Of a stretch of 64,000 nucleotides of DNA, positions 1 to 64,000 are shown in pieces. The notes beneath the pieces are model-generated. The model worked only from the letters and a program-made list of their open reading frames with translations, was not told where the DNA came from and made no database searches. How positions within the stretch are numbered: the stretch's first letter is position 1; the number at the start of each line of letters is the position of its first letter. Source of the stretch: Pseudomonas paralcaligenes. Its GTDB lineage: Bacteria; Pseudomonadota; Gammaproteobacteria; Pseudomonadales; Pseudomonadaceae. The position numbers and the translations under genes were made by a program. The stretch spans positions 310,001 through 374,000 of the forward strand of contig NZ_BPFX01000007.1 of assembly GCF_019655855.1 (NCBI RefSeq), given 5' to 3'.

Positions 1-130
1 CCTTGATCTCCACCGGCTCGTGGCCGAACACCCGGTGGGCGACGAAGGGCATCAGCACCGCGGACGACTTGTCCAGGCGGTCGCCGCCACAGCAAATGCA
101 CTGCCGGGCGATCAGTTCGCGATTCACCAT
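1..130 (-). CDS. Partial hypothetical protein of the sugar operon (N-terminus only)
   Basis: Only the first 43 codons are present and the gene leaves the window at the left edge. The visible N-terminus (starting MVNRELIARQCICCGG) has a cluster of three cysteines near residues 11-14, which suggests a small metal-binding segment before an unseen main domain. Its ATG overlaps the end of the upstream SDR gene by 7 bases, so it is translationally coupled and is the last visible member of the glycan operon. N-terminal cysteine clusters of this kind occur on some SAM-dependent methyltransferases of polysaccharide loci, but nothing catalytic can be seen here, so no function is assigned. Confidence 0.6.
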   Translation of the reverse strand, partial: MVNRELIARQCICCGGDRLDKSSAVLMPFVAHRVFGHEPVEIK

Positions 131-954
131 GTGCTGCGTCCCCCGTCGACGACCAGATTCGCACCGTTCATATATGAAGAGGCATCCGAGCAGAGGAAGG
201 CGATCGCCCCCCGGTACTCGTCGGCGTCGGCCATGCGCCCGAGCGGGATCAGCTGGGTCAGCTTGCTCACGAAGACATCGTTCTGCCCCGCGTAGACCCC
301 GCCTGGAGAAAGCGCATTGCAGCGCACACCCTGTTCGCACCAGTAGGTCGCCAGGTACTTGGTCAGGCCGATCAGCCCGTGCTTGACCACCGAATAGGTC
401 ACCGGCTTGACCGGCTGCCGCTCGGACTCACGTCCTTCGACCCGGTAGAGGCGCTGATCCGGGGCGATCACGCCGAGGTCGGAGGCGATATTGACGATCA
501 CCCCGGCGCCCTGCCGGGCCATCTGCGCACCGAACACCTTGGCGCAGTTGAACGCCCCACCGAGCCCCACATCCAGGTCCAGCCTCCACTGCTCCCAGGG
601 GAAGTTTTCCAGGCGGGAGAAGTCCTTGTCGCCGGCGCTCTCCACCTTGGGGTTGCGCGCGGCATTATTGATCAGGATGTCCACCCGGCCATGGCGCGTC
701 ATCAGTTGCTCGAAGGCATTCTCCAGTGCGCCCAGGTCGGTGATGTCAGCCACCAGCGTCAAGGCTTCGCAGCCGGTCTCCTCGGCCAGCCGGGCTGCGT
801 TGCCCGCGAGGCCATCGCCATTGATGTCGAGCAGCACGGGCACGCCACCGAGGCCGGCGATGGTCGCCGCATGCTGGTAGCCGAGCAGACCGCCGCCGCC
901 GGTGATGACCGCAACCCGGCCGTCCAGCCGGAACAGGCTTTCCGTACTAGCCAT
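124..954 (-). CDS. Short-chain dehydrogenase/reductase (SDR)
   Basis: A 276-residue classical SDR, probably an NAD(P)-dependent reductase or dehydrogenase acting on a sugar or sugar nucleotide. The glycine-rich TGGGGLLG lies at residues 18-25, NNAA at 96-99, a catalytic Ser near 158, and the Tyr187-x3-Lys191 pair follows. The C-terminus has the usual PGG and dGGrs pattern. The ATG overlaps the stop of the oxidoreductase gene upstream by 8 bases, and its own stop overlaps the next gene, so it sits inside the operon. SDRs of flagellin-glycan loci such as Campylobacter ptmA are plausible relatives. Substrate is not deducible from sequence. Confidence 0.88.
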   Translation of the reverse strand: MASTESLFRLDGRVAVITGGGGLLGYQHAATIAGLGGVPVLLDINGDGLAGNAARLAEETGCEALTLVADITDLGALENAFEQLMTRHGRVDILINNAARNPKVESAGDKDFSRLENFPWEQWRLDLDVGLGGAFNCAKVFGAQMARQGAGVIVNIASDLGVIAPDQRLYRVEGRESERQPVKPVTYSVVKHGLIGLTKYLATYWCEQGVRCNALSPGGVYAGQNDVFVSKLTQLIPLGRMADADEYRGAIAFLCSDASSYMNGANLVVDGGRSTW

Positions 955-2002
955 GGATATCCACCTCGCTCAGCAATACTTCCCGGCCCTCGCGCAGCGA
1001 GCGCAAGGCTGCCAGCGCCAGGCGCAGGCTCTGCAGGCCATCCTGCAGATCGACCACCGGCCGGGTGCCCCGGGCGAGGCAATCGAGAAAATGCCTGGCC
1101 TGGGCCAGGAACATGTCGTTGCGCACGAACCCCGGGAAGTCGTCCTGCTCGCGGAGTTCGCCCTGGGCATCGTGGATGCGCAGGCGATTGGCCAGCAGAT
1201 CGATCTCGGCGAAACCGGCGTCGCCGACGATCTTCAGGGTGCGGACCGGCGGACGCTGGAGAAAATCCTGATGCAGCAGGATGGGGAAGCTGCCGCCGGG
1301 CCCGTCGCTACGCATCAGCGACGAAGCCGTATCCTCGACGTCCACCTCCAGGCCACTGAGCTGGCCGCCATGGGTAACGATGCTGCGCGGCAGGCCGAAG
1401 AGCCAGTAGATCAGGTCCATCTCGTGGATCTGCGACAGGATCACCCCGCCGCCCTGGTCGGCCCGCGCGGCGTACATCTGCCGGTAGTCCTCGTAGCGGT
1501 GCCAGTTGGGCAGGTACTCGCCGATTTCCGAGCGCACGCTGAGCAGGCGACCAAAGAAGCCCGTCTCGACCAGCGCCTTGAGCCGCTGCAACCCGGGATG
1601 GAAGCGGAAGTTGTAGCCGACATGGAACAGCAGCTTGCGCGCCTTCACCTCGGCCAGCAGCTCGGCCACCCCCGCCAGATCGCTGGCCAGGGGCTTCTCC
1701 ATGAACACGGGGACGCCGGCGCGAACGCATTCGAGGGCCACCGGCACATGCAGCGCGTTGGGGTTGCAGGCGAACACGGCGTCCGGCCGCTGCGCCAGAG
1801 CTGCCGCCAGATCGTGGTGAACCTGAATCCGATAGTCCCGCTCGAGGTCGGCGCCCTCGTCGATCGTCAGGTTGTCGCGCAGCTTGATGCGCTGGCCGCG
1901 TACACGATAGGCGTGGACCTGAAGGTCATCGCCGAGCAACTCGCGCAAGTTGCGCAGATGACGCTGGCCGATCCCGCCGAGCCCACAGAACAGAATCTTC
2001 AA
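947..2002 (-). CDS. Gfo/Idh/MocA family oxidoreductase (TTG start)
   Basis: A 351-residue NAD(P)-dependent sugar dehydrogenase. The Rossmann motif GLGGIGQRH is at residues 7-15 and the family EKP motif at 102-104. The start is taken as TTG at 2002: the protein then begins KILFCGLGG as expected for the fold, a purine-rich GAGAAGAGAGAG lies just upstream, and the TTG overlaps the TGA of the preceding isomerase gene (TTGA). An upstream in-frame start at 2047 would add 15 residues unlike the family. It probably oxidises or reduces a hydroxyl of the sugar intermediate handled by the neighbouring isomerase. The exact substrate is unknown. Confidence 0.87.
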   Translation of the reverse strand: MKILFCGLGGIGQRHLRNLRELLGDDLQVHAYRVRGQRIKLRDNLTIDEGADLERDYRIQVHHDLAAALAQRPDAVFACNPNALHVPVALECVRAGVPVFMEKPLASDLAGVAELLAEVKARKLLFHVGYNFRFHPGLQRLKALVETGFFGRLLSVRSEIGEYLPNWHRYEDYRQMYAARADQGGGVILSQIHEMDLIYWLFGLPRSIVTHGGQLSGLEVDVEDTASSLMRSDGPGGSFPILLHQDFLQRPPVRTLKIVGDAGFAEIDLLANRLRIHDAQGELREQDDFPGFVRNDMFLAQARHFLDCLARGTRPVVDLQDGLQSLRLALAALRSLREGREVLLSEVDIHG

Positions 2003-2886
2003 GATATCTCTCTCTTCTCGTCGCAGAGTGCGCGACCTCTTAGCCAATCCTCGGCGAGCCGCGCCATCCCGGCGAGCCAGGCGGGTTCGTCACCGGGTTC
2101 GCCGCGGGCCACCTGCAGGACGAAGTCGCCCGCATATCCGTACTGGATCAACAGCTCGCGCAGGCTGCGGAAATCGGTATCGCCCTGGCCGAGCGGCACG
2201 GTGCTGCCCCCACGGCGGCGATCCTTGATATGGAAGCTGCCGATACGCTCGCCATAGGCGGCGAACTCCTGCGCCGGCGGGTACCCCAGCGAGGCGCTGT
2301 TGCCGGCGTCGTAGTTGACCTTGATCAGGGGATGGTCGAGACGAAGCAACAGTGCGCGGAACGCCTCGGGCGCGAGGTCGGTCTCCAAGTGCAGCTCGAC
2401 GGCATGGCGCTCGGCGTACGGCAGGACCTCCCGCAGGTTGGCGACCACCTGCTCGAATTCCTCGTCGCTGCGGATGCTCGACGCATCCACGAACGGCAGC
2501 ACGACGCGCCCCACACCCATCTCTGGGCAGATGCCCAGCAGCCACTCCATGCGCCGCAGCAGCTCGGCATTCTCGGCGGCGGTGCAGCGCAGCAGCGGGC
2601 GGTCCATGAAATAGTCAGCGCAGATGGAAACCACCGAGACCCCGTGTTTCGCCAGCAGGTCACGCAGCTCGCTCCGGCCGACGTCGTTCTCGAGCGGGTT
2701 GGCGCCCTCGCCGTAGAGGTCGTAGATCCACTCGATACCGCGCAGGCCCGCCTGCGCGGCCCTCTCGATCTCCAGGCGCCAGCCTTGCCGGGGAAAGGAC
2801 TGAAAGCGGCCGTCTTCCGGCGCGCCCAGGCGGCCCTGCATGGTGTACAGGCCGGTTTCGGCGTATCGGCTCAGATAGTCGCCCAT
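1999..2886 (-). CDS. Sugar phosphate isomerase/epimerase (AP-endonuclease-2 fold)
   Basis: A 295-residue TIM-barrel protein of the xylose isomerase-like superfamily. Metal-ligand-type segments are visible: a Glu in HLETD, an Asp/Asn pair in NYDAGNS, and a His in HIKDRRRGGS, as in tagatose-3-epimerase and IolE/IolI relatives. It begins one base after the stop of the ThDP enzyme gene, with GGGGGAG as ribosome binding site, and its stop overlaps the TTG start of the oxidoreductase gene. An epimerase next to a Gfo/Idh/MocA enzyme is a recurring pairing for 2- or 3-position inversion through a keto intermediate. A second domain of the same superfamily is fused to the NeuB-like enzyme of this operon. 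Confidence 0.85.
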   Translation of the reverse strand: MGDYLSRYAETGLYTMQGRLGAPEDGRFQSFPRQGWRLEIERAAQAGLRGIEWIYDLYGEGANPLENDVGRSELRDLLAKHGVSVVSICADYFMDRPLLRCTAAENAELLRRMEWLLGICPEMGVGRVVLPFVDASSIRSDEEFEQVVANLREVLPYAERHAVELHLETDLAPEAFRALLLRLDHPLIKVNYDAGNSASLGYPPAQEFAAYGERIGSFHIKDRRRGGSTVPLGQGDTDFRSLRELLIQYGYAGDFVLQVARGEPGDEPAWLAGMARLAEDWLRGRALCDEKREIS

Positions 2887-2887
2887 G

Positions 2888-4678
2888 TCACTCCCCCACC
2901 AGCGGGACGAGCATGTTGGCGCGCAACTCGTCTCGGTCGAGGAACGGGAAGAGGTCCTCCAGCGGGCTGGAGACCATCACGCCGTTCTGGCCGATCTTCG
3001 AGGTGACGCGCGGGCCGATGGCCTGGTCGGGCTGGACCATGACCTCGCACACCACCGGGCCTTCCAGCGCCAGCGCCTCCTCGATCCCCGCCCTCAGATC
3101 GCTGCTGCCGTCGATGCGCAGGACCGGCAGGCCGAAGGCCGCCGCCAACGCCGGAATGTTCGGCAAGGTGAGGCCCGAGGTGGGGTCGCAGCCGATGGTC
3201 TGCTTGAAGTACCCGCCCTGGGAGGCGCGAATCGAGGCATAGCCATTGTTGTTCAGCACGAAGTACTTGATCGGCAGCCCCAGCCGGCGCACCACTTCGA
3301 GCTCCTGTATGTTCATGACGAAGCCGCCATCGCCATCCACCGACACGGTTCGCCGGCTGCCGCTGCCCAGGCAGCCGCCGATGGAGGCCGGCAGGCCGTA
3401 GCCCATCGAGCCCAGCCCGCCGGTGGCCACCGCGCGCTGGCCGCGCTTGAGGCGCACGGACAGCCAGAAGGTATCCAGCGCCGCGCCGGAACTGCCGGGA
3501 ATGATCTGGTCCCCCTCGGCCAGCGCTTCCGACAGCGCCTCGGTGAACACATAGGTGTTGACGTATTCGCCGGCCTGGCGGTACTCGGGCAGGACCACCG
3601 GGTAGGCCGCCTTCCAGGCCGCGCAACGCTCGCGCCACGCCTGGCAGTCCAGCCGATCCGTGCCCATGGCCTCACGCAGCCGCTCGACGAAAAGCCGAGC
3701 ATCGCACACGAATCGCTCATCGGGCATGTCGCCCAGCTTGGCGATCTCCGCCGGGTCGATGTCCACCACCACGATCTCCGCCGCGCGCGCGAACTGGCTG
3801 CGGTCGAAGCCGGTGATGGAGAAGTCCATGCGGCAGCCGATGGCAAGCACCAGATCGGCGTTCTGCACGGTGAAGTTGGCCCCGCGTTGGGCCACCGTGC
3901 CGCAGCGGCCCGCATAGAGGGGATGGTCGTACTCCAGCAGGTCCGCACCGATCCAGGTGGTCTGGGTGGGGATGCCGAGCGCCTCGATCAGCTCGCGCGT
4001 CTGCTGCTCGCCTCCCGCCGCATGGATGCCGTTGCCGACCAGCAGCACCGGCCGCTGCGCCTCGCGCAGGCGCTGCACCAAGCGCGCCAGCGCTTGCCCG
4101 TCGACAGGGTCCGGCTGCTCGCCAGCCTCCGGCACGTAGCCCTGCAGCTGCGCCGGGTCGATCTCGGTGGCCTGCACGTCCAGCGGCACATCGAGCCAGA
4201 CCGGCCCCTTGCGCCCGCCGAGCATCAGATGCAGGGCCTTCTCCAGCTCATAGCGCACGCGCTGGGGGTCGAGCAGGCAGACGGCGTACTTGGTCAGCGG
4301 GCCGACCACGCTGACGATATCCAGCTCCTGGGTGCCGAGCTGGCGCAGGCCGCTGTCGCCCTTGAGGTCGGCGCGCTTCACCTGCCCGGAGATGAACAGC
4401 GCGGGGGTCGATTCGAACCAGGCGCCGGCCAGGCCGGTGATGGCGTTGGTGGCCCCCGGCCCCGACGTGACCAGACAGACGCCGAAGCGCCCGGACGTGC
4501 GCGCGTAGCCTTCGGCGGCAATCGCCGCGCCCTGCTCGTGCAACATGCTCACCGCCGTCAGGCGCGGCTGGCGATACAGGGCGTTGTTGAGGTGCATGGC
4601 CCCGCCACCGGGCAGGAAGAACACATGGCCGATGCCCTGGTTGGCGATGAACTCGAAGATGTAATCGGCAACACGCAT
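2888..4678 (-). CDS. Thiamine diphosphate-binding enzyme, acetolactate synthase/YerE-like
   Basis: A 596-residue ThDP enzyme with the three-domain layout of acetohydroxyacid synthases. The catalytic Glu48 lies in HEQGAAIAAEGYAR, the central domain spans about 190-330, and the ThDP/Mg motif GDGGF (449-453) ends with NNN near 476-478. ATG at 4678 is preferred because it gives the conserved MRVADYIFEFIANQG start; a TTG at 4696 is also possible. No regulatory subunit gene is nearby, so valine/isoleucine synthesis is unlikely. In yersiniose synthesis the related YerE couples the two-carbon unit of pyruvate to a CDP-4-keto-3,6-dideoxyhexose, and rfbFGH for that acceptor lie in this same operon. Assignment to that chemistry is inference. 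Confidence 0.85.
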   Translation of the reverse strand: MRVADYIFEFIANQGIGHVFFLPGGGAMHLNNALYRQPRLTAVSMLHEQGAAIAAEGYARTSGRFGVCLVTSGPGATNAITGLAGAWFESTPALFISGQVKRADLKGDSGLRQLGTQELDIVSVVGPLTKYAVCLLDPQRVRYELEKALHLMLGGRKGPVWLDVPLDVQATEIDPAQLQGYVPEAGEQPDPVDGQALARLVQRLREAQRPVLLVGNGIHAAGGEQQTRELIEALGIPTQTTWIGADLLEYDHPLYAGRCGTVAQRGANFTVQNADLVLAIGCRMDFSITGFDRSQFARAAEIVVVDIDPAEIAKLGDMPDERFVCDARLFVERLREAMGTDRLDCQAWRERCAAWKAAYPVVLPEYRQAGEYVNTYVFTEALSEALAEGDQIIPGSSGAALDTFWLSVRLKRGQRAVATGGLGSMGYGLPASIGGCLGSGSRRTVSVDGDGGFVMNIQELEVVRRLGLPIKYFVLNNNGYASIRASQGGYFKQTIGCDPTSGLTLPNIPALAAAFGLPVLRIDGSSDLRAGIEEALALEGPVVCEVMVQPDQAIGPRVTSKIGQNGVMVSSPLEDLFPFLDRDELRANMLVPLVGE

Positions 4679-4685
4679 GGGGTGA

Positions 4686-5885
4686 CTACTCGGCAAGAGG
4701 CTGCTGGGGAAGACGCGCGGCGGGTACGGCGTAGAGGACCAGGTCCCAACCCTCGGCCAGGTGCGGGCAGAGGGTGAAGTGGTAGTCGGGGTGGTAGTCG
4801 TGCAGCTGCAGCAGCACGCTCCACAGGTGGTTCTGCTCGTGGTAGACGCACACCGCGATCACCGGATGCCGCTCGGCGATCAGGCGCCGCCCGCCCGCCA
4901 GACACTGCGGCTCGAATCCTTCGATATCGATCTTGATGAAGGTCGCCGGCGCAATCTGCGCGCTCAGGTCGTCGATGGTGGTGATCCGTACGCGCTCGCT
5001 GCCACGCCCTACCCGACTGGCGGCGCCACTGCTGTCCTCGATGAGGATTTCCCCGTTGCTGTCGCCGATGGCGAGCGGGTAGGCATGCAGGCCCCGCGCT
5101 TCGCCGCCGAGCTTTTCCAGGTTGTCGTGCAGATCGGCATAGTTGGCGGGCGAAGGCTCGAACGAATGGATTTCCCGGTAGCCCCGGCCGCTCTCCAGGT
5201 ATTCCGCGACCGAATCGCCATTGAACGCGCCGATGTCGTAGAGCACTTCGTCGGTGCGGTCGCTGCTGAAGTGCCCATCGAAGTAGATCGCCAGGGGCGA
5301 TGCCGGCGGCAACAGATCGTGGTCGAGCGACAGCCGCCACTCGACATGGTCCACGAACAGCTGCCGCGACGCGTCGTCGCCCAGCAGGGTGAACGCACGG
5401 CGGACCTGCTCGGCCTCGGCCACCACCTTCTCCGGCAGGTCCAGGGAATAGTGCGGCAGGAAGTGCTCGGGATGACGCCAGGCCAGATGGCCGAACAGGG
5501 CGATACGGTCGAAACCCAGCGCCCTCAGCGGCGCGAGCCGCTCCGTCATACGGTCGGTGATGTGGCCGCTCCAGATCGTGCAGATGACCGACGGCAGCGG
5601 GCCATCGCTCCGCTCGGCCAACTGCGCCGGGCTCATCACCGGAACCGAATCGATCAGCGTGCCCCACACCGCCGGGTTGTTATCGATGAAGGCCTCGGGG
5701 ACGAAGCCCATCTGCTTGAGCACGGCCTGGGTCTTGCGCCCCAGGTGGCTTGCCCCAAAAAGCACGAACGGACGATCCAGCCCGCCGATCAGTCGCTCCA
5801 GGGTATGCGACTGACGATCCCGTATAGATTCCAGCGATTCGCTCAGCAAGGCGTCCAGTCGCGCACTCAAGCCCATGGTCTCCAT
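4686..5885 (-). CDS. FkbM family methyltransferase with N-terminal Rossmann-like domain
   Basis: A 399-residue protein. The C-terminal half is an FkbM-type SAM methyltransferase: YDIGAFNGDS at 216-225 is the SAM-binding motif I, FEPSPANYADL follows, and KIDIEGFEP lies at 318-326. Residues 39-70 (FGASHLGRKTQAVLKQMG) look like a small nucleotide-binding Rossmann unit, as in PglD-N-type modules of sugar loci. The ATG at 5885 has GAGGAAG five bases upstream and lies 10 bases after the NeuB-like gene. It probably O-methylates the sugar or glycan made by the operon. Acceptor and position are unknown. Confidence 0.82.
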   Translation of the reverse strand: METMGLSARLDALLSESLESIRDRQSHTLERLIGGLDRPFVLFGASHLGRKTQAVLKQMGFVPEAFIDNNPAVWGTLIDSVPVMSPAQLAERSDGPLPSVICTIWSGHITDRMTERLAPLRALGFDRIALFGHLAWRHPEHFLPHYSLDLPEKVVAEAEQVRRAFTLLGDDASRQLFVDHVEWRLSLDHDLLPPASPLAIYFDGHFSSDRTDEVLYDIGAFNGDSVAEYLESGRGYREIHSFEPSPANYADLHDNLEKLGGEARGLHAYPLAIGDSNGEILIEDSSGAASRVGRGSERVRITTIDDLSAQIAPATFIKIDIEGFEPQCLAGGRRLIAERHPVIAVCVYHEQNHLWSVLLQLHDYHPDYHFTLCPHLAEGWDLVLYAVPAARLPQQPLAE

Positions 5886-5895
5886 GGCCGCTTCC

Positions 5896-7791
5896 TCATA
5901 GTGATTGCAAGTAGGTCAAAGCCGACCAGAAACCGGCTCCATGGTCCTTGTGCCCCTGCCAGACTTCCGGAATGAAGCTGACATGAGGGTGCTTCCTGAT
6001 ACGCGCCCAGGTGGCGGGCCAGTCGATATCGCCCGTGCCCATCAGCACGCCTTCGCCATTGGTGCCCTTGGCATCGGCCACGTGCAGGTGCGCCGAATGG
6101 GGCAGCAGCAACTCCAGCGCGGCCTGGAAATCGAGCCCGAAGTGGAAGCAGGTCATCTGCAGGTGCGACAGGTCGAGGCACAGGCGCAGGCCATGCTCCC
6201 GGGCCTGGGCCGCCAGCTCCTCGGGCATCATGAAGATGTTCTGGTGGCGCTGGCCGCCGAAGTGCCAGGGGAACGGCGCCATGTTCTGCGGGATCAGCTC
6301 GGTGCCGGCGAAGTCGATACGCGCGCAGGCCTCGTGGAAACGCTCGTACAACTCCGGACGCATCGCCAGCGGCCGTGGCTCGTCGGCGGAGAACCCGCCG
6401 ATGTTGGCGACGATCAGCCGGGCATCGGCTTTAGGGAAGAACTCGCCGATCTGCAACGTGGCCTCGACCACGCGCTGCAGGTTGTCGATGGAGCGCTGAC
6501 GATAGGCCGGATCATCCGAGGCCAGGTCCAGCAACTCGCTGTTCTCGAACAGCTCGGGGGCATGCACCACCAGCCGCGAGCAATCCACCTCGGCCAGGAA
6601 AGGCTGCGGCTTGAGGCTGAGGTCGCGGTACGACAGGTGGAACTCGTACAGGTCGGGCTCGATCCGCCGGCGGTAGTCGAGGAAGTCGTGATAGCGCACC
6701 GGTACACCCCAGCGGATCGGCAGTTCGAAGGAAAGCGCGGCTTCCGGCTGCTGCTCGTCGAGATCGCTGTCGAACAGAAAGTCGCCCTGGGCGATATCGC
6801 GGCTCGCGGGCTTGCCCAGCAGTTCGGGCAACCGATAAGGCGGCAGCCCCTGGCCGGGGCTGGCCACGCGCAGCATGCTCTCGTCGAGGACGGTGCCCTG
6901 AGTGATGTCGCGCGACGCAATGACGCTCTTGCCGAGATTCTCCCGGTTGAGCAGCTCGCCCTGGCTGGCGTGACGCCCGGGGCCCTGCCATGGCAGCGCC
7001 AGTTCCAGTTGCCGGATGCCGTCCACCAGCTGGCGGAACTCTTGTGGCTCCAGGCTGGCCAGGTGGTCCGGCCCCTCCATGCCACGATCGAGGGTGATAT
7101 GCCGCTCCACCAGCTTGGCGCCCAACGCGACGGCCCCGAGGGTGATCGCGATACCGCGCTCATGCCCCGAGTAGCCGATCAGGCCGTGCAGTTCCTGCAG
7201 GCGACGCAGGTAGCCGAGCTGGATATCGGCCTCCGGCGCCGGATAGGCGCTGTTGCAATGCAGCAGGGCGAACGGCACCCCGAGCGCGTTCAGCTGCTCG
7301 ATGGCACGCACGATCTCGTGCTCGAAGGACATGCCAGTGGACAGGATCAGCGGCTTGCCGAGGCTGGCCGCCTTGGCGATCAGATAGGGATTGCAGAGAT
7401 CGGCCGAGGCGATCTTCAGCGCCGCGACATCGAAGCTCGCCAGGGCATCGACGCTGGGCTCGTCCCACGGCGTGCACAGGTAGCTGATGCCCTTCTCCGC
7501 GCAGTAGGCGCGTAGCTGGCGGTGCTCGTCGAGGCTCAGCTCGACCTTGTCCAGCAGGTCCTGGATGTATTCGACCCCCAGGTCCTCGGCGCGCGAACCA
7601 TCGGCCTTGCGCCGGTACAGCGCCTCGCGGTTGCGCAGCTGGAACTTCACGCAGTCCGCGCCGGCGTCCAGCGACGCATCCACTAGCTGCCGGGCCAGCG
7701 CCAGCGAGCCGTTGTGATTGTTGCCCACCTCGGCGATGACGAAGACACGTTCGCCACCCACCGGAATGCCGTCTAGAAGCATGGAAGTCAT
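5896..7791 (-). CDS. NeuB-like sialic acid synthase fused to a sugar isomerase domain
   Basis: A 631-residue bifunctional-looking protein. Residues about 15-280 form the NeuB TIM barrel (IAEVGNNHNG at 19-28, KFQ at 49-51, STGMS at 151-155, GYSGHE at 206-211, ERHITLDR at 229-236). Residues 285-345 form a SAF/antifreeze-like domain. Residues about 355-631 are a separate xylose isomerase-like barrel (HAPELFENS, CLDLSHLQM, HVADAKGTNGEG). NeuB enzymes condense PEP with an aldose to give a 2-keto-3-deoxy acid, and stand-alone NeuB proteins are only about 350 residues. The ATG (7791) overlaps the kinase stop as ATGA. The fusion suggests that the aldose is isomerised and condensed by one polypeptide. 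Confidence 0.88.
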   Translation of the reverse strand: MTSMLLDGIPVGGERVFVIAEVGNNHNGSLALARQLVDASLDAGADCVKFQLRNREALYRRKADGSRAEDLGVEYIQDLLDKVELSLDEHRQLRAYCAEKGISYLCTPWDEPSVDALASFDVAALKIASADLCNPYLIAKAASLGKPLILSTGMSFEHEIVRAIEQLNALGVPFALLHCNSAYPAPEADIQLGYLRRLQELHGLIGYSGHERGIAITLGAVALGAKLVERHITLDRGMEGPDHLASLEPQEFRQLVDGIRQLELALPWQGPGRHASQGELLNRENLGKSVIASRDITQGTVLDESMLRVASPGQGLPPYRLPELLGKPASRDIAQGDFLFDSDLDEQQPEAALSFELPIRWGVPVRYHDFLDYRRRIEPDLYEFHLSYRDLSLKPQPFLAEVDCSRLVVHAPELFENSELLDLASDDPAYRQRSIDNLQRVVEATLQIGEFFPKADARLIVANIGGFSADEPRPLAMRPELYERFHEACARIDFAGTELIPQNMAPFPWHFGGQRHQNIFMMPEELAAQAREHGLRLCLDLSHLQMTCFHFGLDFQAALELLLPHSAHLHVADAKGTNGEGVLMGTGDIDWPATWARIRKHPHVSFIPEVWQGHKDHGAGFWSALTYLQSL

Positions 7792-9152
7792 TGGATTTTC
7801 ATTCGCCATGAAGTGACACCGCAGGACTCGAAACGGAAGTTCTGGGTATGGCAGCCCAGCGTGCGCACCGTCTGCACCACCCGCTGCCGATGCTGCGGCT
7901 GCACGTAGAAGAGGAAGAAGCCACCGCCGCCGGCGCCCAGCAGCTTGCCGCCGAGGGAACCGGCCGCCAGGGCCGCATCGTAGATGTCGTCGAGACGACC
8001 GTGGCTGATCGCCGAGGAGAAGCGCTTCTTCAGCTGCCACGCCTCGTCCAGGCACTTGCCGAAGTCGCGCAGCTCGCCACGGATCAGGTAGCGGTGCATG
8101 CGCCGACACAGGGTCACGCTGGCACTGAGCAGTTCGGTCTGCGACGACTCGGCCTCGATCTCTTCGCGCTGCAATTCGTGGAGGCGGCCCGAGTCGTGGG
8201 AAATCCCGGTATCACAGAGCACCAGGCAGGATTCCAGTTCGTTGCGGATCGCATCCTCCAGGCGGATCGGATGGACCAGGTTGCGCTGGTTCTCGAACTC
8301 GATGAGGTTGAAGCCGCCGAATGCCGAGGCGTACTGATCCTGCCAGCCGCCAGCGATGCCGAAACACAGGCGCTCCGCCTGGAAGGCCAGCTCGGCGATC
8401 TCGTAGGTGCTCCAGCGGTCCTGGCGCAGCTCGTTGAATGCCGCGATGGTGGCGGTCGTGGCCGCCGAGGAACCACCCAGCCCGGAGCCCACCGGGAAAT
8501 CCGAGCGCAGGTACAGATCGAAACCGTACTTGGGCTTGATCACCGCCACGATGGTCGCCAGCAGACTCTTGTCGGCGGCAACCAGCAGCTCTGCGATGGA
8601 GGCGTAGTGCTCCTCGTTCCCCAGGTCCTCGGAGAAGATGCGGATCTGCTCATCGTCGCGCGGTACCAGGGTGGCGTGGGCATACAGCCCCACGGTGCAA
8701 CTGAGTACCGCCGCCGGGTGATCGATGAAGAAATAGGTCAGGTCCGCGCCGCCGCCGCAGAAGCTCATGCGCACCGGCGCGCGGGCCCGGGCCAGCACCG
8801 GCACCTCTGCGCTGGCGGCCATCAGCCGGGTGTACACCTCGACCAGGCGGCCCTGCTCGTCCACGCCGGGAATGGCGTTGTAGCCGAGGTCGAAGACCTT
8901 CAGCAGCTCCTCGCGCGTCGCATCGGCCTGCACCGCGCGGAACTGGCGGTTCATGCAGGCCGTGACCGGCAGATCGGTGTGCCCGCCCTGCAGCAGATGA
9001 CGGCGCACGTCGCCGTTGGTCACCACGCCGAGCAGGCGGCGATCCTCGGCGACGACGAAGGCGATCTGCAGATCGCCCGCCTCGATGCACTTGACCGCAT
9101 CGAGGATGCTCTGGCCTTCGCCGATGCTGAGGGTCTGCACGAGTAGGCTCAT
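7788..9152 (-). CDS. CBS-domain / GHMP sugar kinase fusion (HddA-like)
   Basis: A 454-residue protein. Residues 1-115 are a CBS pair (LGVVTNGDVRRHLL at 41-54; second unit about 61-115). Residues 124-454 are a GHMP kinase resembling D-glycero-D-manno-heptose 7-phosphate kinase: RAPVRMSFCGGGADL begins at 124, the ATP loop PVGSGLGGSSA is at 220-230, and the C-terminal KLLGAGGGGFF follows. It overlaps the nucleotidyltransferase upstream (ATGA) and the NeuB gene downstream (ATGA). Kinase plus nucleotidyltransferase would activate a sugar as an NDP derivative. CBS pairs are better known on the nucleotidyltransferase of such loci (PtmE type), so their position here is unusual and may give nucleotide control of the kinase. 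Confidence 0.85.
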   Translation of the reverse strand: MSLLVQTLSIGEGQSILDAVKCIEAGDLQIAFVVAEDRRLLGVVTNGDVRRHLLQGGHTDLPVTACMNRQFRAVQADATREELLKVFDLGYNAIPGVDEQGRLVEVYTRLMAASAEVPVLARARAPVRMSFCGGGADLTYFFIDHPAAVLSCTVGLYAHATLVPRDDEQIRIFSEDLGNEEHYASIAELLVAADKSLLATIVAVIKPKYGFDLYLRSDFPVGSGLGGSSAATTATIAAFNELRQDRWSTYEIAELAFQAERLCFGIAGGWQDQYASAFGGFNLIEFENQRNLVHPIRLEDAIRNELESCLVLCDTGISHDSGRLHELQREEIEAESSQTELLSASVTLCRRMHRYLIRGELRDFGKCLDEAWQLKKRFSSAISHGRLDDIYDAALAAGSLGGKLLGAGGGGFFLFYVQPQHRQRVVQTVRTLGCHTQNFRFESCGVTSWRMKIQ

Positions 9153-9841
9153 GAGGAAGCATCCGGGTGGAATTCGTTGGCGTAGCGTTCGAGCGACTCC
9201 GGCGTACCGATGTCGATGAAGCGTCCGTCGTACTCGATGACCCTGACCGGCTGCCGTTCGAGCAGAGCCGGCAGCAGATCGTGCTCCATCGAGCAGGCAT
9301 GCACGGGCACGGCGGCGAACGCCTCATGGGTGAAAGCGTAGACACCCGCGTTGATCAGGCCCTCGCCACCCTGCCCCTTTTCCCGCAGGGCGACCAGCAG
9401 GCCCGCGGCATCCAGCGCCAGGCTGCCGTAGCGGCTGCGGTCGGCGACCCGCACGGCCAGCAGCGCGTTGCCTTCGCCCTGGGCAGCCAGTCGATAGCCT
9501 TCCGGGTCGAGGAAAGTATCGGCGTTGAGCGCCAGGTAGCGGCCGTGCGGCGGCCGCTCGCGCAGGGCGTTGAGCAGCGCTCCGCCGGTACCCAGCGGCT
9601 CGCTCTCCACCACCATTTCCAGCCTCAGTCCGGAACCGGCGGCCAGTGCGTCGAGCTGTTCGGCCAGTTGGTCGGCGCGATAGTGGGCGCACAGTACCGC
9701 CTCGTCGATGCCGGCCTGCCCCAGCTGGCGCAGCACCCGCGCCAGGAAGGGCTCGCCATGCACGGGCACCAGCGCCTTCTGCGCGTCCGTCACGCTGCGC
9801 AGGCGCGTGCCGAAGCCGCCGCAGAGCACGTAGGCGCGCAT
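9149..9841 (-). CDS. Sugar-1-phosphate nucleotidyltransferase (HddC/RmlA-like)
   Basis: A 230-residue nucleotidyltransferase with the signature LCGGFGTRL near residue 6, LGTGGALLNAL in the middle, NADTFL as the metal-binding Asp segment, and a C-terminal IDIGTPESLERYA. The size and motifs fit the short GDP/ADP-heptose or mannose-1-phosphate type enzymes, whose partner is the adjacent GHMP kinase. It joins rfbH as TGATG (one-base overlap) and the kinase as ATGA. It probably makes an NDP-activated form of the kinase product. The nucleotide used cannot be told from motifs alone. Confidence 0.86.
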   Translation of the reverse strand: MRAYVLCGGFGTRLRSVTDAQKALVPVHGEPFLARVLRQLGQAGIDEAVLCAHYRADQLAEQLDALAAGSGLRLEMVVESEPLGTGGALLNALRERPPHGRYLALNADTFLDPEGYRLAAQGEGNALLAVRVADRSRYGSLALDAAGLLVALREKGQGGEGLINAGVYAFTHEAFAAVPVHACSMEHDLLPALLERQPVRVIEYDGRFIDIGTPESLERYANEFHPDASS

Positions 9842-11163
9842 CAGCGCAGCCTCCGCAGGTAGCTTTCCAGGCTGCGCGCGGCATGCTCCAGATGATCCTC
9901 GCCCAGGCCGGGCCAGAGGCCGATCCAGAAGGTGTCCCGCATCACCTTGTCGGTCACCGTCAGCTCGCCGGAAACCCGGTATTCGAGGCCGTGCAGATAG
10001 GGCTGGCGGGTCAGGTTGCCGGCGAACAGCAGGCGGGTGCCAACCTTCTGCTCGTCCAGGTGGCGCAGCAGGCCGAGCCGCTCGACGCCGCAGCCGTCGC
10101 GCAGGGTCAGCGGGAAGCCGAACCAGGATGGCTCGCTGCCTGGCGTGGCGTGCGGCAGGATCAGCTGATCGGCGCAGCCGGCAAGGCGCTCGCTGAGCCA
10201 GGCGAAGTTGCGCCGCCGAGCGGCGATGAAGTCGTCGAGCCGGTCCATCTGCGCCAGGGCGCAGGCGGCCTGCATATCGGTGATCTTCAGGTTGTAGCCC
10301 AGGTGCGAGTAGGTGTACTTGTGGTCGTAGCCCGCCGGCAGCTCGCCCAGCTGCCAGCCGAAGCGCTTGCCGCAGGTGTTGTCCTCGCCGGGCGCGCAGT
10401 AGCAGTCGCGGCCCCAGTCGCGGAAGGATTCGACGATGCGCTTGAGCAGCGGCGAATCGGTGAACACCGCGCCGCCCTCGCCCATGGTGATGTGGTGCGC
10501 CGGGTAGAAGCTCAGGGTGCCGAGGTCGCCGAAGCCGCCGACCAGGCGTCCTTCGTAGGTCGAGCCGAGGGCGTCGCAGCAATCCTCGATCAGCCACAGG
10601 CCGTAGCGGTCGCACAACTCGCGGACCACCTTGAGGTTGAACGGGTTGCCCAGGGTGTGGGCGAGCATGATGGCCTTGGTGCGTGGGCCGATGGCTGCCT
10701 CGATCAGGGCCGGGTCGATGTTGTAGGTACCCAGTTCGATGTCGACGAACACCGGCACCGCGCCGAACTGCAGGATCGGGTTGACCGTGGTCGGGAAGCC
10801 GGCGGCCACGCCGATCACTTCGTCGCCCTTGCAGATCGCCCGCTCGCCCAGGCGCGGCGAGGTCAGCGCCGAGAAGGCCAGCAGGTTGGCCGAGGAGCCG
10901 GAGTTGGCGGTGAGCACGCCACGCCGGCCGAGATAGCGCGCCAGGCGCTTCTCGAACGCCTGGTTGAAGCGCCCGGTGGTCAGCCAACCGTCCAGCACGG
11001 CCTCGGTCATGGCCTGCAGTTCAGGGGCGCCGATCACCTTGCCGGAAGGCGGCACCACAGCCTGGCCGGGAACGAAAGGGGCTGGCGCCAGCTGCAGTTC
11101 CGCATAGCGGCCCACCAGCTCGGCTATCTGCTGGCGCAACTGCTGCGCCGTCTGTTCGCTCAT
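9841..11163 (-). CDS. rfbH: CDP-6-deoxy-4-hexulose 3-dehydrase (E1)
   Basis: A 440-residue PMP-dependent dehydrase of the DegT/DnrJ fold that removes the C3 hydroxyl of CDP-6-deoxy-L-threo-D-glycero-4-hexulose. Two diagnostic features are visible. The PLP lysine is replaced by His223 within [14 protein letters not shown], as in E1 enzymes rather than aminotransferases. The [2Fe-2S] pattern C-x57-C-x-C-x7-C is present as Cys196, Cys254, Cys256 and Cys264. The ATG overlaps the rfbG stop as ATGA. No E3-type ferredoxin reductase (rfbI/ascD) is encoded in the window, so the reductant must be supplied from elsewhere or by a generic partner. Confidence 0.93.
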
Positions 11164-12233
11164 GGGGTTTCGCCCTGATAGGCCGCGATCTGTGCGCGGC
11201 TGAATGTCTGCATGTCTTCGCCAGCCTGCCAGGCCCGATGCCAGTCGAGGGTCCGTGCGAGAGCCTGCTCCAGCGACCAGCGCGGTCGCCAGCCCAATTG
11301 TACGCGGGCCTTGGTGGAGTCCAGCGAGAGCAGGCCGGCCTCGTGCGGCTGCGCCGTGGCCTCGATGCTCCAGCGCGCCTCGCCGGACCAGTGCCGGGCC
11401 AGCCGCTCGACCAGTTCGCCGACACTGACCAGGCCCTCGGCATCGGGTCCGAAGTTCCAGGCCGAGGCCACGGAGTCGCCCTGCTCCACCAGTGCCTGGG
11501 CCAGGCACAGGTAGCCGCCGAGCGGCTCCAGTACATGCTGCCAGGGCCGTACCGCCTGCGGGTAGCGCAAGACCAGCGGCTGCTGGGCCTGCCAGGCGCG
11601 CAGGATGTCGGGCAACAAGCGGTCTGCCGACCAGTCGCCACCCCCGAGCACGTTGCCCGCCCGGGCCGTGGCCAGGGCGATGCCGGCCTCACGCAGGAAG
11701 GATTCGCGCCAGGAGGCGCAGAGCAGCTCGGTACAGGCCTTGCTGCTGCTATAGGGATCGTGTCCGCCGAGGGTGTCCTGTTCGCGGTACGGCCAGAGCC
11801 ATTCGCGGTTCTCGTAGCACTTGTCACTGGTCACCACCACGACGGCGCGCACCGAATCGCAACGACGCACCGCCTCGAGCAGGTTGAGCGTGCCCATGAC
11901 GTTGGTCGCGTAGGTGTCCGCCGGCGTCCGGTAGGACTCACGTACCAGCGCCTGGGCGGCCAGGTGCAGGACGATCTCGGGGCGGAACTGCGCGACCGCC
12001 CGGGACAGCGTCTCAGCGTCGCGCACATCGGCCAGGGTGCCGGACACCACATCCGTCAGCCGCGCTTCCTGCCACAACGATGGCGTGGTCGCGGCGGGCA
12101 GCGCATAGCCATGGACCTGCGCCCCCAGCTCGCGCAGCCACAAGGCCAGCCAGCCGCCCTTGAAGCCGGTGTGCCCGGTGAGAAGGACCCGGCGCCCCGC
12201 CCAGAACGCCGGATTCAGCGCCATAGCTGCCAT
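11160..12233 (-). CDS. rfbG: CDP-glucose 4,6-dehydratase
   Basis: A 357-residue extended SDR converting CDP-D-glucose to CDP-4-keto-6-deoxyglucose. The NAD motif [10 protein letters not shown] begins at residue 19, the catalytic triad region TSDKCYEN is at 135-142, and Tyr161-x3-Lys165 lies in YSSSKACTE. Length matches the family. Start at 12233 has GAGGCGGA just upstream; an in-frame ATG at 12224 is the alternative. The start lies inside the 3' end of rfbF (19-base overlap), so the two are coupled. Confidence 0.94.
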
Positions 12234-12985
12234 TCCGCCTCGCCGCTCTTCCAGCGCTCCTCGAGCAGAACCCGATCACGCAGGGTATCCATCGGCTGCC
12301 AGAAGCCACGGTGCAGATGGCTCATCAGCTGGCCTTCCCCGGCCAGTTGGCGCATCGGCTCGTACTCCCAGGTCGTCTCGTCCCCGTCGATATAGTCGAA
12401 TACGCCAGGCTCGAGCACGAAGAATCCGCCATTGATCCAGCCGCCATCGCCCAGGGGCTTTTCCTGGAAACCGTGCACCTGCTGCCCCTGCACGTCCAAC
12501 GCCCCGTATCGCCCTGGAGGCTGGACAGCGGTCACCGTGGCCAGTTTGCCGTGGCTTCGATGGAAATCGATCAACTGCGGGATGTCGATGTTGGAGACGC
12601 CGTCGCCGTAGGTCAGGCAGAACGTCTCGTCGCCGATGTAGTCGCGCACGCGCTTCAGGCGTCCGCCAGTGGCGGTGCTCTCGCCGGTATCGACCAGGGT
12701 CACGCGCCACGGCTCGGCGTGGCGATTGTGGATGTGCATGCGGTTTTCCGCCATGTCGAAGGTCACGTCGGACATGTGCAGGAAGTAGTTGGCGAAGTAC
12801 TCCTTGATCACGTAGCCCTTGTAGCCCAGGCAGATCACGAAGTCGTTGATGCCGAAGTGGGAGTAGATCTTCATGATGTGCCAGATGATCGGCTTGCCGC
12901 CTATCTCGATCATCGGCTTGGGCCGCAGGTGGGACTCCTCGCTGATGCGAGTGCCCAGACCGCCGGCCAGAATGACTGTTTTCAT
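12215..12985 (-). CDS. rfbF: Glucose-1-phosphate cytidylyltransferase
   Basis: A 256-residue enzyme making CDP-glucose from CTP and glucose 1-phosphate. It opens with [18 protein letters not shown], continues with [19 protein letters not shown], and has [11 protein letters not shown] as the metal-binding Asp segment. Its length is typical of RfbF/DdhA. It is the first gene of the leftward operon, and the AT-richer leader to its right must carry the promoter. The product feeds RfbG and RfbH to give CDP-4-keto-3,6-dideoxyglucose. Confidence 0.95.
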
Positions 12986-13196
12986 GATTGTTATGCCTGG
13001 TCGTTCATGAAGGCTGACAATTTATTGACCTTTTTCCAAGTAGAGCAAAAGCCATGCCGCACTACTCGGAATAAGAACATAGCGAACTTATCCAAAGATG
13101 GCATAGCAGGCATGAATCAGCACTCCTCTCGCACTCCCTGTTTGACTGGTGCTGGAGGATTTTCATGCCGTGAAAAAGGCTATAGGTCGTAGAAGC
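12986..13196 (-). promoter_or_regulatory. AT-rich leader and presumed promoter region of the sugar operon
   Basis: This gene-free stretch between rfbF and the ppiD terminator is clearly richer in A/T than the coding DNA on both sides and must contain the start of the leftward operon. The best hexamer pair found (TTGCTC, 16 bases, AATAAA, at about 13021-13048 on the minus strand) is weak. No JUMPstart-like element, sigma-54 or FliA site was recognised. Confidence 0.3.
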
Positions 13197-13229
13197 AAAA
13201 AAGCCGACGAGAGACTCGTCGGCTTTTTC
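13197..13229 (-). terminator. Rho-independent terminator of ppiD
   Basis: A perfect 9-bp GC-rich stem (13203-13211 with 13215-13223) and 3-base loop are flanked by A and T runs on both sides. Read on the minus strand it ends in six T residues, so it terminates ppiD. It could also act in the plus direction. Confidence 0.9.
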
Positions 13230-13311
13230 GTCCTGAGCGCGCCTTGCAGGCGAATCAGAAACGGGTCGAAACGAGCCACGGCTCGCTCCGTCCCTAAGAA
13301 AGGATATCGAC

Positions 13312-15162
13312 TCAGAAGCGCTCGATATCCGCCTTTTCCTGCAGTTGCTGGCGGTAGGCGGCGAAGTCCTGCTGGCCACCACGCGAGGACAGGAAGCGGC
13401 TGTAGCTGGCTTTTTCCTCTTCGCTCAGCTCGCTCTTGGTCTGGCCGATGCCGTCCAGACGCACCACCACGTAGTCGCCGTTGCCGAGGCTGACGCCCGA
13501 GTAGATCGGCTTGCCGTCTTCGCCGGGCTTGGCCATGCGGAACAGCGCCTGCAGCACTTCGGGCTCGACGCCCTCCTGGTTGCGGGTAGCGGCCTGGACC
13601 ACCTTCCAGTCCTTGACGTCAGCCTTGTCCAGGTCGGCCACCATGGCCTCGCCCTCGGCCTTGGCGGCCTCACCGGCTTTCTTGCGCGCCAGGTTTTCAT
13701 GAATGCCGGCGGAAACCTCTTCCAGCGGCATGAGCGCGGATTTCTTGTGCTCTTTCAGGCGCAGGACCAGGGTGGTGTCCGGGTCCAGTTCGATGGCACC
13801 GCTGTTGGCGCCGTCTTCCAGCACTTCCGGGCTGAAAGCCGCCTGCACGACCTGACGGTTGGCCGCGATACCTTCGCCACCCTCGCGGCCGAACGCACCG
13901 CTGGTCTGCACCTGCAGACCCAGCTCCTGGGCCGGCTGGGACAGGTCCGATGCCTCGAAGCTCGCCTCTTCCAGCTTCTTGGCGGCATCGACGAAGCGCT
14001 GCTCCACCTGCTGGGTCTTGATGTCACGCTCCAGCTTCTCCTTCAGGCTGGCGAAGCTCGGAATCTCGGGAGCCTGCACGTCCAGCAGCTTGATCAGGTG
14101 CCAGCCGAACACACTGCGCACGGGCGCCGATACCTCGCCCTTCTTCAGCTCGTAGAGAGACTTCTCGAACTCCGGGTCGTACACGCCCGGTCCCGCGAAG
14201 CCCAGATCACCACCATTGCTGGCGGAACCCGGATCCTGGGAAACCTCCTTGGCCACGGCGGCGAAGTCCTCGCCCTTCTTGATGCGCTCGGCCGCCTCTT
14301 CGAGCTTGGCCTTGGCCTGCTCTTCATTCTGCTTGTCGTTCACCTCCACCAGTATGTGCGCGGCATGGCGCTGCTCGGCGAGGTTGACGATCTCCTTCTG
14401 ATACAGCTCCTGCAGCTCGGCGTCGCTGGCCTGGGCTTCCGCGAAGAAGCGGTCCTTCTTCAGCTCGACGTACTCGACCACCACCTTCTCGGTGCTCATG
14501 AACTGGTCAGCATGCTCGTCGTAATAGGCCTTCACCTCATCGTCCGTGACCTCGACAGCCTTCGGGTCCGCCGCGATGGTGTGGGTGGCGAAGTCGCGGG
14601 TCTGCCGATCCAGACGCACGAAGTCCTGCAGCTCAGGCTCGGTGACGAAATTGCTGCCGGCCAGGGTGGCCTGCAGCTGGCTCACCATCAGGTCCTCGCG
14701 CAGCCTCTCGCGGAACTGGATGCGGGTCATGCCCTGCTGGCGCAGCACCTGGTCGAAGCGGGCCGGCTCGAACTTGCCGTTGATCTGGAAAGCCGGCTCC
14801 TTGAGGATCACTTGATCCAGCGCGGTATCAGAGATGCCCATGCCGGCCTCTTGGGTGCCCTGGATGAGAAGCGTGCGTCCGATCAGATTGTCCAGAGCGG
14901 ACTTGCGCAGCAGATTGTCGTCCAGCAGCGAGATGTCGAAATCCTTGCCGAACTGCTGTGCCAGTTGGCGGCGCTGCATCTCCATGGCCGAGTTGAGGCT
15001 GTCCACGGTGATGTCTTGATCGTTGACCGATGCCGCGTTGCGGCTGTTGCTGGTGGACTGGATGATGGCGTCGAAGCCGGTCAGAGCCATGAGCACGACG
15101 ATCACGCCGATGATGGTCTTGGCGATCCAGCCCTGGGAATTGTCCCTGATGTTCTGCAGCAT
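13312..15162 (-). CDS. ppiD: Peptidyl-prolyl isomerase / periplasmic folding chaperone PpiD
   Basis: A 616-residue inner-membrane-anchored periplasmic chaperone. A single membrane segment lies at about residues 13-33 (IGVIVVLMALTGF), a SurA-like N-domain follows, and one parvulin domain is centred near 260-360 (RHAAHILVEVNDK, GGDLGFAGPGVYDPEFE, VFGWHLIKL). The start is ATG 15162, with GGGGGAAG upstream; longer in-frame starts add an implausible leader. It follows hupB in the conserved tig-clpP-clpX-lon-hupB-ppiD order, and the hairpins between hupB and ppiD imply that it has its own promoter. Confidence 0.95.
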   Translation of the reverse strand: MLQNIRDNSQGWIAKTIIGVIVVLMALTGFDAIIQSTSNSRNAASVNDQDITVDSLNSAMEMQRRQLAQQFGKDFDISLLDDNLLRKSALDNLIGRTLLIQGTQEAGMGISDTALDQVILKEPAFQINGKFEPARFDQVLRQQGMTRIQFRERLREDLMVSQLQATLAGSNFVTEPELQDFVRLDRQTRDFATHTIAADPKAVEVTDDEVKAYYDEHADQFMSTEKVVVEYVELKKDRFFAEAQASDAELQELYQKEIVNLAEQRHAAHILVEVNDKQNEEQAKAKLEEAAERIKKGEDFAAVAKEVSQDPGSASNGGDLGFAGPGVYDPEFEKSLYELKKGEVSAPVRSVFGWHLIKLLDVQAPEIPSFASLKEKLERDIKTQQVEQRFVDAAKKLEEASFEASDLSQPAQELGLQVQTSGAFGREGGEGIAANRQVVQAAFSPEVLEDGANSGAIELDPDTTLVLRLKEHKKSALMPLEEVSAGIHENLARKKAGEAAKAEGEAMVADLDKADVKDWKVVQAATRNQEGVEPEVLQALFRMAKPGEDGKPIYSGVSLGNGDYVVVRLDGIGQTKSELSEEEKASYSRFLSSRGGQQDFAAYRQQLQEKADIERF

Positions 15163-15230
15163 GCTTCCCCCGAAACGGCTGCACTGAACAAGCAGCCATG
15201 CAGCGCGGGTGTGAATCTGGATAAAAGAAA

Positions 15231-15250
15231 GGCGCATCCGAGGATGCGCC
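15231..15250 (-). terminator. Terminator of hupB
   Basis: A 9-bp perfect stem (15231-15239 with 15242-15250), followed on the minus strand by TTTCTTTT. It lies downstream of hupB and upstream of ppiD. Confidence 0.8.
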
Positions 15251-15286
15251 TTCTCATAACTGATCTAGCGGATGGACTCCGCTTCG

Positions 15287-15314
15287 CATCGGCCCGGGCT
15301 CGCCCGAGCCGATG
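15287..15314. repeat. GC-rich hairpin just downstream of hupB
   Basis: An imperfect palindrome with outer arms CATCGGC (15287-15293) and GCCGATG (15308-15314), an inner CGGG/CCCG pair and one mismatch. It has no T run. It sits between the hupB stop and the true terminator and may protect the hupB transcript's 3' end. Confidence 0.5.
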
Positions 15315-15335
15315 AGGCAAAGGCCTGAGAGACGC

Positions 15336-15608
15336 TTAGTTTACGGCGTCTTTCAGAGCCTTGCCGGCCTTGAAGCCAGGAATCTTGGCAGCGGCGATCT
15401 TGATCGGCTTGCCGGTTTGCGGGTTACGGCCGGTACGAGCAGCGCGCTCTTTGACAGCGAAAGTACCGAAGCCAACCAGCACCACAGAATCACCAGCCTT
15501 CAGAGCGCCAGTGACGGATTCGATCACTGCGTCCAGCGCGCGGCCGGCAACAGCTTTCGGGATATCAGCGGATGCGGCGATGGCATCAATCAGTTCCGAC
15601 TTGTTCAC
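15336..15608 (-). CDS. hupB: DNA-binding protein HU-beta (GTG start)
   Basis: A 90-residue HU/IHF-family nucleoid protein beginning [18 protein letters not shown], with the DNA-binding arm around [12 protein letters not shown]. It bends and compacts DNA as homo- or heterodimers. The initiation codon is GTG at 15608, with AAGGGGA about eight bases upstream. A near-consensus sigma-70 promoter lies about 90 bases upstream, and a terminator follows, so it can be a monocistronic, highly expressed gene. Confidence 0.96.
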
Positions 15609-15699
15609 TCTTAAGTCCCCTTATTTCTGTTGAGTTTGTTTCTTAGTTTTGGTGTAAGCAAAGCGGGTGCTGAAGGGCCTGCCGACACATAAGAGCCGC

Positions 15700-15729
15700 T
15701 TTATAACAAGGGCTCGAAAAAAGTGTCAA
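15700..15729 (-). promoter_or_regulatory. Sigma-70 promoter of hupB
   Basis: On the minus strand there is a perfect -35 TTGACA (15724-15729), an 18-base spacer and -10 TATAAA (15700-15705). This gives a 5' leader of about 85 bases before the hupB GTG and fits strong constitutive expression. Confidence 0.85.
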
Positions 15730-15742
15730 GGAAGCCTTCGGC

Positions 15743-18139
<2,397 letters not shown>

Positions 18140-18197
18140 GATTTCAGCTCTACGGCGGCCATTCGGCCGTAAACGGACGGGAGTACCCTTGGACCTA

Positions 18198-18226
18198 AGA
18201 TGGGGCCGCCCCCTGGAAAAAACAAG
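18198..18226 (-). promoter_or_regulatory. Sigma-32 (heat-shock) promoter of lon
   Basis: On the minus strand CTTGTTT (18220-18226), 14 bases, CCCCATCT (18198-18205) resembles the RpoH consensus CTTGAAA...CCCCATnT, with a perfect -10. The predicted transcript start is about 50 bases before the lon ATG. RpoH control of lon is established in E. coli. Confidence 0.75.
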
Positions 18227-18243
18227 CGAGAACGTCGGAAAAG

Positions 18244-18267
18244 CAAAGGGCCCCGCAGGGCCCTTTG
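18244..18267 (-). terminator. Terminator of clpX
   Basis: A 10-bp perfect stem (18244-18253 with 18258-18267) and 4-base loop, followed by CTTTT on the minus strand, 20 bases beyond the clpX stop. It separates clpX from lon. Confidence 0.85.
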
Positions 18268-18286
18268 TTTCAACGACTTGCAGACG

Positions 18287-19567
18287 TCATACGTCCGGCG
18301 CGGCCTTGGCCGGCGGCTCGCTGCTTTCGTAGATCAGCAGCGGCTTCGAACTGCCTTCGATCACGCTTTCGTCGATCACCACCTTGCTGACGTCGCTCTG
18401 CGAGGGAATGTCGTACATGGTGTCGAGCAAAACGCCCTCGAGGATCGAACGCAGGCCACGAGCACCGGTCTTGCGCTCCAGCGCCTTGTTGGCCACGGCC
18501 TTGAGCGCATCAGCACGGAACTCCAGGTCCACGCCTTCCATCTCGAACAGCTTGCCGTACTGCTTGGTCAGCGCGTTCTTCGGCTCGGTGAGGATCTGCA
18601 TCAGCGCCGCCTCGTCCAGCTCGTCGAGGGTGGCGATGACCGGCAGGCGGCCGACGAACTCCGGAATCAGGCCGAACTTGACCAGATCGTCCGGCTCGAC
18701 CTCACGCAGCGCCTCGCCGACCCGCTTGCCCAGATCCTGGCTGCGAACCTCGGCATTGAAACCGATGCCACCCTTGGTCGAACGCGCCTGGATGACCTTC
18801 TCCAGACCGGCGAAGGCACCACCGCAGATGAACAGGATGTTGCGGGTGTCGACCTGCAGGAACTCCTGTTGCGGATGCTTGCGGCCACCCTGCGGCGGAA
18901 CCGAGGCGACGGTGCCCTCGATCAGCTTGAGCAACGCCTGCTGCACGCCCTCGCCCGACACGTCGCGGGTGATGGACGGGTTGTCCGACTTGCGCGAGAT
19001 CTTGTCGATTTCGTCGATGTAGACGATGCCCATCTGGGCCTTCTCGACGTCGTAGTCGCACTTCTGCAGCAGCTTCTGAATGATGTTCTCGACGTCCTCA
19101 CCCACGTAACCGGCCTCGGTCAGGGTGGTGGCGTCGGCGATGGTGAAGGGTACGTTGAGCAGGCGCGCCAGGGTCTCGGCCAGCAGGGTCTTGCCGGAGC
19201 CGGTCGGGCCGATGAGCAGGATGTTGCTTTTGCCCAGCTCGACATCGTCTTTCTTGTCGCGCTGGTTGAGGCGCTTGTAGTGGTTGTAAACGGCGACGGA
19301 CAGCACCTTCTTGGCGCGTTCCTGACCGATCACGTACTGATCCAGGATGCCGCTGATTTCCTTGGGCGCGGGCAACTTGTGAGCGCTGCTCTCGGCCTGG
19401 GCTTCCTGCACCTCCTCGCGGATGATGTCGTTGCACAGGTCGACGCACTCGTCGCAGATAAAGACCGAGGGGCCGGCGATCAGCTTGCGCACTTCGTGCT
19501 GGCTTTTGCCGCAGAAAGAGCAGTAGAGCAGCTTGCCGTTGTCCTCGCCGTTGCGGGTGTCAGTCAT
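18287..19567 (-). CDS. clpX: ATP-dependent Clp protease, ATP-binding subunit ClpX
   Basis: A 426-residue AAA+ unfoldase that feeds ClpP. The N-terminal C4 zinc domain is visible (CSFC near residue 16, then CDECVDLC). Walker A GPTGSGKT, Walker [10 protein letters not shown] and the ClpP-docking loop IGFNAEV follow in order. The start is ATG 19567 (MTDTRNGED); an upstream in-frame start is not family-like. It follows clpP by about 110 bases that contain a hairpin. Confidence 0.97.
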
Positions 19568-19638
19568 TCGATCGATCCAATACGGTAGGCATGAAACACA
19601 AGATGAAGGCAATTGCGGGCATTTTCAACCCTGCGGGA

Positions 19639-19658
19639 CGGCCGGATATGTCCGGCCG
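19639..19658. repeat. Hairpin between clpP and clpX
   Basis: A perfect 8-bp palindrome (CGGCCGGA, 4-base loop, TCCGGCCG) with no T run. It may stabilise the clpP transcript end or attenuate read-through into clpX. Confidence 0.5.
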
Positions 19659-19675
19659 CTACGCTGTGGCGCAGG

Positions 19676-20317
19676 TCAGACGGCCAGTTGGCGCTTGTTC
19701 AGGACCTGGTCGATGAGGCCATACTTGACCGCTTCCTCGCCGCTCATGAAGTTGTCGCGGTCGGTATCGCGTGCGATCACGTCGATGGGCTGCTTGCAGT
19801 GGTCGGCCAGGATCTTGTTCAGGCGCTCGCGGATGGTGAGGATCTCGCGGGCATGGATCTCGATGTCCGAGGCCTGACCCTGGAAGCCGCCCAGCGGCTG
19901 GTGGATCATCATGCGCGAATGCGGCAGGCAGTAACGCTTGCCGGCGGCACCGCCAGCCAGCAACAGCGCGCCCATGCTGCAGGCCTGGCCGATGCAGATG
20001 GTGGACACGTCGGGCTTGATGAACTGCATGGTGTCGTAGATCGACATGCCGGCGGTCACCGAACCGCCCGGCGAGTTGATGTACAGGTGGATGTCCTTGT
20101 CCGGGTTCTCGGCTTCGAGGAACAGCAACTGGGCCACGACCAGGTTGGCCATGTAGTCCTCGACCTGGCCGACCAGGAAGATCACCCGCTCCTTCAGCAG
20201 ACGGGAGTAGATGTCGTAGGCGCGTTCGCCGCGAGCGGACTGCTCGATCACCATCGGCACGAGGCCGCCGGCGGCTTGGATGTCAGGCATGGTGTTCATG
20301 AAAGAATGATGCGACAT
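19676..20317 (-). CDS. clpP: ATP-dependent Clp protease proteolytic subunit
   Basis: A 213-residue serine protease subunit forming the ClpP tetradecamer. The catalytic Ser is in [11 protein letters not shown], the His in [10 protein letters not shown] and the Asp in the [10 protein letters not shown] region. ATG 20317 ([18 protein letters not shown]) matches the family N-terminus. An in-frame ATG at 20344 would place the AGGGAGAG ribosome-binding sequence inside the gene. It lies directly upstream of clpX and downstream of tig. Confidence 0.96.
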
Positions 20318-20358
20318 GTCTAGCGATCTCTCCCTAATAGTCATGTCTCTAAAGACGC

Positions 20359-20384
20359 ATAAGCCAGCGCGAAGGCTGGCTTAT
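20359..20384 (-). terminator. Hairpin after tig (weak terminator)
   Basis: A 10-bp perfect stem (20359-20368 with 20375-20384) lies between tig and clpP. The minus-strand sequence after it is only modestly T-rich (TGCGTCTTT), so partial read-through into clpP is likely. Confidence 0.6.
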
Positions 20385-20409
20385 GGTTGTGCTCGAACGA
20401 GGCGAGGGA

Positions 20410-21720
20410 TCAGGCAGCTTGCGGGGTTTCCGCCGGCTTGACCGCTTCTTCGTAGGAGACCGCTTTATCGGTCACGCTGGCCTTCTGCAGGACAGTATCT
20501 ACAACTTGTTCTTCCAGTACAACCGAACGCACTTCGTTCAGCTGCTGGTCGTTCTTGTAGTACCAGGCCACGACCTGCTGCGGCTCCTGATAGGCGGAGG
20601 CCATTTCCTCGATCAGCTCGCGAACGCGCGCCTCATCGGCCTTCAGTTCGCTCTGCTTGACCACTTCGGCGACGATCAGGCCCAGCACGACGCGGCGCTT
20701 GGCCTGCTCTTCGAACAGCTCGGCCGGCAGTTGGTCCGGCTTGATGTTGCCGCCGAACTGCTGAACGGCCTGCACGCGCAGACGGTTGACTTCGTTGCCG
20801 ATCAGGGCCTTCGGCACTTCTACCGGGTTGGCGGCCAGCAGGCCTTCCATCACCTGATTCTTGACCTTGGTCTTGATGGCCTGGCGCAGTTCGCGCTCCA
20901 TGTTCTTGCGCACTTCGGCGCGGAAGCCTTCCAGGCCGCCTTCGGAGATGCCGAACAGGGCGAAGAAGTCGTCGTTCAGCTCCGGCAGTTGCGGGGCAGA
21001 CACGCTGTTGACGGTGATAGTGAACTCGGCGGTCTTGCCGGCCAGGTCCAGGTTCTGGTAGTCGTCCGGGAAGGTCGGGGTGACCACACGCTCTTCACCC
21101 GCCTTGGCGCCGACCAGGCCATCCTCGAAGCCCGGGATCATGCGGCCGGAGCCCAGCACCAGCGAGGTGCCCTTGGCGGTGCCGCCGGCGAAGGCTTCGC
21201 CGTCGATCTTGCCGACGAAGTCGATGCTCAGCTGATCACCGTTCTCGGCGGCACGCTCGACGACCTCGAAACGGGTGTTCTGCTTGCGCAGGATTTCCAG
21301 CATGTTGTCGAGGTCTGCGTCGCTCACCTCGGCCTGCAGGCGCTCGACCGCGATGCCGTCGAAACCGGCCAGCTGGATTTCCGGGAATACTTCGAAGGTG
21401 GCGATGTACTCGAGGTCCTTGCCCTTCTCGAAGGTCTTGGGCTCGACGGACGGAGCGCCGGCCGGGTTCAGCTTCTGCTCGACGATGGCTTCGTAGAAGG
21501 TGGCCTGGATCAGGTCGCCCAGGGCTTCCTGACGGGCGGAGTCTTCATAGCGCTGGCGGATGACGTTCATCGGCACCTTGCCAGGACGGAAGCCAGGGAT
21601 CTTGGCACGACGGGCAGTCTGTTGCAGACGCTTGGTCACTTCGGTCTCGATGCGCTCGGCAGGCACGCCGATGGTCATGCGGCGCTCGAGAGCGGAGGTG
21701 CTTTCAACAGAAACTTGCAT
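20410..21720 (-). CDS. tig: Trigger factor
   Basis: A 436-residue ribosome-associated chaperone and prolyl isomerase. The ribosome-binding signature is visible as GFRPGKVP near residue 44, an FKBP domain occupies about 160-245 ([20 protein letters not shown]), and a helical C-terminal domain follows. ATG 21720 has GAGGAA upstream. Length equals that of the P. aeruginosa protein as I recall it. It heads the leftward proteostasis block. Confidence 0.96.
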
Positions 21721-21908
21721 GGATATTCCTCGTTGCACAGACATGGCCGGGCGTTCCGGCCCCAGAATCAAAGGCGAGCATTCTAGTGGCTCGACTTACA
21801 GAAGTCACCTGCGCAAATTCGCACAAACGATGACACGCCTGAAACGCCCTGCCAGGCGCCGTCATGGTCTATGCTACGGGTCCCGTATCACACACAAGGA
21901 ACCGTTCC

Positions 21909-22289
21909 ATGAGCCTTTTCGGAAAGATACTCGACGTACTCGGCTTCGGCACCAAGGCGGAAGCCGCCGAGGCGCCTGCTGCGCCCCCTGCCGATTCGGC
22001 ACCGCAGTCGGCGCCGCAAGCGGTGAGTGCGGTGGATGTGACGAGCAAGCTGGAGGACTTGGCCGCCAAGCATCCGGAAAAACTCAACTGGAAGACGTCG
22101 ATCGTCGATCTGCTCAAGCTGCTCGGCATAGACAGCAGCCTGACCGCGCGCAAGGAACTGGCGACCGAACTGGGCTGCCCCGCGGAGAAGATGGGCGATT
22201 CGGCACAGATGAACATCTGGCTGCACAAGACCGTGCTGCAGAAACTGGCCGACAACGGCGGCAACATTCCCCCCGAACTGCTCGATTGA
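21909..22289 (+). CDS. DUF3597 domain-containing protein
   Basis: A 126-residue protein starting MSLFGKILDVLGFG, followed by a short Ala/Pro-rich linker (about 17-45) and a compact helical C-terminal domain (TSKLEDLAAKHPEKLNWKTS ... LDLL/GNIPPELLD). AAGGA precedes the ATG. The family function is unknown to me. There is no signal peptide or membrane segment, so a cytoplasmic location is likely. It is the only plus-strand gene between tig and flgL, divergent from tig and convergent with flgL. Confidence 0.85.
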   Translation: MSLFGKILDVLGFGTKAEAAEAPAAPPADSAPQSAPQAVSAVDVTSKLEDLAAKHPEKLNWKTSIVDLLKLLGIDSSLTARKELATELGCPAEKMGDSAQMNIWLHKTVLQKLADNGGNIPPELLD

Positions 22290-22300
22290 GCCCCGGCACG

Positions 22301-22321
22301 GGAGAGGCATAGCCCTCTCCC
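22301..22321. terminator. Convergent hairpin between the DUF3597 gene and flgL
   Basis: GGGAGAG and CTCTCCC arms close a short loop just after the DUF3597 stop. A second small hairpin (CCCGCG...CGCGGG) lies at about 22337-22351. Neither has a clear T run, so termination is presumed only from position between convergent genes. Confidence 0.45.
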
Positions 22322-22391
22322 TCCTGCCTCTCCTACCCGCGCAACGCGGGCGCTTGAGCAGCGGAAAAGCCAGGCGAAGCCCGGAAAGACT

Positions 22392-24071
22392 TCAGCGCAG
22401 CTGGTTGAACAGGTTCAGCCCCGCGATCTTCACGTAGCTCTGCTGCGCCGCCTCGAGAATGATGGTCTGGAACGACAGGCGCGACAGCGCTTCGGCGTAG
22501 TCCAGTTCGCGCAGGTCGGCCTGCACGGCCTTGTTCACCAGCGTGACGTCCTCGTTATCGACCTCGGTGGTGTCGATCAGGTTGAGCCGCGCGCCAATCT
22601 CCGTCTGCACTTCCAGCACGCTGCCCATGCCGTTGTCCAGGTTCTTCAGGGCGATCGCCACTTCGTCGCGGATGGCCAGGTTGCCGGCCGGCGAGGTGGG
22701 CGAGGACTCCAGCGCCTGGCGCAGACGGGAAATGGTGTTGAGGATGCTGCGCTGCTCCTGGAACTGCGGCTGCACGACAAATTCGTCGCCCCCCGCGGCG
22801 CTGGCCGGGCCGGACATGCTGAACTCGGCGCCATAGACCGTGAAGTTCGACGGATACGGGCCCGCCGCCGTGCCGGTGGCCAGCACGGGGCTGTTCGGCC
22901 CCATCGGCTGGGCGTAGACCTCGAAATTGGTGTCGTCGGTGAACTTCAGCACCACGCCCGAGGTGGGGAACTGGCTGTTGAACACCGTCTGGTTGACCAC
23001 GCTGCCGCCGGAGATCACCGCGGCCGATGCGTTGGTGGAGGAGCGCGTCACCGCGAACTCGGTGGGCGCGGACTGCAGGGTGAAGCTGTGGGTGCCGATC
23101 CCCGGAGTGCCCGGCGTGGCGGTATCGGCCAGCAGGTTGTCCAGGTCCATGGCGTTGTCGCCATCCTTCAGCACCACGTCGAGCTGGAAGCGCATGCCGC
23201 GGAAGTTGATGGCGTTGCCACCGCTCACCAGCGGGTCGATCTGCCCGCCCCCGGGGATTTCTGAGGTGACGTCGGCGCCCGAGGCATCGTAGATGCGGAA
23301 TTCCTTGCCGCTGACGAACGTCAGCGAATATGGCTCGCCGCTGCGGAAGTCGGCATTGAATGCCCGGTTGTCCTCGACCAGCCCCGGAGACACGAACACC
23401 CGCTGGTCACTGGCAGGCACGGCGGGAATGGTGGTCGCCGGCAAGGGTGGCGTCGGCAGGGCCGGATTGTTGACACCCCCGGTGCCCTGCACCCGGTTGG
23501 CGTTGCTCACTTCTTCGAAGAGGCGCTTGCCGTTGTCGTTGATCGCCACGTTGGTGGAACTGGCCACCTGCAGGCTGCGCTGCCCCTCGTCACCGAAATA
23601 GGAGTAGGTGCCGTCCGGATTACGGACGAACGGCGCATTCTTGCCGAGAAAGCCGCTGAACAGGTACTCGCCACGGGCGTTGCGGCTGTTCATCAGGTTG
23701 AGCAGCTCGGCCTCGCGCTGCTCCAGCTCCTTGGCGATGGACTTGCGGTCATCGGCCGACAGCGTACCGCCGCCCGCGCGCACCGCCAGTTCGCGCACGC
23801 GCTGCAGGACGGTGTTGACGGAGTCGAGGGTGGTTTCCTCCTGGGTCAGGCTGTTCTTCGCCGCGGTCAGGTTGTCCTTGTACTGGCCGAGCACGGCCTG
23901 CTGCTGCTCCAGCTGCAGCAGGCGCACCGAGGCCACGGGGTCGTCCGCGGGTGTGAGGATGCGGTTGCCGCTGCTGATCTGCTCCTGGGTGCGGATCAGG
24001 TTGGCATAGTTGCGACCCAGGCCGGACACGCCGTTGTTGAATGCCTGGATGGAAGAAATGCGCATTACCAT
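22392..24071 (-). CDS. flgL: Flagellar hook-filament junction protein FlgL (HAP3), extended
   Basis: A 559-residue hook-associated protein joining hook to filament. The flagellin-like N-terminus (MRISSIQAFNNGVSGLGRNYA) and C-terminus (ALSRLSFQTIILEAAQQSYVKIAGLNLFNQLR region) form the conserved coiled-coil ends. The central domain is larger than in P. aeruginosa FlgL (about 440 residues from memory). GGGAGG lies seven bases before ATG 24071; the ATG at 24065 gives the more usual MRIS start. It is the last gene of the flgF-flgL operon. Confidence 0.95.
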   Translation of the reverse strand: MVMRISSIQAFNNGVSGLGRNYANLIRTQEQISSGNRILTPADDPVASVRLLQLEQQQAVLGQYKDNLTAAKNSLTQEETTLDSVNTVLQRVRELAVRAGGGTLSADDRKSIAKELEQREAELLNLMNSRNARGEYLFSGFLGKNAPFVRNPDGTYSYFGDEGQRSLQVASSTNVAINDNGKRLFEEVSNANRVQGTGGVNNPALPTPPLPATTIPAVPASDQRVFVSPGLVEDNRAFNADFRSGEPYSLTFVSGKEFRIYDASGADVTSEIPGGGQIDPLVSGGNAINFRGMRFQLDVVLKDGDNAMDLDNLLADTATPGTPGIGTHSFTLQSAPTEFAVTRSSTNASAAVISGGSVVNQTVFNSQFPTSGVVLKFTDDTNFEVYAQPMGPNSPVLATGTAAGPYPSNFTVYGAEFSMSGPASAAGGDEFVVQPQFQEQRSILNTISRLRQALESSPTSPAGNLAIRDEVAIALKNLDNGMGSVLEVQTEIGARLNLIDTTEVDNEDVTLVNKAVQADLRELDYAEALSRLSFQTIILEAAQQSYVKIAGLNLFNQLR

Positions 24072-24102
24072 GGTCTGGCCTCCCGGCCCTGGCGAAAGCT
24101 CG

Positions 24103-26154
24103 TCAGAACGAGTTGATCAGCGTATCGAACAGACTACGCGCAACTTGAATGATTTGCGCGGATGCCTGGTAGTACTGTTCGAACTGGATGAGCTTGGCGG
24201 CCTCCTCGTCCAGGTTCACCGCCGACACGGAGTCGCGGTTGTCGGTCGCCTGCTTGAGGATCGCCCCCGTGGCCTCGCTGTCGACGCGTGCCTGGCTGGT
24301 GAGCGTTCCCACCCGCTCGACCAGGTCGCCATAGGAATCGGTGAAGCTCGCCCCGGTGGTATCCGGCGCCAGCGGATTGACGCCGATAACGGCCTTGTTC
24401 TGCAGGTCGACCAGTTTCAGCGCGTTGCGGTTGTCCGACACCCCGTTGGTGTTGAACGACACCGAGAAATTGTCGCCCGCCTCCGGTCGCCCGCTGATGG
24501 TCACCTCGTAGTCGAAGGCGCTCGGCACCGGCGGAGGCCCGGCCGAAGCCGGCACGCTGATGGTGATGGCGTTGTTCTGCCCCGGCACGATGGTACCGGT
24601 ATCGATCACGTTGCCGTTGATGTCCACCACATCGTAGCTCTGGGTCGAACCACCGCCGGCCCCCATGACGATGCGCAACGGCGGCGCGTTGCGCAGGCTG
24701 GTTTCCAGGTCGGCCTGGGCGGCCGGATCGTAGATGTCGATCTCGGTGAGCAGCGTGGGCTGGGTGATCTTCCCGGTCCCGATATTGGCCGGGCTGGTCT
24801 CTGCCTTCAGCGGTGCGGCGAAGGCCAGTTCCTCCGGGTTCTTCATGTCGGCGCGCATGTGGCTGCCGGCATTGCGGGTCGGCATCACCATGAAGCGATC
24901 GCCCGCGGCGAAGGTGCCGGTCGCCACGCCGAGGGAGAAGCCGTCCACCTCGGGCGCCGGCACCGTGGTGATGTCGAAGGTGCCCGGGGTCGGCGGGAAC
25001 AGGGTGCCGTCGGACGTCCGCCGCACCACGTATTCGGTGGCGCTGGTGAACTCCACTTCGTAGTCGCTGGTGGTCAGCCGGGTGGTGTCGGTGATGCTGA
25101 CGTTGAGGTTGGCCAGCGGATCGCTGTTGCCCACTCGCGCCAGGCTGCGCTGGGACAGCAGCAGCGGATCGTTGAGCGGACGGAACAGCTCGTTGCCGAA
25201 CTGGCCATTGAGGTCCAGCCCCTGCCCCAGCTGGCGGTTGATCTGGTCGGTGATCGACAGCGCCAGGCGACCCACCGAGTTCAGCGACGTATCCAGTACA
25301 TCCTGGCGGTAGCGGATCAGGCCGCCCATCTCGCCGCCGGTGATCAGCGAGGTGACGTTCTGCCGGGAGTTGCCACTGATGAACTGGATCTCGCTGCGCA
25401 GCGGGTCCGACTGCCCGGGCACCACTTCCAGGCGGGACGCCTTGGCGCCCACCACCAGCGGCTGCCCGGAGCCGATGAAGATGTTGTAGCCGCTGCCCTC
25501 CTGCGGCACCACGGTGACGCCGATGAACTCGGAGAGCTTGCGCACCGCCTCGTCGCGGGCGTCCAACAGGTCATTGGGCTGATTGCCGTTGGCCTGGGCC
25601 ACGGCGATGGCGTCGTTGTAGCCGGCGATGGAGGTGGCCAGCTGGTTGACCTGATCGGTCACCGCCGAGAGCTGCTTGTTGATGAACGCGTTCTGTTCGT
25701 AGAGCCGGTCGTAGACGGTGTTGAAGCGCTTCGCCAGGCCTTCCGCCTCGGACAGCGCGAGCTGCCGCGCGGGGATGTTGGCCGGGTCTTCCGCGGCGGT
25801 CTGCAGGGCCGCGAAGACCTTCTGCAGGCCCGGAGTGATACCGGTGGTGCTGCCCGCCAGCAGCGAGTCGAGCTGGTTGATCTGGCTCAGGTAGGCGGAC
25901 ACGTCGCTGTTCAGCGCCGTGCTGGAACGCACCTGGGTGGTGAGGAATTCGTTGTAGATGCGCCGCACGTCGACCAGCGTGGTGCCCGAGCCGATGTAGC
26001 CGGCGCCGCTGAACTGCGGGACGCGCGTGGCCTGCACCGCGTCCTGCCGGGAGTAGCCCGGGGTGTTGACGTTGGTGATGTTGTGGCCGGTGACCGCCAG
26101 CGACGTCTTGTACGCGGCAAGGCCGGACAGGCCGATGTTCAACAGGTCAGCCAT
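24103..26154 (-). CDS. flgK: Flagellar hook-associated protein FlgK (HAP1)
   Basis: A 683-residue junction protein. The rod/hook-family N-terminal motif LSGLAAYKTSLAVTGHNI with NVNTPGYSRQ is present, and the C-terminus (NLDEEAAKLIQFEQYYQASA ... ARSLFDTLINSF) is typical. It is secreted through the flagellar type III apparatus, so it lacks a cleaved signal. It lies between flgJ and flgL with short gaps. Confidence 0.97.
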   Translation of the reverse strand: MADLLNIGLSGLAAYKTSLAVTGHNITNVNTPGYSRQDAVQATRVPQFSGAGYIGSGTTLVDVRRIYNEFLTTQVRSSTALNSDVSAYLSQINQLDSLLAGSTTGITPGLQKVFAALQTAAEDPANIPARQLALSEAEGLAKRFNTVYDRLYEQNAFINKQLSAVTDQVNQLATSIAGYNDAIAVAQANGNQPNDLLDARDEAVRKLSEFIGVTVVPQEGSGYNIFIGSGQPLVVGAKASRLEVVPGQSDPLRSEIQFISGNSRQNVTSLITGGEMGGLIRYRQDVLDTSLNSVGRLALSITDQINRQLGQGLDLNGQFGNELFRPLNDPLLLSQRSLARVGNSDPLANLNVSITDTTRLTTSDYEVEFTSATEYVVRRTSDGTLFPPTPGTFDITTVPAPEVDGFSLGVATGTFAAGDRFMVMPTRNAGSHMRADMKNPEELAFAAPLKAETSPANIGTGKITQPTLLTEIDIYDPAAQADLETSLRNAPPLRIVMGAGGGSTQSYDVVDINGNVIDTGTIVPGQNNAITISVPASAGPPPVPSAFDYEVTISGRPEAGDNFSVSFNTNGVSDNRNALKLVDLQNKAVIGVNPLAPDTTGASFTDSYGDLVERVGTLTSQARVDSEATGAILKQATDNRDSVSAVNLDEEAAKLIQFEQYYQASAQIIQVARSLFDTLINSF

Positions 26155-26164
26155 GATTCAGCTC

Positions 26165-27316
26165 TCAGGTCCTTGTGGTCGGGCTGTCGGCGGCGGCCAC
26201 AGCCTGGTAGGTCTGCATCTGCCGGGCGATCTGCGAGATTTTGCGGGCGTACTGGGGATCGGTGGCGTACCCCGCCTGCTGCAGCTCGCGCACGAAGCTC
26301 TCGGGCTTGTCGGTGACGGCCAGGGCTTCCTGGTAACGGCCGTTGCCCTGGAGGAAGCTCACGTAGTCGTTGAAGCTCTGCCGGTACGAGTCGTAGGCGC
26401 GGAAGGAAGCCGCCTCCTTGACCGCCTCGCCACCCTTGTATTCGGTGGTCAGCACGCGGGCCGACTCGCCCTGCCAGCCGCCGTGGGCCTTGATGCCGAA
26501 CAGGTTGTGACTGCTGGAGCCATCGGACTGGCGGATGATGGACTTGCCCCAGCCGGTTTCCAGCGCGGCCTGGGCCACCAGGTAGCGGGCATCGACGCCG
26601 ATCTTCTGCGCGGCCTCCTCGGCCAGCGGCAGCATGGTCTGGACGAACTCCGCCGCCGAGGCGAAGGCAGACTTGCCCTTGGCCAGCGGCGGCTGGGCCA
26701 CGCTGCGGCCGCTGACGGCCGCGCTGTCGTTCAGTCCCAGCGGCTTGCCGTCGGCCACCGCGCTGGCCTGGGCCGGCACCCAGTCGCTGCCGGCCAGCGG
26801 CTGCGCCTCGGTGGCGGGCACGATGCCGGCCAGCAGGCGGTCGGTGAGTTTGCTCGGCAGGCTCAGGCGGCGCTGGTTGAGCAGCGCCGAGTCGTCGCGC
26901 GCAGCACCACCCTCGCCCGCCGGCTTGAAGGCGCCGGCACGGGCAGTGGCGTTGGGCGACTCGACCTGGGCGAAGGGGTTGACCCGCTTGGGCCCGCTCT
27001 TCATCTGGCTGAGCTGGCGCTCCAGCACCGAGGCCAGGCCGATGCCACCGTTATTCTTCGACAGGGTCACGGCCAGCTGCTGGTCGTGCATGTCCTGGTA
27101 GGTCTTGCTCTCGTTGCTGTTCATGAAGTTGTCTTCGCCGAACACTTCGTTCGCCTTGCGCATGGACTTCATCATTTCGTTGAGGAACAGCGATTCGAAC
27201 TCCTGGGCGACCTTCTTGATGTTGCCCTCGGTGTCGCCGCCGACCTTGAACTGGTTGAGCCGGTTCAGGTCGGTGTAGGCGCCGTTGTCGAGTCCGGCTG
27301 CGAGTCTGGAATCCAT
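26165..27316 (-). CDS. flgJ: Flagellar rod assembly protein / peptidoglycan hydrolase FlgJ
   Basis: A 383-residue protein with an N-terminal rod-capping domain (about 1-110, including FESLFLNEMMKSMRKANE) and a C-terminal GH73 glucosaminidase domain (about 215-370, with ALETGWGKS carrying the catalytic Glu, and NLFGIKA). A Pro/Ala-rich linker separates the two. The start is ATG 27316 (MDSRLAAG), with TGAGGGTG upstream; a GTG at 27325 is in frame but less family-like. It opens a hole in peptidoglycan for the rod. Confidence 0.96.
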   Translation of the reverse strand: MDSRLAAGLDNGAYTDLNRLNQFKVGGDTEGNIKKVAQEFESLFLNEMMKSMRKANEVFGEDNFMNSNESKTYQDMHDQQLAVTLSKNNGGIGLASVLERQLSQMKSGPKRVNPFAQVESPNATARAGAFKPAGEGGAARDDSALLNQRRLSLPSKLTDRLLAGIVPATEAQPLAGSDWVPAQASAVADGKPLGLNDSAAVSGRSVAQPPLAKGKSAFASAAEFVQTMLPLAEEAAQKIGVDARYLVAQAALETGWGKSIIRQSDGSSSHNLFGIKAHGGWQGESARVLTTEYKGGEAVKEAASFRAYDSYRQSFNDYVSFLQGNGRYQEALAVTDKPESFVRELQQAGYATDPQYARKISQIARQMQTYQAVAAADSPTTRT

Positions 27317-27327
27317 GGTCGTCACCC

Positions 27328-28428
27328 TCAGATCACGATCAGGTCGGCCTGCAGGGCTCCCGCCTGCTTCAGCGCCTCGAGGATGGCCATCAGGTCGGAA
27401 GGCGCGGCCCCCACCTGGTTGACCGCACGCACGATCTCGTCCAGAGAGGTGCCGGGACCGAACTTGAACATCGGCTTGGCTTCCTGCTGGGCATCCACGC
27501 GCGAGCGCGGCACCACGGCGGTCTGCCCGCCGGCCAGCGCGTTGGGCTGGCTGACGATGGGGTCTTCGGTGATGGTGACGGTCAGGCTGCCGTGGGTCAC
27601 CGCCGCCGGCTGCACCTTGACGTCCTGGCCAATCACGATGGTGCCGGTACGCGAGTTGATGATGACCTTGGCGGCCGCCTTGCCGGCCTCGATCTGCATG
27701 TTCTCCAGCATCGCCAGGTAATCCACCCGCTGGTTCGGGTCCAGCGGCGCGCTGACGCGGATCGAGCCACCGTCGAGGGCCTGGGCCACGCCCGGGCCGA
27801 GCAGGCCGTTGATCTGGTCGACGATGTTCTTCGCGGTGGTGAAATCCGGACGGTTGAGGTTAAGAGTCAGGCTGTTGCCCTGGTCGAAGCCGCTCGGCAC
27901 CGGCCGCTCGACGGTGGCGCCGGCGGGAATGCGCCCGGCCGACGGCACGTTGACGGTGATGCGCGAACCGTCGCCGCCGGTGGCGTCGAAGCCGCCGACC
28001 ACCAGGTTGCCCTGGGCGATGGCGTAGACGTTGCCATCGATGCCTTTCATCGGCGTCATCAGCAGGCTGCCGCCACGCAGGCTCTTCGAGTTGCCGATCG
28101 AGGAGATGGTCACGTCCAGGGTCTGCCCCGGCTTGGCGAACGGCGGCAGCTCGGCATGCACCGACACGGCGGCGACGTTCTTCAGCTGCACGTTGCCGCT
28201 GCCGGCCGGCACCTTGATGCCGAACTGGGCCAGCATGTTGTTGAAGGTCTGCAGGGTAAACGGCGTCTGGGTGGTCTGGTCGCCGGTGCCGTTGAGACCC
28301 ACCACCAGACCGTAGCCGATCAGCTGGTTGGTGCGCACACCCTGGATGCTCGCCAGGTCCTTCAGGCGCTCGGCCTGCACGGCGCTCGCGACGAGCAGCA
28401 GGCAGAAAACGGAAATCAGTCTTTTCAT
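27328..28428 (-). CDS. flgI: Flagellar P-ring protein FlgI
   Basis: A 366-residue periplasmic ring protein with a cleaved signal peptide ([19 protein letters not shown]). It has the family core [20 protein letters not shown] and GLNGTGD. It assembles around the rod in the peptidoglycan with help from FlgA, encoded further along. Length is typical. Confidence 0.97.
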
Positions 28429-28442
28429 GGTCGGCTACCTGC

Positions 28443-29156
28443 TCAGAACGGGAACAACGGGCTCATGAAGAACCGGTCGAACCACCCCGGCTGACTGGCA
28501 TCAGCGAAGGCGCCGGTGCCCGAGTAGGTGATGCGGGCATTGGCCACGCGGGTCGAGGACACGGTGTTGTCGGTGGCGATGTCGTCGGCGCGGATCATGC
28601 CGGCGATGCGTACCAGTTCGTCACCGGTGTTCAGGGTCAGCCACTTCTCGCCGCGCACGGCCAGGATGCCGTTGGGCAGCACCTCGGCGACGGTGACGGT
28701 GATCGAGCCGGACAAGCTGTTGCTCTGGTTCGCCCCCGAGTCGCCCTTGGTGGCGCGGGTGCCGCTGTAGCCGACGTCCAGGCTCAGGTCATCGGCCTTG
28801 AGCGGGTTGATGCCGGCGTTGGAGTTGCCGACCGAGACGGCGCCGCCGAACAGCGAGGTCAGGCCGAGGTTGGCGCTGCTGTTCTTCGACATGTCCGAGC
28901 CCGCCGACTTGCTGGCCTGGGTGCGCTCGCTGAGGGTGATGGTGATGATGTCGCCGACCCGGTAGGCCTTGCGGTCGTCGTACAGGTTGGTCTCGAAGCC
29001 GGCCTGGTAGATCGCGCCGTTGCTCTGCGCCGCCGGCAGCGGGGTACGCGGCAGCACCGGCGCGTAATAGGGGTCGTCCGGCTTGGGCGCGGGCGCGACG
29101 CAGCCGGTCAGGACCACGCTGCCCAGCAGGGGAAGAAGAATCAGCAGCCGGTTCAT
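28443..29156 (-). CDS. flgH: Flagellar L-ring lipoprotein FlgH
   Basis: A 237-residue outer-membrane lipoprotein forming the L ring. The lipobox is LTGC within the first 20 residues. The family motifs [15 protein letters not shown] and [14 protein letters not shown] are present. ATG 29156 ([12 protein letters not shown]) is chosen over an in-frame GTG at 29162 because it gives a clean signal sequence. Confidence 0.97.
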
Positions 29157-29212
29157 AACCACTTACCTCACGGCGTTCATGTTGCGGGTTGCCGGCGCCG
29201 GGGCGCCCGATA

Positions 29213-29998
29213 TCAAAGGTTCTGCGTGATGAACGAGAGCATCTGGTCCGAGGTGGAGATCACCTTGGAGTTCATCTCGTAGGCGCGCTGGGTGGTGATC
29301 ATGTTGACCAGTTCCTCCACCACGCTGACGTTGGAGTTCTCCAGGGTGTTCTGCAACACGGTGCCCAGGCCGGTCAGGCCCGGCGTGCCGACCTGCGGCG
29401 CGCCGCTGGAAGCGGTCTCCAGGAACAGGTTGTTGCCGATCGCCTGCAGGCCCGCCGGGTTGACGAAGTCGGAGGTCTGGATGTTGCCGATCACCTGGGC
29501 CGCGGGGTTGCCGGCGGTGGTCACCGACACGGTGCCATCCTCACCTACGGTGAAGGTCTGCACCTCGGCCGGCAGGACGATGGCCGGCTCCAGCGGGAAG
29601 CCGCTGGAGGTGACGATCTGGCCGTCGGAGTCCAGGTGGAAGCTGCCGTCGCGGGTATAGCCGACGGTGCCGTCCGGCATCAGGATCTGGAAGAAGCCGC
29701 GGCCGTTGACCGCCAGGTCCAGCGGCTGCTCGGTGGTCTGCAGGCTGCCGGCGGTGAAGATCTTCTGGGTGCCGACGACGCGCACACCGGTACCCAGCTG
29801 CAGGCCGGTGGGCAGTTCGCTGTCCTGGCTGGACTGGCCGCCGGGCTGGCGGCGGATCTGGTACAGCAGGTCCTCGAACTCGGCGCGGTCGCGCTTGAAG
29901 CCGGTGGTCGAGACGTTGGCCAGGTTGTTGGAGATGGTGGTCAGGTTCATGTCCTGGGCGGACAGGCCTGTCTTGGCAACCCAGAGGGCAGGAAGCAT
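29213..29998 (-). CDS. flgG: Flagellar distal rod protein FlgG
   Basis: A 261-residue rod protein. Its N-terminal motif (NLTTISNNLANVSTTGFKRD) and C-terminal motif (VEELVNMITTQRAYEMNSK) are the conserved axial-family ends. It sits between flgF and flgH in the standard order. Confidence 0.97.
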   Translation of the reverse strand: MLPALWVAKTGLSAQDMNLTTISNNLANVSTTGFKRDRAEFEDLLYQIRRQPGGQSSQDSELPTGLQLGTGVRVVGTQKIFTAGSLQTTEQPLDLAVNGRGFFQILMPDGTVGYTRDGSFHLDSDGQIVTSSGFPLEPAIVLPAEVQTFTVGEDGTVSVTTAGNPAAQVIGNIQTSDFVNPAGLQAIGNNLFLETASSGAPQVGTPGLTGLGTVLQNTLENSNVSVVEELVNMITTQRAYEMNSKVISTSDQMLSFITQNL

Positions 29999-30044
29999 GT
30001 TCGTTCTCCTCGAGCGCCGGATTCATGGCGCTTCGCGTTGGTAA

Positions 30045-30788
30045 TTAGCTGAGTTGCATGACCCGTGCCATGGCCGACGCGCCGTCTTCGGCGGTGCGCA
30101 TCATCTTCACGTGCAGTTCGAACTGGCGGGACAGCGAGAGCATCGCGGCCATTTCCTCGACGGCGTTGACGTTGCTCGATTCGAGAAAGCCCGAGGTGAG
30201 GCGGACATTGGCCTCGGCGGCCACCGGCTCGGTCGCGCCCTTGACCCGGATCAGACCGTCGGTGCCCTTCTCCATGGTCCTGGAGTCCGGGTTGACCAGC
30301 TTGATGCGGTCCACCTCCGCCATCACGTTCGGCGCCTCGCCGAGGGCACGGATGCTGATGGTGCCGTCCTGGCCGATCTCGACCTTCTGCTCCGGCGGCA
30401 CGGCGATCGGCCCGCCATTGCCCAGCACCGGCAAACCGTTGCCGGTGCGCAGCTGGCCCAGGGCATCGATCTGCAGGCTGGCTGTGCGCACGTAGGCCTC
30501 GCCGCCATCGGGTGCCTGCACCGCGATCCAGCCCTGTCCCTCGATGGCCACGTCCATGTCGCGGCCGGTCTCCTGCAGCGAACCGGGGGTGAAGTCGGTG
30601 GCCGGGCGCTCGCTCATGGCGTAGACCCGCGCCGGGTAGCTCTCGCCGAACACGGGCATGGAACGCGCCTGCTCGTAGTCGCGATGGAAACCGGTGGTGG
30701 AGATGTTGGCCAGGTTGTTCGCATGGGCGCGCTGGGCCATGGTGTTCTGGCTGGCACCGGTCATGGAGATGTACAGCATCTTGTCCAT
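30045..30788 (-). CDS. flgF: Flagellar proximal rod protein FlgF
   Basis: A 247-residue rod protein starting MDKMLYISMTGASQNTMAQ, with the axial motif NNLANISTTGFHRD. ATG 30788 has GGAGC upstream. It is the first gene of the flgFGHIJKL operon and follows a near-perfect sigma-54 promoter, so the operon should be FleQ/FleR-class regulated. Confidence 0.97.
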   Translation of the reverse strand: MDKMLYISMTGASQNTMAQRAHANNLANISTTGFHRDYEQARSMPVFGESYPARVYAMSERPATDFTPGSLQETGRDMDVAIEGQGWIAVQAPDGGEAYVRTASLQIDALGQLRTGNGLPVLGNGGPIAVPPEQKVEIGQDGTISIRALGEAPNVMAEVDRIKLVNPDSRTMEKGTDGLIRVKGATEPVAAEANVRLTSGFLESSNVNAVEEMAAMLSLSRQFELHVKMMRTAEDGASAMARVMQLS

Positions 30789-30842
30789 GGTTTGCTCCGC
30801 AGGACGGCTTTCCGCCGCCAATGACTCTGTTACCTGCCACTC

Positions 30843-30858
30843 AGCAAACACCGTGCCA
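30843..30858 (-). promoter_or_regulatory. Sigma-54 promoter of the flgFGHIJKL operon
   Basis: The minus strand reads TGGCACGGTGTTTGCT, a match to TGGCACG-N4-TTGCW with GG and GC in the -24/-12 positions. The predicted start lies about 45 bases before the flgF ATG. Confidence 0.9.
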
Positions 30859-30908
30859 AGCGCTGAAACTGTCCCTATCCGGTTGTTTTCTATGGACTTA
30901 TAAAAAAG

Positions 30909-30930
30909 AGAGGCTCCCGAAGGAGCCTCT
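30909..30930 (-). terminator. Terminator of the flgBCDE operon
   Basis: A 9-bp perfect stem with loop CGAA (plus-strand order) is followed on the minus strand by CTTTTTT. It lies 54 bases past the flgE stop and upstream of the flgF promoter, separating the two flagellar operons. Confidence 0.9.
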
Positions 30931-30983
30931 TGAGATGGTTTTCCGGCGAGGGGTTGCCGCCGGCGGCAAGCCCCCTCCCCTCA

Positions 30984-32342
30984 TCAACGCAGGTTGATGA
31001 TGGTCTGGGTGATCGCGCTTTCGGTCTCGATGGTCTTGGCGTTGGCCTGGTAGTTGCGCTGGGCGACGATCAGGTTCACCAGCTGGTCCGACAGCTCGAC
31101 GTTGGAGTCCTCCAGCGCGCCCGCCTGCAATACACCCAGGGTTCCCGAACCCGGCGGGTTGCGCACCGGCTCGCCCGATTCGAACGACTGCACCCACTGG
31201 GTCTTGCCGATCGGGGTCAGACCCTGAACGTTGGCGAAGTTGGCCAGGATGACCTGCCCCTGCACCTTGGACTGGCCGTTGGTGTAGCGGGCGAAGATCA
31301 GGCCGGTGTCATCGACTTCCAGGCCGGCCAGCTCACCGGTGGTGTAGCCGTTCTGGCTCACGCTGCTGACGGCGAAGGAGCTGGCGAACTGGGTGGAGCG
31401 GCGCAGGTCGATGGTCAGGAATTCCGGGCTCTGGTTCGCGCCGTTCTCGCTCCATACCGGCGGCGTGGAGTTGTCCGGCGCGGCCGGGGTCCAGTTGTTC
31501 ATCAGGATCGTGCCGTCCGGGTTGACGGTGAAGTCGGTGGAGGTCGAGCTCAGCAACTGTCCCGCCTCGGTGAAGGTCAGGTTAGCGGTGAACGGCGTGG
31601 TGCCGGGACCGTTGTCATAGACCGGGGGCGGCCCGGGGGTGACCAGCACGCTCTCCGGGGCGGACGGGTTGCGCCCGTCGATCAGCACATGCATGGTCCA
31701 GCTGTTGAGCGCCGGCGGCGCATCCTTGACGAAGTACTGGGTCAGTACGTGGGCATTGCCCTGGGTATCGTAGATGTTGGTCGAGGTCGACGAGTTGTAG
31801 GTGGTCGGGTCGGCCGGGTTGAACGGCGTCGTCGTCGGCGACACGCTGTTGGAGTTCAGGTTGAAGGTCTGCGCCATGGTCGAGGTCGCGCGCGGCTCCT
31901 GGCTGGCGGTCTGGATGCGCAGGTTGCCGATGACGCCCGTCTGCAGGTTGTCGTTGGCGTCGACCGTGTAGCCCTGCAGGTTGTAGCCGAAGTTGTCGAC
32001 AATGAAGCCGTCGCGGTCGGTGCCGAAATAGCCCGCGCGGGTGTAGCTCAGGGCGCCGTTGTTGCTGACCTGGAAGAAGCCGTTGCCGTTGATCGCCAGG
32101 TCCAGCGCGTTCTGGGTGTAGTTGATGTTGCCCTGGTTGAACAGCTGGGCGACGTCGCCCAGCAGCACGCCGCTGCCCTGTGGGTTCTTGCCGGTACCGA
32201 GCATCGATGCCGCGTAGACGTCGGCGAACTCGGCGCGGGACTGCTTGAAGCCCGCGGTGCCGGCGTTGGCAATGTTGTTGCCGGTGACGTTGAGGTCCTT
32301 GGTGGCTGCCCGCAGACCGCTGAGACCGATATTGAAAGCCAT
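30984..32342 (-). CDS. flgE: Flagellar hook protein FlgE
   Basis: A 452-residue hook subunit. The N-terminal axial motif LNVTGNNIANAGTAGFKQSR and C-terminal LSDQLVNLIVAQRNYQANAK are present. The centre is rich in Thr, Asn and Pro, as in other Pseudomonas hooks. It follows flgD, and a strong terminator follows it. Confidence 0.97.
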   Translation of the reverse strand: MAFNIGLSGLRAATKDLNVTGNNIANAGTAGFKQSRAEFADVYAASMLGTGKNPQGSGVLLGDVAQLFNQGNINYTQNALDLAINGNGFFQVSNNGALSYTRAGYFGTDRDGFIVDNFGYNLQGYTVDANDNLQTGVIGNLRIQTASQEPRATSTMAQTFNLNSNSVSPTTTPFNPADPTTYNSSTSTNIYDTQGNAHVLTQYFVKDAPPALNSWTMHVLIDGRNPSAPESVLVTPGPPPVYDNGPGTTPFTANLTFTEAGQLLSSTSTDFTVNPDGTILMNNWTPAAPDNSTPPVWSENGANQSPEFLTIDLRRSTQFASSFAVSSVSQNGYTTGELAGLEVDDTGLIFARYTNGQSKVQGQVILANFANVQGLTPIGKTQWVQSFESGEPVRNPPGSGTLGVLQAGALEDSNVELSDQLVNLIVAQRNYQANAKTIETESAITQTIINLR

Positions 32343-32387
32343 GGATGTGCTCCTTTGCCGTTACTGCCGGCGCTTACAGCCTGGGGG

Positions 32388-33059
32388 TTATTGACCGATT
32401 GTCTGGACCTGGGACAGCGGCACCGCGCCGATGCCCGCCAGGTTGAGCCTCATTTCGCTGCCGTTCTGACCGAGCACGACACTGTCGACGTTGGCCGGCA
32501 GCAGGGTGTAGAGCCCCTTGGTGCCTTCGGGGTAGGTGGCCTGGGCCTCGAACTTGTAGGTGCCGGGCGGCATGAGATCGCCGTTCGAGTCCTTGCCGTC
32601 CCACATGAAGCTCACGTTGCCCGCCGCCTGCTGGCCGAGATTGACGCGGCTCACCGCCTTGCCGGCGCTGTCGTAGACGTTGACGTAGACGTTGCTGCTG
32701 CTGACCGGCAGGACCAGGCTGGCCTTGAAGGTCTCGCTGGTGTCGACCACCGCCTTGTCGGACGGCACGATCACCTTGCGCCCGACCAGGGACGAGGCCT
32801 GCAGGGCCTGCGAGGACTGATAGCCGGACAGCAGGGAGCCCATGCTGGTATTGAGCTTCTCAATACCCTCGACCTGGCTGAACTGCGCGAGCTGGGCGAT
32901 GAACTCGCCGTTCTCCTGCGGCTCCAGCGGGTTCTGGTTGTTCAACTGGGCCACCAGCAGCTCGAGAAATTCATTCTTGCCGAGATCCTTGCTCTGCTTG
33001 GTTTCCTGCTTGATCTGGTACTGGTCCAGTACCGAACTGGCGCCGCTTACACTGCTCAT
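32388..33059 (-). CDS. flgD: Flagellar hook-assembly scaffold protein FlgD
   Basis: A 223-residue hook cap. The conserved N-terminal segment LGKNEFLELLVAQLNNQNPL and the C-terminal FlgD Ig/tudor-type domain (WDGKDSNGDLMPPGTYKFE) are visible. It is discarded after hook completion. Position between flgC and flgE is canonical. Confidence 0.97.
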   Translation of the reverse strand: MSSVSGASSVLDQYQIKQETKQSKDLGKNEFLELLVAQLNNQNPLEPQENGEFIAQLAQFSQVEGIEKLNTSMGSLLSGYQSSQALQASSLVGRKVIVPSDKAVVDTSETFKASLVLPVSSSNVYVNVYDSAGKAVSRVNLGQQAAGNVSFMWDGKDSNGDLMPPGTYKFEAQATYPEGTKGLYTLLPANVDSVVLGQNGSEMRLNLAGIGAVPLSQVQTIGQ

Positions 33060-33083
33060 CCCTTCAACTCCTCGCTAACCGGA

Positions 33084-33527
33084 TCACTGGCCCAAGGTCA
33101 GTACGCGCTGCATCATCTGCTTGGCGGTGTTCATCATTTCCACGTTGGTCTGGAAGGCACGACTGGCGGAAATCATGTCGGCCATCTCCTCGACCACGTT
33201 GACGTTCGGGTAGTACACGTAGCCCTTCTCGTCGGCCGCCGGATGGTTGGGCTCGTAGCGGGGCATCAGGCTGCTCTGGTCTTCCACCACGCCCAGCACC
33301 TGAACGCCACGACCAGGCTGGTCCTGGTCGGCGAACAGCGAGCCGCGGTCGCCGTCCATGGTCGACTCGAACACGGTGGCGAACACCGGGTGGCGCGCGC
33401 GGTAGGTCTGGTCGATGCTCGACGAAACGGTCTCGGCGTTGGCGATGTTGCTGGAAATGGTGTTCAGGCGAGTGCTCTGGGCGCTCATGCCGGTACCGGC
33501 GATGTTGAAGACACTGGAGAGTGACAT
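33084..33527 (-). CDS. flgC: Flagellar proximal rod protein FlgC
   Basis: A 147-residue rod protein with MSAQSTRLNTISSNIANAET at the N-terminus and VEEMADMISASRAFQTNVEM near the C-terminus, the two conserved axial helices. It lies 14 bases after flgB. Confidence 0.97.
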   Translation of the reverse strand: MSLSSVFNIAGTGMSAQSTRLNTISSNIANAETVSSSIDQTYRARHPVFATVFESTMDGDRGSLFADQDQPGRGVQVLGVVEDQSSLMPRYEPNHPAADEKGYVYYPNVNVVEEMADMISASRAFQTNVEMMNTAKQMMQRVLTLGQ

Positions 33528-33541
33528 GACTGGGATCTCCC

Positions 33542-33949
33542 TTATTCGCCGCGCAGGGCGCCGACAAGACCTTTGAATTTGCTGTTGAGCAGGGTGAAGC
33601 TGGCCTGGAACTGCACCGCGTTCTCGGCGTAGTTGGCCTGCTCCTGCTGCATGTCGACGCTGTTCTGGTCGATGGACGGATGGAACGGCGTGCGGTAGCG
33701 CAACGCCGGGTCGGCCAGCTGGATACCTTCGCTGGCGATGTGGCGGCTGTCGGTGCGGCTCATCTCGAACTGCTTGCCGCTCTGCTTCTCGCTCTGCTCC
33801 GCAAGCACGGCGGAGAAGTCCAGATCACGGGCCTTGTAATGCGGCGTGTCGGCATTGGCGATGTTGTTGGCCAGGACCTCGGCGCGTTGCGCGCGGAAGC
33901 CCAGGGCCGTTTCGTGAATGCCGAGTGCGTTTGCGAAGCTGATGCTCAT
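33542..33949 (-). CDS. flgB: Flagellar proximal rod protein FlgB
   Basis: A 135-residue rod protein starting MSISFANALGIHETALGFRA, with the axial motif NNIANADTPHYKARD. ATG 33949 is chosen because the upstream sigma-54 start site excludes the longer reading. It is the first gene of flgBCDE. Confidence 0.97.
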   Translation of the reverse strand: MSISFANALGIHETALGFRAQRAEVLANNIANADTPHYKARDLDFSAVLAEQSEKQSGKQFEMSRTDSRHIASEGIQLADPALRYRTPFHPSIDQNSVDMQQEQANYAENAVQFQASFTLLNSKFKGLVGALRGE

Positions 33950-33990
33950 GATCGATAACCTCTGCCGTGTGGGCGTCGTGCCAGACACTC

Positions 33991-34006
33991 AGCAAAGGCT
34001 GTGCCA
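33991..34006 (-). promoter_or_regulatory. Sigma-54 promoter of the flgBCDE operon
   Basis: The minus strand reads TGGCACAGCCTTTGCT, with GG and GC at -24/-12 spacing. The leader to the flgB ATG would be about 30 bases. Confidence 0.88.
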
Positions 34007-34094
34007 ACTGATACATACCTTTATTTTCAATGGTTTACCGAGTTCAGGTGCCATCAAAGGGCGGCAAGCGGCAATAGTTTTCCGCTTCGCCCCT

Positions 34095-34123
34095 GCAAGC
34101 GGCAAACCCCGTTTGCCGCTTGC
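34095..34123. repeat. Perfect 13-bp palindrome upstream of flgB
   Basis: Arms 34095-34107 and 34111-34123 are fully complementary around a CCC loop. The motif GCAAGCGGCAA also occurs just to the left at about 34066-34076. It has no T run and lies between the cheR terminator and the flgB promoter region. Confidence 0.6.
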
Positions 34124-34142
34124 TATCCGGAAGGCGCAAACG

Positions 34143-34172
34143 AAAACGGGAGGCCAGTGGGCCTCCCGTTTT
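34143..34172 (-). terminator. Terminator of cheR (cheV-cheR operon)
   Basis: A 13-bp stem around loop AGTG with flanking A and T runs. On the minus strand it ends in TTTT shortly after the cheR stop. Confidence 0.88.
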
Positions 34173-34190
34173 TTCACCTTCCGATGCGGA

Positions 34191-35018
34191 TCACTTCACC
34201 TTGTAGATGATCCCCGGGCTGCACTGGACCATCTGATACAGGTCGGGCAGGCCGTTCAGCGCTTCCGACGCCCCGAGGAACAGGTAGCCCCCCGGCTTGA
34301 GGGTGGCGTGGATGCGGGTGAGGATGTCTTTCTTCACATCGGCGGAGAAGTAGATCAGCACGTTACGGCAGAACACCACGTCGAACTTGCCAAGCACCGC
34401 ATAGCTTTCCAGCAGGTTCAGGGCGCGGAACTCCACCCGGTTCTTGATCGCCGGCTTGACCGCCCAGCGCGCGGGCCCCTTGGCATCGAAATAGCGCTGC
34501 AGTCGCTCCTGCGACAGGCCGCGACCGATGGCCAGGCTGTCGTACTCGCCGGACTTGCAGTTCGCCAGCATGGAGCCGGAAAGGTCGGTGGCGACGATCT
34601 GCACCCCGGCCTTGAGCTGCCCGAGATTGGTCCGCTCGAATTCGTCGATGGTCATCGACAGCGAAAAGGGCTCCTGCCCCGAGGAGCAGGCGGCCGACCA
34701 GATGCGCAGGCGCTGATTGGGATTGGCCTTGATCAGCTCCGGCAGCACCCGGTTCTTCATCACCTCGAACGGATAGGTATCGCGAAACCACAGGGTCTCG
34801 TTGGTGGTCATGGCGTCCACCACCTGCTCGCGCAGCCCTCCGCGGGGCTGGGCCTGCATCTTCTGCACCAGCTCGCCGAGGCTCTTGATGCCCTGCTGCT
34901 CCATCAGCTTGTTGAGACGGCTGGAAACCAAGTACTGCTTGTTGCTTCCCAGCAGAATGCCGCAGGCCTTTTCCAGGAAGGTCCGGAATTGCTCGAAATC
35001 CAAATTGCCTGAAGACAC
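34191..35018 (-). CDS. cheR: Chemotaxis protein methyltransferase CheR
   Basis: A 275-residue SAM-dependent methyltransferase that methylates glutamates of chemoreceptors. The N-terminal helical domain includes SNKQYLVSSRLNKLM. The catalytic domain has TNETLWFRD, RIWSAACSSGQEPFSL, DVVFCRNVLIYF and GYLFLGASE. The start is taken as GTG 35018, with GAGG eight bases upstream and the family-like start SSGNLDFEQF; ATG 35039 is the alternative. It lies 43 bases after cheV in one operon. Confidence 0.95.
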   Translation of the reverse strand: MSSGNLDFEQFRTFLEKACGILLGSNKQYLVSSRLNKLMEQQGIKSLGELVQKMQAQPRGGLREQVVDAMTTNETLWFRDTYPFEVMKNRVLPELIKANPNQRLRIWSAACSSGQEPFSLSMTIDEFERTNLGQLKAGVQIVATDLSGSMLANCKSGEYDSLAIGRGLSQERLQRYFDAKGPARWAVKPAIKNRVEFRALNLLESYAVLGKFDVVFCRNVLIYFSADVKKDILTRIHATLKPGGYLFLGASEALNGLPDLYQMVQCSPGIIYKVK

Positions 35019-35061
35019 TAATGCTGCCTCACCAAACATGATCCAACCGAGGGCCTAGCCC

Positions 35062-35994
35062 TCAGCCCCCATCGGCTACCCGGATGCGCTCGACGACGCG
35101 GGAGGCCAGTTCGTCCGGACGGAACTTCGCCAGGAAATCGTCCGCGCCGACCTTCTTCACCATCGCCTGGTTGAACACTCCGGAGAGCGAAGTATGCAGA
35201 ATCACATGGAGGTTCTGCATCCTCGGATCGGAGCGAATCTCTGCCGTCAGGGTGTAGCCGTCCATCTCCGGCATCTCGATGTCGGAGATCAGCATGAGGA
35301 ACTCCTGGGCGGGACTCTTGCCCTCCTCGACCATCTTGCGCAGGTAGTCGTAGGCCTGGCGGCCGTCGTTGAGCGCCACCACTTCCACGCCGACGCTCTC
35401 GAGGCAGCGGGAAACCTGCTTGCGGGCCACGGAAGAGTCGTCGCAGATCAGCACGCGCTTGGACACCGCGCGGGCCTGGGTCTCCACGTCCACCACGCCC
35501 TCGGAGATCGACTCCGACATGGGCGCCACCTCGGCGAGGATCTTCTCCACGTCGATGATTTCCACCAGCTGCTTGTCCACCCGGGTGACCGCGGTGAGGT
35601 AGTGGTCACGGCCGGTGCCCTTGGGCGGCGGATGGATCTCCTCCCAGTTCATGTTGACGATGCGCTCCACCGAGCGCACCAGGAAACCCTGCACCTTGGT
35701 GTTGTACTCGGTGATGATCACGAAACTGTTGTGGATGTCATCCAGCGCCGTTCTGCCGGTAGCCAGCGCCAGATCGAGAATCGGGATGGTGCCCCCACGG
35801 ATATTCGCCACGCCGCGCACCACCCGGCTGGATTTGGGCATCACGGTGAGCTTGGGGCATTGCAGCACCTCCTTCACCTTGAACACGTTGATGCCGTACA
35901 GCTGCGGACCGTCCAGACGGAACAGCAAGAGCTCGAGGCGGTTCTGCCCGACCAGTTGGGTACGCTGGTTAACCGAGTCCAATAGTCCGGCCAT
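35062..35994 (-). CDS. cheV: Chemotaxis coupling protein CheV
   Basis: A 310-residue protein with a CheW-like adaptor domain (about 1-160, with LELLLFRLDGPQLYGINVFKV) fused to a response-regulator receiver (about 175-305). The receiver shows acidic DD in LICDDSSVA, phosphoacceptor Asp in LISDIEMPEMDGY and Lys in LAKFRPDE. ATG 35994 has AAGGAG seven bases upstream. It links receptors to CheA and may buffer phosphorylation. It is divergent from flgA. Confidence 0.95.
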   Translation of the reverse strand: MAGLLDSVNQRTQLVGQNRLELLLFRLDGPQLYGINVFKVKEVLQCPKLTVMPKSSRVVRGVANIRGGTIPILDLALATGRTALDDIHNSFVIITEYNTKVQGFLVRSVERIVNMNWEEIHPPPKGTGRDHYLTAVTRVDKQLVEIIDVEKILAEVAPMSESISEGVVDVETQARAVSKRVLICDDSSVARKQVSRCLESVGVEVVALNDGRQAYDYLRKMVEEGKSPAQEFLMLISDIEMPEMDGYTLTAEIRSDPRMQNLHVILHTSLSGVFNQAMVKKVGADDFLAKFRPDELASRVVERIRVADGG

Positions 35995-36048
35995 GCGCAG
36001 ACTCCTTATCGTTCGTATCGCCGTACATTCTGCCAAAGCCTAGCAGGC

Positions 36049-36062
36049 GGCACGGGCCTTGC
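36049..36062 (+). promoter_or_regulatory. Sigma-54-like promoter of flgA
   Basis: GGCACGGGCCTTGC has the -24 GG and -12 GC at correct spacing on the plus strand. Transcription would begin near 36073, leaving almost no leader before ATG 36075. flgA is a FleQ-dependent class II gene in P. aeruginosa, which agrees with this site. Confidence 0.65.
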
Positions 36063-36074
36063 TTCGTGAGGTGC

Positions 36075-36833
36075 ATGAACGCACTCACGACACTTTCCCG
36101 ACGCATGATGGCCAAAAGCCCCTTTCTTGCCGGTGTTTTACCCGCTTTGGGCCTGTTCGGCTACAGCACGCTGCATGCTGCGCAGCTGACATTGCCCGAG
36201 GAGCTTATCGGCGCCACCGAAGGCTTTCTTGAATTCACCGTCGAGGATTATCTAGAGCGTAGCGAAATCCCCGCACGCCATGAAATCCAGGTCAACGCCC
36301 TCGACCCCCGGCTGCGCCTGGCGGCCTGCGACAGCGATTTGACGCAACGCCTGGAGAGCCCCGCCCAGCCAGTTGGCCGGGTCACCGTGAGAGTCAGCTG
36401 CGAAGGGAGCACGCCCTGGACGGTCTTCGTCCCGGCTCAGGTACGAATCTTCCGACCGGTGGCGGTGCTGAAGACGCCGCTCAAGCGCGACAGCGTCGTG
36501 GGGCCCGCCGACATCGCGATGATCGAGCAGGACATCGGCCTGCTGGGCAGGGGCTATATCGCCGACCCGGACCAGGCCATCGGCAGAAAAATGACGCGAC
36601 CGCTGCAGGCGGACCAGGTGCTAACCCCGGCCATGCTGCAGCTGGCGGAAAGCGTGCGCCGCGGCGACCAGGTGGTGATTGCCGCGCGCGCCGGCGGGAT
36701 CAATGTGCGGGTACAGGGCGAGGCCTTGTCCGCCGGCACGCTCGGCCAGCAGATCAGCGTACGCAACCTCAGCTCGCAGCGCGTGGTCAGAGCTCGTGTG
36801 ATAGGCCCCGGGCAGGTCGAGGTGGAAATGTAG
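36075..36833 (+). CDS. flgA: Flagellar P-ring assembly chaperone FlgA
   Basis: A 252-residue periplasmic chaperone for FlgI. It has a signal sequence ending near STLHA and a C-terminal SAF-type domain (about 130-250, with [16 protein letters not shown] and [15 protein letters not shown]). The start is uncertain: ATG 36075 has GAGG only three bases away and almost no 5' leader if the sigma-54 site is used, while ATG 36105 ([10 protein letters not shown]) gives a neater signal peptide. It is divergent from cheV and is followed by flgM. Confidence 0.92.
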
Positions 36834-36901
36834 GCACGATTCTTGTAGCGCAAACTCCCGGCGATTTCCTACACTGTTAAACGACGCACACATTTGCGCC
36901 C

Positions 36902-36928
36902 TAAAGTTTCGACGGATACGGCCGACAA
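36902..36928 (+). promoter_or_regulatory. FliA (sigma-28) promoter of flgMN-flgZ
   Basis: TAAA (36902-36905), 15 bases, GCCGACAA (36921-36928) matches the sigma-28 consensus TAAA-N15-GCCGATAA except one base. The leader to flgM would be about 30 bases. Confidence 0.88.
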
Positions 36929-36966
36929 CCCAGTCAAGCGTCCAGATACCGTCAGAGGTTCACAAC

Positions 36967-37308
36967 ATGGTTATCGACTTCAACCGGCTGAACAATGCCT
37001 CCTCTCCCGCCAACAGCGGGCGTGCCGGCAATGCCCAGGCCAGCGGCCGTAACGAGGCCGTCAGCAGCACGCTGCCGAACGCACCCCAGGTTGCGAGCGA
37101 GCAGGCCACCGCCGGCAAAACCGGCGAGTCCGTGCAGCTCAGCCGCGAAGCCCAGCAGTTGCAGAAAGTGAGCGACAAGCTGCGTGACCTGCCGACCGTG
37201 GACAAAGAGCGCGTCGCGAAACTGAAGCAGGCCATCGCCGACGGCAGCTACCAGGTCGATGCCCAGCGCGTCGCCGGCAAGCTGCTCGACTTCGAATCCC
37301 AGCGCTAG
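36967..37308 (+). CDS. flgM: Anti-sigma-28 factor FlgM
   Basis: A 113-residue, largely disordered protein that binds FliA until the hook is complete and is then secreted. It starts [18 protein letters not shown] and ends with the FliA-binding helices ([37 protein letters not shown]). AGAGG precedes the ATG. Its own FliA promoter gives the usual feedback loop. Confidence 0.95.
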
Positions 37309-37357
37309 TCCAAGGGCTGCGCTGGGGGTGTTGGACGCCCAATCCCCAGAGCCCGCG

Positions 37358-37825
37358 ATGCAAAACGACGACCTGCTGCACCTGTTCATCGAAGATATCG
37401 GCACGGCCCAGCGCCTGCTTGAATTGATCGATACCGAATTCCAGGCCATGGGCGAGCGCGACCTGCCGCGCCTGGAACAGATCCTCGGCGAGAAACTTCC
37501 CCTCCTCGGCTTGCTGGACCAGCACGGTACGGCTCGCTCCAACCTGCTTTCCGCGCAGCAGCTGAGTGCCGATCGCGCCGGCCTGGAGACACTGGCCAGC
37601 CGCCGTGACGACGGCGCGGAACTGCTGGCCCGCAGCGAAGAGCTGAACCGGCTGCTGGAAAGCTGCCGCGACGCCAACCAGCGCAACGGCCGCCTGATCC
37701 GCGCCAACCAGGCATCGCTCAAGAGCGTGCTCGGGATTCTTCGTGGCGGAGAAACGCCCGGCCTCTATGACAGCCGCGGCGGCGCCGCTAGAATCGCGCA
37801 GCAACGCCCGCTCAGCCAGGCCTGA
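37358..37825 (+). CDS. flgN: Flagellar export chaperone FlgN
   Basis: A 155-residue helical export chaperone for FlgK and FlgL. It starts MQNDDLLHLFIEDIGTAQRL and has a long amphipathic helix through about residue 110, with the C-terminal LKSVLGILRG segment. It lies 49 bases after flgM. The ribosome-binding site is weak. An in-frame extension upstream to 37259 would overlap flgM and is not family-like. Confidence 0.93.
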   Translation: MQNDDLLHLFIEDIGTAQRLLELIDTEFQAMGERDLPRLEQILGEKLPLLGLLDQHGTARSNLLSAQQLSADRAGLETLASRRDDGAELLARSEELNRLLESCRDANQRNGRLIRANQASLKSVLGILRGGETPGLYDSRGGAARIAQQRPLSQA

Positions 37826-37903
37826 GCCATAACAACGAGCACAGGGGACATGCCGGCAATATGCCAGTATGCTAGTGCCGCAGTACCTGGAGAATGCCGG
37901 AAC

Positions 37904-38644
37904 GTGTCCAACCCATTTCATGAGGATGACGGCCCACAGCCGCCGAAGGTGCTCACCGCGCCCTTGGAAATCATCGCCAACCTGCGCTTGCTGCAGCAGA
38001 GCCGTGATCCCCTCGTCGTCACTTTCAAGGACCGCAATCAGCGGTTCCAGAGCTATCTGGTCGAAGTCAATCGCGAACGCAGCGTGATCGCGCTGGATGA
38101 AATGGTCCCCAACGATGGCGAACGCTTCATGCAGAACGGTGAGCCGTTCCGCGTGGAAGGCTTCCATGAAGGCGTGCGCATCGCCTGGGACTGCGAAGAC
38201 CCGGTGCAGATCGGCGAACTGGAAGGTGCCCGCTGCTACTGGAGCCACATGCCGGAGCGAGTGACCTATCACCAGCGCCGCAACGCGTTCCGTGCCCAGC
38301 TCGCCCAGGGCCAGTTGGTCAATATCGAGCTTTCCGGCACCCGCCTCACGCCGGCCCTGAAAGGCCAGTTGCTGGATATCTCGGCCACCGGTTGCCGCAT
38401 CCGTTTCCCGGGCGACGTCAGCAGCCGTCTGCATGCCGGGGAAGTCTACGAGCGCTTCGCCGCCCAGCTGCCGATCGGCGCCATGACCCTCGCGGCGGAA
38501 CTGCGCCACGCCCACTATGTGGAGAAGGACAACATGACCTTCGCCGGGCTGCGCTTCCACCGCATGGGCGGCCTGGAGCAGCGTCAGGTCGAGCGCTTCG
38601 TCTATCAACTGCAGCGCGAGGCGCGCCGGGTCGAGGACGAATAG
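37904..38644 (+). CDS. flgZ: Flagellar brake protein FlgZ/YcgR (PilZ domain; GTG start)
   Basis: A 246-residue c-di-GMP effector. The N-terminal YcgR domain (about 10-125) is followed by a PilZ domain with QRRNAFR near residue 125 and DISATGCRI as the second c-di-GMP motif. GTG 37904 gives the start [16 protein letters not shown]; the ribosome-binding site is distant (GGAG). It follows flgN and probably belongs to the same FliA-driven transcript. It slows flagellar rotation when c-di-GMP is high. Confidence 0.9.
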
Positions 38645-38675
38645 TTCCTAGCCGTCTTGGGACGGCCGCCGCCCC

Positions 38676-40019
38676 TCAGACCTGATTGCCCAGCACACGC
38701 CTTTCCCAGGGCGTGATCTCGTCCAGATAGCTCATCAGTTCCATGCTCTTGCTGGCGCAATAGCCATCGACGAACTCGTCGCCGAACCACTGCCGCGCCA
38801 GCGCGCTGCCCTGCAGCCGCTGCAACGCCGCGTGGAGGGTGCATGGCAGGCTGAGCGCGGACGGCACGTCGAATTCGCCCTGGATCGCGGCACTGGGCTC
38901 CAGTTCCTGACGCAGGCCATGCAGGCCGGCCGCCAGGCTGGCGGCGATGGCCAGGTAGGGATTGGCGTCGGCGCCAGGCAGACGGTTCTCCACCCGCCTC
39001 GCCGCCGGCCCGCTGGCCGGAATGCGCAGGCCGGCGGCGCGGTTGTCGTGTGACCAGCAGGCATTGTTCGGTGACGCATAGGGATGGCACAGGCGCTGGT
39101 AGGAATTCACATGTGGCGCGAACAGCAGGGTGAAATCCGCCAGCGCCGCCTGCTGGCCACCGATGAAGTGGAAGAAGGCCGGCATCGCCTCGCCGTCTTC
39201 GGCACTGAAGATGTTCCGCCCGCTGCCCTGCTCCACCACGCTCTGGTGAATGTGCATGGAGCTGCCCGGCGTGTGCGGCAGCGGCTTGGCCATGCACACC
39301 ACGGCCAGGCCATGCTTGAGCCCGACTTCGCGCAGCAGGTGCTTGAACAGGAAAGTCTGGTCCGCCACCAGCAGCGGGTCGCCGTGCAGCAGGTTGATCT
39401 CGAACTGGCTCACGCCCATCTCGTGCATGAAGGTATCGCGGGGCAGACCGAGCGCCGCCATGCAGCGATAGACCTCCTCGAAGAACGGCCGCAGGCCGTT
39501 GCCCGATGACACGCTGAACGCGGAGCAGCCGCTCTCGCGGCTACCATCCAGGCCCAGAGGAGGCCGGAACGGCTGGGTCGCATCGAGGTGACGCTCGAAG
39601 ACGAAGAACTCCAGCTCGGTGGCCACCACCGGCTGCCAGCCCCGCTCGGCATAGGCGGCGACGATCCGCTTGAGCAGGCCCCGAGTGGAAAGCCCGGAGC
39701 TGCGCCCATCCAGTTCGTCGGCATCGCAGATGGCCATGGCGCGCGGCGACTCGCTCCAGGGCAGGCGGAACACCCTGTCCGCCGGGGCACTGAGCACCAG
39801 GTCGCCGTCATCGCTGCCGTAGAAGCGTGCCGGAGGGTAGCCGCCCATGATGCACTGCAGCAGCACACCCCGAGCCAGTTGCAGGCGGCGGCCTTCGAGG
39901 AAGCCCTCCGCGGTCATCACCTTGCCCCTGGGCACCCCGTTGAGGTCGGCGGTGACACATTCGATTTCGGCTATTCCGGTCAAGCGCTCTGCGAGCGTAC
40001 TGCTGCCGTCGGGAATCAT
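38676..40019 (-). CDS. Glutamine synthetase family protein (gamma-glutamylpolyamine synthetase-like)
   Basis: A 447-residue glutamine synthetase-fold ligase. The catalytic-domain motifs GSSMHIHQS (in place of the GlnA GSGMHxH pattern) and RVENRLPGADANPYLAIAA are visible. It lacks the adenylylation-site region of GlnA. PuuA/PauA-type enzymes glutamylate putrescine or other amines, and Pseudomonas encodes several, so amine catabolism is more likely than ammonia assimilation. AAGGA precedes the ATG. It is convergent with flgZ, with a short GCCGTC/GACGGC hairpin between. Confidence 0.85.
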   Translation of the reverse strand: MIPDGSSTLAERLTGIAEIECVTADLNGVPRGKVMTAEGFLEGRRLQLARGVLLQCIMGGYPPARFYGSDDGDLVLSAPADRVFRLPWSESPRAMAICDADELDGRSSGLSTRGLLKRIVAAYAERGWQPVVATELEFFVFERHLDATQPFRPPLGLDGSRESGCSAFSVSSGNGLRPFFEEVYRCMAALGLPRDTFMHEMGVSQFEINLLHGDPLLVADQTFLFKHLLREVGLKHGLAVVCMAKPLPHTPGSSMHIHQSVVEQGSGRNIFSAEDGEAMPAFFHFIGGQQAALADFTLLFAPHVNSYQRLCHPYASPNNACWSHDNRAAGLRIPASGPAARRVENRLPGADANPYLAIAASLAAGLHGLRQELEPSAAIQGEFDVPSALSLPCTLHAALQRLQGSALARQWFGDEFVDGYCASKSMELMSYLDEITPWERRVLGNQV

Positions 40020-40098
40020 GACTGCTTATCCTTGTTGTCGATCCGTACAAAATACGCATCAGCCGTTCAGGATTTCAAGCAGCCAGAGAGGGGAAGAT

Positions 40099-40335
40099 TC
40101 AACGCAGGAAGGCCACCACGCGGTCGGCGTCGAAGGGCCAGTCGAGTTCGGCGCCGGTGTCGGTGCGCAACAGCACGGGAATGCGCAGGCCGTACTGCTC
40201 AACCCAGTCCTCGCGCTCGGCGATGTCGATCAGCTCGACCAGCAGGCCGTGCTCGACAAGAGGCATCAGCACCCCTTCCGCCACCTCGCAGAGGTGGCAA
40301 CCGAGGGTGCCGAAAAGCTGGCATTCAGGTGGCAT
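40099..40335 (-). CDS. Glutaredoxin family protein
   Basis: A 78-residue thioredoxin-fold protein with the redox pair in TLGCHLCEVA and the cis-proline segment RIPVLLRTDTG. It is small, cytoplasmic and probably a thiol-disulfide exchanger of the DUF836/glutaredoxin-like type. GGAG lies nine bases before the ATG. Specific partner unknown. Confidence 0.85.
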   Translation of the reverse strand: MPPECQLFGTLGCHLCEVAEGVLMPLVEHGLLVELIDIAEREDWVEQYGLRIPVLLRTDTGAELDWPFDADRVVAFLR

Positions 40336-40379
40336 GGGAAAGCGCTCCGACCGAATCAGAGACGCAGTCTAGCACCCGT

Positions 40380-41519
40380 TCAGGCTTGCTCGGCCGGCGC
40401 CTTGCCGAGCATGCCCTGCAGGCCGTCCAGCAGACGGCTGTTGAGCTCCTTGGCCTTCTCCAGCAACGAGGTGTCGAAGCGCTCGTCGAGGCGGAAGCCA
40501 CCGTCCAGCAATTGTTCCAGTGTGCCCCTGGCGTCTTCCGACACCTTGTCGGCGGAACGCAGCGCATCGAGCAGACCACGGGCGTAGTCGACCAGCGTGT
40601 CGTTCACCGCGCTGGCGGCCTGGCCACCCTGCTGGGCGACGGTACTGTAGGCATCGGTGGCCTGGCGCACGCTGGTCTGGGTCAGCTGGAGCGACATGGA
40701 GGCGAGCTGGGAGCCGTCCATCTTCAGCTGCATGGCACGGTCGAACGCGCCGCTCAGGTTGCCGGAATAGAAGTCGCTGGAAATGTCCTGCACCTGCTTG
40801 AAGAGGTCTTCCAGGGCGGCACGCTCCTCGTCATCCAGTTCGCCCTCGACCTGCACCTGCCAGGCACCGATCTGCATGCTGCCGGAACGGCTCTCGACCG
40901 AGCCGGTGGAGGTCTTGCCATCGCTGGCGAGCGTGGCGCTGTTCTGCGACCAGTTGGCCGACGCGCTGGCGATGGAAATCTTCAGGCGATCGCCATCGCG
41001 AGTGGTGACCTCCATGTCGAAGGTCTCGGCCTGAGCGGCGAAACGCTCGCTACGCGCAGCCACCGCGACAGCGTTGCCACCACTGGCCGGCGTCTTGGCT
41101 AGGTAGTCGGATTCGAGGCCTTTCAGGCCGTTCTGGATCTTCTCGTAGGTGGCGTCGATATCCTCCGCGACCTTGCCCTTGAGGACGCCCATGCCATCGA
41201 GAATCTTGCGTGCCTCGGCGAAGCCCTTCTCCACCCCTTCGCGGGCCTGGGCCAGCAGGCCCTCAAGCTTGGAGGTATCGGCACCGGCCGCCGCCTCGCT
41301 CTTCAGACGCTGCTCGATAAAGCCGATGATCCGGTCGGCCACCTTGTCGGGCGTGAAGTCGTCGCGCTTGCCATCCAGCGCGCCGGGCTCCAGGCCCAGG
41401 CGGTTGGCCAGACGATTGGCCAGGGTTCCCTGCGGGTCGACATGGCCGCGCGGATTGGCCAGGGTATTGATACCGGCGGGACGGGATTGCGACGGAGAGA
41501 GGGAAGCCAGAGTGTTCAT
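40380..41519 (-). CDS. DUF5610 domain-containing protein
   Basis: A 379-residue protein without signal peptide or membrane segment. Residues about 35-145 match the DUF5610 type as I recall it (KVADRIIGFIEQRLKSE, LEGLLAQAREGVEKGFAEA). The C-terminal two thirds is rich in Ser/Thr/Gln with a helical end (TLEQLLDGGFRLDERFD). The composition and Gln/Asn-rich start recall exported axial proteins. A FliA-type promoter directly upstream suggests co-expression with late flagellar genes. Function unknown. Confidence 0.82.
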   Translation of the reverse strand: MNTLASLSPSQSRPAGINTLANPRGHVDPQGTLANRLANRLGLEPGALDGKRDDFTPDKVADRIIGFIEQRLKSEAAAGADTSKLEGLLAQAREGVEKGFAEARKILDGMGVLKGKVAEDIDATYEKIQNGLKGLESDYLAKTPASGGNAVAVAARSERFAAQAETFDMEVTTRDGDRLKISIASASANWSQNSATLASDGKTSTGSVESRSGSMQIGAWQVQVEGELDDEERAALEDLFKQVQDISSDFYSGNLSGAFDRAMQLKMDGSQLASMSLQLTQTSVRQATDAYSTVAQQGGQAASAVNDTLVDYARGLLDALRSADKVSEDARGTLEQLLDGGFRLDERFDTSLLEKAKELNSRLLDGLQGMLGKAPAEQA

Positions 41520-41550
41520 GTCGGCGTACCAGGCAAAGAGAACTGCCTTT

Positions 41551-41577
41551 TTGACGGCAGCTTTCGGGAAAATTTGA
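41551..41577 (-). promoter_or_regulatory. FliA-like promoter of the DUF5610 gene
   Basis: On the minus strand TCAAA (41573-41577), 14 bases, GCCGTCAA (41551-41558) resembles the Pseudomonas FliA consensus TCAAG-N14-GCCGATAA. The leader to ATG 41519 would be about 25 bases. Confidence 0.7.
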
Positions 41578-41597
41578 GACAGAACCGACCAATGGTT

Positions 41598-41629
41598 CTT
41601 CGGCGCGCCCCCTATTCGGCGCGCCGAAG
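41598..41629. terminator. 12-bp perfect hairpin after tetR
   Basis: Arms 41598-41609 and 41618-41629 are fully complementary, with an 8-base loop. There is no T run. It lies between the tetR stop and the FliA site of the DUF5610 gene, so it probably insulates the two. Confidence 0.6.
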
Positions 41630-41649
41630 CCTGTTGTGTCGCCGTCTTC

Positions 41650-42207
41650 TCAGATACCAGCGGCTTTCAGCAGCACCTCGGCGGCGGCCTTGGCCTGCAG
41701 GGCCTGGTCGCCCGGACCCTGGACGTGAGCCATGCTCAAGGCACCTTCGAGAAGGAATTGTAGCTGCATGGCCAGGACACCCGCCTGCGGAACCCGCAAC
41801 GCCTCCAGCAGTTCGTGGAAATGCTCGGCAAAGGCCGTCTTGAACATGGCGGCCTGGCGATGGATGGGATGCATACGGTCGTGAAACTCTGCGGCCGCAT
41901 GGATGAAGCTGCAACCACAGAAATCCTGCTGGTGAATCCAGGCATGCAGGCCGTCGAAGGTCAGCAGCAGCGCCTCCCGCGGCGGCCGGGCGGCCCGCAG
42001 CTGGGCAAGCCTCTCCAGCGTATCCCGCTCGCTCTCTTCGAGTACCGCGAGGATCAGCTCGTCCTTGGAGCGGAAGTGCTTGTACAGGGTCATCTTGGCC
42101 ACCCCGGACTCCGCCAGGATGCGGTCGATACCGGTGGCGTGGTAACCCTCCCGGGCAAACAGATCCTGGGCGGTGCTGATCAATTGTTGGCGCTTGCTCG
42201 ATGCCAT
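41650..42207 (-). CDS. TetR/AcrR family regulator
   Basis: A 185-residue repressor. The N-terminal helix-turn-helix is clear (ISTAQDLFAREGYHATGIDRI ... GVAKMTLYKHFRSKDEL). The C-terminal ligand domain has a CGCSFIHAAAEF segment, typical of a YcdC/LmrA-like subgroup. GGAGGG precedes the ATG. It is divergent from the metallo-hydrolase gene, and the palindrome at 42286-42299 lies between them. It probably represses both genes. Confidence 0.9.
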   Translation of the reverse strand: MASSKRQQLISTAQDLFAREGYHATGIDRILAESGVAKMTLYKHFRSKDELILAVLEESERDTLERLAQLRAARPPREALLLTFDGLHAWIHQQDFCGCSFIHAAAEFHDRMHPIHRQAAMFKTAFAEHFHELLEALRVPQAGVLAMQLQFLLEGALSMAHVQGPGDQALQAKAAAEVLLKAAGI

Positions 42208-42275
42208 CTGGTCCCTCCAAGTGGCGGACATTATGCGGGCGGCGGCGGCCACCACTCCAGGCGGAAAGATTTCGC

Positions 42276-42309
42276 TTGAAAATATACAGACCTGTCTGTC
42301 TAATTTCGA
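42276..42309. promoter_or_regulatory. Face-to-face promoters with a palindromic TetR-type operator
   Basis: A perfect palindrome ACAGAC-CT-GTCTGT (42286-42299) lies between -35 TTGAAA (42276-42281) and -10 TCTAAT (42299-42304) of a plus-strand promoter with a 17-base spacer. A minus-strand promoter (TCGAAA 42304-42309, 17 bases, TATATT 42281-42286) overlaps the same site. One bound repressor would block both. Confidence 0.78.
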
Positions 42310-42403
42310 GACATACAGCGTAAACAAGGGCGCGCGCATATCCGCCCCGCCCTGACCGATTACACAGACGCTTATCCCTCTCCCGACATTCGAGGTCCCC
42401 CCT

Positions 42404-43261
42404 ATGCGATCCCTCATCCTCTTCCTGCTCATCGCGCTGAGCAGCGCCGGCCAGGCCGCCGGCCTACGCTTCGCATTGGTCAAGACCGCCGAGACCGAGA
42501 CCCGCGACGCCTTCACCATCGAGGGGGGAGCCTGGACCGAAAAGGCCATCGCCAACCACGTCGCCGTACTGATCGAACACCATGCCGCGACGCTGCTGCT
42601 CGACACCTCTCTCGGGCGTCAGGTGGACCAACAGTTCGAGTCCGAGATGCCCTGGTACGACAAACCGCTGCTGCGCTACGGCCAGGTCGCGCCGGTCCGC
42701 GACCAGCTGGATCGCGACGGGGTCCGGGTCGACCGCATCCTCCTCACCCACAGCCACTGGGACCATGCTTCCGGCCTGGCCGACTTCCCCGAGGTACCGG
42801 TATGGGCGCCCTACGATGAAATCGCCTTCAGCCGCATCGCCGTCCCGCCGGCCGTGCTGCCCAGCCAGTTCGCCCACGACGTGCACTGGGTGCCCTTCGA
42901 CTTCGACGACGAGCCCTTCATGGGCTTCGAACGCAGCCTCAACCTGTTCGGCGACCGCAGCCTGGTCCTGGTGCCGATGGCCGGCCATACCCCCGGCTCG
43001 GTGGGCCTGTTCCTTACCCTGGATGACGGCCGGCGCTTCTTCTTCACCGGCGATACCAGCTGGCGCCTGGAGGGCTTCACCGGGCCGAAGGAAAAGTTCT
43101 GGATCAGCCGCAGGATGGTCGACGACGACCGCGACGCGACCCGCCAACAACTGCAGAAGGTGCACGCACTGATGCGTCAGGAACCGGCGCTGGTTGTGGT
43201 GCCGGCGCACGACGAAGCGGTCCAGAAGACACTGGGTTATTACCCGCACTGGATCGAATGA
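42404..43261 (+). CDS. Secreted MBL-fold metallo-hydrolase
   Basis: A 285-residue metallo-beta-lactamase-fold hydrolase with a signal peptide (MRSLILFLLIALSSAGQAA). The zinc motif HSHWDH is at residues 116-121, a further His is in AGHTPGS and the bridging Asp in FTGDTSW. It resembles periplasmic lactonase- or esterase-type MBL enzymes. GAGG precedes the ATG. The divergent TetR gene and shared operator imply induction by a small ligand. Substrate unknown. Confidence 0.87.
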   Translation: MRSLILFLLIALSSAGQAAGLRFALVKTAETETRDAFTIEGGAWTEKAIANHVAVLIEHHAATLLLDTSLGRQVDQQFESEMPWYDKPLLRYGQVAPVRDQLDRDGVRVDRILLTHSHWDHASGLADFPEVPVWAPYDEIAFSRIAVPPAVLPSQFAHDVHWVPFDFDDEPFMGFERSLNLFGDRSLVLVPMAGHTPGSVGLFLTLDDGRRFFFTGDTSWRLEGFTGPKEKFWISRRMVDDDRDATRQQLQKVHALMRQEPALVVVPAHDEAVQKTLGYYPHWIE

Positions 43262-43364
43262 CTCGACCAAGGTCTAGAAGCAGTAATTTTTGCGAAATGT
43301 TTTAGTCTTCAGGCTGCAACGAATTCGGACACACCGGATCGCCATCACCAGAGGAACAATAACA

Positions 43365-44639
43365 ATGAGCAAGTCCCCTCTCGCCCGCGGCGTGGCGCTC
43401 GCCGCCCTGGGCACCAGCCTCACCCTGCCCGGCCTGGCACAGGCGGCCTTCCTGGAAGACAGCAAGGCCACCCTTGAGCTGCGCAACTTCTACTTCAACC
43501 GAGACCTGCGCCAGGATTCCAACCCGACACCGGCCCAATCCAAGCAGGAAGAATGGGCACAAGGATTCCTGCTGCGCTACGAATCCGGCTTCACCGAAGG
43601 CACCGTCGGCTTCGGCCTCGACGCCATCGCCACCCTGGGCCTGAAACTGGACTCCGGCACCGATCGCAGCGGCAGCGGCCTGCTGCAACGCGACCGCGAG
43701 ACCGGCCGCGCCCAGGACAGCTACGGCGACTTCGGCGCCACCGCCAAGGCCCGGATCTCCAAGAGCGTGCTCAAGGTCGGCACCCTGATGCCGAAGCTGC
43801 CGGTGGTGCAGGCCAACGACTCGCGCCTGCTGCCCCAGGTGTTCAGCGGCGGCGCACTGAATTCCGCGGAAATCGACGGCCTGACCTTCGATGCCGGCCG
43901 CCTCAAGCAGTACAACCTGCGTGATTCCTCGGACTACGAGGACATGCTGATGACCACTGGTGGTCGTCGCAACATCACCGGCGCTGCGGGCGTCACCGCC
44001 GACAAGTTCGACTTCGGCGGCCTGAGCTACAAGTGGAACGACAGCCTGACCACCAGCTACCACTACGGCGCCCTGGAAGACCTGTACAAGCAGCACTACC
44101 TGAACCTGGTGCACGTGCTGCCGATCGCCGACAAGCAGTCGCTGAAATCGGACATCCGCTGGGCCCGCTCCACCGACGACGGCAACACCAACGTCGACAA
44201 CAAGGCCCTCAACGCCATGTTCACCTACAGCCTGGGCGGCCACGCCTTCGGCCTCGGCTACCAGAAAATGAGCGGCGACACCGGCTTCGCCTATATCAAC
44301 GGCACCGACCCGTTCCTGGTGAACTACGTGCAGATCGGCGACTTCGCCAACAAGGACGAGAAGTCCTGGCAGCTGCGCTACGACTACAACTTCGCCGCCA
44401 TCGGCATCCCCGGCCTGACCTTCATGACCCGCTATCTCACTGGCGACGACGTGGACCTGGGCGCGGCCGGTAACGGCGGCAAGGAATGGGAACGCAACAC
44501 GGACATCGGCTACGTCATCCAAGACGGCCCGCTGAAGAACCTCGGCGTCAAATGGCGCAACGCCACGGTCCGCTCCAATTTCGCCAACGACCTGGACGAG
44601 AACCGCCTGATCCTCAGCTACACCCTCTCGCTCTGGTAG
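43365..44639 (+). CDS. OprD-family outer-membrane porin
   Basis: A 424-residue substrate-specific porin with signal peptide (MSKSPLARG...PGLAQA) and the family start FLEDSKATLELRNFYFNRD. Alternating beta-strand patterns run to the C-terminal aromatic end TLSLW. The conserved GTLMPKLPVVQANDSRLLPQ loop region is present. OprD-type porins take up amino acids or aromatic and other carboxylates. The substrate cannot be read from sequence. AGAGGA precedes the ATG. Confidence 0.93.
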   Translation: MSKSPLARGVALAALGTSLTLPGLAQAAFLEDSKATLELRNFYFNRDLRQDSNPTPAQSKQEEWAQGFLLRYESGFTEGTVGFGLDAIATLGLKLDSGTDRSGSGLLQRDRETGRAQDSYGDFGATAKARISKSVLKVGTLMPKLPVVQANDSRLLPQVFSGGALNSAEIDGLTFDAGRLKQYNLRDSSDYEDMLMTTGGRRNITGAAGVTADKFDFGGLSYKWNDSLTTSYHYGALEDLYKQHYLNLVHVLPIADKQSLKSDIRWARSTDDGNTNVDNKALNAMFTYSLGGHAFGLGYQKMSGDTGFAYINGTDPFLVNYVQIGDFANKDEKSWQLRYDYNFAAIGIPGLTFMTRYLTGDDVDLGAAGNGGKEWERNTDIGYVIQDGPLKNLGVKWRNATVRSNFANDLDENRLILSYTLSLW

Positions 44640-44705
44640 GAAGGCAAGGCCATAAAAAGGCTATGTCCCCGTTAGATGTCGTAGTGCCCTGACCCTTGCT
44701 GGCCC

Positions 44706-44773
44706 CCCGCCTGCGCGGGAATGACGGTTTCGGAAGAGTTCCACCCCTACCGCGTCATCCCCGCGCAGGCGGG
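44706..44773. repeat. Inner inverted-repeat pair, 21-bp arms
   Basis: Arms 44706-44726 and 44753-44773 are complementary at 20 of 21 positions and contain the CCGCGCAGGCGGG core with GTCAT, a dispersed palindrome style common in proteobacterial intergenic DNA. Confidence 0.75.
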
Positions 44774-44828
44774 AATCCAGGGACAGGCAGCTGCAGCGTT
44801 CAGATAGCGGGGCTTGACCGCACAACGC

Positions 44829-44928
44829 GTAGGGTGGGTTAGCCGCTTGCCGGCGTAGCCCGCCGGCGGCGCTGCGGTCGATTGCATGGGTGCTGGTGGG
44901 TTACGGCCTGTGGCATAATCCACCCTAC
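44829..44928. repeat. Inner 100-bp palindromic unit ending in GTAGGGTGG
   Basis: Left end GTAGGGTGGGTT (44829-44840) and right end AATCCACCCTAC (44917-44928) are complementary at 11 of 12 positions. This resembles dispersed GTAGGGTGGGTTA-type intergenic repeats. Confidence 0.7.
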
Positions 44929-45000
44929 GGGGTCCTATTGATATTGCAGGCAGGCCGTTTCCGCAGGGCAGCTGCAAGACGCAACAGGGACATAGCCATA

Positions 45001-45037
45001 AAAAAATCCGATGCCAGCATCTGACATCGGATTTTTT
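45001..45037 (-). terminator. Terminator of efp
   Basis: A 13-bp stem (45001-45013 with 45025-45037) with A and T runs at its base. On the minus strand it ends in seven T residues, about 50 bases after the efp stop. Confidence 0.9.
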
Positions 45038-45086
45038 TGCGCCCTCGAAACGGCTCGCGCCGGAGGGCTTCCGCGTGACGCGAGGC

Positions 45087-45662
45087 TTAGGCCTGCGGCG
45101 CCTGGGTACGGCTCTTGTAGGAACCGTCGCGGGTGTCGATCTCGATCCAGTCGTCGATGTTGCAGAAGTCGGCGACTTTCACTTCGGTGCCGTTGCGCAG
45201 CTTGGCCGGCTTCATCACCTTGCCGGAAGTGTCGCCACGGGCGGAGTTCTCGGTGTAGGTGATCTGGCGCACGATGGTGGTCGGCAGGTCCACGGAGATC
45301 ACTTTGCCCTCGAAGAACACGGCTTCGCAGATGTCGGTCATGCCTTCTTCGATGAACGGCAGGACGCTTTCCAGGTCTTCGGCGCGCAGCTCGTAGGAGT
45401 TGTACTCCGGGTCCATGAACACGTAGTCGTCACCGCTGATGTAGGACAGGGTCACTTCCTTGCGCTCGAGGATGACCGGCTCCATCTTGTCGTCGGCCTT
45501 GTAGACGGTCTCGGTCTTGGAACCGTTGATCAGGTTCTTCAGCTTCATCTTGACGATGGCGCTGTTACGGCCGGACTTGGTGAATTCGGCCTTCTGAATC
45601 AGCCACGGATGGCCATCGATCAGGGCCACACTGTTGGCCTTCATTTCTTGTGCGGTTTTCAT
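45087..45662 (-). CDS. efp: Translation elongation factor P
   Basis: A 191-residue EF-P that relieves ribosome stalling at polyproline. Three OB-like domains are present. The modified residue is Arg32 in TKSGRNSA, which identifies the rhamnosyl-arginine subclass rather than the lysine-modified one. ATG 45662 ([17 protein letters not shown]) is the family start. It lies 34 bases downstream of earP, which modifies it. Confidence 0.97.
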
Positions 45663-45696
45663 ACGAGTATCCGGGTTTGGATGGAGGTACAGATTT

Positions 45697-46842
45697 CTAG
45701 GCCGCGCATGATAGCCAATTTCGGTGAAACTGCACCAGCGCCGTGGCAAGATCGGGCTGAACGGCCAGCTCCCGGCGCCATTGCCGGGCATGTTCGGCGA
45801 GCGTCGCGGACTGCTGCTCCACCGCACTCCAGGCCGCGCCCATGTCACCCTGCCCGTTCCAGGCATGCCACCCGTTCCTCAGCGCCGCCGCGGCCTCCGG
45901 CGACAACCCGTCGCAGTACAGATCGAGGAACGCATCCAGCTTTACCCAGTGGGCGCCCTCGTCCTGCGGGTAGATATGCCAGAGCATCGGCCTGCCGGCC
46001 CACTGGGCGCGCACGAAGGAATCCTCGCCGCGGACCGCGTTGAAATCGCAGCTCCAGAGCAGGCGATCGTAGTCGTCCTGACTGAGGAACGGCAGCAGAT
46101 GCACCTGCAGGCTGCCGCGGAGCCAGCTGCCGCCTTCGCACAGACTGTCCACACCCAGCCAGCGTCGCAGATCTCCCTCGATGCGCCCGCACGGCACCAT
46201 CAGCTGGGTTGGTACCGGCTGGCGCGACAACACGTCCAGCCAGCCGGCCAGCCCCGGATTCTCGTAGGCGAACAGGGAAACGAGCCGGGCGCCAGCCTGC
46301 AGCTCTATACCTAGACCGGCGAAGAACCGGCGCCGCGCATCGGCATCTTCCTGCCACGTCCCACACTGCCGCAGCAGGTCCGCCTCACGCAGCAAGCCGC
46401 CGGTGCCTGCGGTAAAGCCGGGGAAGAAGAAGAACTTCTGCAGACCACCAGGCTGCGGCGACGGCAGGCCATGACAGCCGACCACCCAATCCTCGGCGCT
46501 GAGATACTCGAGATTCAGCCAGAGCGGCCTGATGGAGCGTGCCGCCATCGCCGAGACGTAGCGGGTAGGCAGATTGCAGGCGAAGGCCTCGACCACCACA
46601 TCCGCGACCTCTACCAGAGGAAAATCGGCTGGCCAGCGGCAGACCAGTACCCCATCCACCCGCTGGCTCGGCGACGCCGCATCCGCCTGCGGACAGAGAT
46701 GCTGGAACGCTCCTGGCTCGTCCACCCATAGGCGCACATCCAGACCATGCTCGGCCGCCAACTGGCGGGCCAGCCGCCAGGTCACGCCGATGTCGCCATA
46801 GTTGTCGACGACGTTGCAGAAGATGTCCCAGCGCATGGTCAT
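45697..46842 (-). CDS. earP: EF-P arginine 32 rhamnosyltransferase EarP
   Basis: A 381-residue GT-B glycosyltransferase transferring rhamnose from dTDP-rhamnose to Arg32 of EF-P. The N-terminal catalytic segment [20 protein letters not shown] puts the key aspartates at 13 and 17. The C-terminal nucleotide-binding loop [13 protein letters not shown] is present. Start ATG 46842 (MTMRWD) with GGAT upstream; ATG 46836 is possible. It is adjacent to efp, the standard arrangement in pseudomonads. Confidence 0.95.
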
Positions 46843-46929
46843 GAGTCGATCCGGTTACCGCGGACGCAAGCCTTCCCCGACCATCCTCTCGGGGCGGCCT
46901 GGAGAACGAGGAATAGCAAAACGAGAGAA

Positions 46930-46953
46930 CCGGCCCGGCGAACGCCGGGCCGG
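46930..46953 (-). terminator. Hairpin terminator of the glycine-zipper lipoprotein gene
   Basis: An 11-bp perfect GC stem with a 2-base loop lies just after the stop at 46961. On the minus strand it is followed by TTCTCTCGTTTT, so the T run is weak. Confidence 0.65.
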
Positions 46954-46960
46954 AGGGTCG

Positions 46961-47425
46961 TCAGTGGGCTACGCGGCTGGTGCCATCGACGGTCATGATG
47001 CGCACGCGCTCGCCGACGCGGAAGACTTCGTTTTGCTGCACTTCCTGGACGTAGGCGCGCAGGGTGCCGTCGTCCTCGCGCACGGTGATCTCGACGCCCT
47101 GGGCACGGGTCAGCCCTTCCTCGGTAGCGGCGCCGAGCAGGCCGCCGGCGACCGCACCGATCACCGCGGCGACGGCCGCGCCGCGACCACCACCCACGCC
47201 GCTGCCGGCAACGCCGCCGATCACCGCACCGGCTCCCGCGCCCACCGGCGTCTTGGTGCCTTCGATCTTCACCGGGCGCAGCATCTCGATGGTGCCGAGA
47301 CGCACGGTCTGCACCCGGCGCGCCTCGTCGCGGCTGTAGGAGTCGCCGCTGAGGTTGGAGGCGCAACCGCCCAGGGTGAGGCTCAGAGCGACGAGCGTGG
47401 CAGTCAACAGCTTGGATTCATACAT
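46961..47425 (-). CDS. Glycine-zipper 2TM lipoprotein (SlyB/PcP-like)
   Basis: A 154-residue outer-membrane lipoprotein. Signal peptide and lipobox LGGC are at residues about 13-21. A glycine-rich 2TM/glycine-zipper segment spans about 62-100 (GAGAGAVIGGVAGSGVGGGR and AAVAAVIGAVAGGLLGA). The C-terminal part resembles SlyB (EITVREDDGTLRAYVQEV). GGAGAG precedes ATG 47425. It probably aids envelope integrity. A homologue occupies the equivalent place in P. aeruginosa (PA1053 from memory). Confidence 0.88.
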   Translation of the reverse strand: MYESKLLTATLVALSLTLGGCASNLSGDSYSRDEARRVQTVRLGTIEMLRPVKIEGTKTPVGAGAGAVIGGVAGSGVGGGRGAAVAAVIGAVAGGLLGAATEEGLTRAQGVEITVREDDGTLRAYVQEVQQNEVFRVGERVRIMTVDGTSRVAH

Positions 47426-47571
47426 GGGATTCTCTCCGAGTGAGGCGGTGCTAATTAGACAGCGCCTGCCGCCATCTGTCACCCGCCAGGCCGTTGTCCG
47501 TGGCCTTTCCATAGTGTAGAGGCTGGGTGCGACATCGGGTCAGATTTCCAGTCGCCGTGGGCTGGCGCAGG

Positions 47572-47841
47572 ATGGCAAACCCTTTCGAGAATTTGCGCAT
47601 GGACTATTTCATCGTCGCCGTCACCACCGTCGCCGGCCTGTACTTCCACTGGTGGTTCTACGTCCGCATCCGCCGCTGGATGGACCGCGACCTGGCGCTG
47701 TCGATGGCGGCCGGCGATCCCGCCATGCAGGCCTATATGCTCGACCGCCTGGCCGAGGCCAAGGCCCAGGGTATCCGTCGTGGCCAACTGGAAGACTGGC
47801 TGCACCAGGCCGCTCGCGAGTACCTGCAGCGACGCCCCTAG
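47572..47841 (+). CDS. Small hypothetical membrane protein
   Basis: An 89-residue protein with one hydrophobic segment near the N-terminus (YFIVAVTTVAGLYFHWWFYV), then a basic stretch RIRRWMDRDLA and a helical, charged C-terminus. It is probably a single-pass inner-membrane protein. The start is uncertain: ATG 47572 (MANPFENLR) or ATG 47599 (MDYFIV), the latter with GAG nine bases upstream. It converges on the glycerate kinase gene so tightly that the two stops share a CTAG palindrome (47838-47841). Confidence 0.75.
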   Translation: MANPFENLRMDYFIVAVTTVAGLYFHWWFYVRIRRWMDRDLALSMAAGDPAMQAYMLDRLAEAKAQGIRRGQLEDWLHQAAREYLQRRP

Positions 47842-48974
47842 CCGCGCGCCATCCGCCACAGGCGGGCCAGGTCGCAGGCCCGCGCCTGGAGTTCGCCAGC
47901 GGCGCCGGCCATGGCCTGTTCGAGGCTCTGCGGACCAGGCACAAGGCTGAAGGCGGCATCGATACCCGCATCGTAGAGTTCCTGATAGCCCTCGCCCAGA
48001 CTGCCGACCAGCGCCAGTACCGGCACACCGGCGGCATGCGCCAGGCGCGCCACGCCCACCGGCGTCTTGCCATGCAGGCTCTGGGAATCCAGCCGCCCTT
48101 CGCCGGTGATCAGCAGATCGGCGCCCCGCAATGCCTCGGCCAGCCTGGACAGTTCGGCCACCAGCTCGATCCCCGGACGGAAGCGCGCGCCGAGGAATGC
48201 CCGGGCGGCGAAACCGAGGCCACCGGCCGCGCCGGTTCCGGGAAAGTCGCTGTGATCCTGGCCCAGTGTCGTGGCCGTTACCTGCGCGTAATGAGCGAGG
48301 GCCGCGTCGAGGGTCTCGACCTGCGCCGCATCGGCACCCTTCTGCGGGCCGAACACCCGCGAAGCGCCGCGAGGGCCGCACAGCGGGTTGTCCACGTCGG
48401 CCGCGATCAGCAGCTCGACCCCGGCCAGGCGTGGGTCCAGGCCGGCGGGATCGATACGGGCCAGATCGGCCAGTGCCGCGCCGCCGGGCGCCAGGTCACG
48501 GTCCGAGGCATCGAGAAAGCGTACGCCCAGAGCGTGCAGCAGGCCCGCGCCGCCATCGTTGGTGGCGCTGCCGCCCAGGCCGAGGATGATGCGTAGGGCG
48601 CCGGCATCCAGGGCCGCGCGGATCAGCTCGCCGGTGCCGTAGCTGCTGGCACGGGTCGCGTCGCGCTGCGCCTTCGGCACCCGGTGCAGCCCACTGGCCG
48701 CGGCCATTTCCAGAACCGCGCCGCCCTCCTCGCCCAGCCAGCCCCAGTGGGCCGAGACCGGCCGTCCCATGGGATCGCGTACCTGGCATTCGCGTCGCTC
48801 GCCGCCCGTCGCGGCCAGCACGGCATCGACCGTGCCCTCGCCGCCATCGGCCATGGGCCGCAGCAGGATGTCCGCCTCAGGAAACACCTGGCGCCAGCCA
48901 CGGGCAATGGCCGCCGCCACCTCGGGCGCGGAGAGGCTCTCCTTGAACGAGTCGGGGGCGATGACGACCTTCAT
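47838..48974 (-). CDS. Glycerate kinase (GlxK/GarK type)
   Basis: A 378-residue class II glycerate kinase phosphorylating D-glycerate. It opens MKVVIAPDSFKESLSAPEVA, with PMADGGEGTVDA near residue 40, GLGGSATNDGGAG in the middle and LLITGEGRLDSQSLHGKTP near 285-305, all family signatures. It feeds glyoxylate/glycerate carbon into glycolysis. It ends on the same CTAG as the facing small gene. It lies five bases before pdxH's end, and pdxH is transcribed towards it. Confidence 0.95.
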   Translation of the reverse strand: MKVVIAPDSFKESLSAPEVAAAIARGWRQVFPEADILLRPMADGGEGTVDAVLAATGGERRECQVRDPMGRPVSAHWGWLGEEGGAVLEMAAASGLHRVPKAQRDATRASSYGTGELIRAALDAGALRIILGLGGSATNDGGAGLLHALGVRFLDASDRDLAPGGAALADLARIDPAGLDPRLAGVELLIAADVDNPLCGPRGASRVFGPQKGADAAQVETLDAALAHYAQVTATTLGQDHSDFPGTGAAGGLGFAARAFLGARFRPGIELVAELSRLAEALRGADLLITGEGRLDSQSLHGKTPVGVARLAHAAGVPVLALVGSLGEGYQELYDAGIDAAFSLVPGPQSLEQAMAGAAGELQARACDLARLWRMARG

Positions 48975-48979
48975 GGGGA

Positions 48980-49648
48980 TCAGGGGGCCAGGCGTTCGCG
49001 CAGCCAGGCGTCACCTTGCAGACGGTAGTTGAGCCGGTCGTGCAGGCGGCTGGCGCGGCCCTGCCAGAACTCGATCCGCTCCGCCAGCAGGCGGTAGCCG
49101 CCCCAGTGGGGTGGGCATTCCGGCGCACGGTCGAGGAAGCGCCGCTCGGTCTCGGCCAGCAGCGCCTGGAGTTCGTCACGGTCCCGGATGACCCGGCTCT
49201 GCGGCGAAGCCCAGGCCCCCAGCCGACTGCCCAGAGGGCGGACCTGGAAGTAGGCGTCGGATTCCTCGGCGGAAACCTTTTCCACCCGCCCCTCGATGCG
49301 CACCTGGCGTTCCAGGCTGGGCCAGAAGAAGGTCATGGCGGCGAAGGGACGTGCCGCGAGCTGTTCGCCCTTGGCGCTCTGGTAGTTGGTGAAGAAGGTG
49401 AATCCGCGCTCGTCCAGGCCCTTGAGCAGCAGCACCCGGCAATGCGGGCGCCCCTCGTCGTCCACCGTGGCCAGAGTCATGGCGTTGGGCTCCACCGGCA
49501 GTTGCTCGGTCTTCACCGCGTCGTCGAACCACTGGCGGAACAGACTGAAGGGCTCGACGGGCGCCTGGGCCTCGTCGAGTCCATCCCGGGTGTAGTCGCG
49601 CCGCATGTCGGCGAGGGTCTGCGAAGTACGGCTGTGGCTGTCCGACAT
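48980..49648 (-). CDS. pdxH: Pyridoxamine 5'-phosphate oxidase
   Basis: A 222-residue FMN enzyme making pyridoxal 5'-phosphate. FMN-binding segments include [25 protein letters not shown] and the C-terminal WGGYRL...[13 protein letters not shown]...[11 protein letters not shown] 49648 has GGGGAG upstream. It is slightly longer at the N-terminus than E. coli PdxH. It lies upstream of the glycerate kinase gene in the same orientation, with a 5-base gap. Confidence 0.96.
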
Positions 49649-49679
49649 GAGTGGCTCCCCGAGGAATGATGCCGCCAGC

Positions 49680-50372
49680 TTACTGCGCCTTGTCCTTGCC
49701 CTTTTGATCTGCGGCAACCTGGGCCACCGGCAGAGCCGCCGTGGTGGACGCGGGCTGGTTGTACTGAGCCAGCAGCGCGACGAGGGTCTTCTGCGGGGTC
49801 AGGAGGATTTCCACGCGGCGGTTCAGGGCGCGCCCCTGGACGCTGTCGTTGGCGGCGCGCGGCATGTCGGAGCCGACTCCCTTGAGCAGCAGGCGGTCGC
49901 GTTGCAGGCCGCTGAGACGGAAGATCGAGGCGACCGCCTTGGCACGGTCCTCGCTGAGCTTGAGGTTGGTCTCGACCTGTCCGGTGCTGTCGGCATGGCC
50001 GAGGATCAGCACGCCGGTGCTCTTGTCGGTCTCGAGGATCTTGGCGACCCGGGTGAAGGGGCCGAGCACGGCCGGCAGCAGCATGCTCGGACGATCAGGG
50101 TTGAACGAACTCTCCACCGGGGCGGTGACGACCAGCACGTTCTCGCGCCGTTCCAGCTCCATCTTGCTGTCCTGCAGCGCCACCTTCAGGCGCGGCTCGT
50201 ACTCGTCCAGCCAGGCGTTGGTCATCTCGTGGTCGATCTTCGGCGGCGCCTTCTTGACGACGGTTTCACTGCCGCCGAACGGCCACCAGCTGCCAGAGCC
50301 GGATTTGTCCGAGTTGCCGGCACAGGCGGCGAGGCTCACGCAGCAGAGCAGGACGAGCGTTTTCTTATACAT
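49680..50372 (-). CDS. OmpA-family peptidoglycan-associated lipoprotein
   Basis: A 230-residue lipoprotein with lipobox SLAAC in the first 20 residues and an OmpA C-terminal domain (about 95-205; [22 protein letters not shown] and [12 protein letters not shown]). The tail after about 205 is a low-complexity Ala/Gln/Lys stretch. It should tether the outer membrane to peptidoglycan. GGGGGAAG precedes ATG 50372. It lies 31 bases upstream of pdxH. Confidence 0.9.
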
Positions 50373-50395
50373 GGTCAGGTCTTCCCCCAGGCGAG

Positions 50396-51541
50396 TTACA
50401 GGCATTGGCCCAGCGCGCGCGCCAACCGCTGCGCACGCGGGTCCATGAGTACATATGGTCCGAGACTGTTGGTGACGAAGCCGAAGGCGATCTCGCGCTC
50501 CGGATCGGCGAAGCCCACCGAACCACCCGCCCCCGGGTGGCCGAAGGCCTTGCGGCCGAGGCCGTAGGTGGCGTTGGCCACCTCCGGCTGGTCGAGCATG
50601 CAACCCAGCCCCAGGCGGGTCGCGGTGAGCAGGGTGCGATCCTGGCCGCAGGCGTGCTCGCGGGTCATCTCGCCGAGCAGTTCCGGCTCCAGCAGGCGGC
50701 CGTCGAGCAGGGCCGCGTAGAAGCCGGCGAGTGAGCGGGCGTTGCCGTGGCCGTTGGCCGCCGGCTGCTGCAGGCGGCGCCACTCGGGCTTGTTGGTGCT
50801 GTTGAGGATCGACGGCGGATTGGTGAAGGCGCGGGTGCTGAGCGCTTCCGGCTCGCTCATCATGCACTTGAGCAGGCGCTGGGCGGCGGCGTCACCCATG
50901 TCACCCTTCTTGCGGGCGATGTGGGACACGCGATGGAACTCTTCGTCGGCCAGGCCGACATGGAAGTCCAGCCCCAGCGGCCCGGCGATGCGCGCGGCGA
51001 TGGCTTCGCCGGGCCCGCGATCTTCGATCCGGCGGATCAGCTCGCCGACCAGCCAGCCATAGGTGATGGGCGCGTAGCCATGCTCCTCGCCGGGCGTCCA
51101 CCAGGGGCGTTCGGCGGCCAGGGCGCCGGTCATCTGCGGCCAATCGTAGAGCGCCTCGGCCGGCAAAAGCTCGCGCAGCGCCGGCAGACCGGCGCGATGG
51201 CTAAACAGCTGGCGCGGAGTCACGCGCTCCTTGCCGGCGGCGGCGAACTCGGGCCACCAGCGCGCCACGGGCGCATCCAGTTCGAGCTTGCCCTGTTCCA
51301 CCAGTTGCAGGGCGGCCACGGCGGCGAAGGGCTTGGTGCAAGAGAACAGGTTGAGGATGGTGTCGCTGTGCCAGGTCTCGGCACCGTCCCTGTCGGTGGT
51401 GCCGGCCCAGATGTCGACGACGGTTTCGCCGCCGATCTGCACGCACAGCGCGGCACCACGTTCCTGGGGATCGTCGAACAGTTCGACGAAGGCATCTTTC
51501 AGCGCCTCGAAGCGCAGGTCGAAATGGCCCTGGATCTGCAA
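50396..51541 (-). CDS. Serine hydrolase of the beta-lactamase/family VIII esterase fold (TTG start)
   Basis: A 381-residue cytoplasmic serine hydrolase. The S-x-x-K motif is SCTK in NLFSCTKPFAAVAAL, the Tyr motif is YAPITYGWLVGE, and the third element is the HPGAGGSVGFAD region. It resembles EstB-type family VIII esterases. The start is TTG 51541, supported by GAGGAG seven bases upstream and the family-like LQIQGHFDLRFEALKDAF. Substrate unknown. Confidence 0.88.
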   Translation of the reverse strand: MQIQGHFDLRFEALKDAFVELFDDPQERGAALCVQIGGETVVDIWAGTTDRDGAETWHSDTILNLFSCTKPFAAVAALQLVEQGKLELDAPVARWWPEFAAAGKERVTPRQLFSHRAGLPALRELLPAEALYDWPQMTGALAAERPWWTPGEEHGYAPITYGWLVGELIRRIEDRGPGEAIAARIAGPLGLDFHVGLADEEFHRVSHIARKKGDMGDAAAQRLLKCMMSEPEALSTRAFTNPPSILNSTNKPEWRRLQQPAANGHGNARSLAGFYAALLDGRLLEPELLGEMTREHACGQDRTLLTATRLGLGCMLDQPEVANATYGLGRKAFGHPGAGGSVGFADPEREIAFGFVTNSLGPYVLMDPRAQRLARALGQCL

Positions 51542-51679
51542 CCTATTACTCCTCGGTCGGGATGGCCGGCATTGTTCCAGCACCGGCTCTGCATGGGAAT
51601 CCTGGCGCCCCGCCTGGGCCGCCTCGTCAGACCAACGGTCCGGGTTGCGGCGCGCCCAAGGCACGCCATGCGGGGCCGG

Positions 51680-54016
51680 TCAGGGCTTGTCGGCCGGCGG
51701 TGGCGATGCGGCTTCGGCCGGTTTCGGCTCCGGTTCGGCCGACCTGGCCGGCGCGTCCTTGCCGCCAGCTTCCTTCGGCAGCAGGGTCTGCGGGGCCTTC
51801 AGGTTGGCCTCGCGCACCGCCTGGACGAAGCCCTGCCAGGGCCGGTCGGTGATGCCGACCAGGCCGAAATGGCCGTTCTCGCCATCCAGCAGGCGGCCGG
51901 TGGCGGGCTGGTCGAGGTACTGGAACCAGTGCACGCCGACGATGGAAGGCTCCTCCAGCGCCCGCGCCAGGAAGTGGGCGTAGGCCGGGCCGCGCTCCTC
52001 TTCCTTGTAGACCTCGCTGGCGCCGCCCCAGAACGGGCCACGGTCGCGCGAGCCGAAGTGGAACTCGGTGACCATCAGTGGCTTGTCCAGCGCGCGCAGG
52101 GCAGCGAAGTCGTAGCCGTGCTGCGGCTCCTTGACGTAGAAGTTGAAGCTCAGCACGTCGCAGTACTGCGCGCAGGCCTCCAGCGCCTCCGGCGTGGCGA
52201 TGGCGAAGCGGCCGCCCAGCAGCAGCTGGTTCGGCGCGTGCCATTTCAGCGAATCGGCGATGGTCTTGAAGTAGGTGTCGGCGAACAGGCGCTGGAAGTC
52301 CTGCAGGTCCTTCTCGATCTGCGGGAACTCGGGGCTCGGCAGCGGCGGCTCGAAGCCAGGGTCCTCCATCAGTTCCCAGGCCTTGAGGTCGATGCCCCAA
52401 GCCTTGGAGAGACCGTTCTGGTTGCGGTACTTGTCGCGCAGCTGCTTGAGGAAGGCGCGCTTGGCCGGCACGTCGGTGCTCAGGCGCAGGGTGCCGTAGG
52501 CCAGCGCATAGCGTGACCTGGGGTCCTCGCCGGGCGCGGCCCAGGCCAGTTCGTTGTCGGCGAAGTAGCCGATCAGCCAGGGGTCGTCGCGGCGGTCGCG
52601 GCTGGCGATGGCGATAGCGCGCTCGGCGGCCATGGCGAAACGCGGGTCGAACGGGTCGGGCATGCCGCCCCACCAGTCGTGGCCGGTGCTGATGGTGGCG
52701 TAGTCACCGGAGATCGACAGCGGGATGGTATACGGCATGCGCTGGGCGGAGCCGAGGGCGTCGTCGCTCCAGTTGCCGAGCGTGTTGAAGCCCCAGGCCT
52801 GCAGGCGCTCCAGGGTATGGCGGGTCCAGCGGTCCTTATCGAAGCCGGGCGCCGGGCAGGGTTCCAGCTCGGCCGGGGCCGGCGTCGCGGCCAGCGGCGG
52901 CTGGGCCGTCTCGCAGGGTTCGGCGTAGGTGCGCTGCAGGTTGGCGCGGTAGAAGTCGTACCAGCGGCCGTGGTCGTAGGCGCGGCCGCGGCTGGCACCG
53001 GTGTCGCTGCGGCTGTCGTGCTCGCCATAGTAGGCGGCCAGCGGCTCGCCGTCCTTGGGCAGCTGGGCGAACATCGCTTCGCGGCCCTGCACGTAGGTCT
53101 GGCTCTGCCAGGCGCTGACCGCGTTGACCCCCAGCGAGTAGAACGGATGGCCCTCGGGGGTGACCAGGAACCAGCGACCGTCGCGCTTCTCGGTGCGGAA
53201 GAAGCCCTTGGCCTCGAAGCCGGGGCCGTTCAACCAGCCGCCGAAGCGATCCTGCTGCGGGCGTTCGGCAAACCAGCCCTTGAGCTGGTCGCGCTCGCGG
53301 GCCGCGGCCTCGCGCAGTTGCTGGTCCTTGCCGATCTTCTCCGGCCACTGGCCACGGCTGTACTGCCCCCAGGCATCGACGATGCCGTCGTAGATGGCGG
53401 CCTGGGCGGCCTCGGGATTCTGCACGCCGAAGCGGCCGAGCAGGATGCTCTGCGGTGCGTCGGGCTGGCTCATGGCAAGGGTCACGGCGCTGACCTCGGC
53501 GGCGTTCAGCTCGCCCTCCACGGTCTCGGCCAGGAGCACCCGATGGCCCTCGACGGTGACCGGCATGGGCGGCGCGGCGCGCATGCCGTAGGCGCGGGCG
53601 GAGGTCGCGGCGAGCGGCACGAGCAGGGTCTGCGCCGGCCCGGCCGGCAGGGCGATGCGGGTGGTCAGCGCCTTGCCGTCGCGGCTCTCGATGCGGACTT
53701 CGAGGGTGATGTCCCAGTCCATGGCGTTCTGCAAGCGCAGGCTCATGGCGCCGGCCCGGGACCAGTCCCACACCTCGCCAGGAGGGCTCAGGCGCAGGCT
53801 GGGATGCTCGGCGGCATTGAAGGTGAAGCGGCGCAGCACCTCGCCTTCGGGGGTGGGCTCGGCGGTCAGCTCCGGAAAACTGGCGGCCTGGCTTTCTACC
53901 TTCACGGCGTCGGTGGGTTTGATGAAACTGAACAGGGTCTGCTGCCCTTGCTGCGCGGCGAAGGCCGGCGCGGCGATGCTCAGGGCGAAAACGAGGGACA
54001 GTGAACGGCGAATCAT
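51680..54016 (-). CDS. Secreted glycoside hydrolase-like protein (agarase/beta-galactosidase-type barrel)
   Basis: A 778-residue exported protein with a signal peptide (MIRRSLSLVFALSIAAPAFA). The N-terminal third is beta-rich, then a (beta/alpha)8 barrel carries Asn-Glu in FADNELAW (Glu near 487) and a second Glu in MVTEFHFGSRDRG (near 649), the spacing expected of clan A retaining glycosidases. The C-terminal tail is Pro/Ala/Glu-rich. Annotated relatives are called agarase or beta-galactosidase. The true polysaccharide target is unknown and may be self-made exopolysaccharide. Confidence 0.82.
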   Translation of the reverse strand: MIRRSLSLVFALSIAAPAFAAQQGQQTLFSFIKPTDAVKVESQAASFPELTAEPTPEGEVLRRFTFNAAEHPSLRLSPPGEVWDWSRAGAMSLRLQNAMDWDITLEVRIESRDGKALTTRIALPAGPAQTLLVPLAATSARAYGMRAAPPMPVTVEGHRVLLAETVEGELNAAEVSAVTLAMSQPDAPQSILLGRFGVQNPEAAQAAIYDGIVDAWGQYSRGQWPEKIGKDQQLREAAARERDQLKGWFAERPQQDRFGGWLNGPGFEAKGFFRTEKRDGRWFLVTPEGHPFYSLGVNAVSAWQSQTYVQGREAMFAQLPKDGEPLAAYYGEHDSRSDTGASRGRAYDHGRWYDFYRANLQRTYAEPCETAQPPLAATPAPAELEPCPAPGFDKDRWTRHTLERLQAWGFNTLGNWSDDALGSAQRMPYTIPLSISGDYATISTGHDWWGGMPDPFDPRFAMAAERAIAIASRDRRDDPWLIGYFADNELAWAAPGEDPRSRYALAYGTLRLSTDVPAKRAFLKQLRDKYRNQNGLSKAWGIDLKAWELMEDPGFEPPLPSPEFPQIEKDLQDFQRLFADTYFKTIADSLKWHAPNQLLLGGRFAIATPEALEACAQYCDVLSFNFYVKEPQHGYDFAALRALDKPLMVTEFHFGSRDRGPFWGGASEVYKEEERGPAYAHFLARALEEPSIVGVHWFQYLDQPATGRLLDGENGHFGLVGITDRPWQGFVQAVREANLKAPQTLLPKEAGGKDAPARSAEPEPKPAEAASPPPADKP

Positions 54017-54116
54017 ACGAACAGGCACTCCGGAAGATGCCCAAGTAGACACCAGAGGGGCCATAGATGCCACCCCGGATGCTCGACGCAGGGCCGCGCC
54101 CGAGGTGCCGGTCGGC

Positions 54117-56264
54117 TCAGGCGATTTCCCGGCGGAACGGCGGTAGCGCGTTGAGGATGGCCTTGCCGTAGCGCTGGGTGACCACCCGGCGATCCAGCAG
54201 GGTGATGGTGCCGCGATCGGCCTCGGTGCGCAGCAGGCGCCCGCAGGCCTGCACCAGGCGCAGCGAGGCGTCTGGCACGGCGATTTCCATGAAGGGGTTG
54301 CCGCCGCGCGCCTCGATCCATTCGGCCAGCGCCGCTTCCACCGGATCGTCCGGCACGGCGAAGGGAATCTTGGCGATCACCACGTGCTCGCAGTACGCGC
54401 CCGGCAGGTCGACGCCCTCGGCGAAGCTGGCCAGGCCGAACAGCACGCTCTCCTCGCCTTCGTCGACCCTCGCCTTGTGCTTGTTCAGGGTTTCCTGCTT
54501 GGACAGGTTGCCCTGGATCAGCACGCGCTTGCGCCAGTCGCGCTCGAGGCCGTCGAACACGTCCTGCATCTGCTTGCGCGAGGAGAACAGCACGAGGGTG
54601 CCGCGACCGCCCTTCACCAGCTCCGGCAGGTCGCGCACGATGGCGGCGGTGTGGGCCGTGGCGTCGCGCGGGTCTGCCTTGAGGTCCGGCACCCGCAGCA
54701 CGCCGGCGTCGGCGTGGTGGAAGGGGCTGGGCACCACGGCGGTGACCGCCGCCTTGGGCAGGCCGGCACGCATGCGGAAGCGGTCGAAGGTGCCCAGCGC
54801 GGTCAGGGTCGCGGAGGTCACCAGGGCACCGTAGGCGACGTTCCACAGGTTGCGGCGCAGGGTCTCGGCGGCCAGGATCGGGCTGGCGTTGACCTCGATG
54901 TCGAACAGCGCGCCGCTGTCGACCAGGGTCAGCCAGCGGGCCATGGGCGGGTTGTCTTCCGGGTCTTCGGCGGTGAACGCCGTCCACAGCTCCCAGGTGC
55001 CCTGGGCGCGGGCCAGCAGGCTGCCGAACAGCGGATACCATTCCTCGGCCTGATGGCTGGCGAGCCCCAGGCTGGTGCCTTCGTCGTCCATCGCCTGCTT
55101 GAGCAGCTCGGTGAGGCGGGTGAAGACATCGGTGAGCTTGGCGAAGCCTTTCTTCAGCTCGATACCCAGCTCGCGCAGGTGCTCCGGCACCAGGCCGCCC
55201 TCGAAGCGATGGCGCGGGCGCTCGCGGCCGTTCATGTCCTCGCCGGCGCGGAAGTCGGCCAGTTGCTCGCAGGCACTGAACATGAACTGCTGCTGGGTCC
55301 TCAGCTCCCTGGCCTGCTCCGGCACCTGCTCGATCAGGCGGCCGAGGTCGCCGGGCAGCGGGTGCTGGGCCAGCAGCTTGGTCAGGTTCTTCTCCACCTG
55401 GCCGAGCCAGTCGGCGGTGCTGCGCAGGCGGGTGAAATGGGCGAAGTGGCCGATGGCCTTGTCCGGCAGGTGGTGGCCTTCATCGAAAACGTAGAGCGTC
55501 TCGCGCGGGTCCGGCAGCACGGCGCCGCCACCCAGGGCGAGGTCGGCCAGCACCATGTCGTGGTTGGTGACGATGACGTCGACCTTGGTCATGCCCTCAC
55601 GCGCCTTGTAGAAGGTGCATTGCTGGAAGTTCGGGCAGTGGCGGTTGGTGCACTGGCTGTGGTCGGTGGTCAGGGTGCTCCACACCTTGTCCTCCAGCTC
55701 CTCCGGCCAGCTGTCGCGGTCGCCGTCCCAGCGGTTGCCGGCGAGCTTCTCGATCATCCGGGTGTAGAGCTTCTGGCTCTGCTCGTCGACATCGATGCGG
55801 AAGCCTTCCTCCTCGAACATCTGCGCGGTGGCGCCCTGGGCCTGGCCCTCCTGCAACAGCAGGTCCAGCTTGGACAGGCACAGGTAGCGGCCACGGCCCT
55901 TGGCAAGGGCGAAACTGAATTGCAGGCCGGCGTTGCGCATCAGGTCCGGCAGGTCCTTGTGCACGATCTGCTCCTGCAGCGCCACGGTGGCGGTGGCGAT
56001 CACCAGGCGCTTGCCGGCGGCCCTGGCGGTGGGAATGGCGGCCAGGCTGTAGGCGACCGTCTTGCCGGTGCCGGTACCCGCCTCCACCGCCACCACGGCG
56101 GGCTCGCCGTCGCGCTGCCCCTCGTCGTTGTGCTTGATCGTACCCAGCACCTTGGCCACCTCGGCGATCATCAGGCGCTGGCCATAGCGTGCCTTCAGGC
56201 CCTTGGCCTCGAGGAAACGGCTGTAGGCGCCCTGGATCTGGGACTTGAGTTCGGAACTGAGCAT
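54117..56264 (-). CDS. dinG: ATP-dependent DNA helicase DinG
   Basis: A 715-residue XPD-like superfamily 2 helicase. Walker A AGTGTGKT is at residues 62-69, DEGH in VFDEGHHLPDK, and motif VI in QACGRLLRTEADRG. The Fe-S cluster cysteines lie in RYLCLSK and the CTNRHCPNFQQC segment. It unwinds R-loops and D-loops and helps forks pass transcription. Length is typical. Confidence 0.96.
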   Translation of the reverse strand: MLSSELKSQIQGAYSRFLEAKGLKARYGQRLMIAEVAKVLGTIKHNDEGQRDGEPAVVAVEAGTGTGKTVAYSLAAIPTARAAGKRLVIATATVALQEQIVHKDLPDLMRNAGLQFSFALAKGRGRYLCLSKLDLLLQEGQAQGATAQMFEEEGFRIDVDEQSQKLYTRMIEKLAGNRWDGDRDSWPEELEDKVWSTLTTDHSQCTNRHCPNFQQCTFYKAREGMTKVDVIVTNHDMVLADLALGGGAVLPDPRETLYVFDEGHHLPDKAIGHFAHFTRLRSTADWLGQVEKNLTKLLAQHPLPGDLGRLIEQVPEQARELRTQQQFMFSACEQLADFRAGEDMNGRERPRHRFEGGLVPEHLRELGIELKKGFAKLTDVFTRLTELLKQAMDDEGTSLGLASHQAEEWYPLFGSLLARAQGTWELWTAFTAEDPEDNPPMARWLTLVDSGALFDIEVNASPILAAETLRRNLWNVAYGALVTSATLTALGTFDRFRMRAGLPKAAVTAVVPSPFHHADAGVLRVPDLKADPRDATAHTAAIVRDLPELVKGGRGTLVLFSSRKQMQDVFDGLERDWRKRVLIQGNLSKQETLNKHKARVDEGEESVLFGLASFAEGVDLPGAYCEHVVIAKIPFAVPDDPVEAALAEWIEARGGNPFMEIAVPDASLRLVQACGRLLRTEADRGTITLLDRRVVTQRYGKAILNALPPFRREIA

Positions 56265-56290
56265 GGGGGGCGCGGGCGGGGCTGGATAAA

Positions 56291-56319
56291 TTCTCAGTAG
56301 TTTACCGATAGGTTATGCT
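56291..56319 (+). promoter_or_regulatory. Possible sigma-70 promoter of the CopD-like gene
   Basis: TTCTCA (56291-56296), 17 bases, TATGCT (56314-56319) on the plus strand, in the divergent space between dinG and the CopD-like gene. Each hexamer matches at four of six positions. Confidence 0.4.
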
Positions 56320-56355
56320 CGCGCGCCATCCCGCGACCGAGACCAGGCCCTACCG

Positions 56356-56820
56356 ATGACCGTCTTTTCCGCCCTCTATGCCGTACACGCGCTGGCCGCC
56401 CTGATCTGGGTCGGCGGCATGTTCTTCGCCTGGATGATCCTGCGCCCCGCCGCGGTCGCCAAGCTCCAGGCCCCGGAACGCCTGACCCTGTGGCTGGAGG
56501 TGTTCCGCCGCTTCTTCCTCTGGGTGTGGATCGCGGTGCTGGTGCTGCCGGTGACCGGCATGGGCATGCTGCACATGCGCTTCGCCGGCTTCGAGACGGC
56601 GCCACGCTATGTCCACGTGATGATGGGGCTGTACTTGGTGATGCTGGCGCTGTTCCTGCGGGTGCAGGTACTGCAGCTGCCGCAACTGCGTCGTGCGGTC
56701 GAGGCCCAGGACTGGGCGGCAGGTGGTGAGGCGCTGGGGCGCATTCGCCGCCTGGTCGGCAGCAATCTACTGGTGGGCTTGGCGCTGGTGGCGATCGCCG
56801 CCGCGCGTCCCCTGTTCTGA
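56356..56820 (+). CDS. CopD family membrane protein
   Basis: A 154-residue inner-membrane protein with four hydrophobic segments (about 5-27, 50-72, 80-100, 130-150). His11 in ALYAVHALAALIWVGGMFFAW and the later HVMMGLY are the conserved CopD-type histidines. Such small single-domain members may bind heme or copper. No copper-resistance partners are nearby. Function uncertain. Confidence 0.82.
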   Translation: MTVFSALYAVHALAALIWVGGMFFAWMILRPAAVAKLQAPERLTLWLEVFRRFFLWVWIAVLVLPVTGMGMLHMRFAGFETAPRYVHVMMGLYLVMLALFLRVQVLQLPQLRRAVEAQDWAAGGEALGRIRRLVGSNLLVGLALVAIAAARPLF

Positions 56821-56856
56821 ATCAAGAGACTCGGGCGAGAATGCCCGTGACGAGAT

Positions 56857-56893
56857 CTCCCGTGTCACCGGCTGGATGGCCGGCGACACGGGA
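56857..56893. terminator. Hairpin between the CopD-like gene and ompA
   Basis: CTCCCGTGTC is complementary to GACACGGGAG about 25 bases later. A second palindrome (GGGCGAC/GTCGCCC) spans about 56932-56960. They lie between convergent genes and have no strong T run. Confidence 0.5.
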
Positions 56894-56974
56894 GCAAAGA
56901 CCCGACTCCCAAGATGTACGAATCAGCCCGGTGGGCGACCACGCCTGTGCGACAGTCGCCCCCGGTTCTGATCG

Positions 56975-57607
56975 TTAGGGGCGAGCCTCGACCTCGGCTT
57001 CCACGCGACGGTTGATGGCGCGGCCTTCGTCAGTGGCGTTGTCGGCTACCGGGCGGCTTTCGCCATAGCCCACCGAGCTGACACGGTCGCTGCCCACGCC
57101 ATACTGGTTGACCAGCACGTCGCGCACGGCGTTGGCACGGCGCTCGGACAGGCCCTGGTTGTAGGCGTCGGTGCCGACGGAGTCGGTGTGCCCTTCGACC
57201 ACGGTGCTGGTGGACGGATACTGGCTCATGAAGTCGGCCAGCGCCTTGATGTCAGCCTGGCTTTCCGGCTTGACCACGGACTTGTCGAAGTCGAACTTGA
57301 CGTCCAGTTCGACGCGCACCGCCTCGGCCTGTTCGGGCTCGGCCACGGCGACTTCCTCGACCACGGTCTCCTCGACCACCGCCACCTGCTCGCTGGCGCC
57401 ATGCACCCAGCAGTAGGAGGCGGCAACGCCGGCACCGACCAGTGCACCGTAACCGGCCCACTCCGAGCTTTCGATCGCACCCAGCGCAGCGCCGGTCACA
57501 CCACCCACGGCCGCGCAGGTCGGCCAGTCGGTTTTCTGGATACCAGCACAGCCGGTCAGCAGGCCGCTTGCCAGGATCAGGGGTACAGCTTTCCTTGTGA
57601 TACTCAT
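56975..57607 (-). CDS. OmpA-family lipoprotein with glycine-zipper segment
   Basis: A 210-residue outer-membrane protein with lipobox LTGC. A glycine-zipper-like region spans about 30-65 (AAVGGVTGAALGAIESSEWAGYG, VGAGVAASYCW), then an acidic Glu/Val linker (about 72-95), then an OmpA domain (VELDVKFDFDKSVVKPESQA, EGHTDSVGTDAYNQGLSERRA, GRAINRRVEAEV). It anchors the outer membrane to peptidoglycan. AGGAG precedes ATG 57607. Confidence 0.9.
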   Translation of the reverse strand: MSITRKAVPLILASGLLTGCAGIQKTDWPTCAAVGGVTGAALGAIESSEWAGYGALVGAGVAASYCWVHGASEQVAVVEETVVEEVAVAEPEQAEAVRVELDVKFDFDKSVVKPESQADIKALADFMSQYPSTSTVVEGHTDSVGTDAYNQGLSERRANAVRDVLVNQYGVGSDRVSSVGYGESRPVADNATDEGRAINRRVEAEVEARP

Positions 57608-57683
57608 CTTCTTAGGTCTCCTGTAGGGAATCGGCATCTAACCGACAGCAAAGAAGTAAAGATCGCTTCCTTACTATCTGCCA

Positions 57684-57713
57684 GTTATAGGCACTTTTCG
57701 CGCCAAGTTCCAA
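57684..57713 (-). promoter_or_regulatory. Sigma-70 promoter of the OmpA-family gene
   Basis: On the minus strand TTGGAA (57708-57713), 18 bases, TATAAC (57684-57689). The leader to the ATG would be about 70 bases. Confidence 0.55.
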
Positions 57714-57762
57714 AGAGTTTGTCCATCGCGGTAGTCTTTGCGTTCACATTAAGATCGCAGCC

Positions 57763-58260
57763 ATGACCCAGACCTTTTCCCCCCGCACTCCCCAACAGGC
57801 GCTGGCCGCCCTGCTCGACCACCATGCTCCCCGGCGCCTGCTGGTGGTCGGTGGCAGCCAGTTGCCGGCGGTGACCGCCTTCCAGCAGGCGCACCCGGAA
57901 ACCGAGCTGGCCCAGGCGCCGGCCGCCCCGCTGCCCGCAGAGCTGGCGGCCCAGCGCTACGACCTGGCCCTGTTCGCCGACTGCCTGGAACACCTGCCCA
58001 GGCGCACCGCCCTGGAGTTGCTGGGCGGAATCCGCAACCTCAACGCCAGCCGCCTGGCGGTGTTGGTCGACATGGCCGCCGGCGACTGGAAGGACACCGA
58101 TTTCTTCGCCCTCGCCCTGCAGGCCAGCGAGAGCTTCCAGCGCGACGACCAGGTGCTGACCCTGTTCACCTACGACCTGCGCGACTACAAGCAGGTCCCG
58201 GACTGGCTCAACGCCAAGTTCTGGGCCAACCCCGAAAACTTCGGCAAGTACTGGTGGTGA
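57763..58260 (+). CDS. Conserved hypothetical protein (DUF6231-type)
   Basis: A 165-residue soluble protein. Its middle ([24 protein letters not shown]) recalls the core of class I methyltransferases, but the SAM-binding glycine motif is reduced to LLVVGGSQL, so activity is doubtful. The C-terminus is aromatic ([18 protein letters not shown]). It precedes ychJ by four bases and is probably co-transcribed. I place it in DUF6231 from memory. Confidence 0.75.
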
Positions 58261-58264
58261 TCCC

Positions 58265-58735
58265 ATGAGCCAAGCCTGCCCCTGCGGCAGCGGCAGTGCC
58301 CTCGACGCCTGCTGCGGCCACTATCACCAGGGCACCCCGGCGCCCAGCGCCGAACACCTGATGCGCTCGCGCTACAGCGCCTACGTGCTGGGCCTGGTCG
58401 ACTACCTGGTCGCCACCACCCTGCCCGCCCAGCAGGCCAGTCTGGACCGGGACGGCATCCGCGCCTGGAGCCTCGGCAGCACCTGGCTGGGGCTGGAGGC
58501 GGAAGGCAGCGAGCTGATCGGCGCCCAGCCCGAACACGCCTTCGTCACCTTCACCGCCCGCTGGCACGACGGCAGCGGCGAGCACAGCCACCGCGAGCGC
58601 TCCGCCTTCGTCCAGCGCGATGGCCGCTGGTACTTCCTCGACCCCACGGCCGCGCTGAAGGCCGGGCGCAACGACGCCTGCCCCTGCGGCAGCGGGCAGA
58701 AATTCAAGAAGTGCTGCAGCCCCTACCTGGGCTAG
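58265..58735 (+). CDS. ychJ: YchJ family protein with two SEC-C motifs
   Basis: A 156-residue protein with an N-terminal SEC-C zinc motif ([13 protein letters not shown], residues 5-17), a central NTF2-like domain, and a second SEC-C motif at the C-terminus ([13 protein letters not shown]). SEC-C motifs bind zinc and are shared with the SecA tail. Function is not established. It is coupled to the upstream DUF6231-type gene. Another SEC-C protein lies at 61183-61386. Confidence 0.92.
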
Positions 58736-58804
58736 ACCTCGGCGAAAACTCTGCTTCATTTGTTACAGCCCCCGACGGGAATCGGGGCCAACAAGGAGCA
58801 GTAG

Positions 58805-59917
58805 ATGAAGCACAAGCACAGTGGAGCGGCGGCCGGCCTGGTCGCCTTGATGGCCGTGGCGGGCGTCCATGCGGACGATGTCAGGGTCGACCTGGGCAGC
58901 AGCGAGCGGGTCACGCGCCTGTTCGCCTACCCCAATAACTGCAGCGTGATCTGCTATCGCGACTGGACCCTCGAACAGACCGCCGAGCACTACCTCAAGC
59001 AGAGCCTCGAACGCGACGGCTACGGCGCGGCGACGGTCAAGGTCAGCCGCGACGGCGACAGCCTCTCGGCCAGTTTCAGCGGCGTGCCGCAGGATTACGG
59101 CAAGCCGCTGACCGACCTGCTGAACGCCGGGGACCTAGCCTTCGACGGCGCCAGCAAACTCAACGGCGACAACAAGTGGCAGTACAGCTGGTACTTCTTC
59201 CTGCCCCTGGGCATGGCCCTGGACAACCGCAAGAGCGTGGAGCTGCTGCACTTCCCGCCGGACTACTCGCTGACCCAGGCGCAGGATTACCTGGAGTCCA
59301 AGACCACCGACCGCTGGGCCTCGCTGCTCACCGAGAACGGCGTGCCGGCCGCGCAGACTCCGGCCTTCCAGACCATCATCGACATCGCCCCGATCGCCGC
59401 GCCGGCCAGCGCCGGCGGCGACCTCGAAGGGGTCTACGGCTACTTCACCGACTACCAGACGACCATGGTCGCCCAGCTCACCGCCGGCGACGGCCAGGCG
59501 CTGCCCATGGTGGCCTTCGGCGGGCCGGTGCGCAGCTGGGTCAACAGCCAGTACAAGGCGAACATCGGCGTGCTCGGCCTGGACGAGATCAGCCCCGCGC
59601 CGGGTCAGCGCGTGCCGGTACTCGGCGCCAACCATCCCAGCTACATCTGGTACGCGGCCGACCCGGAGAACTACGACGGCGACCAGCAGAAGGCCGACGC
59701 CGCAGGGCTGCGGGTGATGGGACAGGACATCAGCGCCGCCTGCTGGCAGGCCGGCATGGGCCAGGACCCGTCCGCCGATCCGCAGAAGACCCTCGATGCC
59801 TGCACGCAGAAGTGGCAGGTGACCGACAAGGTGCAGACCTGCGAGCTGTTCTACACCTCGGTACGCAACCTGACGCCGCCCGAGGCCCAGGCCAAGTGCA
59901 GCGCCAGCGGCAGCTGA
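58805..59917 (+). CDS. Secreted hypothetical protein
   Basis: A 370-residue protein with a signal peptide (MKHKHSGAAAGLVALMAVAGVHA). I do not recognise the family. Several cysteines are spaced along the chain: CSVICYRDW near 42-50, and CWQAG, DACTQKW, CELFY and KCSAS in the last 60 residues. This suggests disulfides in a periplasmic or extracellular protein. The chain is rich in aromatic residues and ends in a hydrophilic Ser/Gly tail. It has its own ribosome-binding site (AAGGAG) and no obvious operon partner. Confidence 0.8.
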   Translation: MKHKHSGAAAGLVALMAVAGVHADDVRVDLGSSERVTRLFAYPNNCSVICYRDWTLEQTAEHYLKQSLERDGYGAATVKVSRDGDSLSASFSGVPQDYGKPLTDLLNAGDLAFDGASKLNGDNKWQYSWYFFLPLGMALDNRKSVELLHFPPDYSLTQAQDYLESKTTDRWASLLTENGVPAAQTPAFQTIIDIAPIAAPASAGGDLEGVYGYFTDYQTTMVAQLTAGDGQALPMVAFGGPVRSWVNSQYKANIGVLGLDEISPAPGQRVPVLGANHPSYIWYAADPENYDGDQQKADAAGLRVMGQDISAACWQAGMGQDPSADPQKTLDACTQKWQVTDKVQTCELFYTSVRNLTPPEAQAKCSASGS

Positions 59918-59956
59918 CGCCCATGCGAAGAGGCCCGCGTCGGCGGGCCTCGTCCC

Positions 59957-60520
59957 TCACTCCTGCAGCTTGATATGCGAGGTGTCCGGCGGTGGCCCCG
60001 CCGGCGCCGCCTTGGCCTGGCCCATGTCGCTGCCGACCGGCGCCAGGCTGAACTGCGACAGGTCGACCTGCGGCGCCTGGGCCTCGGGTCTGGCGTCCTG
60101 CAGGTCGGCGCCGATCGGCGCGATGCCGAAGTCGGGCGCTTCCACATCGCTGAACGCGGCCATGTACTCGTCGCGCGGAATCACCTTCGCGGAGGCGGCG
60201 CTCCTCGCCGGGGCCGCCTGCGCGGGCGCCGCTGGCGCTGGGGCGGCGACCGGCTGCGCCGCGGGTGGCGGCGCCAGCGCCACCTCCTCCACCTGCAGCG
60301 GCTGGACGATGGCCAGCGCGCCGGCGCGCTCCATGGTGGCGCGGTACTTCTCCGCCCCCGCCGCATCCAGGTTGCTCTTGATCACGATGCGCCGCCCGGA
60401 AAACAGCAGCGCGATGCGCTGGGCATCGGCCTGGAACAGCCGCGCCAGGTTCTCCTTGACCTGGTCCGGCGAAGCGCCCGGCACCACCTGCCCGGCAAAG
60501 GCGATCTCGTAGAGGCTCAT
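59957..60520 (-). CDS. Hypothetical protein with small N-terminal domain and Pro/Ala linker
   Basis: A 187-residue protein. Residues 1-75 form a compact domain (MSLYEIAFAGQVVPGASPDQVKENLA... RRIVIKSNLDAAGAEKYRATMERAG) seen in some pseudomonad proteins that may bind lipids or other proteins. The remainder is a low-complexity Ala/Pro/Gln tail. There is no signal peptide. AGGAG precedes ATG 60520. It is divergent from the LEA-type lipoprotein gene. Function unknown. Confidence 0.78.
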   Translation of the reverse strand: MSLYEIAFAGQVVPGASPDQVKENLARLFQADAQRIALLFSGRRIVIKSNLDAAGAEKYRATMERAGALAIVQPLQVEEVALAPPPAAQPVAAPAPAAPAQAAPARSAASAKVIPRDEYMAAFSDVEAPDFGIAPIGADLQDARPEAQAPQVDLSQFSLAPVGSDMGQAKAAPAGPPPDTSHIKLQE

Positions 60521-60682
60521 GGTCCAACTCCTGTGCAATTCGGCCACCAGTATGGCGCAGTTTCATTCCGCCAACAGCCAGGGCCCGTTCTCGTTTCGCC
60601 CACGGCCGCGACGAAACCGAGCCAGGCCCTATGGCGACCAAACAACCGCTTGTTACACTGGGGCGTCCACCGGAGTAACGCA

Positions 60683-61177
60683 ATGTCTTCACAGGCGCGA
60701 ACCAATATCATCGCCCTCGCCGTCATCTTCGCCCTGCAAGCAGGGCTCACGGGCTGTACCAGCTGGTTCACCGGCGATTTCGCGGACCCGGAAGTCCACC
60801 TCGTCAAAGTCGACGTGATCAAGGCCAAGCTGCTGGAACAGCAGTTCTCCCTGCGTTTCCGGGTCGACAACCCCAACGATTTCGAGCTGCCGGTACGCCG
60901 CCTGAGCTACGACATCCAGCTCAACGGCATCCAGCTGGCCGAGGGCGAGTCCAGCCAGTGGATCAACGTGCCCGCCCATGGCCGCCGGGAGTTCGAGGTG
61001 CCGGTGCGGACCAACCTGTGGCGCCACCTCAAGGGCATCGTCAAGGCGCTGGAAGACCCGGATCAGCCGATCCGCTACCGCCTCAGCGGCAAGGTCCGCA
61101 CCGGCGTGATGTTCGGCCGTGACGTGCATGTGCAGCGCAATGGCGAGATAATCCCCGCCGATTACATTCCGGAGTGA
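60683..61177 (+). CDS. LEA type 2 (WHy domain) lipoprotein
   Basis: A 164-residue lipoprotein with lipobox LTGC at about residues 22-25 and a WHy/LEA_2 beta-sandwich ([21 protein letters not shown]). These proteins are linked to desiccation or stress protection of membranes. Its TGA lies within the ribosome-binding region of the next gene, so the two are coupled. Confidence 0.87.
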
Positions 61178-61182
61178 GCTTC

Positions 61183-61386
<204 letters not shown>

Positions 61387-61402
61387 CCCAGGCGCCCTCC
61401 CC

Positions 61403-61468
61403 GTAGGAGCCGGCTCTGCCGGCGAACGCCCGCACGGCGCGCCATTCGCGAGTAGAACTCGCTCCTAC
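61403..61468. repeat. REP doublet (REPIN-like)
   Basis: GTAGGAGC (61403-61410) and its complement GCTCCTAC (61461-61468) bracket a 66-bp inverted pair containing GGCGAA...TTCGCGAGT-type arms. This is the usual Pseudomonas REP style, placed between convergent-neutral genes upstream of quiP. Confidence 0.75.
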
Positions 61469-61519
61469 CGCCCTCTACAATCCGCCCCATCGTCCGTCTC
61501 CCTGCGCCAGGAGCCAGTC

Positions 61520-64000
61520 ATGGGTTCGCGCCTGTTCCGTCCGCTGTTCCTCACCGCCGCCGCTACCCTGGGTAGCAGCCTGTTCCTCGGTGGCTGCCAG
61601 TCCTTCCTCGACAGCCGCTACGCCAAGAGCGTGCACCCGGACCAGGGCATCGTCCGCGTCCAGGGCCTGGCGCAGAGCGTGGTGGTGCGGCGCAACCCGC
61701 TGGGCATGCCGCTGATCGAGACCACCACCTTCCACGACGCCCTGTTCACCTTGGGCTACGTGCATGCCGCCGACCGCCTCAGCCAGATGGTCGGCATGCG
61801 CCTGCTGGCCGAGGGCCGCCTGGCCGAGATGAACGGCCCCGGCGTGCTGGAGATCGACCGTTTCATGCGCACGGTGAACCTGCGCGCCAGCGCCAAGGTG
61901 CTCTACAAGAACGCCTCGCCGCGCCTGAAGAAGTTCTTCGAGGTGTATGCCCGCGGCGTCAACGCCTACCTGTTCCGCTATCAGGACAAGCTGCCGATGG
62001 ACCTGGCGGCGAGCGGCTACCGCCCGGCCTACTGGAAGCCGGAAGACTCGGTGCTGCTGTTCTGCCTGCTCAACTTCGGCCTGTCGGTCAACCTGCAAGA
62101 GGAGATCGCCTCGCTGACCCTCGCCGACAAGGTGGGCGCCGACAAGCTCGCCTGGCTGCTGCCCACCTATCCGGACGAACCGTTGCCCTTCGAGGAAGCC
62201 GAGAAGCTGCGCGGCCTGAGCCTGGCCGGCAGGATCCCGGGCCTGGCCGCGGTGAACCAGGCCGCCGGCCAGGTGGCGGCCCTCAACATGTTCGGCGTCG
62301 CCGCCTCCAACAACTGGGCCATCGCCCCGCGCAACAGCCGCAGCGGCAGGAGCCTACTGGCCAACGACACCCACCTGCCGCTGTCGATGCCCTCGATCTG
62401 GAACTTCGTGCAGATCCGCTCGCCGAAATTCCAGGCCGCCGGCGTGTCCATCGCCGGAGTGCCGGCCGTGGTCGCCGGCTACAACGGCAAGCTGGCCTGG
62501 GGCATCACCATGGTCATGGGCGACAACCAGGATCTGTTCCTGGAGAAGGTCAAGCGCGAGGGCAACCGCCTCCACTACCTGGCCGACGGCAAGTGGCAGC
62601 CCGCCCGCGAGCGCCAGGAAACCTTCTTCATCCGTGGCCAGAAGCCGATCCGCGAGACCATCTGGGAGACCCGCAACGGCCCGCTGCTCAACTCGGCCCT
62701 CGGCGAGCGCAAGTCACCCCTGCAGCCGCTACCGCTATCCAGCGGCTACGGGCTGGCGCTGCGCACCATCCAGGGCGAGGCGGACCGCTCGCTCGACGCC
62801 TTCTTCGATCTGTCCAACGCCCAGTCGGTGGAACAGGCCTTCGAGGCCACCCGCGAGATCCGCGCCGCCGCGCTGAACATCGTGTTCGCCGATGCCCGAC
62901 AGATCGGCTGGCAGGTCACCGGCCGCTACCCGAACCGCAAACAGGGCACCGGCCTGGTGCCGTCGCCCGCCTGGGACGGCGCCTACGACTGGGACGGTCA
63001 TGCCGACCCCATGCTCCATCCCTACGATCAGGACCCGGCCCAGGGCTGGCTGGGCACCGCCAACCACCGCATCGTGCCGCGCGGCTACGGCATGCAGCTG
63101 TCCAACTCCTGGTTCTACCCGGAACGCGCCGAGCGCATCGCGCAGCTGGCCGGCACGGGAAGGCACGACCAGAAGAGCATGATCGCCATGCAGTACGATC
63201 AGACCACGCCCTTCGTCGGCAAGCTGCAGGCGATGTTCGACGCGCCGGGCATGGCCGAGCCGCTGAAGAAGGCCATCGCCGCCCTGCCGGCCGCCGAGCG
63301 TGCCCGGGCCGAAGAGGCCCACAAGCGGCTGATGGCCTTCGACGGCCGCCTCGCCGCCACCTCCGCCGACGCCGCCCTGTACGGCGCCTTCCTCCAGGAA
63401 AGCGCCAAGGCGACCTTCCTCGACGAACTGGGCCCGGAAACCGGCCCGGCCTGGCAGGCGCTGGTGGACATCGCCAACAACAGCTACTCGGCCCAGGCCG
63501 ACCACCTGCTGGGCCGTGACGACAGCCCGTTCTGGGACGACGTGAAGACGCCGCAGAAGGAAGACAAGGCCGCCATCCTGGCGCGCAGCCTGGCCAGCGC
63601 GGTCGCCTACCTGGAACGCGAACTGGGCGCCGACCGCAACGCCTGGCAGTGGGGCAAGCTGCACCAGTACCGCTGGACCAGCAACGCCACGAAGATGGCG
63701 CCCTACCTGAGCGCCAGCCAGCGCAGCGGCATCGAGTCCATCGCCGGCTATCTGGACCGCGGCCCCTACCCGGCCGGCGGCGACCACGGCACCCTCAACG
63801 TGGCCGCCTATGCCTGGGGCAAGGACTTCGACGTGTGGCTGGTCCCGGCCATGCGCATCGTGGTCGACTTCGGCCTGGAAGAGCCGATGATCGGGGTCAA
63901 CAGTTCGGGGCAGTCCGGCAACCCGGCCAGCCCGCACTACGCCGACGGCATCGAGGCCTGGCTCAAGGGTGGCTACATGAGCTTCCCCTTCCAGGGCCGC
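61520..64000 (+). CDS. quiP: Penicillin acylase family protein, QuiP-like acyl-homoserine lactone acylase (3' end beyond window)
   Basis: The first 827 residues of an Ntn-hydrolase precursor; the C-terminus lies past the right edge. It has a signal/lipoprotein-like N-terminus (LGGC at about 23-26), and the chain would be cut before the nucleophile Ser263 in [12 protein letters not shown], giving alpha and beta subunits. Other family signatures are [15 protein letters not shown], and [10 protein letters not shown]. QuiP of P. aeruginosa degrades long-chain acyl-homoserine lactones, and the sequence and neighbours resemble it. AGGAG precedes the ATG. Confidence 0.9.

Follow-up and report, generated by a model that had tools for sequence, protein, structure and literature searches.

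In the yersiniose A pathway of Yersinia pseudotuberculosis, the ThDP-dependent carboligase YerE takes pyruvate as donor and transfers a two-carbon unit, according to PMC12247030. The same review describes two YerE-like enzymes, ErwE (erwiniose, Pectobacterium atrosepticum) and MMAR_2332 (caryophyllose, Mycobacterium marinum), which favour longer hydroxylated 2-keto acids, ErwE preferring donors such as 4-hydroxy-2-oxobutanoate; it also reports more than 200 YerE-like candidates, with the sugar structure unknown for the vast majority (PMC12247030). JanthE, from Janthinobacterium, accepts 4-hydroxy-2-oxovalerate with benzaldehyde, and its physiological substrates are given as unknown (PMC12188165). 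YerE-like enzymes are wanted as catalysts for tertiary alcohols that are hard to make. ThDP enzymes with long hydroxy-keto acid donors are already published. NeuB as their feeder is not found in the accessible literature; among the papers listed, no title or opening of an abstract pointed to a link between NeuB and a YerE-like enzyme.

The locus analysed here lies at one end of a 64,000-nucleotide stretch of Pseudomonas paralcaligenes DNA (hereafter the window). It resembles the yersiniose A pathway (PMC12247030) in its predicted CDP-4-keto-3,6-dideoxyglucose acceptor and its YerE-like ThDP carboligase. It differs in that YerE transfers two carbons from pyruvate, whereas here a NeuB synthase, not needed for a pyruvate donor, lies close to the ThDP gene in the operon; this gene content speaks against pyruvate as the donor. 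With the branching steps of erwiniose and caryophyllose it shares the YerE-like ThDP enzyme, but its donor slot holds NeuB, the alternatives seen there across the loci that we read being HMGL and HpcH aldolases.

Gene content and setting of the operon

All named genes are on the - strand, running from 12985 to 124, and most overlap or are separated by a few bases:

12215..12985, - strand: rfbF, glucose-1-phosphate cytidylyltransferase (TIGR02623, 473 bits, cut-off 300)
11160..12233, - strand: rfbG, CDP-glucose 4,6-dehydratase (TIGR02622, 498 bits, cut-off 278)
9841..11163, - strand: rfbH, E1-type CDP-4-keto-6-deoxyglucose 3-dehydrase (NF011936, 727 bits, cut-off 423; alignment to 3bcx)
9149..9841, - strand: HddC-like sugar-1-phosphate nucleotidyltransferase (PF00483; NF049965, 119 bits, below the cut-off of 300; start ATG 9841)
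7788..9152, - strand: CBS domain and GHMP sugar kinase, HddA-like (PF00571, PF00288, PF08544; NF049969, 229 bits, below the cut-off of 600; PDB 4n3o, 3k85)
5896..7809, - strand: NeuB-type synthase with SAF domain and AP_endonuc_2 (sugar isomerase/epimerase-like) TIM barrel (PF03102, PF08666, PF01261; the frame's first Met is at 7809)
4686..5885, - strand: FkbM-type methyltransferase domain, preceded by a long N-terminal region (PF05050, TIGR01444)
2888..4696, - strand: YerE-like ThDP-dependent carboligase (TPP_enzyme_N/M/C; start TTG 4696 or ATG 4678)
1999..2886, - strand: AP_endonuc_2 TIM-barrel sugar isomerase/epimerase-like protein (PF01261; UlaE 3cqh, E 5.8e-9)
947..2047, - strand: Gfo/Idh/MocA oxidoreductase, IolG-like (PF01408, PF22725, PF02894; TIGR04380, 104 bits, below the cut-off of 355; start uncertain)
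124..954, - strand: short-chain dehydrogenase, SDR (many SDR models, none above cut-off among the 25 listed)
1..52, - strand: methyltransferase, first codons only, continuing beyond the window (named by sequence reading; start at about 52)

Domain and equivalog scans recovered the genes that the first-pass annotation had named, i.e., rfbFGH, the ThDP enzyme, the NeuB-like synthase, the kinase, the nucleotidyltransferase, the SDR, the oxidoreductase, the isomerases, and the FkbM protein. The kinase and the nucleotidyltransferase resemble GDP-heptose enzymes, with scores below the curated cut-offs. That annotation had the operon span 1..12985; this gene set stands, but position 1 is not the left end, as the operon runs on towards fliC. 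Leftward beyond the window edge we found an epimerase-type SDR and a second FkbM protein (both by domain scan), as well as the methyltransferase, a 1204-residue glycosyltransferase-like frame, fliC, and other flagellar genes (all by sequence reading). The operon is thus part of a flagellin-glycosylation island that extends past the window edge towards fliC.

The predicted acceptor sugar and the ThDP enzyme

RfbF, RfbG, and RfbH together would produce a CDP-4-keto-3,6-dideoxyhexose. All three proteins exceed their curated equivalog cut-offs, and RfbH aligns over nearly its full length with the solved E1 structure 3bcx (E 9.5e-208). Both carry the HHITMGEGG stretch and the same cysteines, which we take to be the E1 features, with the histidine replacing the PLP lysine and the cysteines binding the iron-sulphur cluster. 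The earlier description of this rfbH as an authentic E1 type is borne out. A candidate for the E3 partner (L163) reads as a fusion of a ferredoxin and a flavin reductase and passes none of the five NCBIfam cut-offs listed.

The best solved relative of the ThDP protein is 8rph/8rpi/8rpj, with 446 bits, against 297 bits for the best acetolactate synthase. The PDB names these entries only 'Thiamine pyrophosphate-binding protein'; we take them to be JanthE, which would make JanthE the closest solved relative. The cofactor motif of 8rph is CDG, in agreement with the one given for JanthE in PMC12188165, whereas that of the window's protein is GDG. In the ThDP tree, the window's protein does not group with the acetolactate synthase of its own genome, and the other ThDP match of this genome is only 33% identical and located elsewhere. 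An arginine and a tryptophan that are presumably substrate residues of acetolactate synthase are missing from the operon's protein, and both are present in the other one. It is extremely improbable that the operon holds, by chance, a biosynthetic or catabolic acetolactate synthase: several sources give close homologues that name, and TIGR00118 matches with 364 bits, but this is below its cut-off of 538, and together with the missing residues and the best solved relative it led us to reject this identity. The putative carboligase is, by these comparisons, closer to JanthE, and thus to the YerE-like enzymes, than to acetolactate synthase, and the grouping with true acetolactate synthases that would have contradicted its YerE-type identity was not seen.

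A divergent NeuB apart from CMP-sugar synthetases

The NeuB domain scores below the nonulosonic equivalog cut-offs (TIGR03569, 307 vs 400 bits; TIGR03586, 220 vs 340). Aligned with sialic acid synthase, it conserves the positions that we take to be catalytic in that enzyme, and it has a serine at the position of Arg314, the residue by which sialic acid synthase holds the N-acetyl group. This arginine is replaced in 50 of the 51 readable NeuBs of ThDP loci, the window's included (the exception is L077), and kept in all 20 control NeuBs from pseudomonads. The AlphaFold model of the fusion has a mean pLDDT of 71 and a pTM of 0.48; its listed structural matches, which are NeuB, DAHP, and KDO8P synthases, cover the N-terminal part, and the C-terminal part is therefore barely tested by the model. 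No useful PDB sequence match was found for the fused TIM domain.

A gene for a NeuA/KdsB-like CMP-sugar synthetase was detected in none of 100 ThDP loci. In the genome of the window, the PF02348 search returned KdsB and a 29-bit match in a 477-residue frame, i.e., no clear CMP-sugar synthetase besides KdsB. Some CTP_transf_3 match occurs in 27 of the 29 NeuB-ThDP genomes, several of which have more than one (a second strong one in two of eight pseudomonads, for example), and it is wholly absent from a Microcystis and an Altiarchaeota MAG; the absence is therefore clear only at the level of the locus and in these two genomes. Outside ThDP loci, NeuBs of the same lineage adjoin a CMP-sugar synthetase in all three cases with surroundings read (L134, L170, and L171), and NeuB alone therefore does not imply a ThDP enzyme. 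The loss of Arg314, and a locus in which no CMP-sugar synthetase was detected, led us to reject an ordinary route to sialic, legionaminic, or pseudaminic acid. The likeness to these pathways lies in a NeuB-family synthase within a flagellin glycosylation island; the differences are the operon without CMP-sugar synthetase, the sub-cut-off NeuB, the replaced arginine, and the company of RfbFGH and the ThDP enzyme.

At most one candidate donor enzyme per ThDP locus

The named ThDP loci were selected by likeness to the window's ThDP protein, with 80 of 188 kept. Reading both strands, we found a single family of enzymes capable of making 4-hydroxy-2-keto acids in 82 of 100 ThDP loci (NeuB in 53, an HMGL-type aldolase in 21, and an HpcH-type aldolase in 8), none in 18, and two or more in no locus. 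The slot near the ThDP gene is thus filled, across genomes, by one of these three at a time. When the same numbers were dealt at random over 104 rows, zero overlap arose in none of 20000 draws, a calculation that ignores kinship. The donor labels change at least 15 times on the ThDP tree, a count that covers all donor classes. The domain scan, made on one representative per class, gave PF03102 for NeuB, 29 bits against a cut-off of 25 for HpcH/HpaI, and, for the HMGL-like protein, 4-hydroxy-2-oxovalerate aldolase as the nearest named model, with 85 bits, below the cut-off of 229. In a JanthE-like pseudomonad locus (L125), sequence reading suggests an aldolase of the DmpG type, in place of the window's NeuB, together with an acylating aldehyde dehydrogenase. 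Judging by the 18 loci that show no donor enzyme, the ThDP family is evidently able to work with something other than these products. The pairing of NeuB and ThDP recurs in several gene orders; the assemblies that carry it are assigned to many bacterial phyla and, in one case, to an archaeon.

Co-occurrence with RfbH

Among 298 Pseudomonadaceae, ThDP was found in 25 genomes, RfbH in 31, and both in 25, such that every ThDP genome has RfbH. At a threshold of 76%, the fused NeuB is present in 17, all with ThDP and RfbH; genome-wide co-occurrence of this kind had been proposed as a check in the first-pass annotation. RfbH is missing from the stretch in 11 of the 54 NeuB-labelled ThDP rows; it was found above cut-off elsewhere in 9 of the 10 genomes searched with ThDP and NeuB in an RfbH-less locus, and in 0 of 14 control genomes. 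The L038 locus holds RfbH on the other strand. In a class-wide draw, ThDP lies beside a divergent NeuB in three of five genomes and not in the other two. The first-pass annotation had regarded independent loci of rfbFGH and of NeuB/ThDP as evidence against a joint pathway, and such loci exist in part: of the five further pseudomonad RfbH stretches that we read, three have RfbFGH with neither NeuB nor ThDP, and the three NeuBs beside a CMP-sugar synthetase are given above. We read both kinds as alternative partners, not as a refutation.

Proposed pathway and alternatives

We propose, at a probability of roughly three in four, that the product of the operon is a large, C-branched nucleotide sugar destined for flagellin, with a branch that would derive from the NeuB product through the ThDP enzyme. 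RfbF, RfbG, and RfbH, by family membership and established chemistry, would provide the CDP-4-keto-3,6-dideoxyhexose acceptor. The NeuB fusion would condense PEP with an aldose, probably non-N-acetylated, into a free 2-keto-3-deoxy-4-hydroxy acid; the YerE-like enzyme would decarboxylate this acid and add the acyl remainder to the CDP-sugar at its C4 ketone, which would become a tertiary alcohol bearing a long, polyhydroxylated side chain. Judging from position and family, preparation of the aldose probably falls to the kinase, the nucleotidyltransferase, and one or both TIM barrels, and reduction or reshaping of the branch to the Gfo protein, the SDR, and the epimerase-type SDR beyond the window edge; the methyltransferases would cap the branch, and the glycosyltransferase next to fliC would attach the sugar. 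That the NeuB product serves as acyl donor, as first suggested from the window, is strongly supported, on comparative grounds, by the exclusion between NeuB and aldolases, the loci free of CMP-sugar synthetase, the loss of Arg314, and the co-occurrence with RfbH.

The operon could instead make two separate sugars for the same flagellin glycan, a yersiniose-like one from RfbFGH, the ThDP enzyme, and pyruvate, and an unrelated nonulosonic-type acid from NeuB. YerE itself takes pyruvate (PMC12247030), several pathways can share one glycan island, and in four pseudomonad loci with RfbFGH and ThDP (L128, L129, L136, and L138) a donor enzyme was not found. Such a division is nevertheless unlikely given the mutual exclusion of NeuB and the two aldolase families, the changed Arg314 position, the failure to find a CMP-sugar synthetase with NeuB in ThDP loci, and the recurrence of the pair across phyla and gene orders. 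It is still less likely that the NeuB product serves as a sugar itself, activated by the operon's HddC-like nucleotidyltransferase or by KdsB, and that the ThDP enzyme has a different donor. The kinase and nucleotidyltransferase genes do lie directly upstream of neuB, and CBS domains are found both on this kinase and, in close homologues, on NeuB; but the match of the nucleotidyltransferase is to the sugar-1-phosphate type and not to CTP_transf_3, and two loci with NeuB and ThDP (L038 and L042) have no counterpart of the window's kinase and nucleotidyltransferase among the matches listed.

NeuB and ThDP might also work in one pathway with another order or acceptor, e.g., by branching whichever sugar the kinase and nucleotidyltransferase activate, in place of the CDP-sugar. 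The RfbH-less stretches fit this scheme, as do two Bacteroidales loci (L062 and L073) with RfbF and RfbG, near which neither RfbH nor a donor enzyme was found. The presence of RfbH elsewhere in nearly all such genomes searched, and in every pseudomonad ThDP genome, makes it very improbable.

Beyond this operon, branching from the NeuB product suggests, with somewhat less assurance than the pathway itself, that NeuB products have two fates: a CMP-sugar where NeuB lies beside a CMP-sugar synthetase, and a carbon nucleophile joined to a CDP-dideoxy sugar where it lies beside a YerE-like enzyme. The second route would occur in several distinct NeuB groups and in assemblies of many phyla, and would give a class of branched sugars of very large size, as yet unobserved by chemical means, on flagellin in pseudomonads. 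As a rule, the gene near the ThDP gene would tell the class of donor, such that YerE-like loci become testable individually. If this is true, synthases of the sialic-acid type gain a second use, as makers of carbon donors rather than of sugars, and a large branched sugar as yet unseen is predicted on the flagellin of pseudomonads.

The operon and its sugar acceptor

The first-pass annotation proposed that the NeuB product, and not pyruvate, could be the acyl donor for a YerE-like ThDP enzyme. The operon genes that it named are present on the minus strand:

12985..124, minus strand: rfbF, rfbG, rfbH, HddC-like nucleotidyltransferase, CBS-HddA-like kinase, fusion of NeuB, SAF and AP_endonuc_2 TIM-barrel domains (NeuB-SAF-TIM), FkbM-type protein, ThDP enzyme, TIM barrel, Gfo/Idh oxidoreductase, and SDR

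Left of the window lie a methyltransferase, an epimerase-type SDR, a second FkbM, a large glycosyltransferase, fliC, and other flagellar genes (most names are our own reading of the sequences), and therefore the locus is a flagellin-glycosylation island. Pseudomonas sp. PDM16 is the nearest named relative among the matches listed, with a ThDP protein that is 97% identical. The CBS domain is placed on the kinase in the window (7788-9152) and on NeuB in two close homologues (P0185 and P0195); such a move hints that both proteins work in one shared pathway.

RfbF, RfbG, and RfbH each score above the curated equivalog cut-off in profile searches. RfbH can be aligned over almost its full length to a solved E1 dehydrase, with which it shares the HHITMGEGG stretch and cysteines. 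With an E3 reductase, enzymes of these three families make CDP-4-keto-3,6-dideoxyglucose; our search for this reductase identified none with certainty. Two rumen Bacteroidales loci (L062 and L073) have RfbF, RfbG, and the ThDP enzyme with no RfbH nearby, and their acceptor may be CDP-4-keto-6-deoxyglucose.

Among 298 Pseudomonadaceae genomes, the ThDP enzyme (E ≤ 1e-100) occurs in 25, RfbH (E ≤ 1e-150) in 31, and both in 25, so that the proposed co-occurrence of the ThDP gene with rfbH holds in every ThDP genome (25/25). Two of the other six RfbH genomes carry a more distant ThDP enzyme adjoining RfbH, three have no ThDP gene in the stretch read, and one was left out. The fused NeuB is found at ≥76% identity in 17 genomes, all with ThDP and RfbH (17/17). 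RfbH is missing from the stretch in 11 NeuB-labelled rows; it scores above the cut-off elsewhere in 9 of the 10 genomes searched (L092 was left out), the tenth (L042) having a contig-edge piece only, and in 0/14 control genomes.

Identity of the ThDP enzyme

The best solved relative of the window ThDP enzyme is 8rph (446 bits, against 297 for acetolactate synthase), which we take to be JanthE, in agreement with the CDG motif seen in 8rph. The GDG cofactor motif is intact in the window enzyme. Its genome encodes a single other ThDP match (E ≤ 1e-10), 33% identical to it. Acetolactate synthases use an Arg and a Trp for their substrates: the other protein has both, and the window enzyme has Ser in place of the Arg and lacks the Trp.

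According to a published review, YerE prefers pyruvate, ErwE refuses it and prefers hydroxylated 4-hydroxy-2-oxo acids, and a caryophyllose enzyme behaves like ErwE (PMC12247030). A second paper reports that JanthE accepts keto acids from short to long and, with benzaldehyde, also 4-hydroxy-2-oxovalerate; it gives the physiological substrates as not identified (PMC12188165). That ThDP enzymes branch CDP-dideoxy sugars with long hydroxy-keto acids is already known; in the part of the literature examined, we did not find NeuB as the donor maker for a YerE-like enzyme. A shorter ThDP protein (567-571 residues) beside RfbH in three stretches (L125:10834-12537, L136, and L138) keeps the acetolactate-synthase-like Arg and forms a separate group on the tree; it is maybe a pyruvate-using branching enzyme.

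Candidate donor enzymes in ThDP loci

Titled genome records supplied the 80 best of 188 loci, and a further 19 + 6 stretches were taken from the surroundings of pseudomonad matches. After exclusion of one locus (L051), where the ThDP gene was present just as a fragment, 104 ThDP rows remained; these count the window and the second ThDP protein of its genome. In 100 loci, both strands were read over the full stretch (median length 19.9 kb, minimum 3.2 kb) for enzyme families able in principle to make a 4-hydroxy-2-keto acid. Of these loci, 53 carry NeuB, 21 an HMGL-type aldolase, and 8 an HpcH-type aldolase; 18 (some of them short contigs) show none, and no locus has two. Independent dealing would make NeuB and HMGL alone overlap about 11 times, a contrast with 0 that kinship inflates. 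At 60% identity the ThDP rows form 20 clusters, one of which has both NeuB and HpcH members. On a quick ThDP tree with several unsure branches, donor labels switch at least 15 times; shuffled labels averaged 45.1 switches and were as low in 0/200 cases.

When one representative per family was scanned against profiles, the HMGL protein was nearest to the 4-hydroxy-2-oxovalerate aldolase model, below its cut-off, and the HpcH protein was narrowly above the Pfam cut-off. In principle, NeuB, HMGL-type, and HpcH-type enzymes are all capable of producing a 4-hydroxy-2-keto acid, and ErwE prefers donors of this class. No other single argument for NeuB as the source of the ThDP donor is as strong as this shared capacity. 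In a Holophagaceae MAG (L042:284-1660), a NeuB with no SAF domain carries instead a fused KdsC-type 3-deoxy-ulosonate phosphatase and immediately precedes the ThDP gene; the phosphatase would release the free acid. The JanthE-like locus L125 has an apparent DmpG-type aldolase and acylating aldehyde dehydrogenase, by our reading of the sequence. In some of the 18 loci where no donor enzyme was found (Legionella-like, L128, and L136), pyruvate may be the donor.

Two further families recur in these loci. An AroB-related cyclase is present in 14 (L090, L095, L096, L084, and others; the two scanned are of TIGR04425 type), frequently accompanied by an SDR downstream of the ThDP gene. Three of these loci have no detected donor enzyme, and the cyclase may act on a compound connected with the donor acid. 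Apparent split transketolase subunits are encoded upstream of the ThDP gene in several loci from Bacteroidetes and Doudnabacteria (L088, L101, L105, and L102), possibly supplying the aldehyde to the aldolase.

Sialic-type sugar or carbon donor

Use of a NeuB product as a sugar normally requires a CMP-sugar synthetase. Searches of the 100 ThDP loci with three NeuA/KdsB queries gave no match at E 1e-3. Genome-wide, in 29 of 30 genomes with NeuB-ThDP loci that were searched, CTP_transf_3 has a match in 27, several with more than one, and none in a Microcystis and an Altiarchaeota MAG (2/29). The window's own genome has KdsB and one 29-bit match in a 477-residue frame; a second strong match occurs in 2/8 pseudomonads with such loci.

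One study reports that Arg314 of sialic acid synthase places the N-acetyl group (PMC6795526); 4ipi and 4ipj are mutants of the enzyme from that work. At this position, 50 of the NeuBs from the window and the 53 loci have Ser, Ile, Val, or Phe, and one has Arg (L077, with NeuB 5.3 kb from the ThDP gene); L042 has no SAF domain, and L038 and L082 were unreadable. Control pseudomonad NeuBs, chosen from non-fused matches, keep the Arg in 20/20, and three of them share a genome with a Ser-bearing fused NeuB. The residues with established roles in NeuB catalysis are kept. On a quick tree, the NeuBs of ThDP loci form three separate groups, of 27, 24, and 2 rows, with L077 standing apart.

The NeuB lineages are not linked to the ThDP enzyme exclusively. 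In 22 of the 25 pseudomonad ThDP genomes, NeuB and the ThDP gene share a strand and lie within 6 kb (exceptions L125, L128, and L129), but in three stretches elsewhere (L134, L170, and L171) NeuB is beside a CMP-sugar synthetase with no ThDP gene found. Among 369 genomes drawn from the class, five have the divergent NeuB type, with the ThDP gene directly beside it in three and absent there in two (L170 and L171). Ten of the 369 have the ThDP enzyme (E ≤ 1e-85): only the three just mentioned carry the divergent NeuB, the window's own genome carries the fused NeuB, and the other six were left out. In L134, a 741-residue CBS-NeuB-TIM protein (L134:8716-10938, truncated by the contig end) directly follows the CMP-sugar synthetase. 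At 45-47% identity, it also has Ser at 314, and its genome gave no ThDP or RfbH matches, which suggests that a CMP-sugar is another possible outlet for the fused NeuB. With small numbers outside the ThDP loci (3/3), we read this as two fates for the NeuB acid: a CMP-sugar or the ThDP donor.
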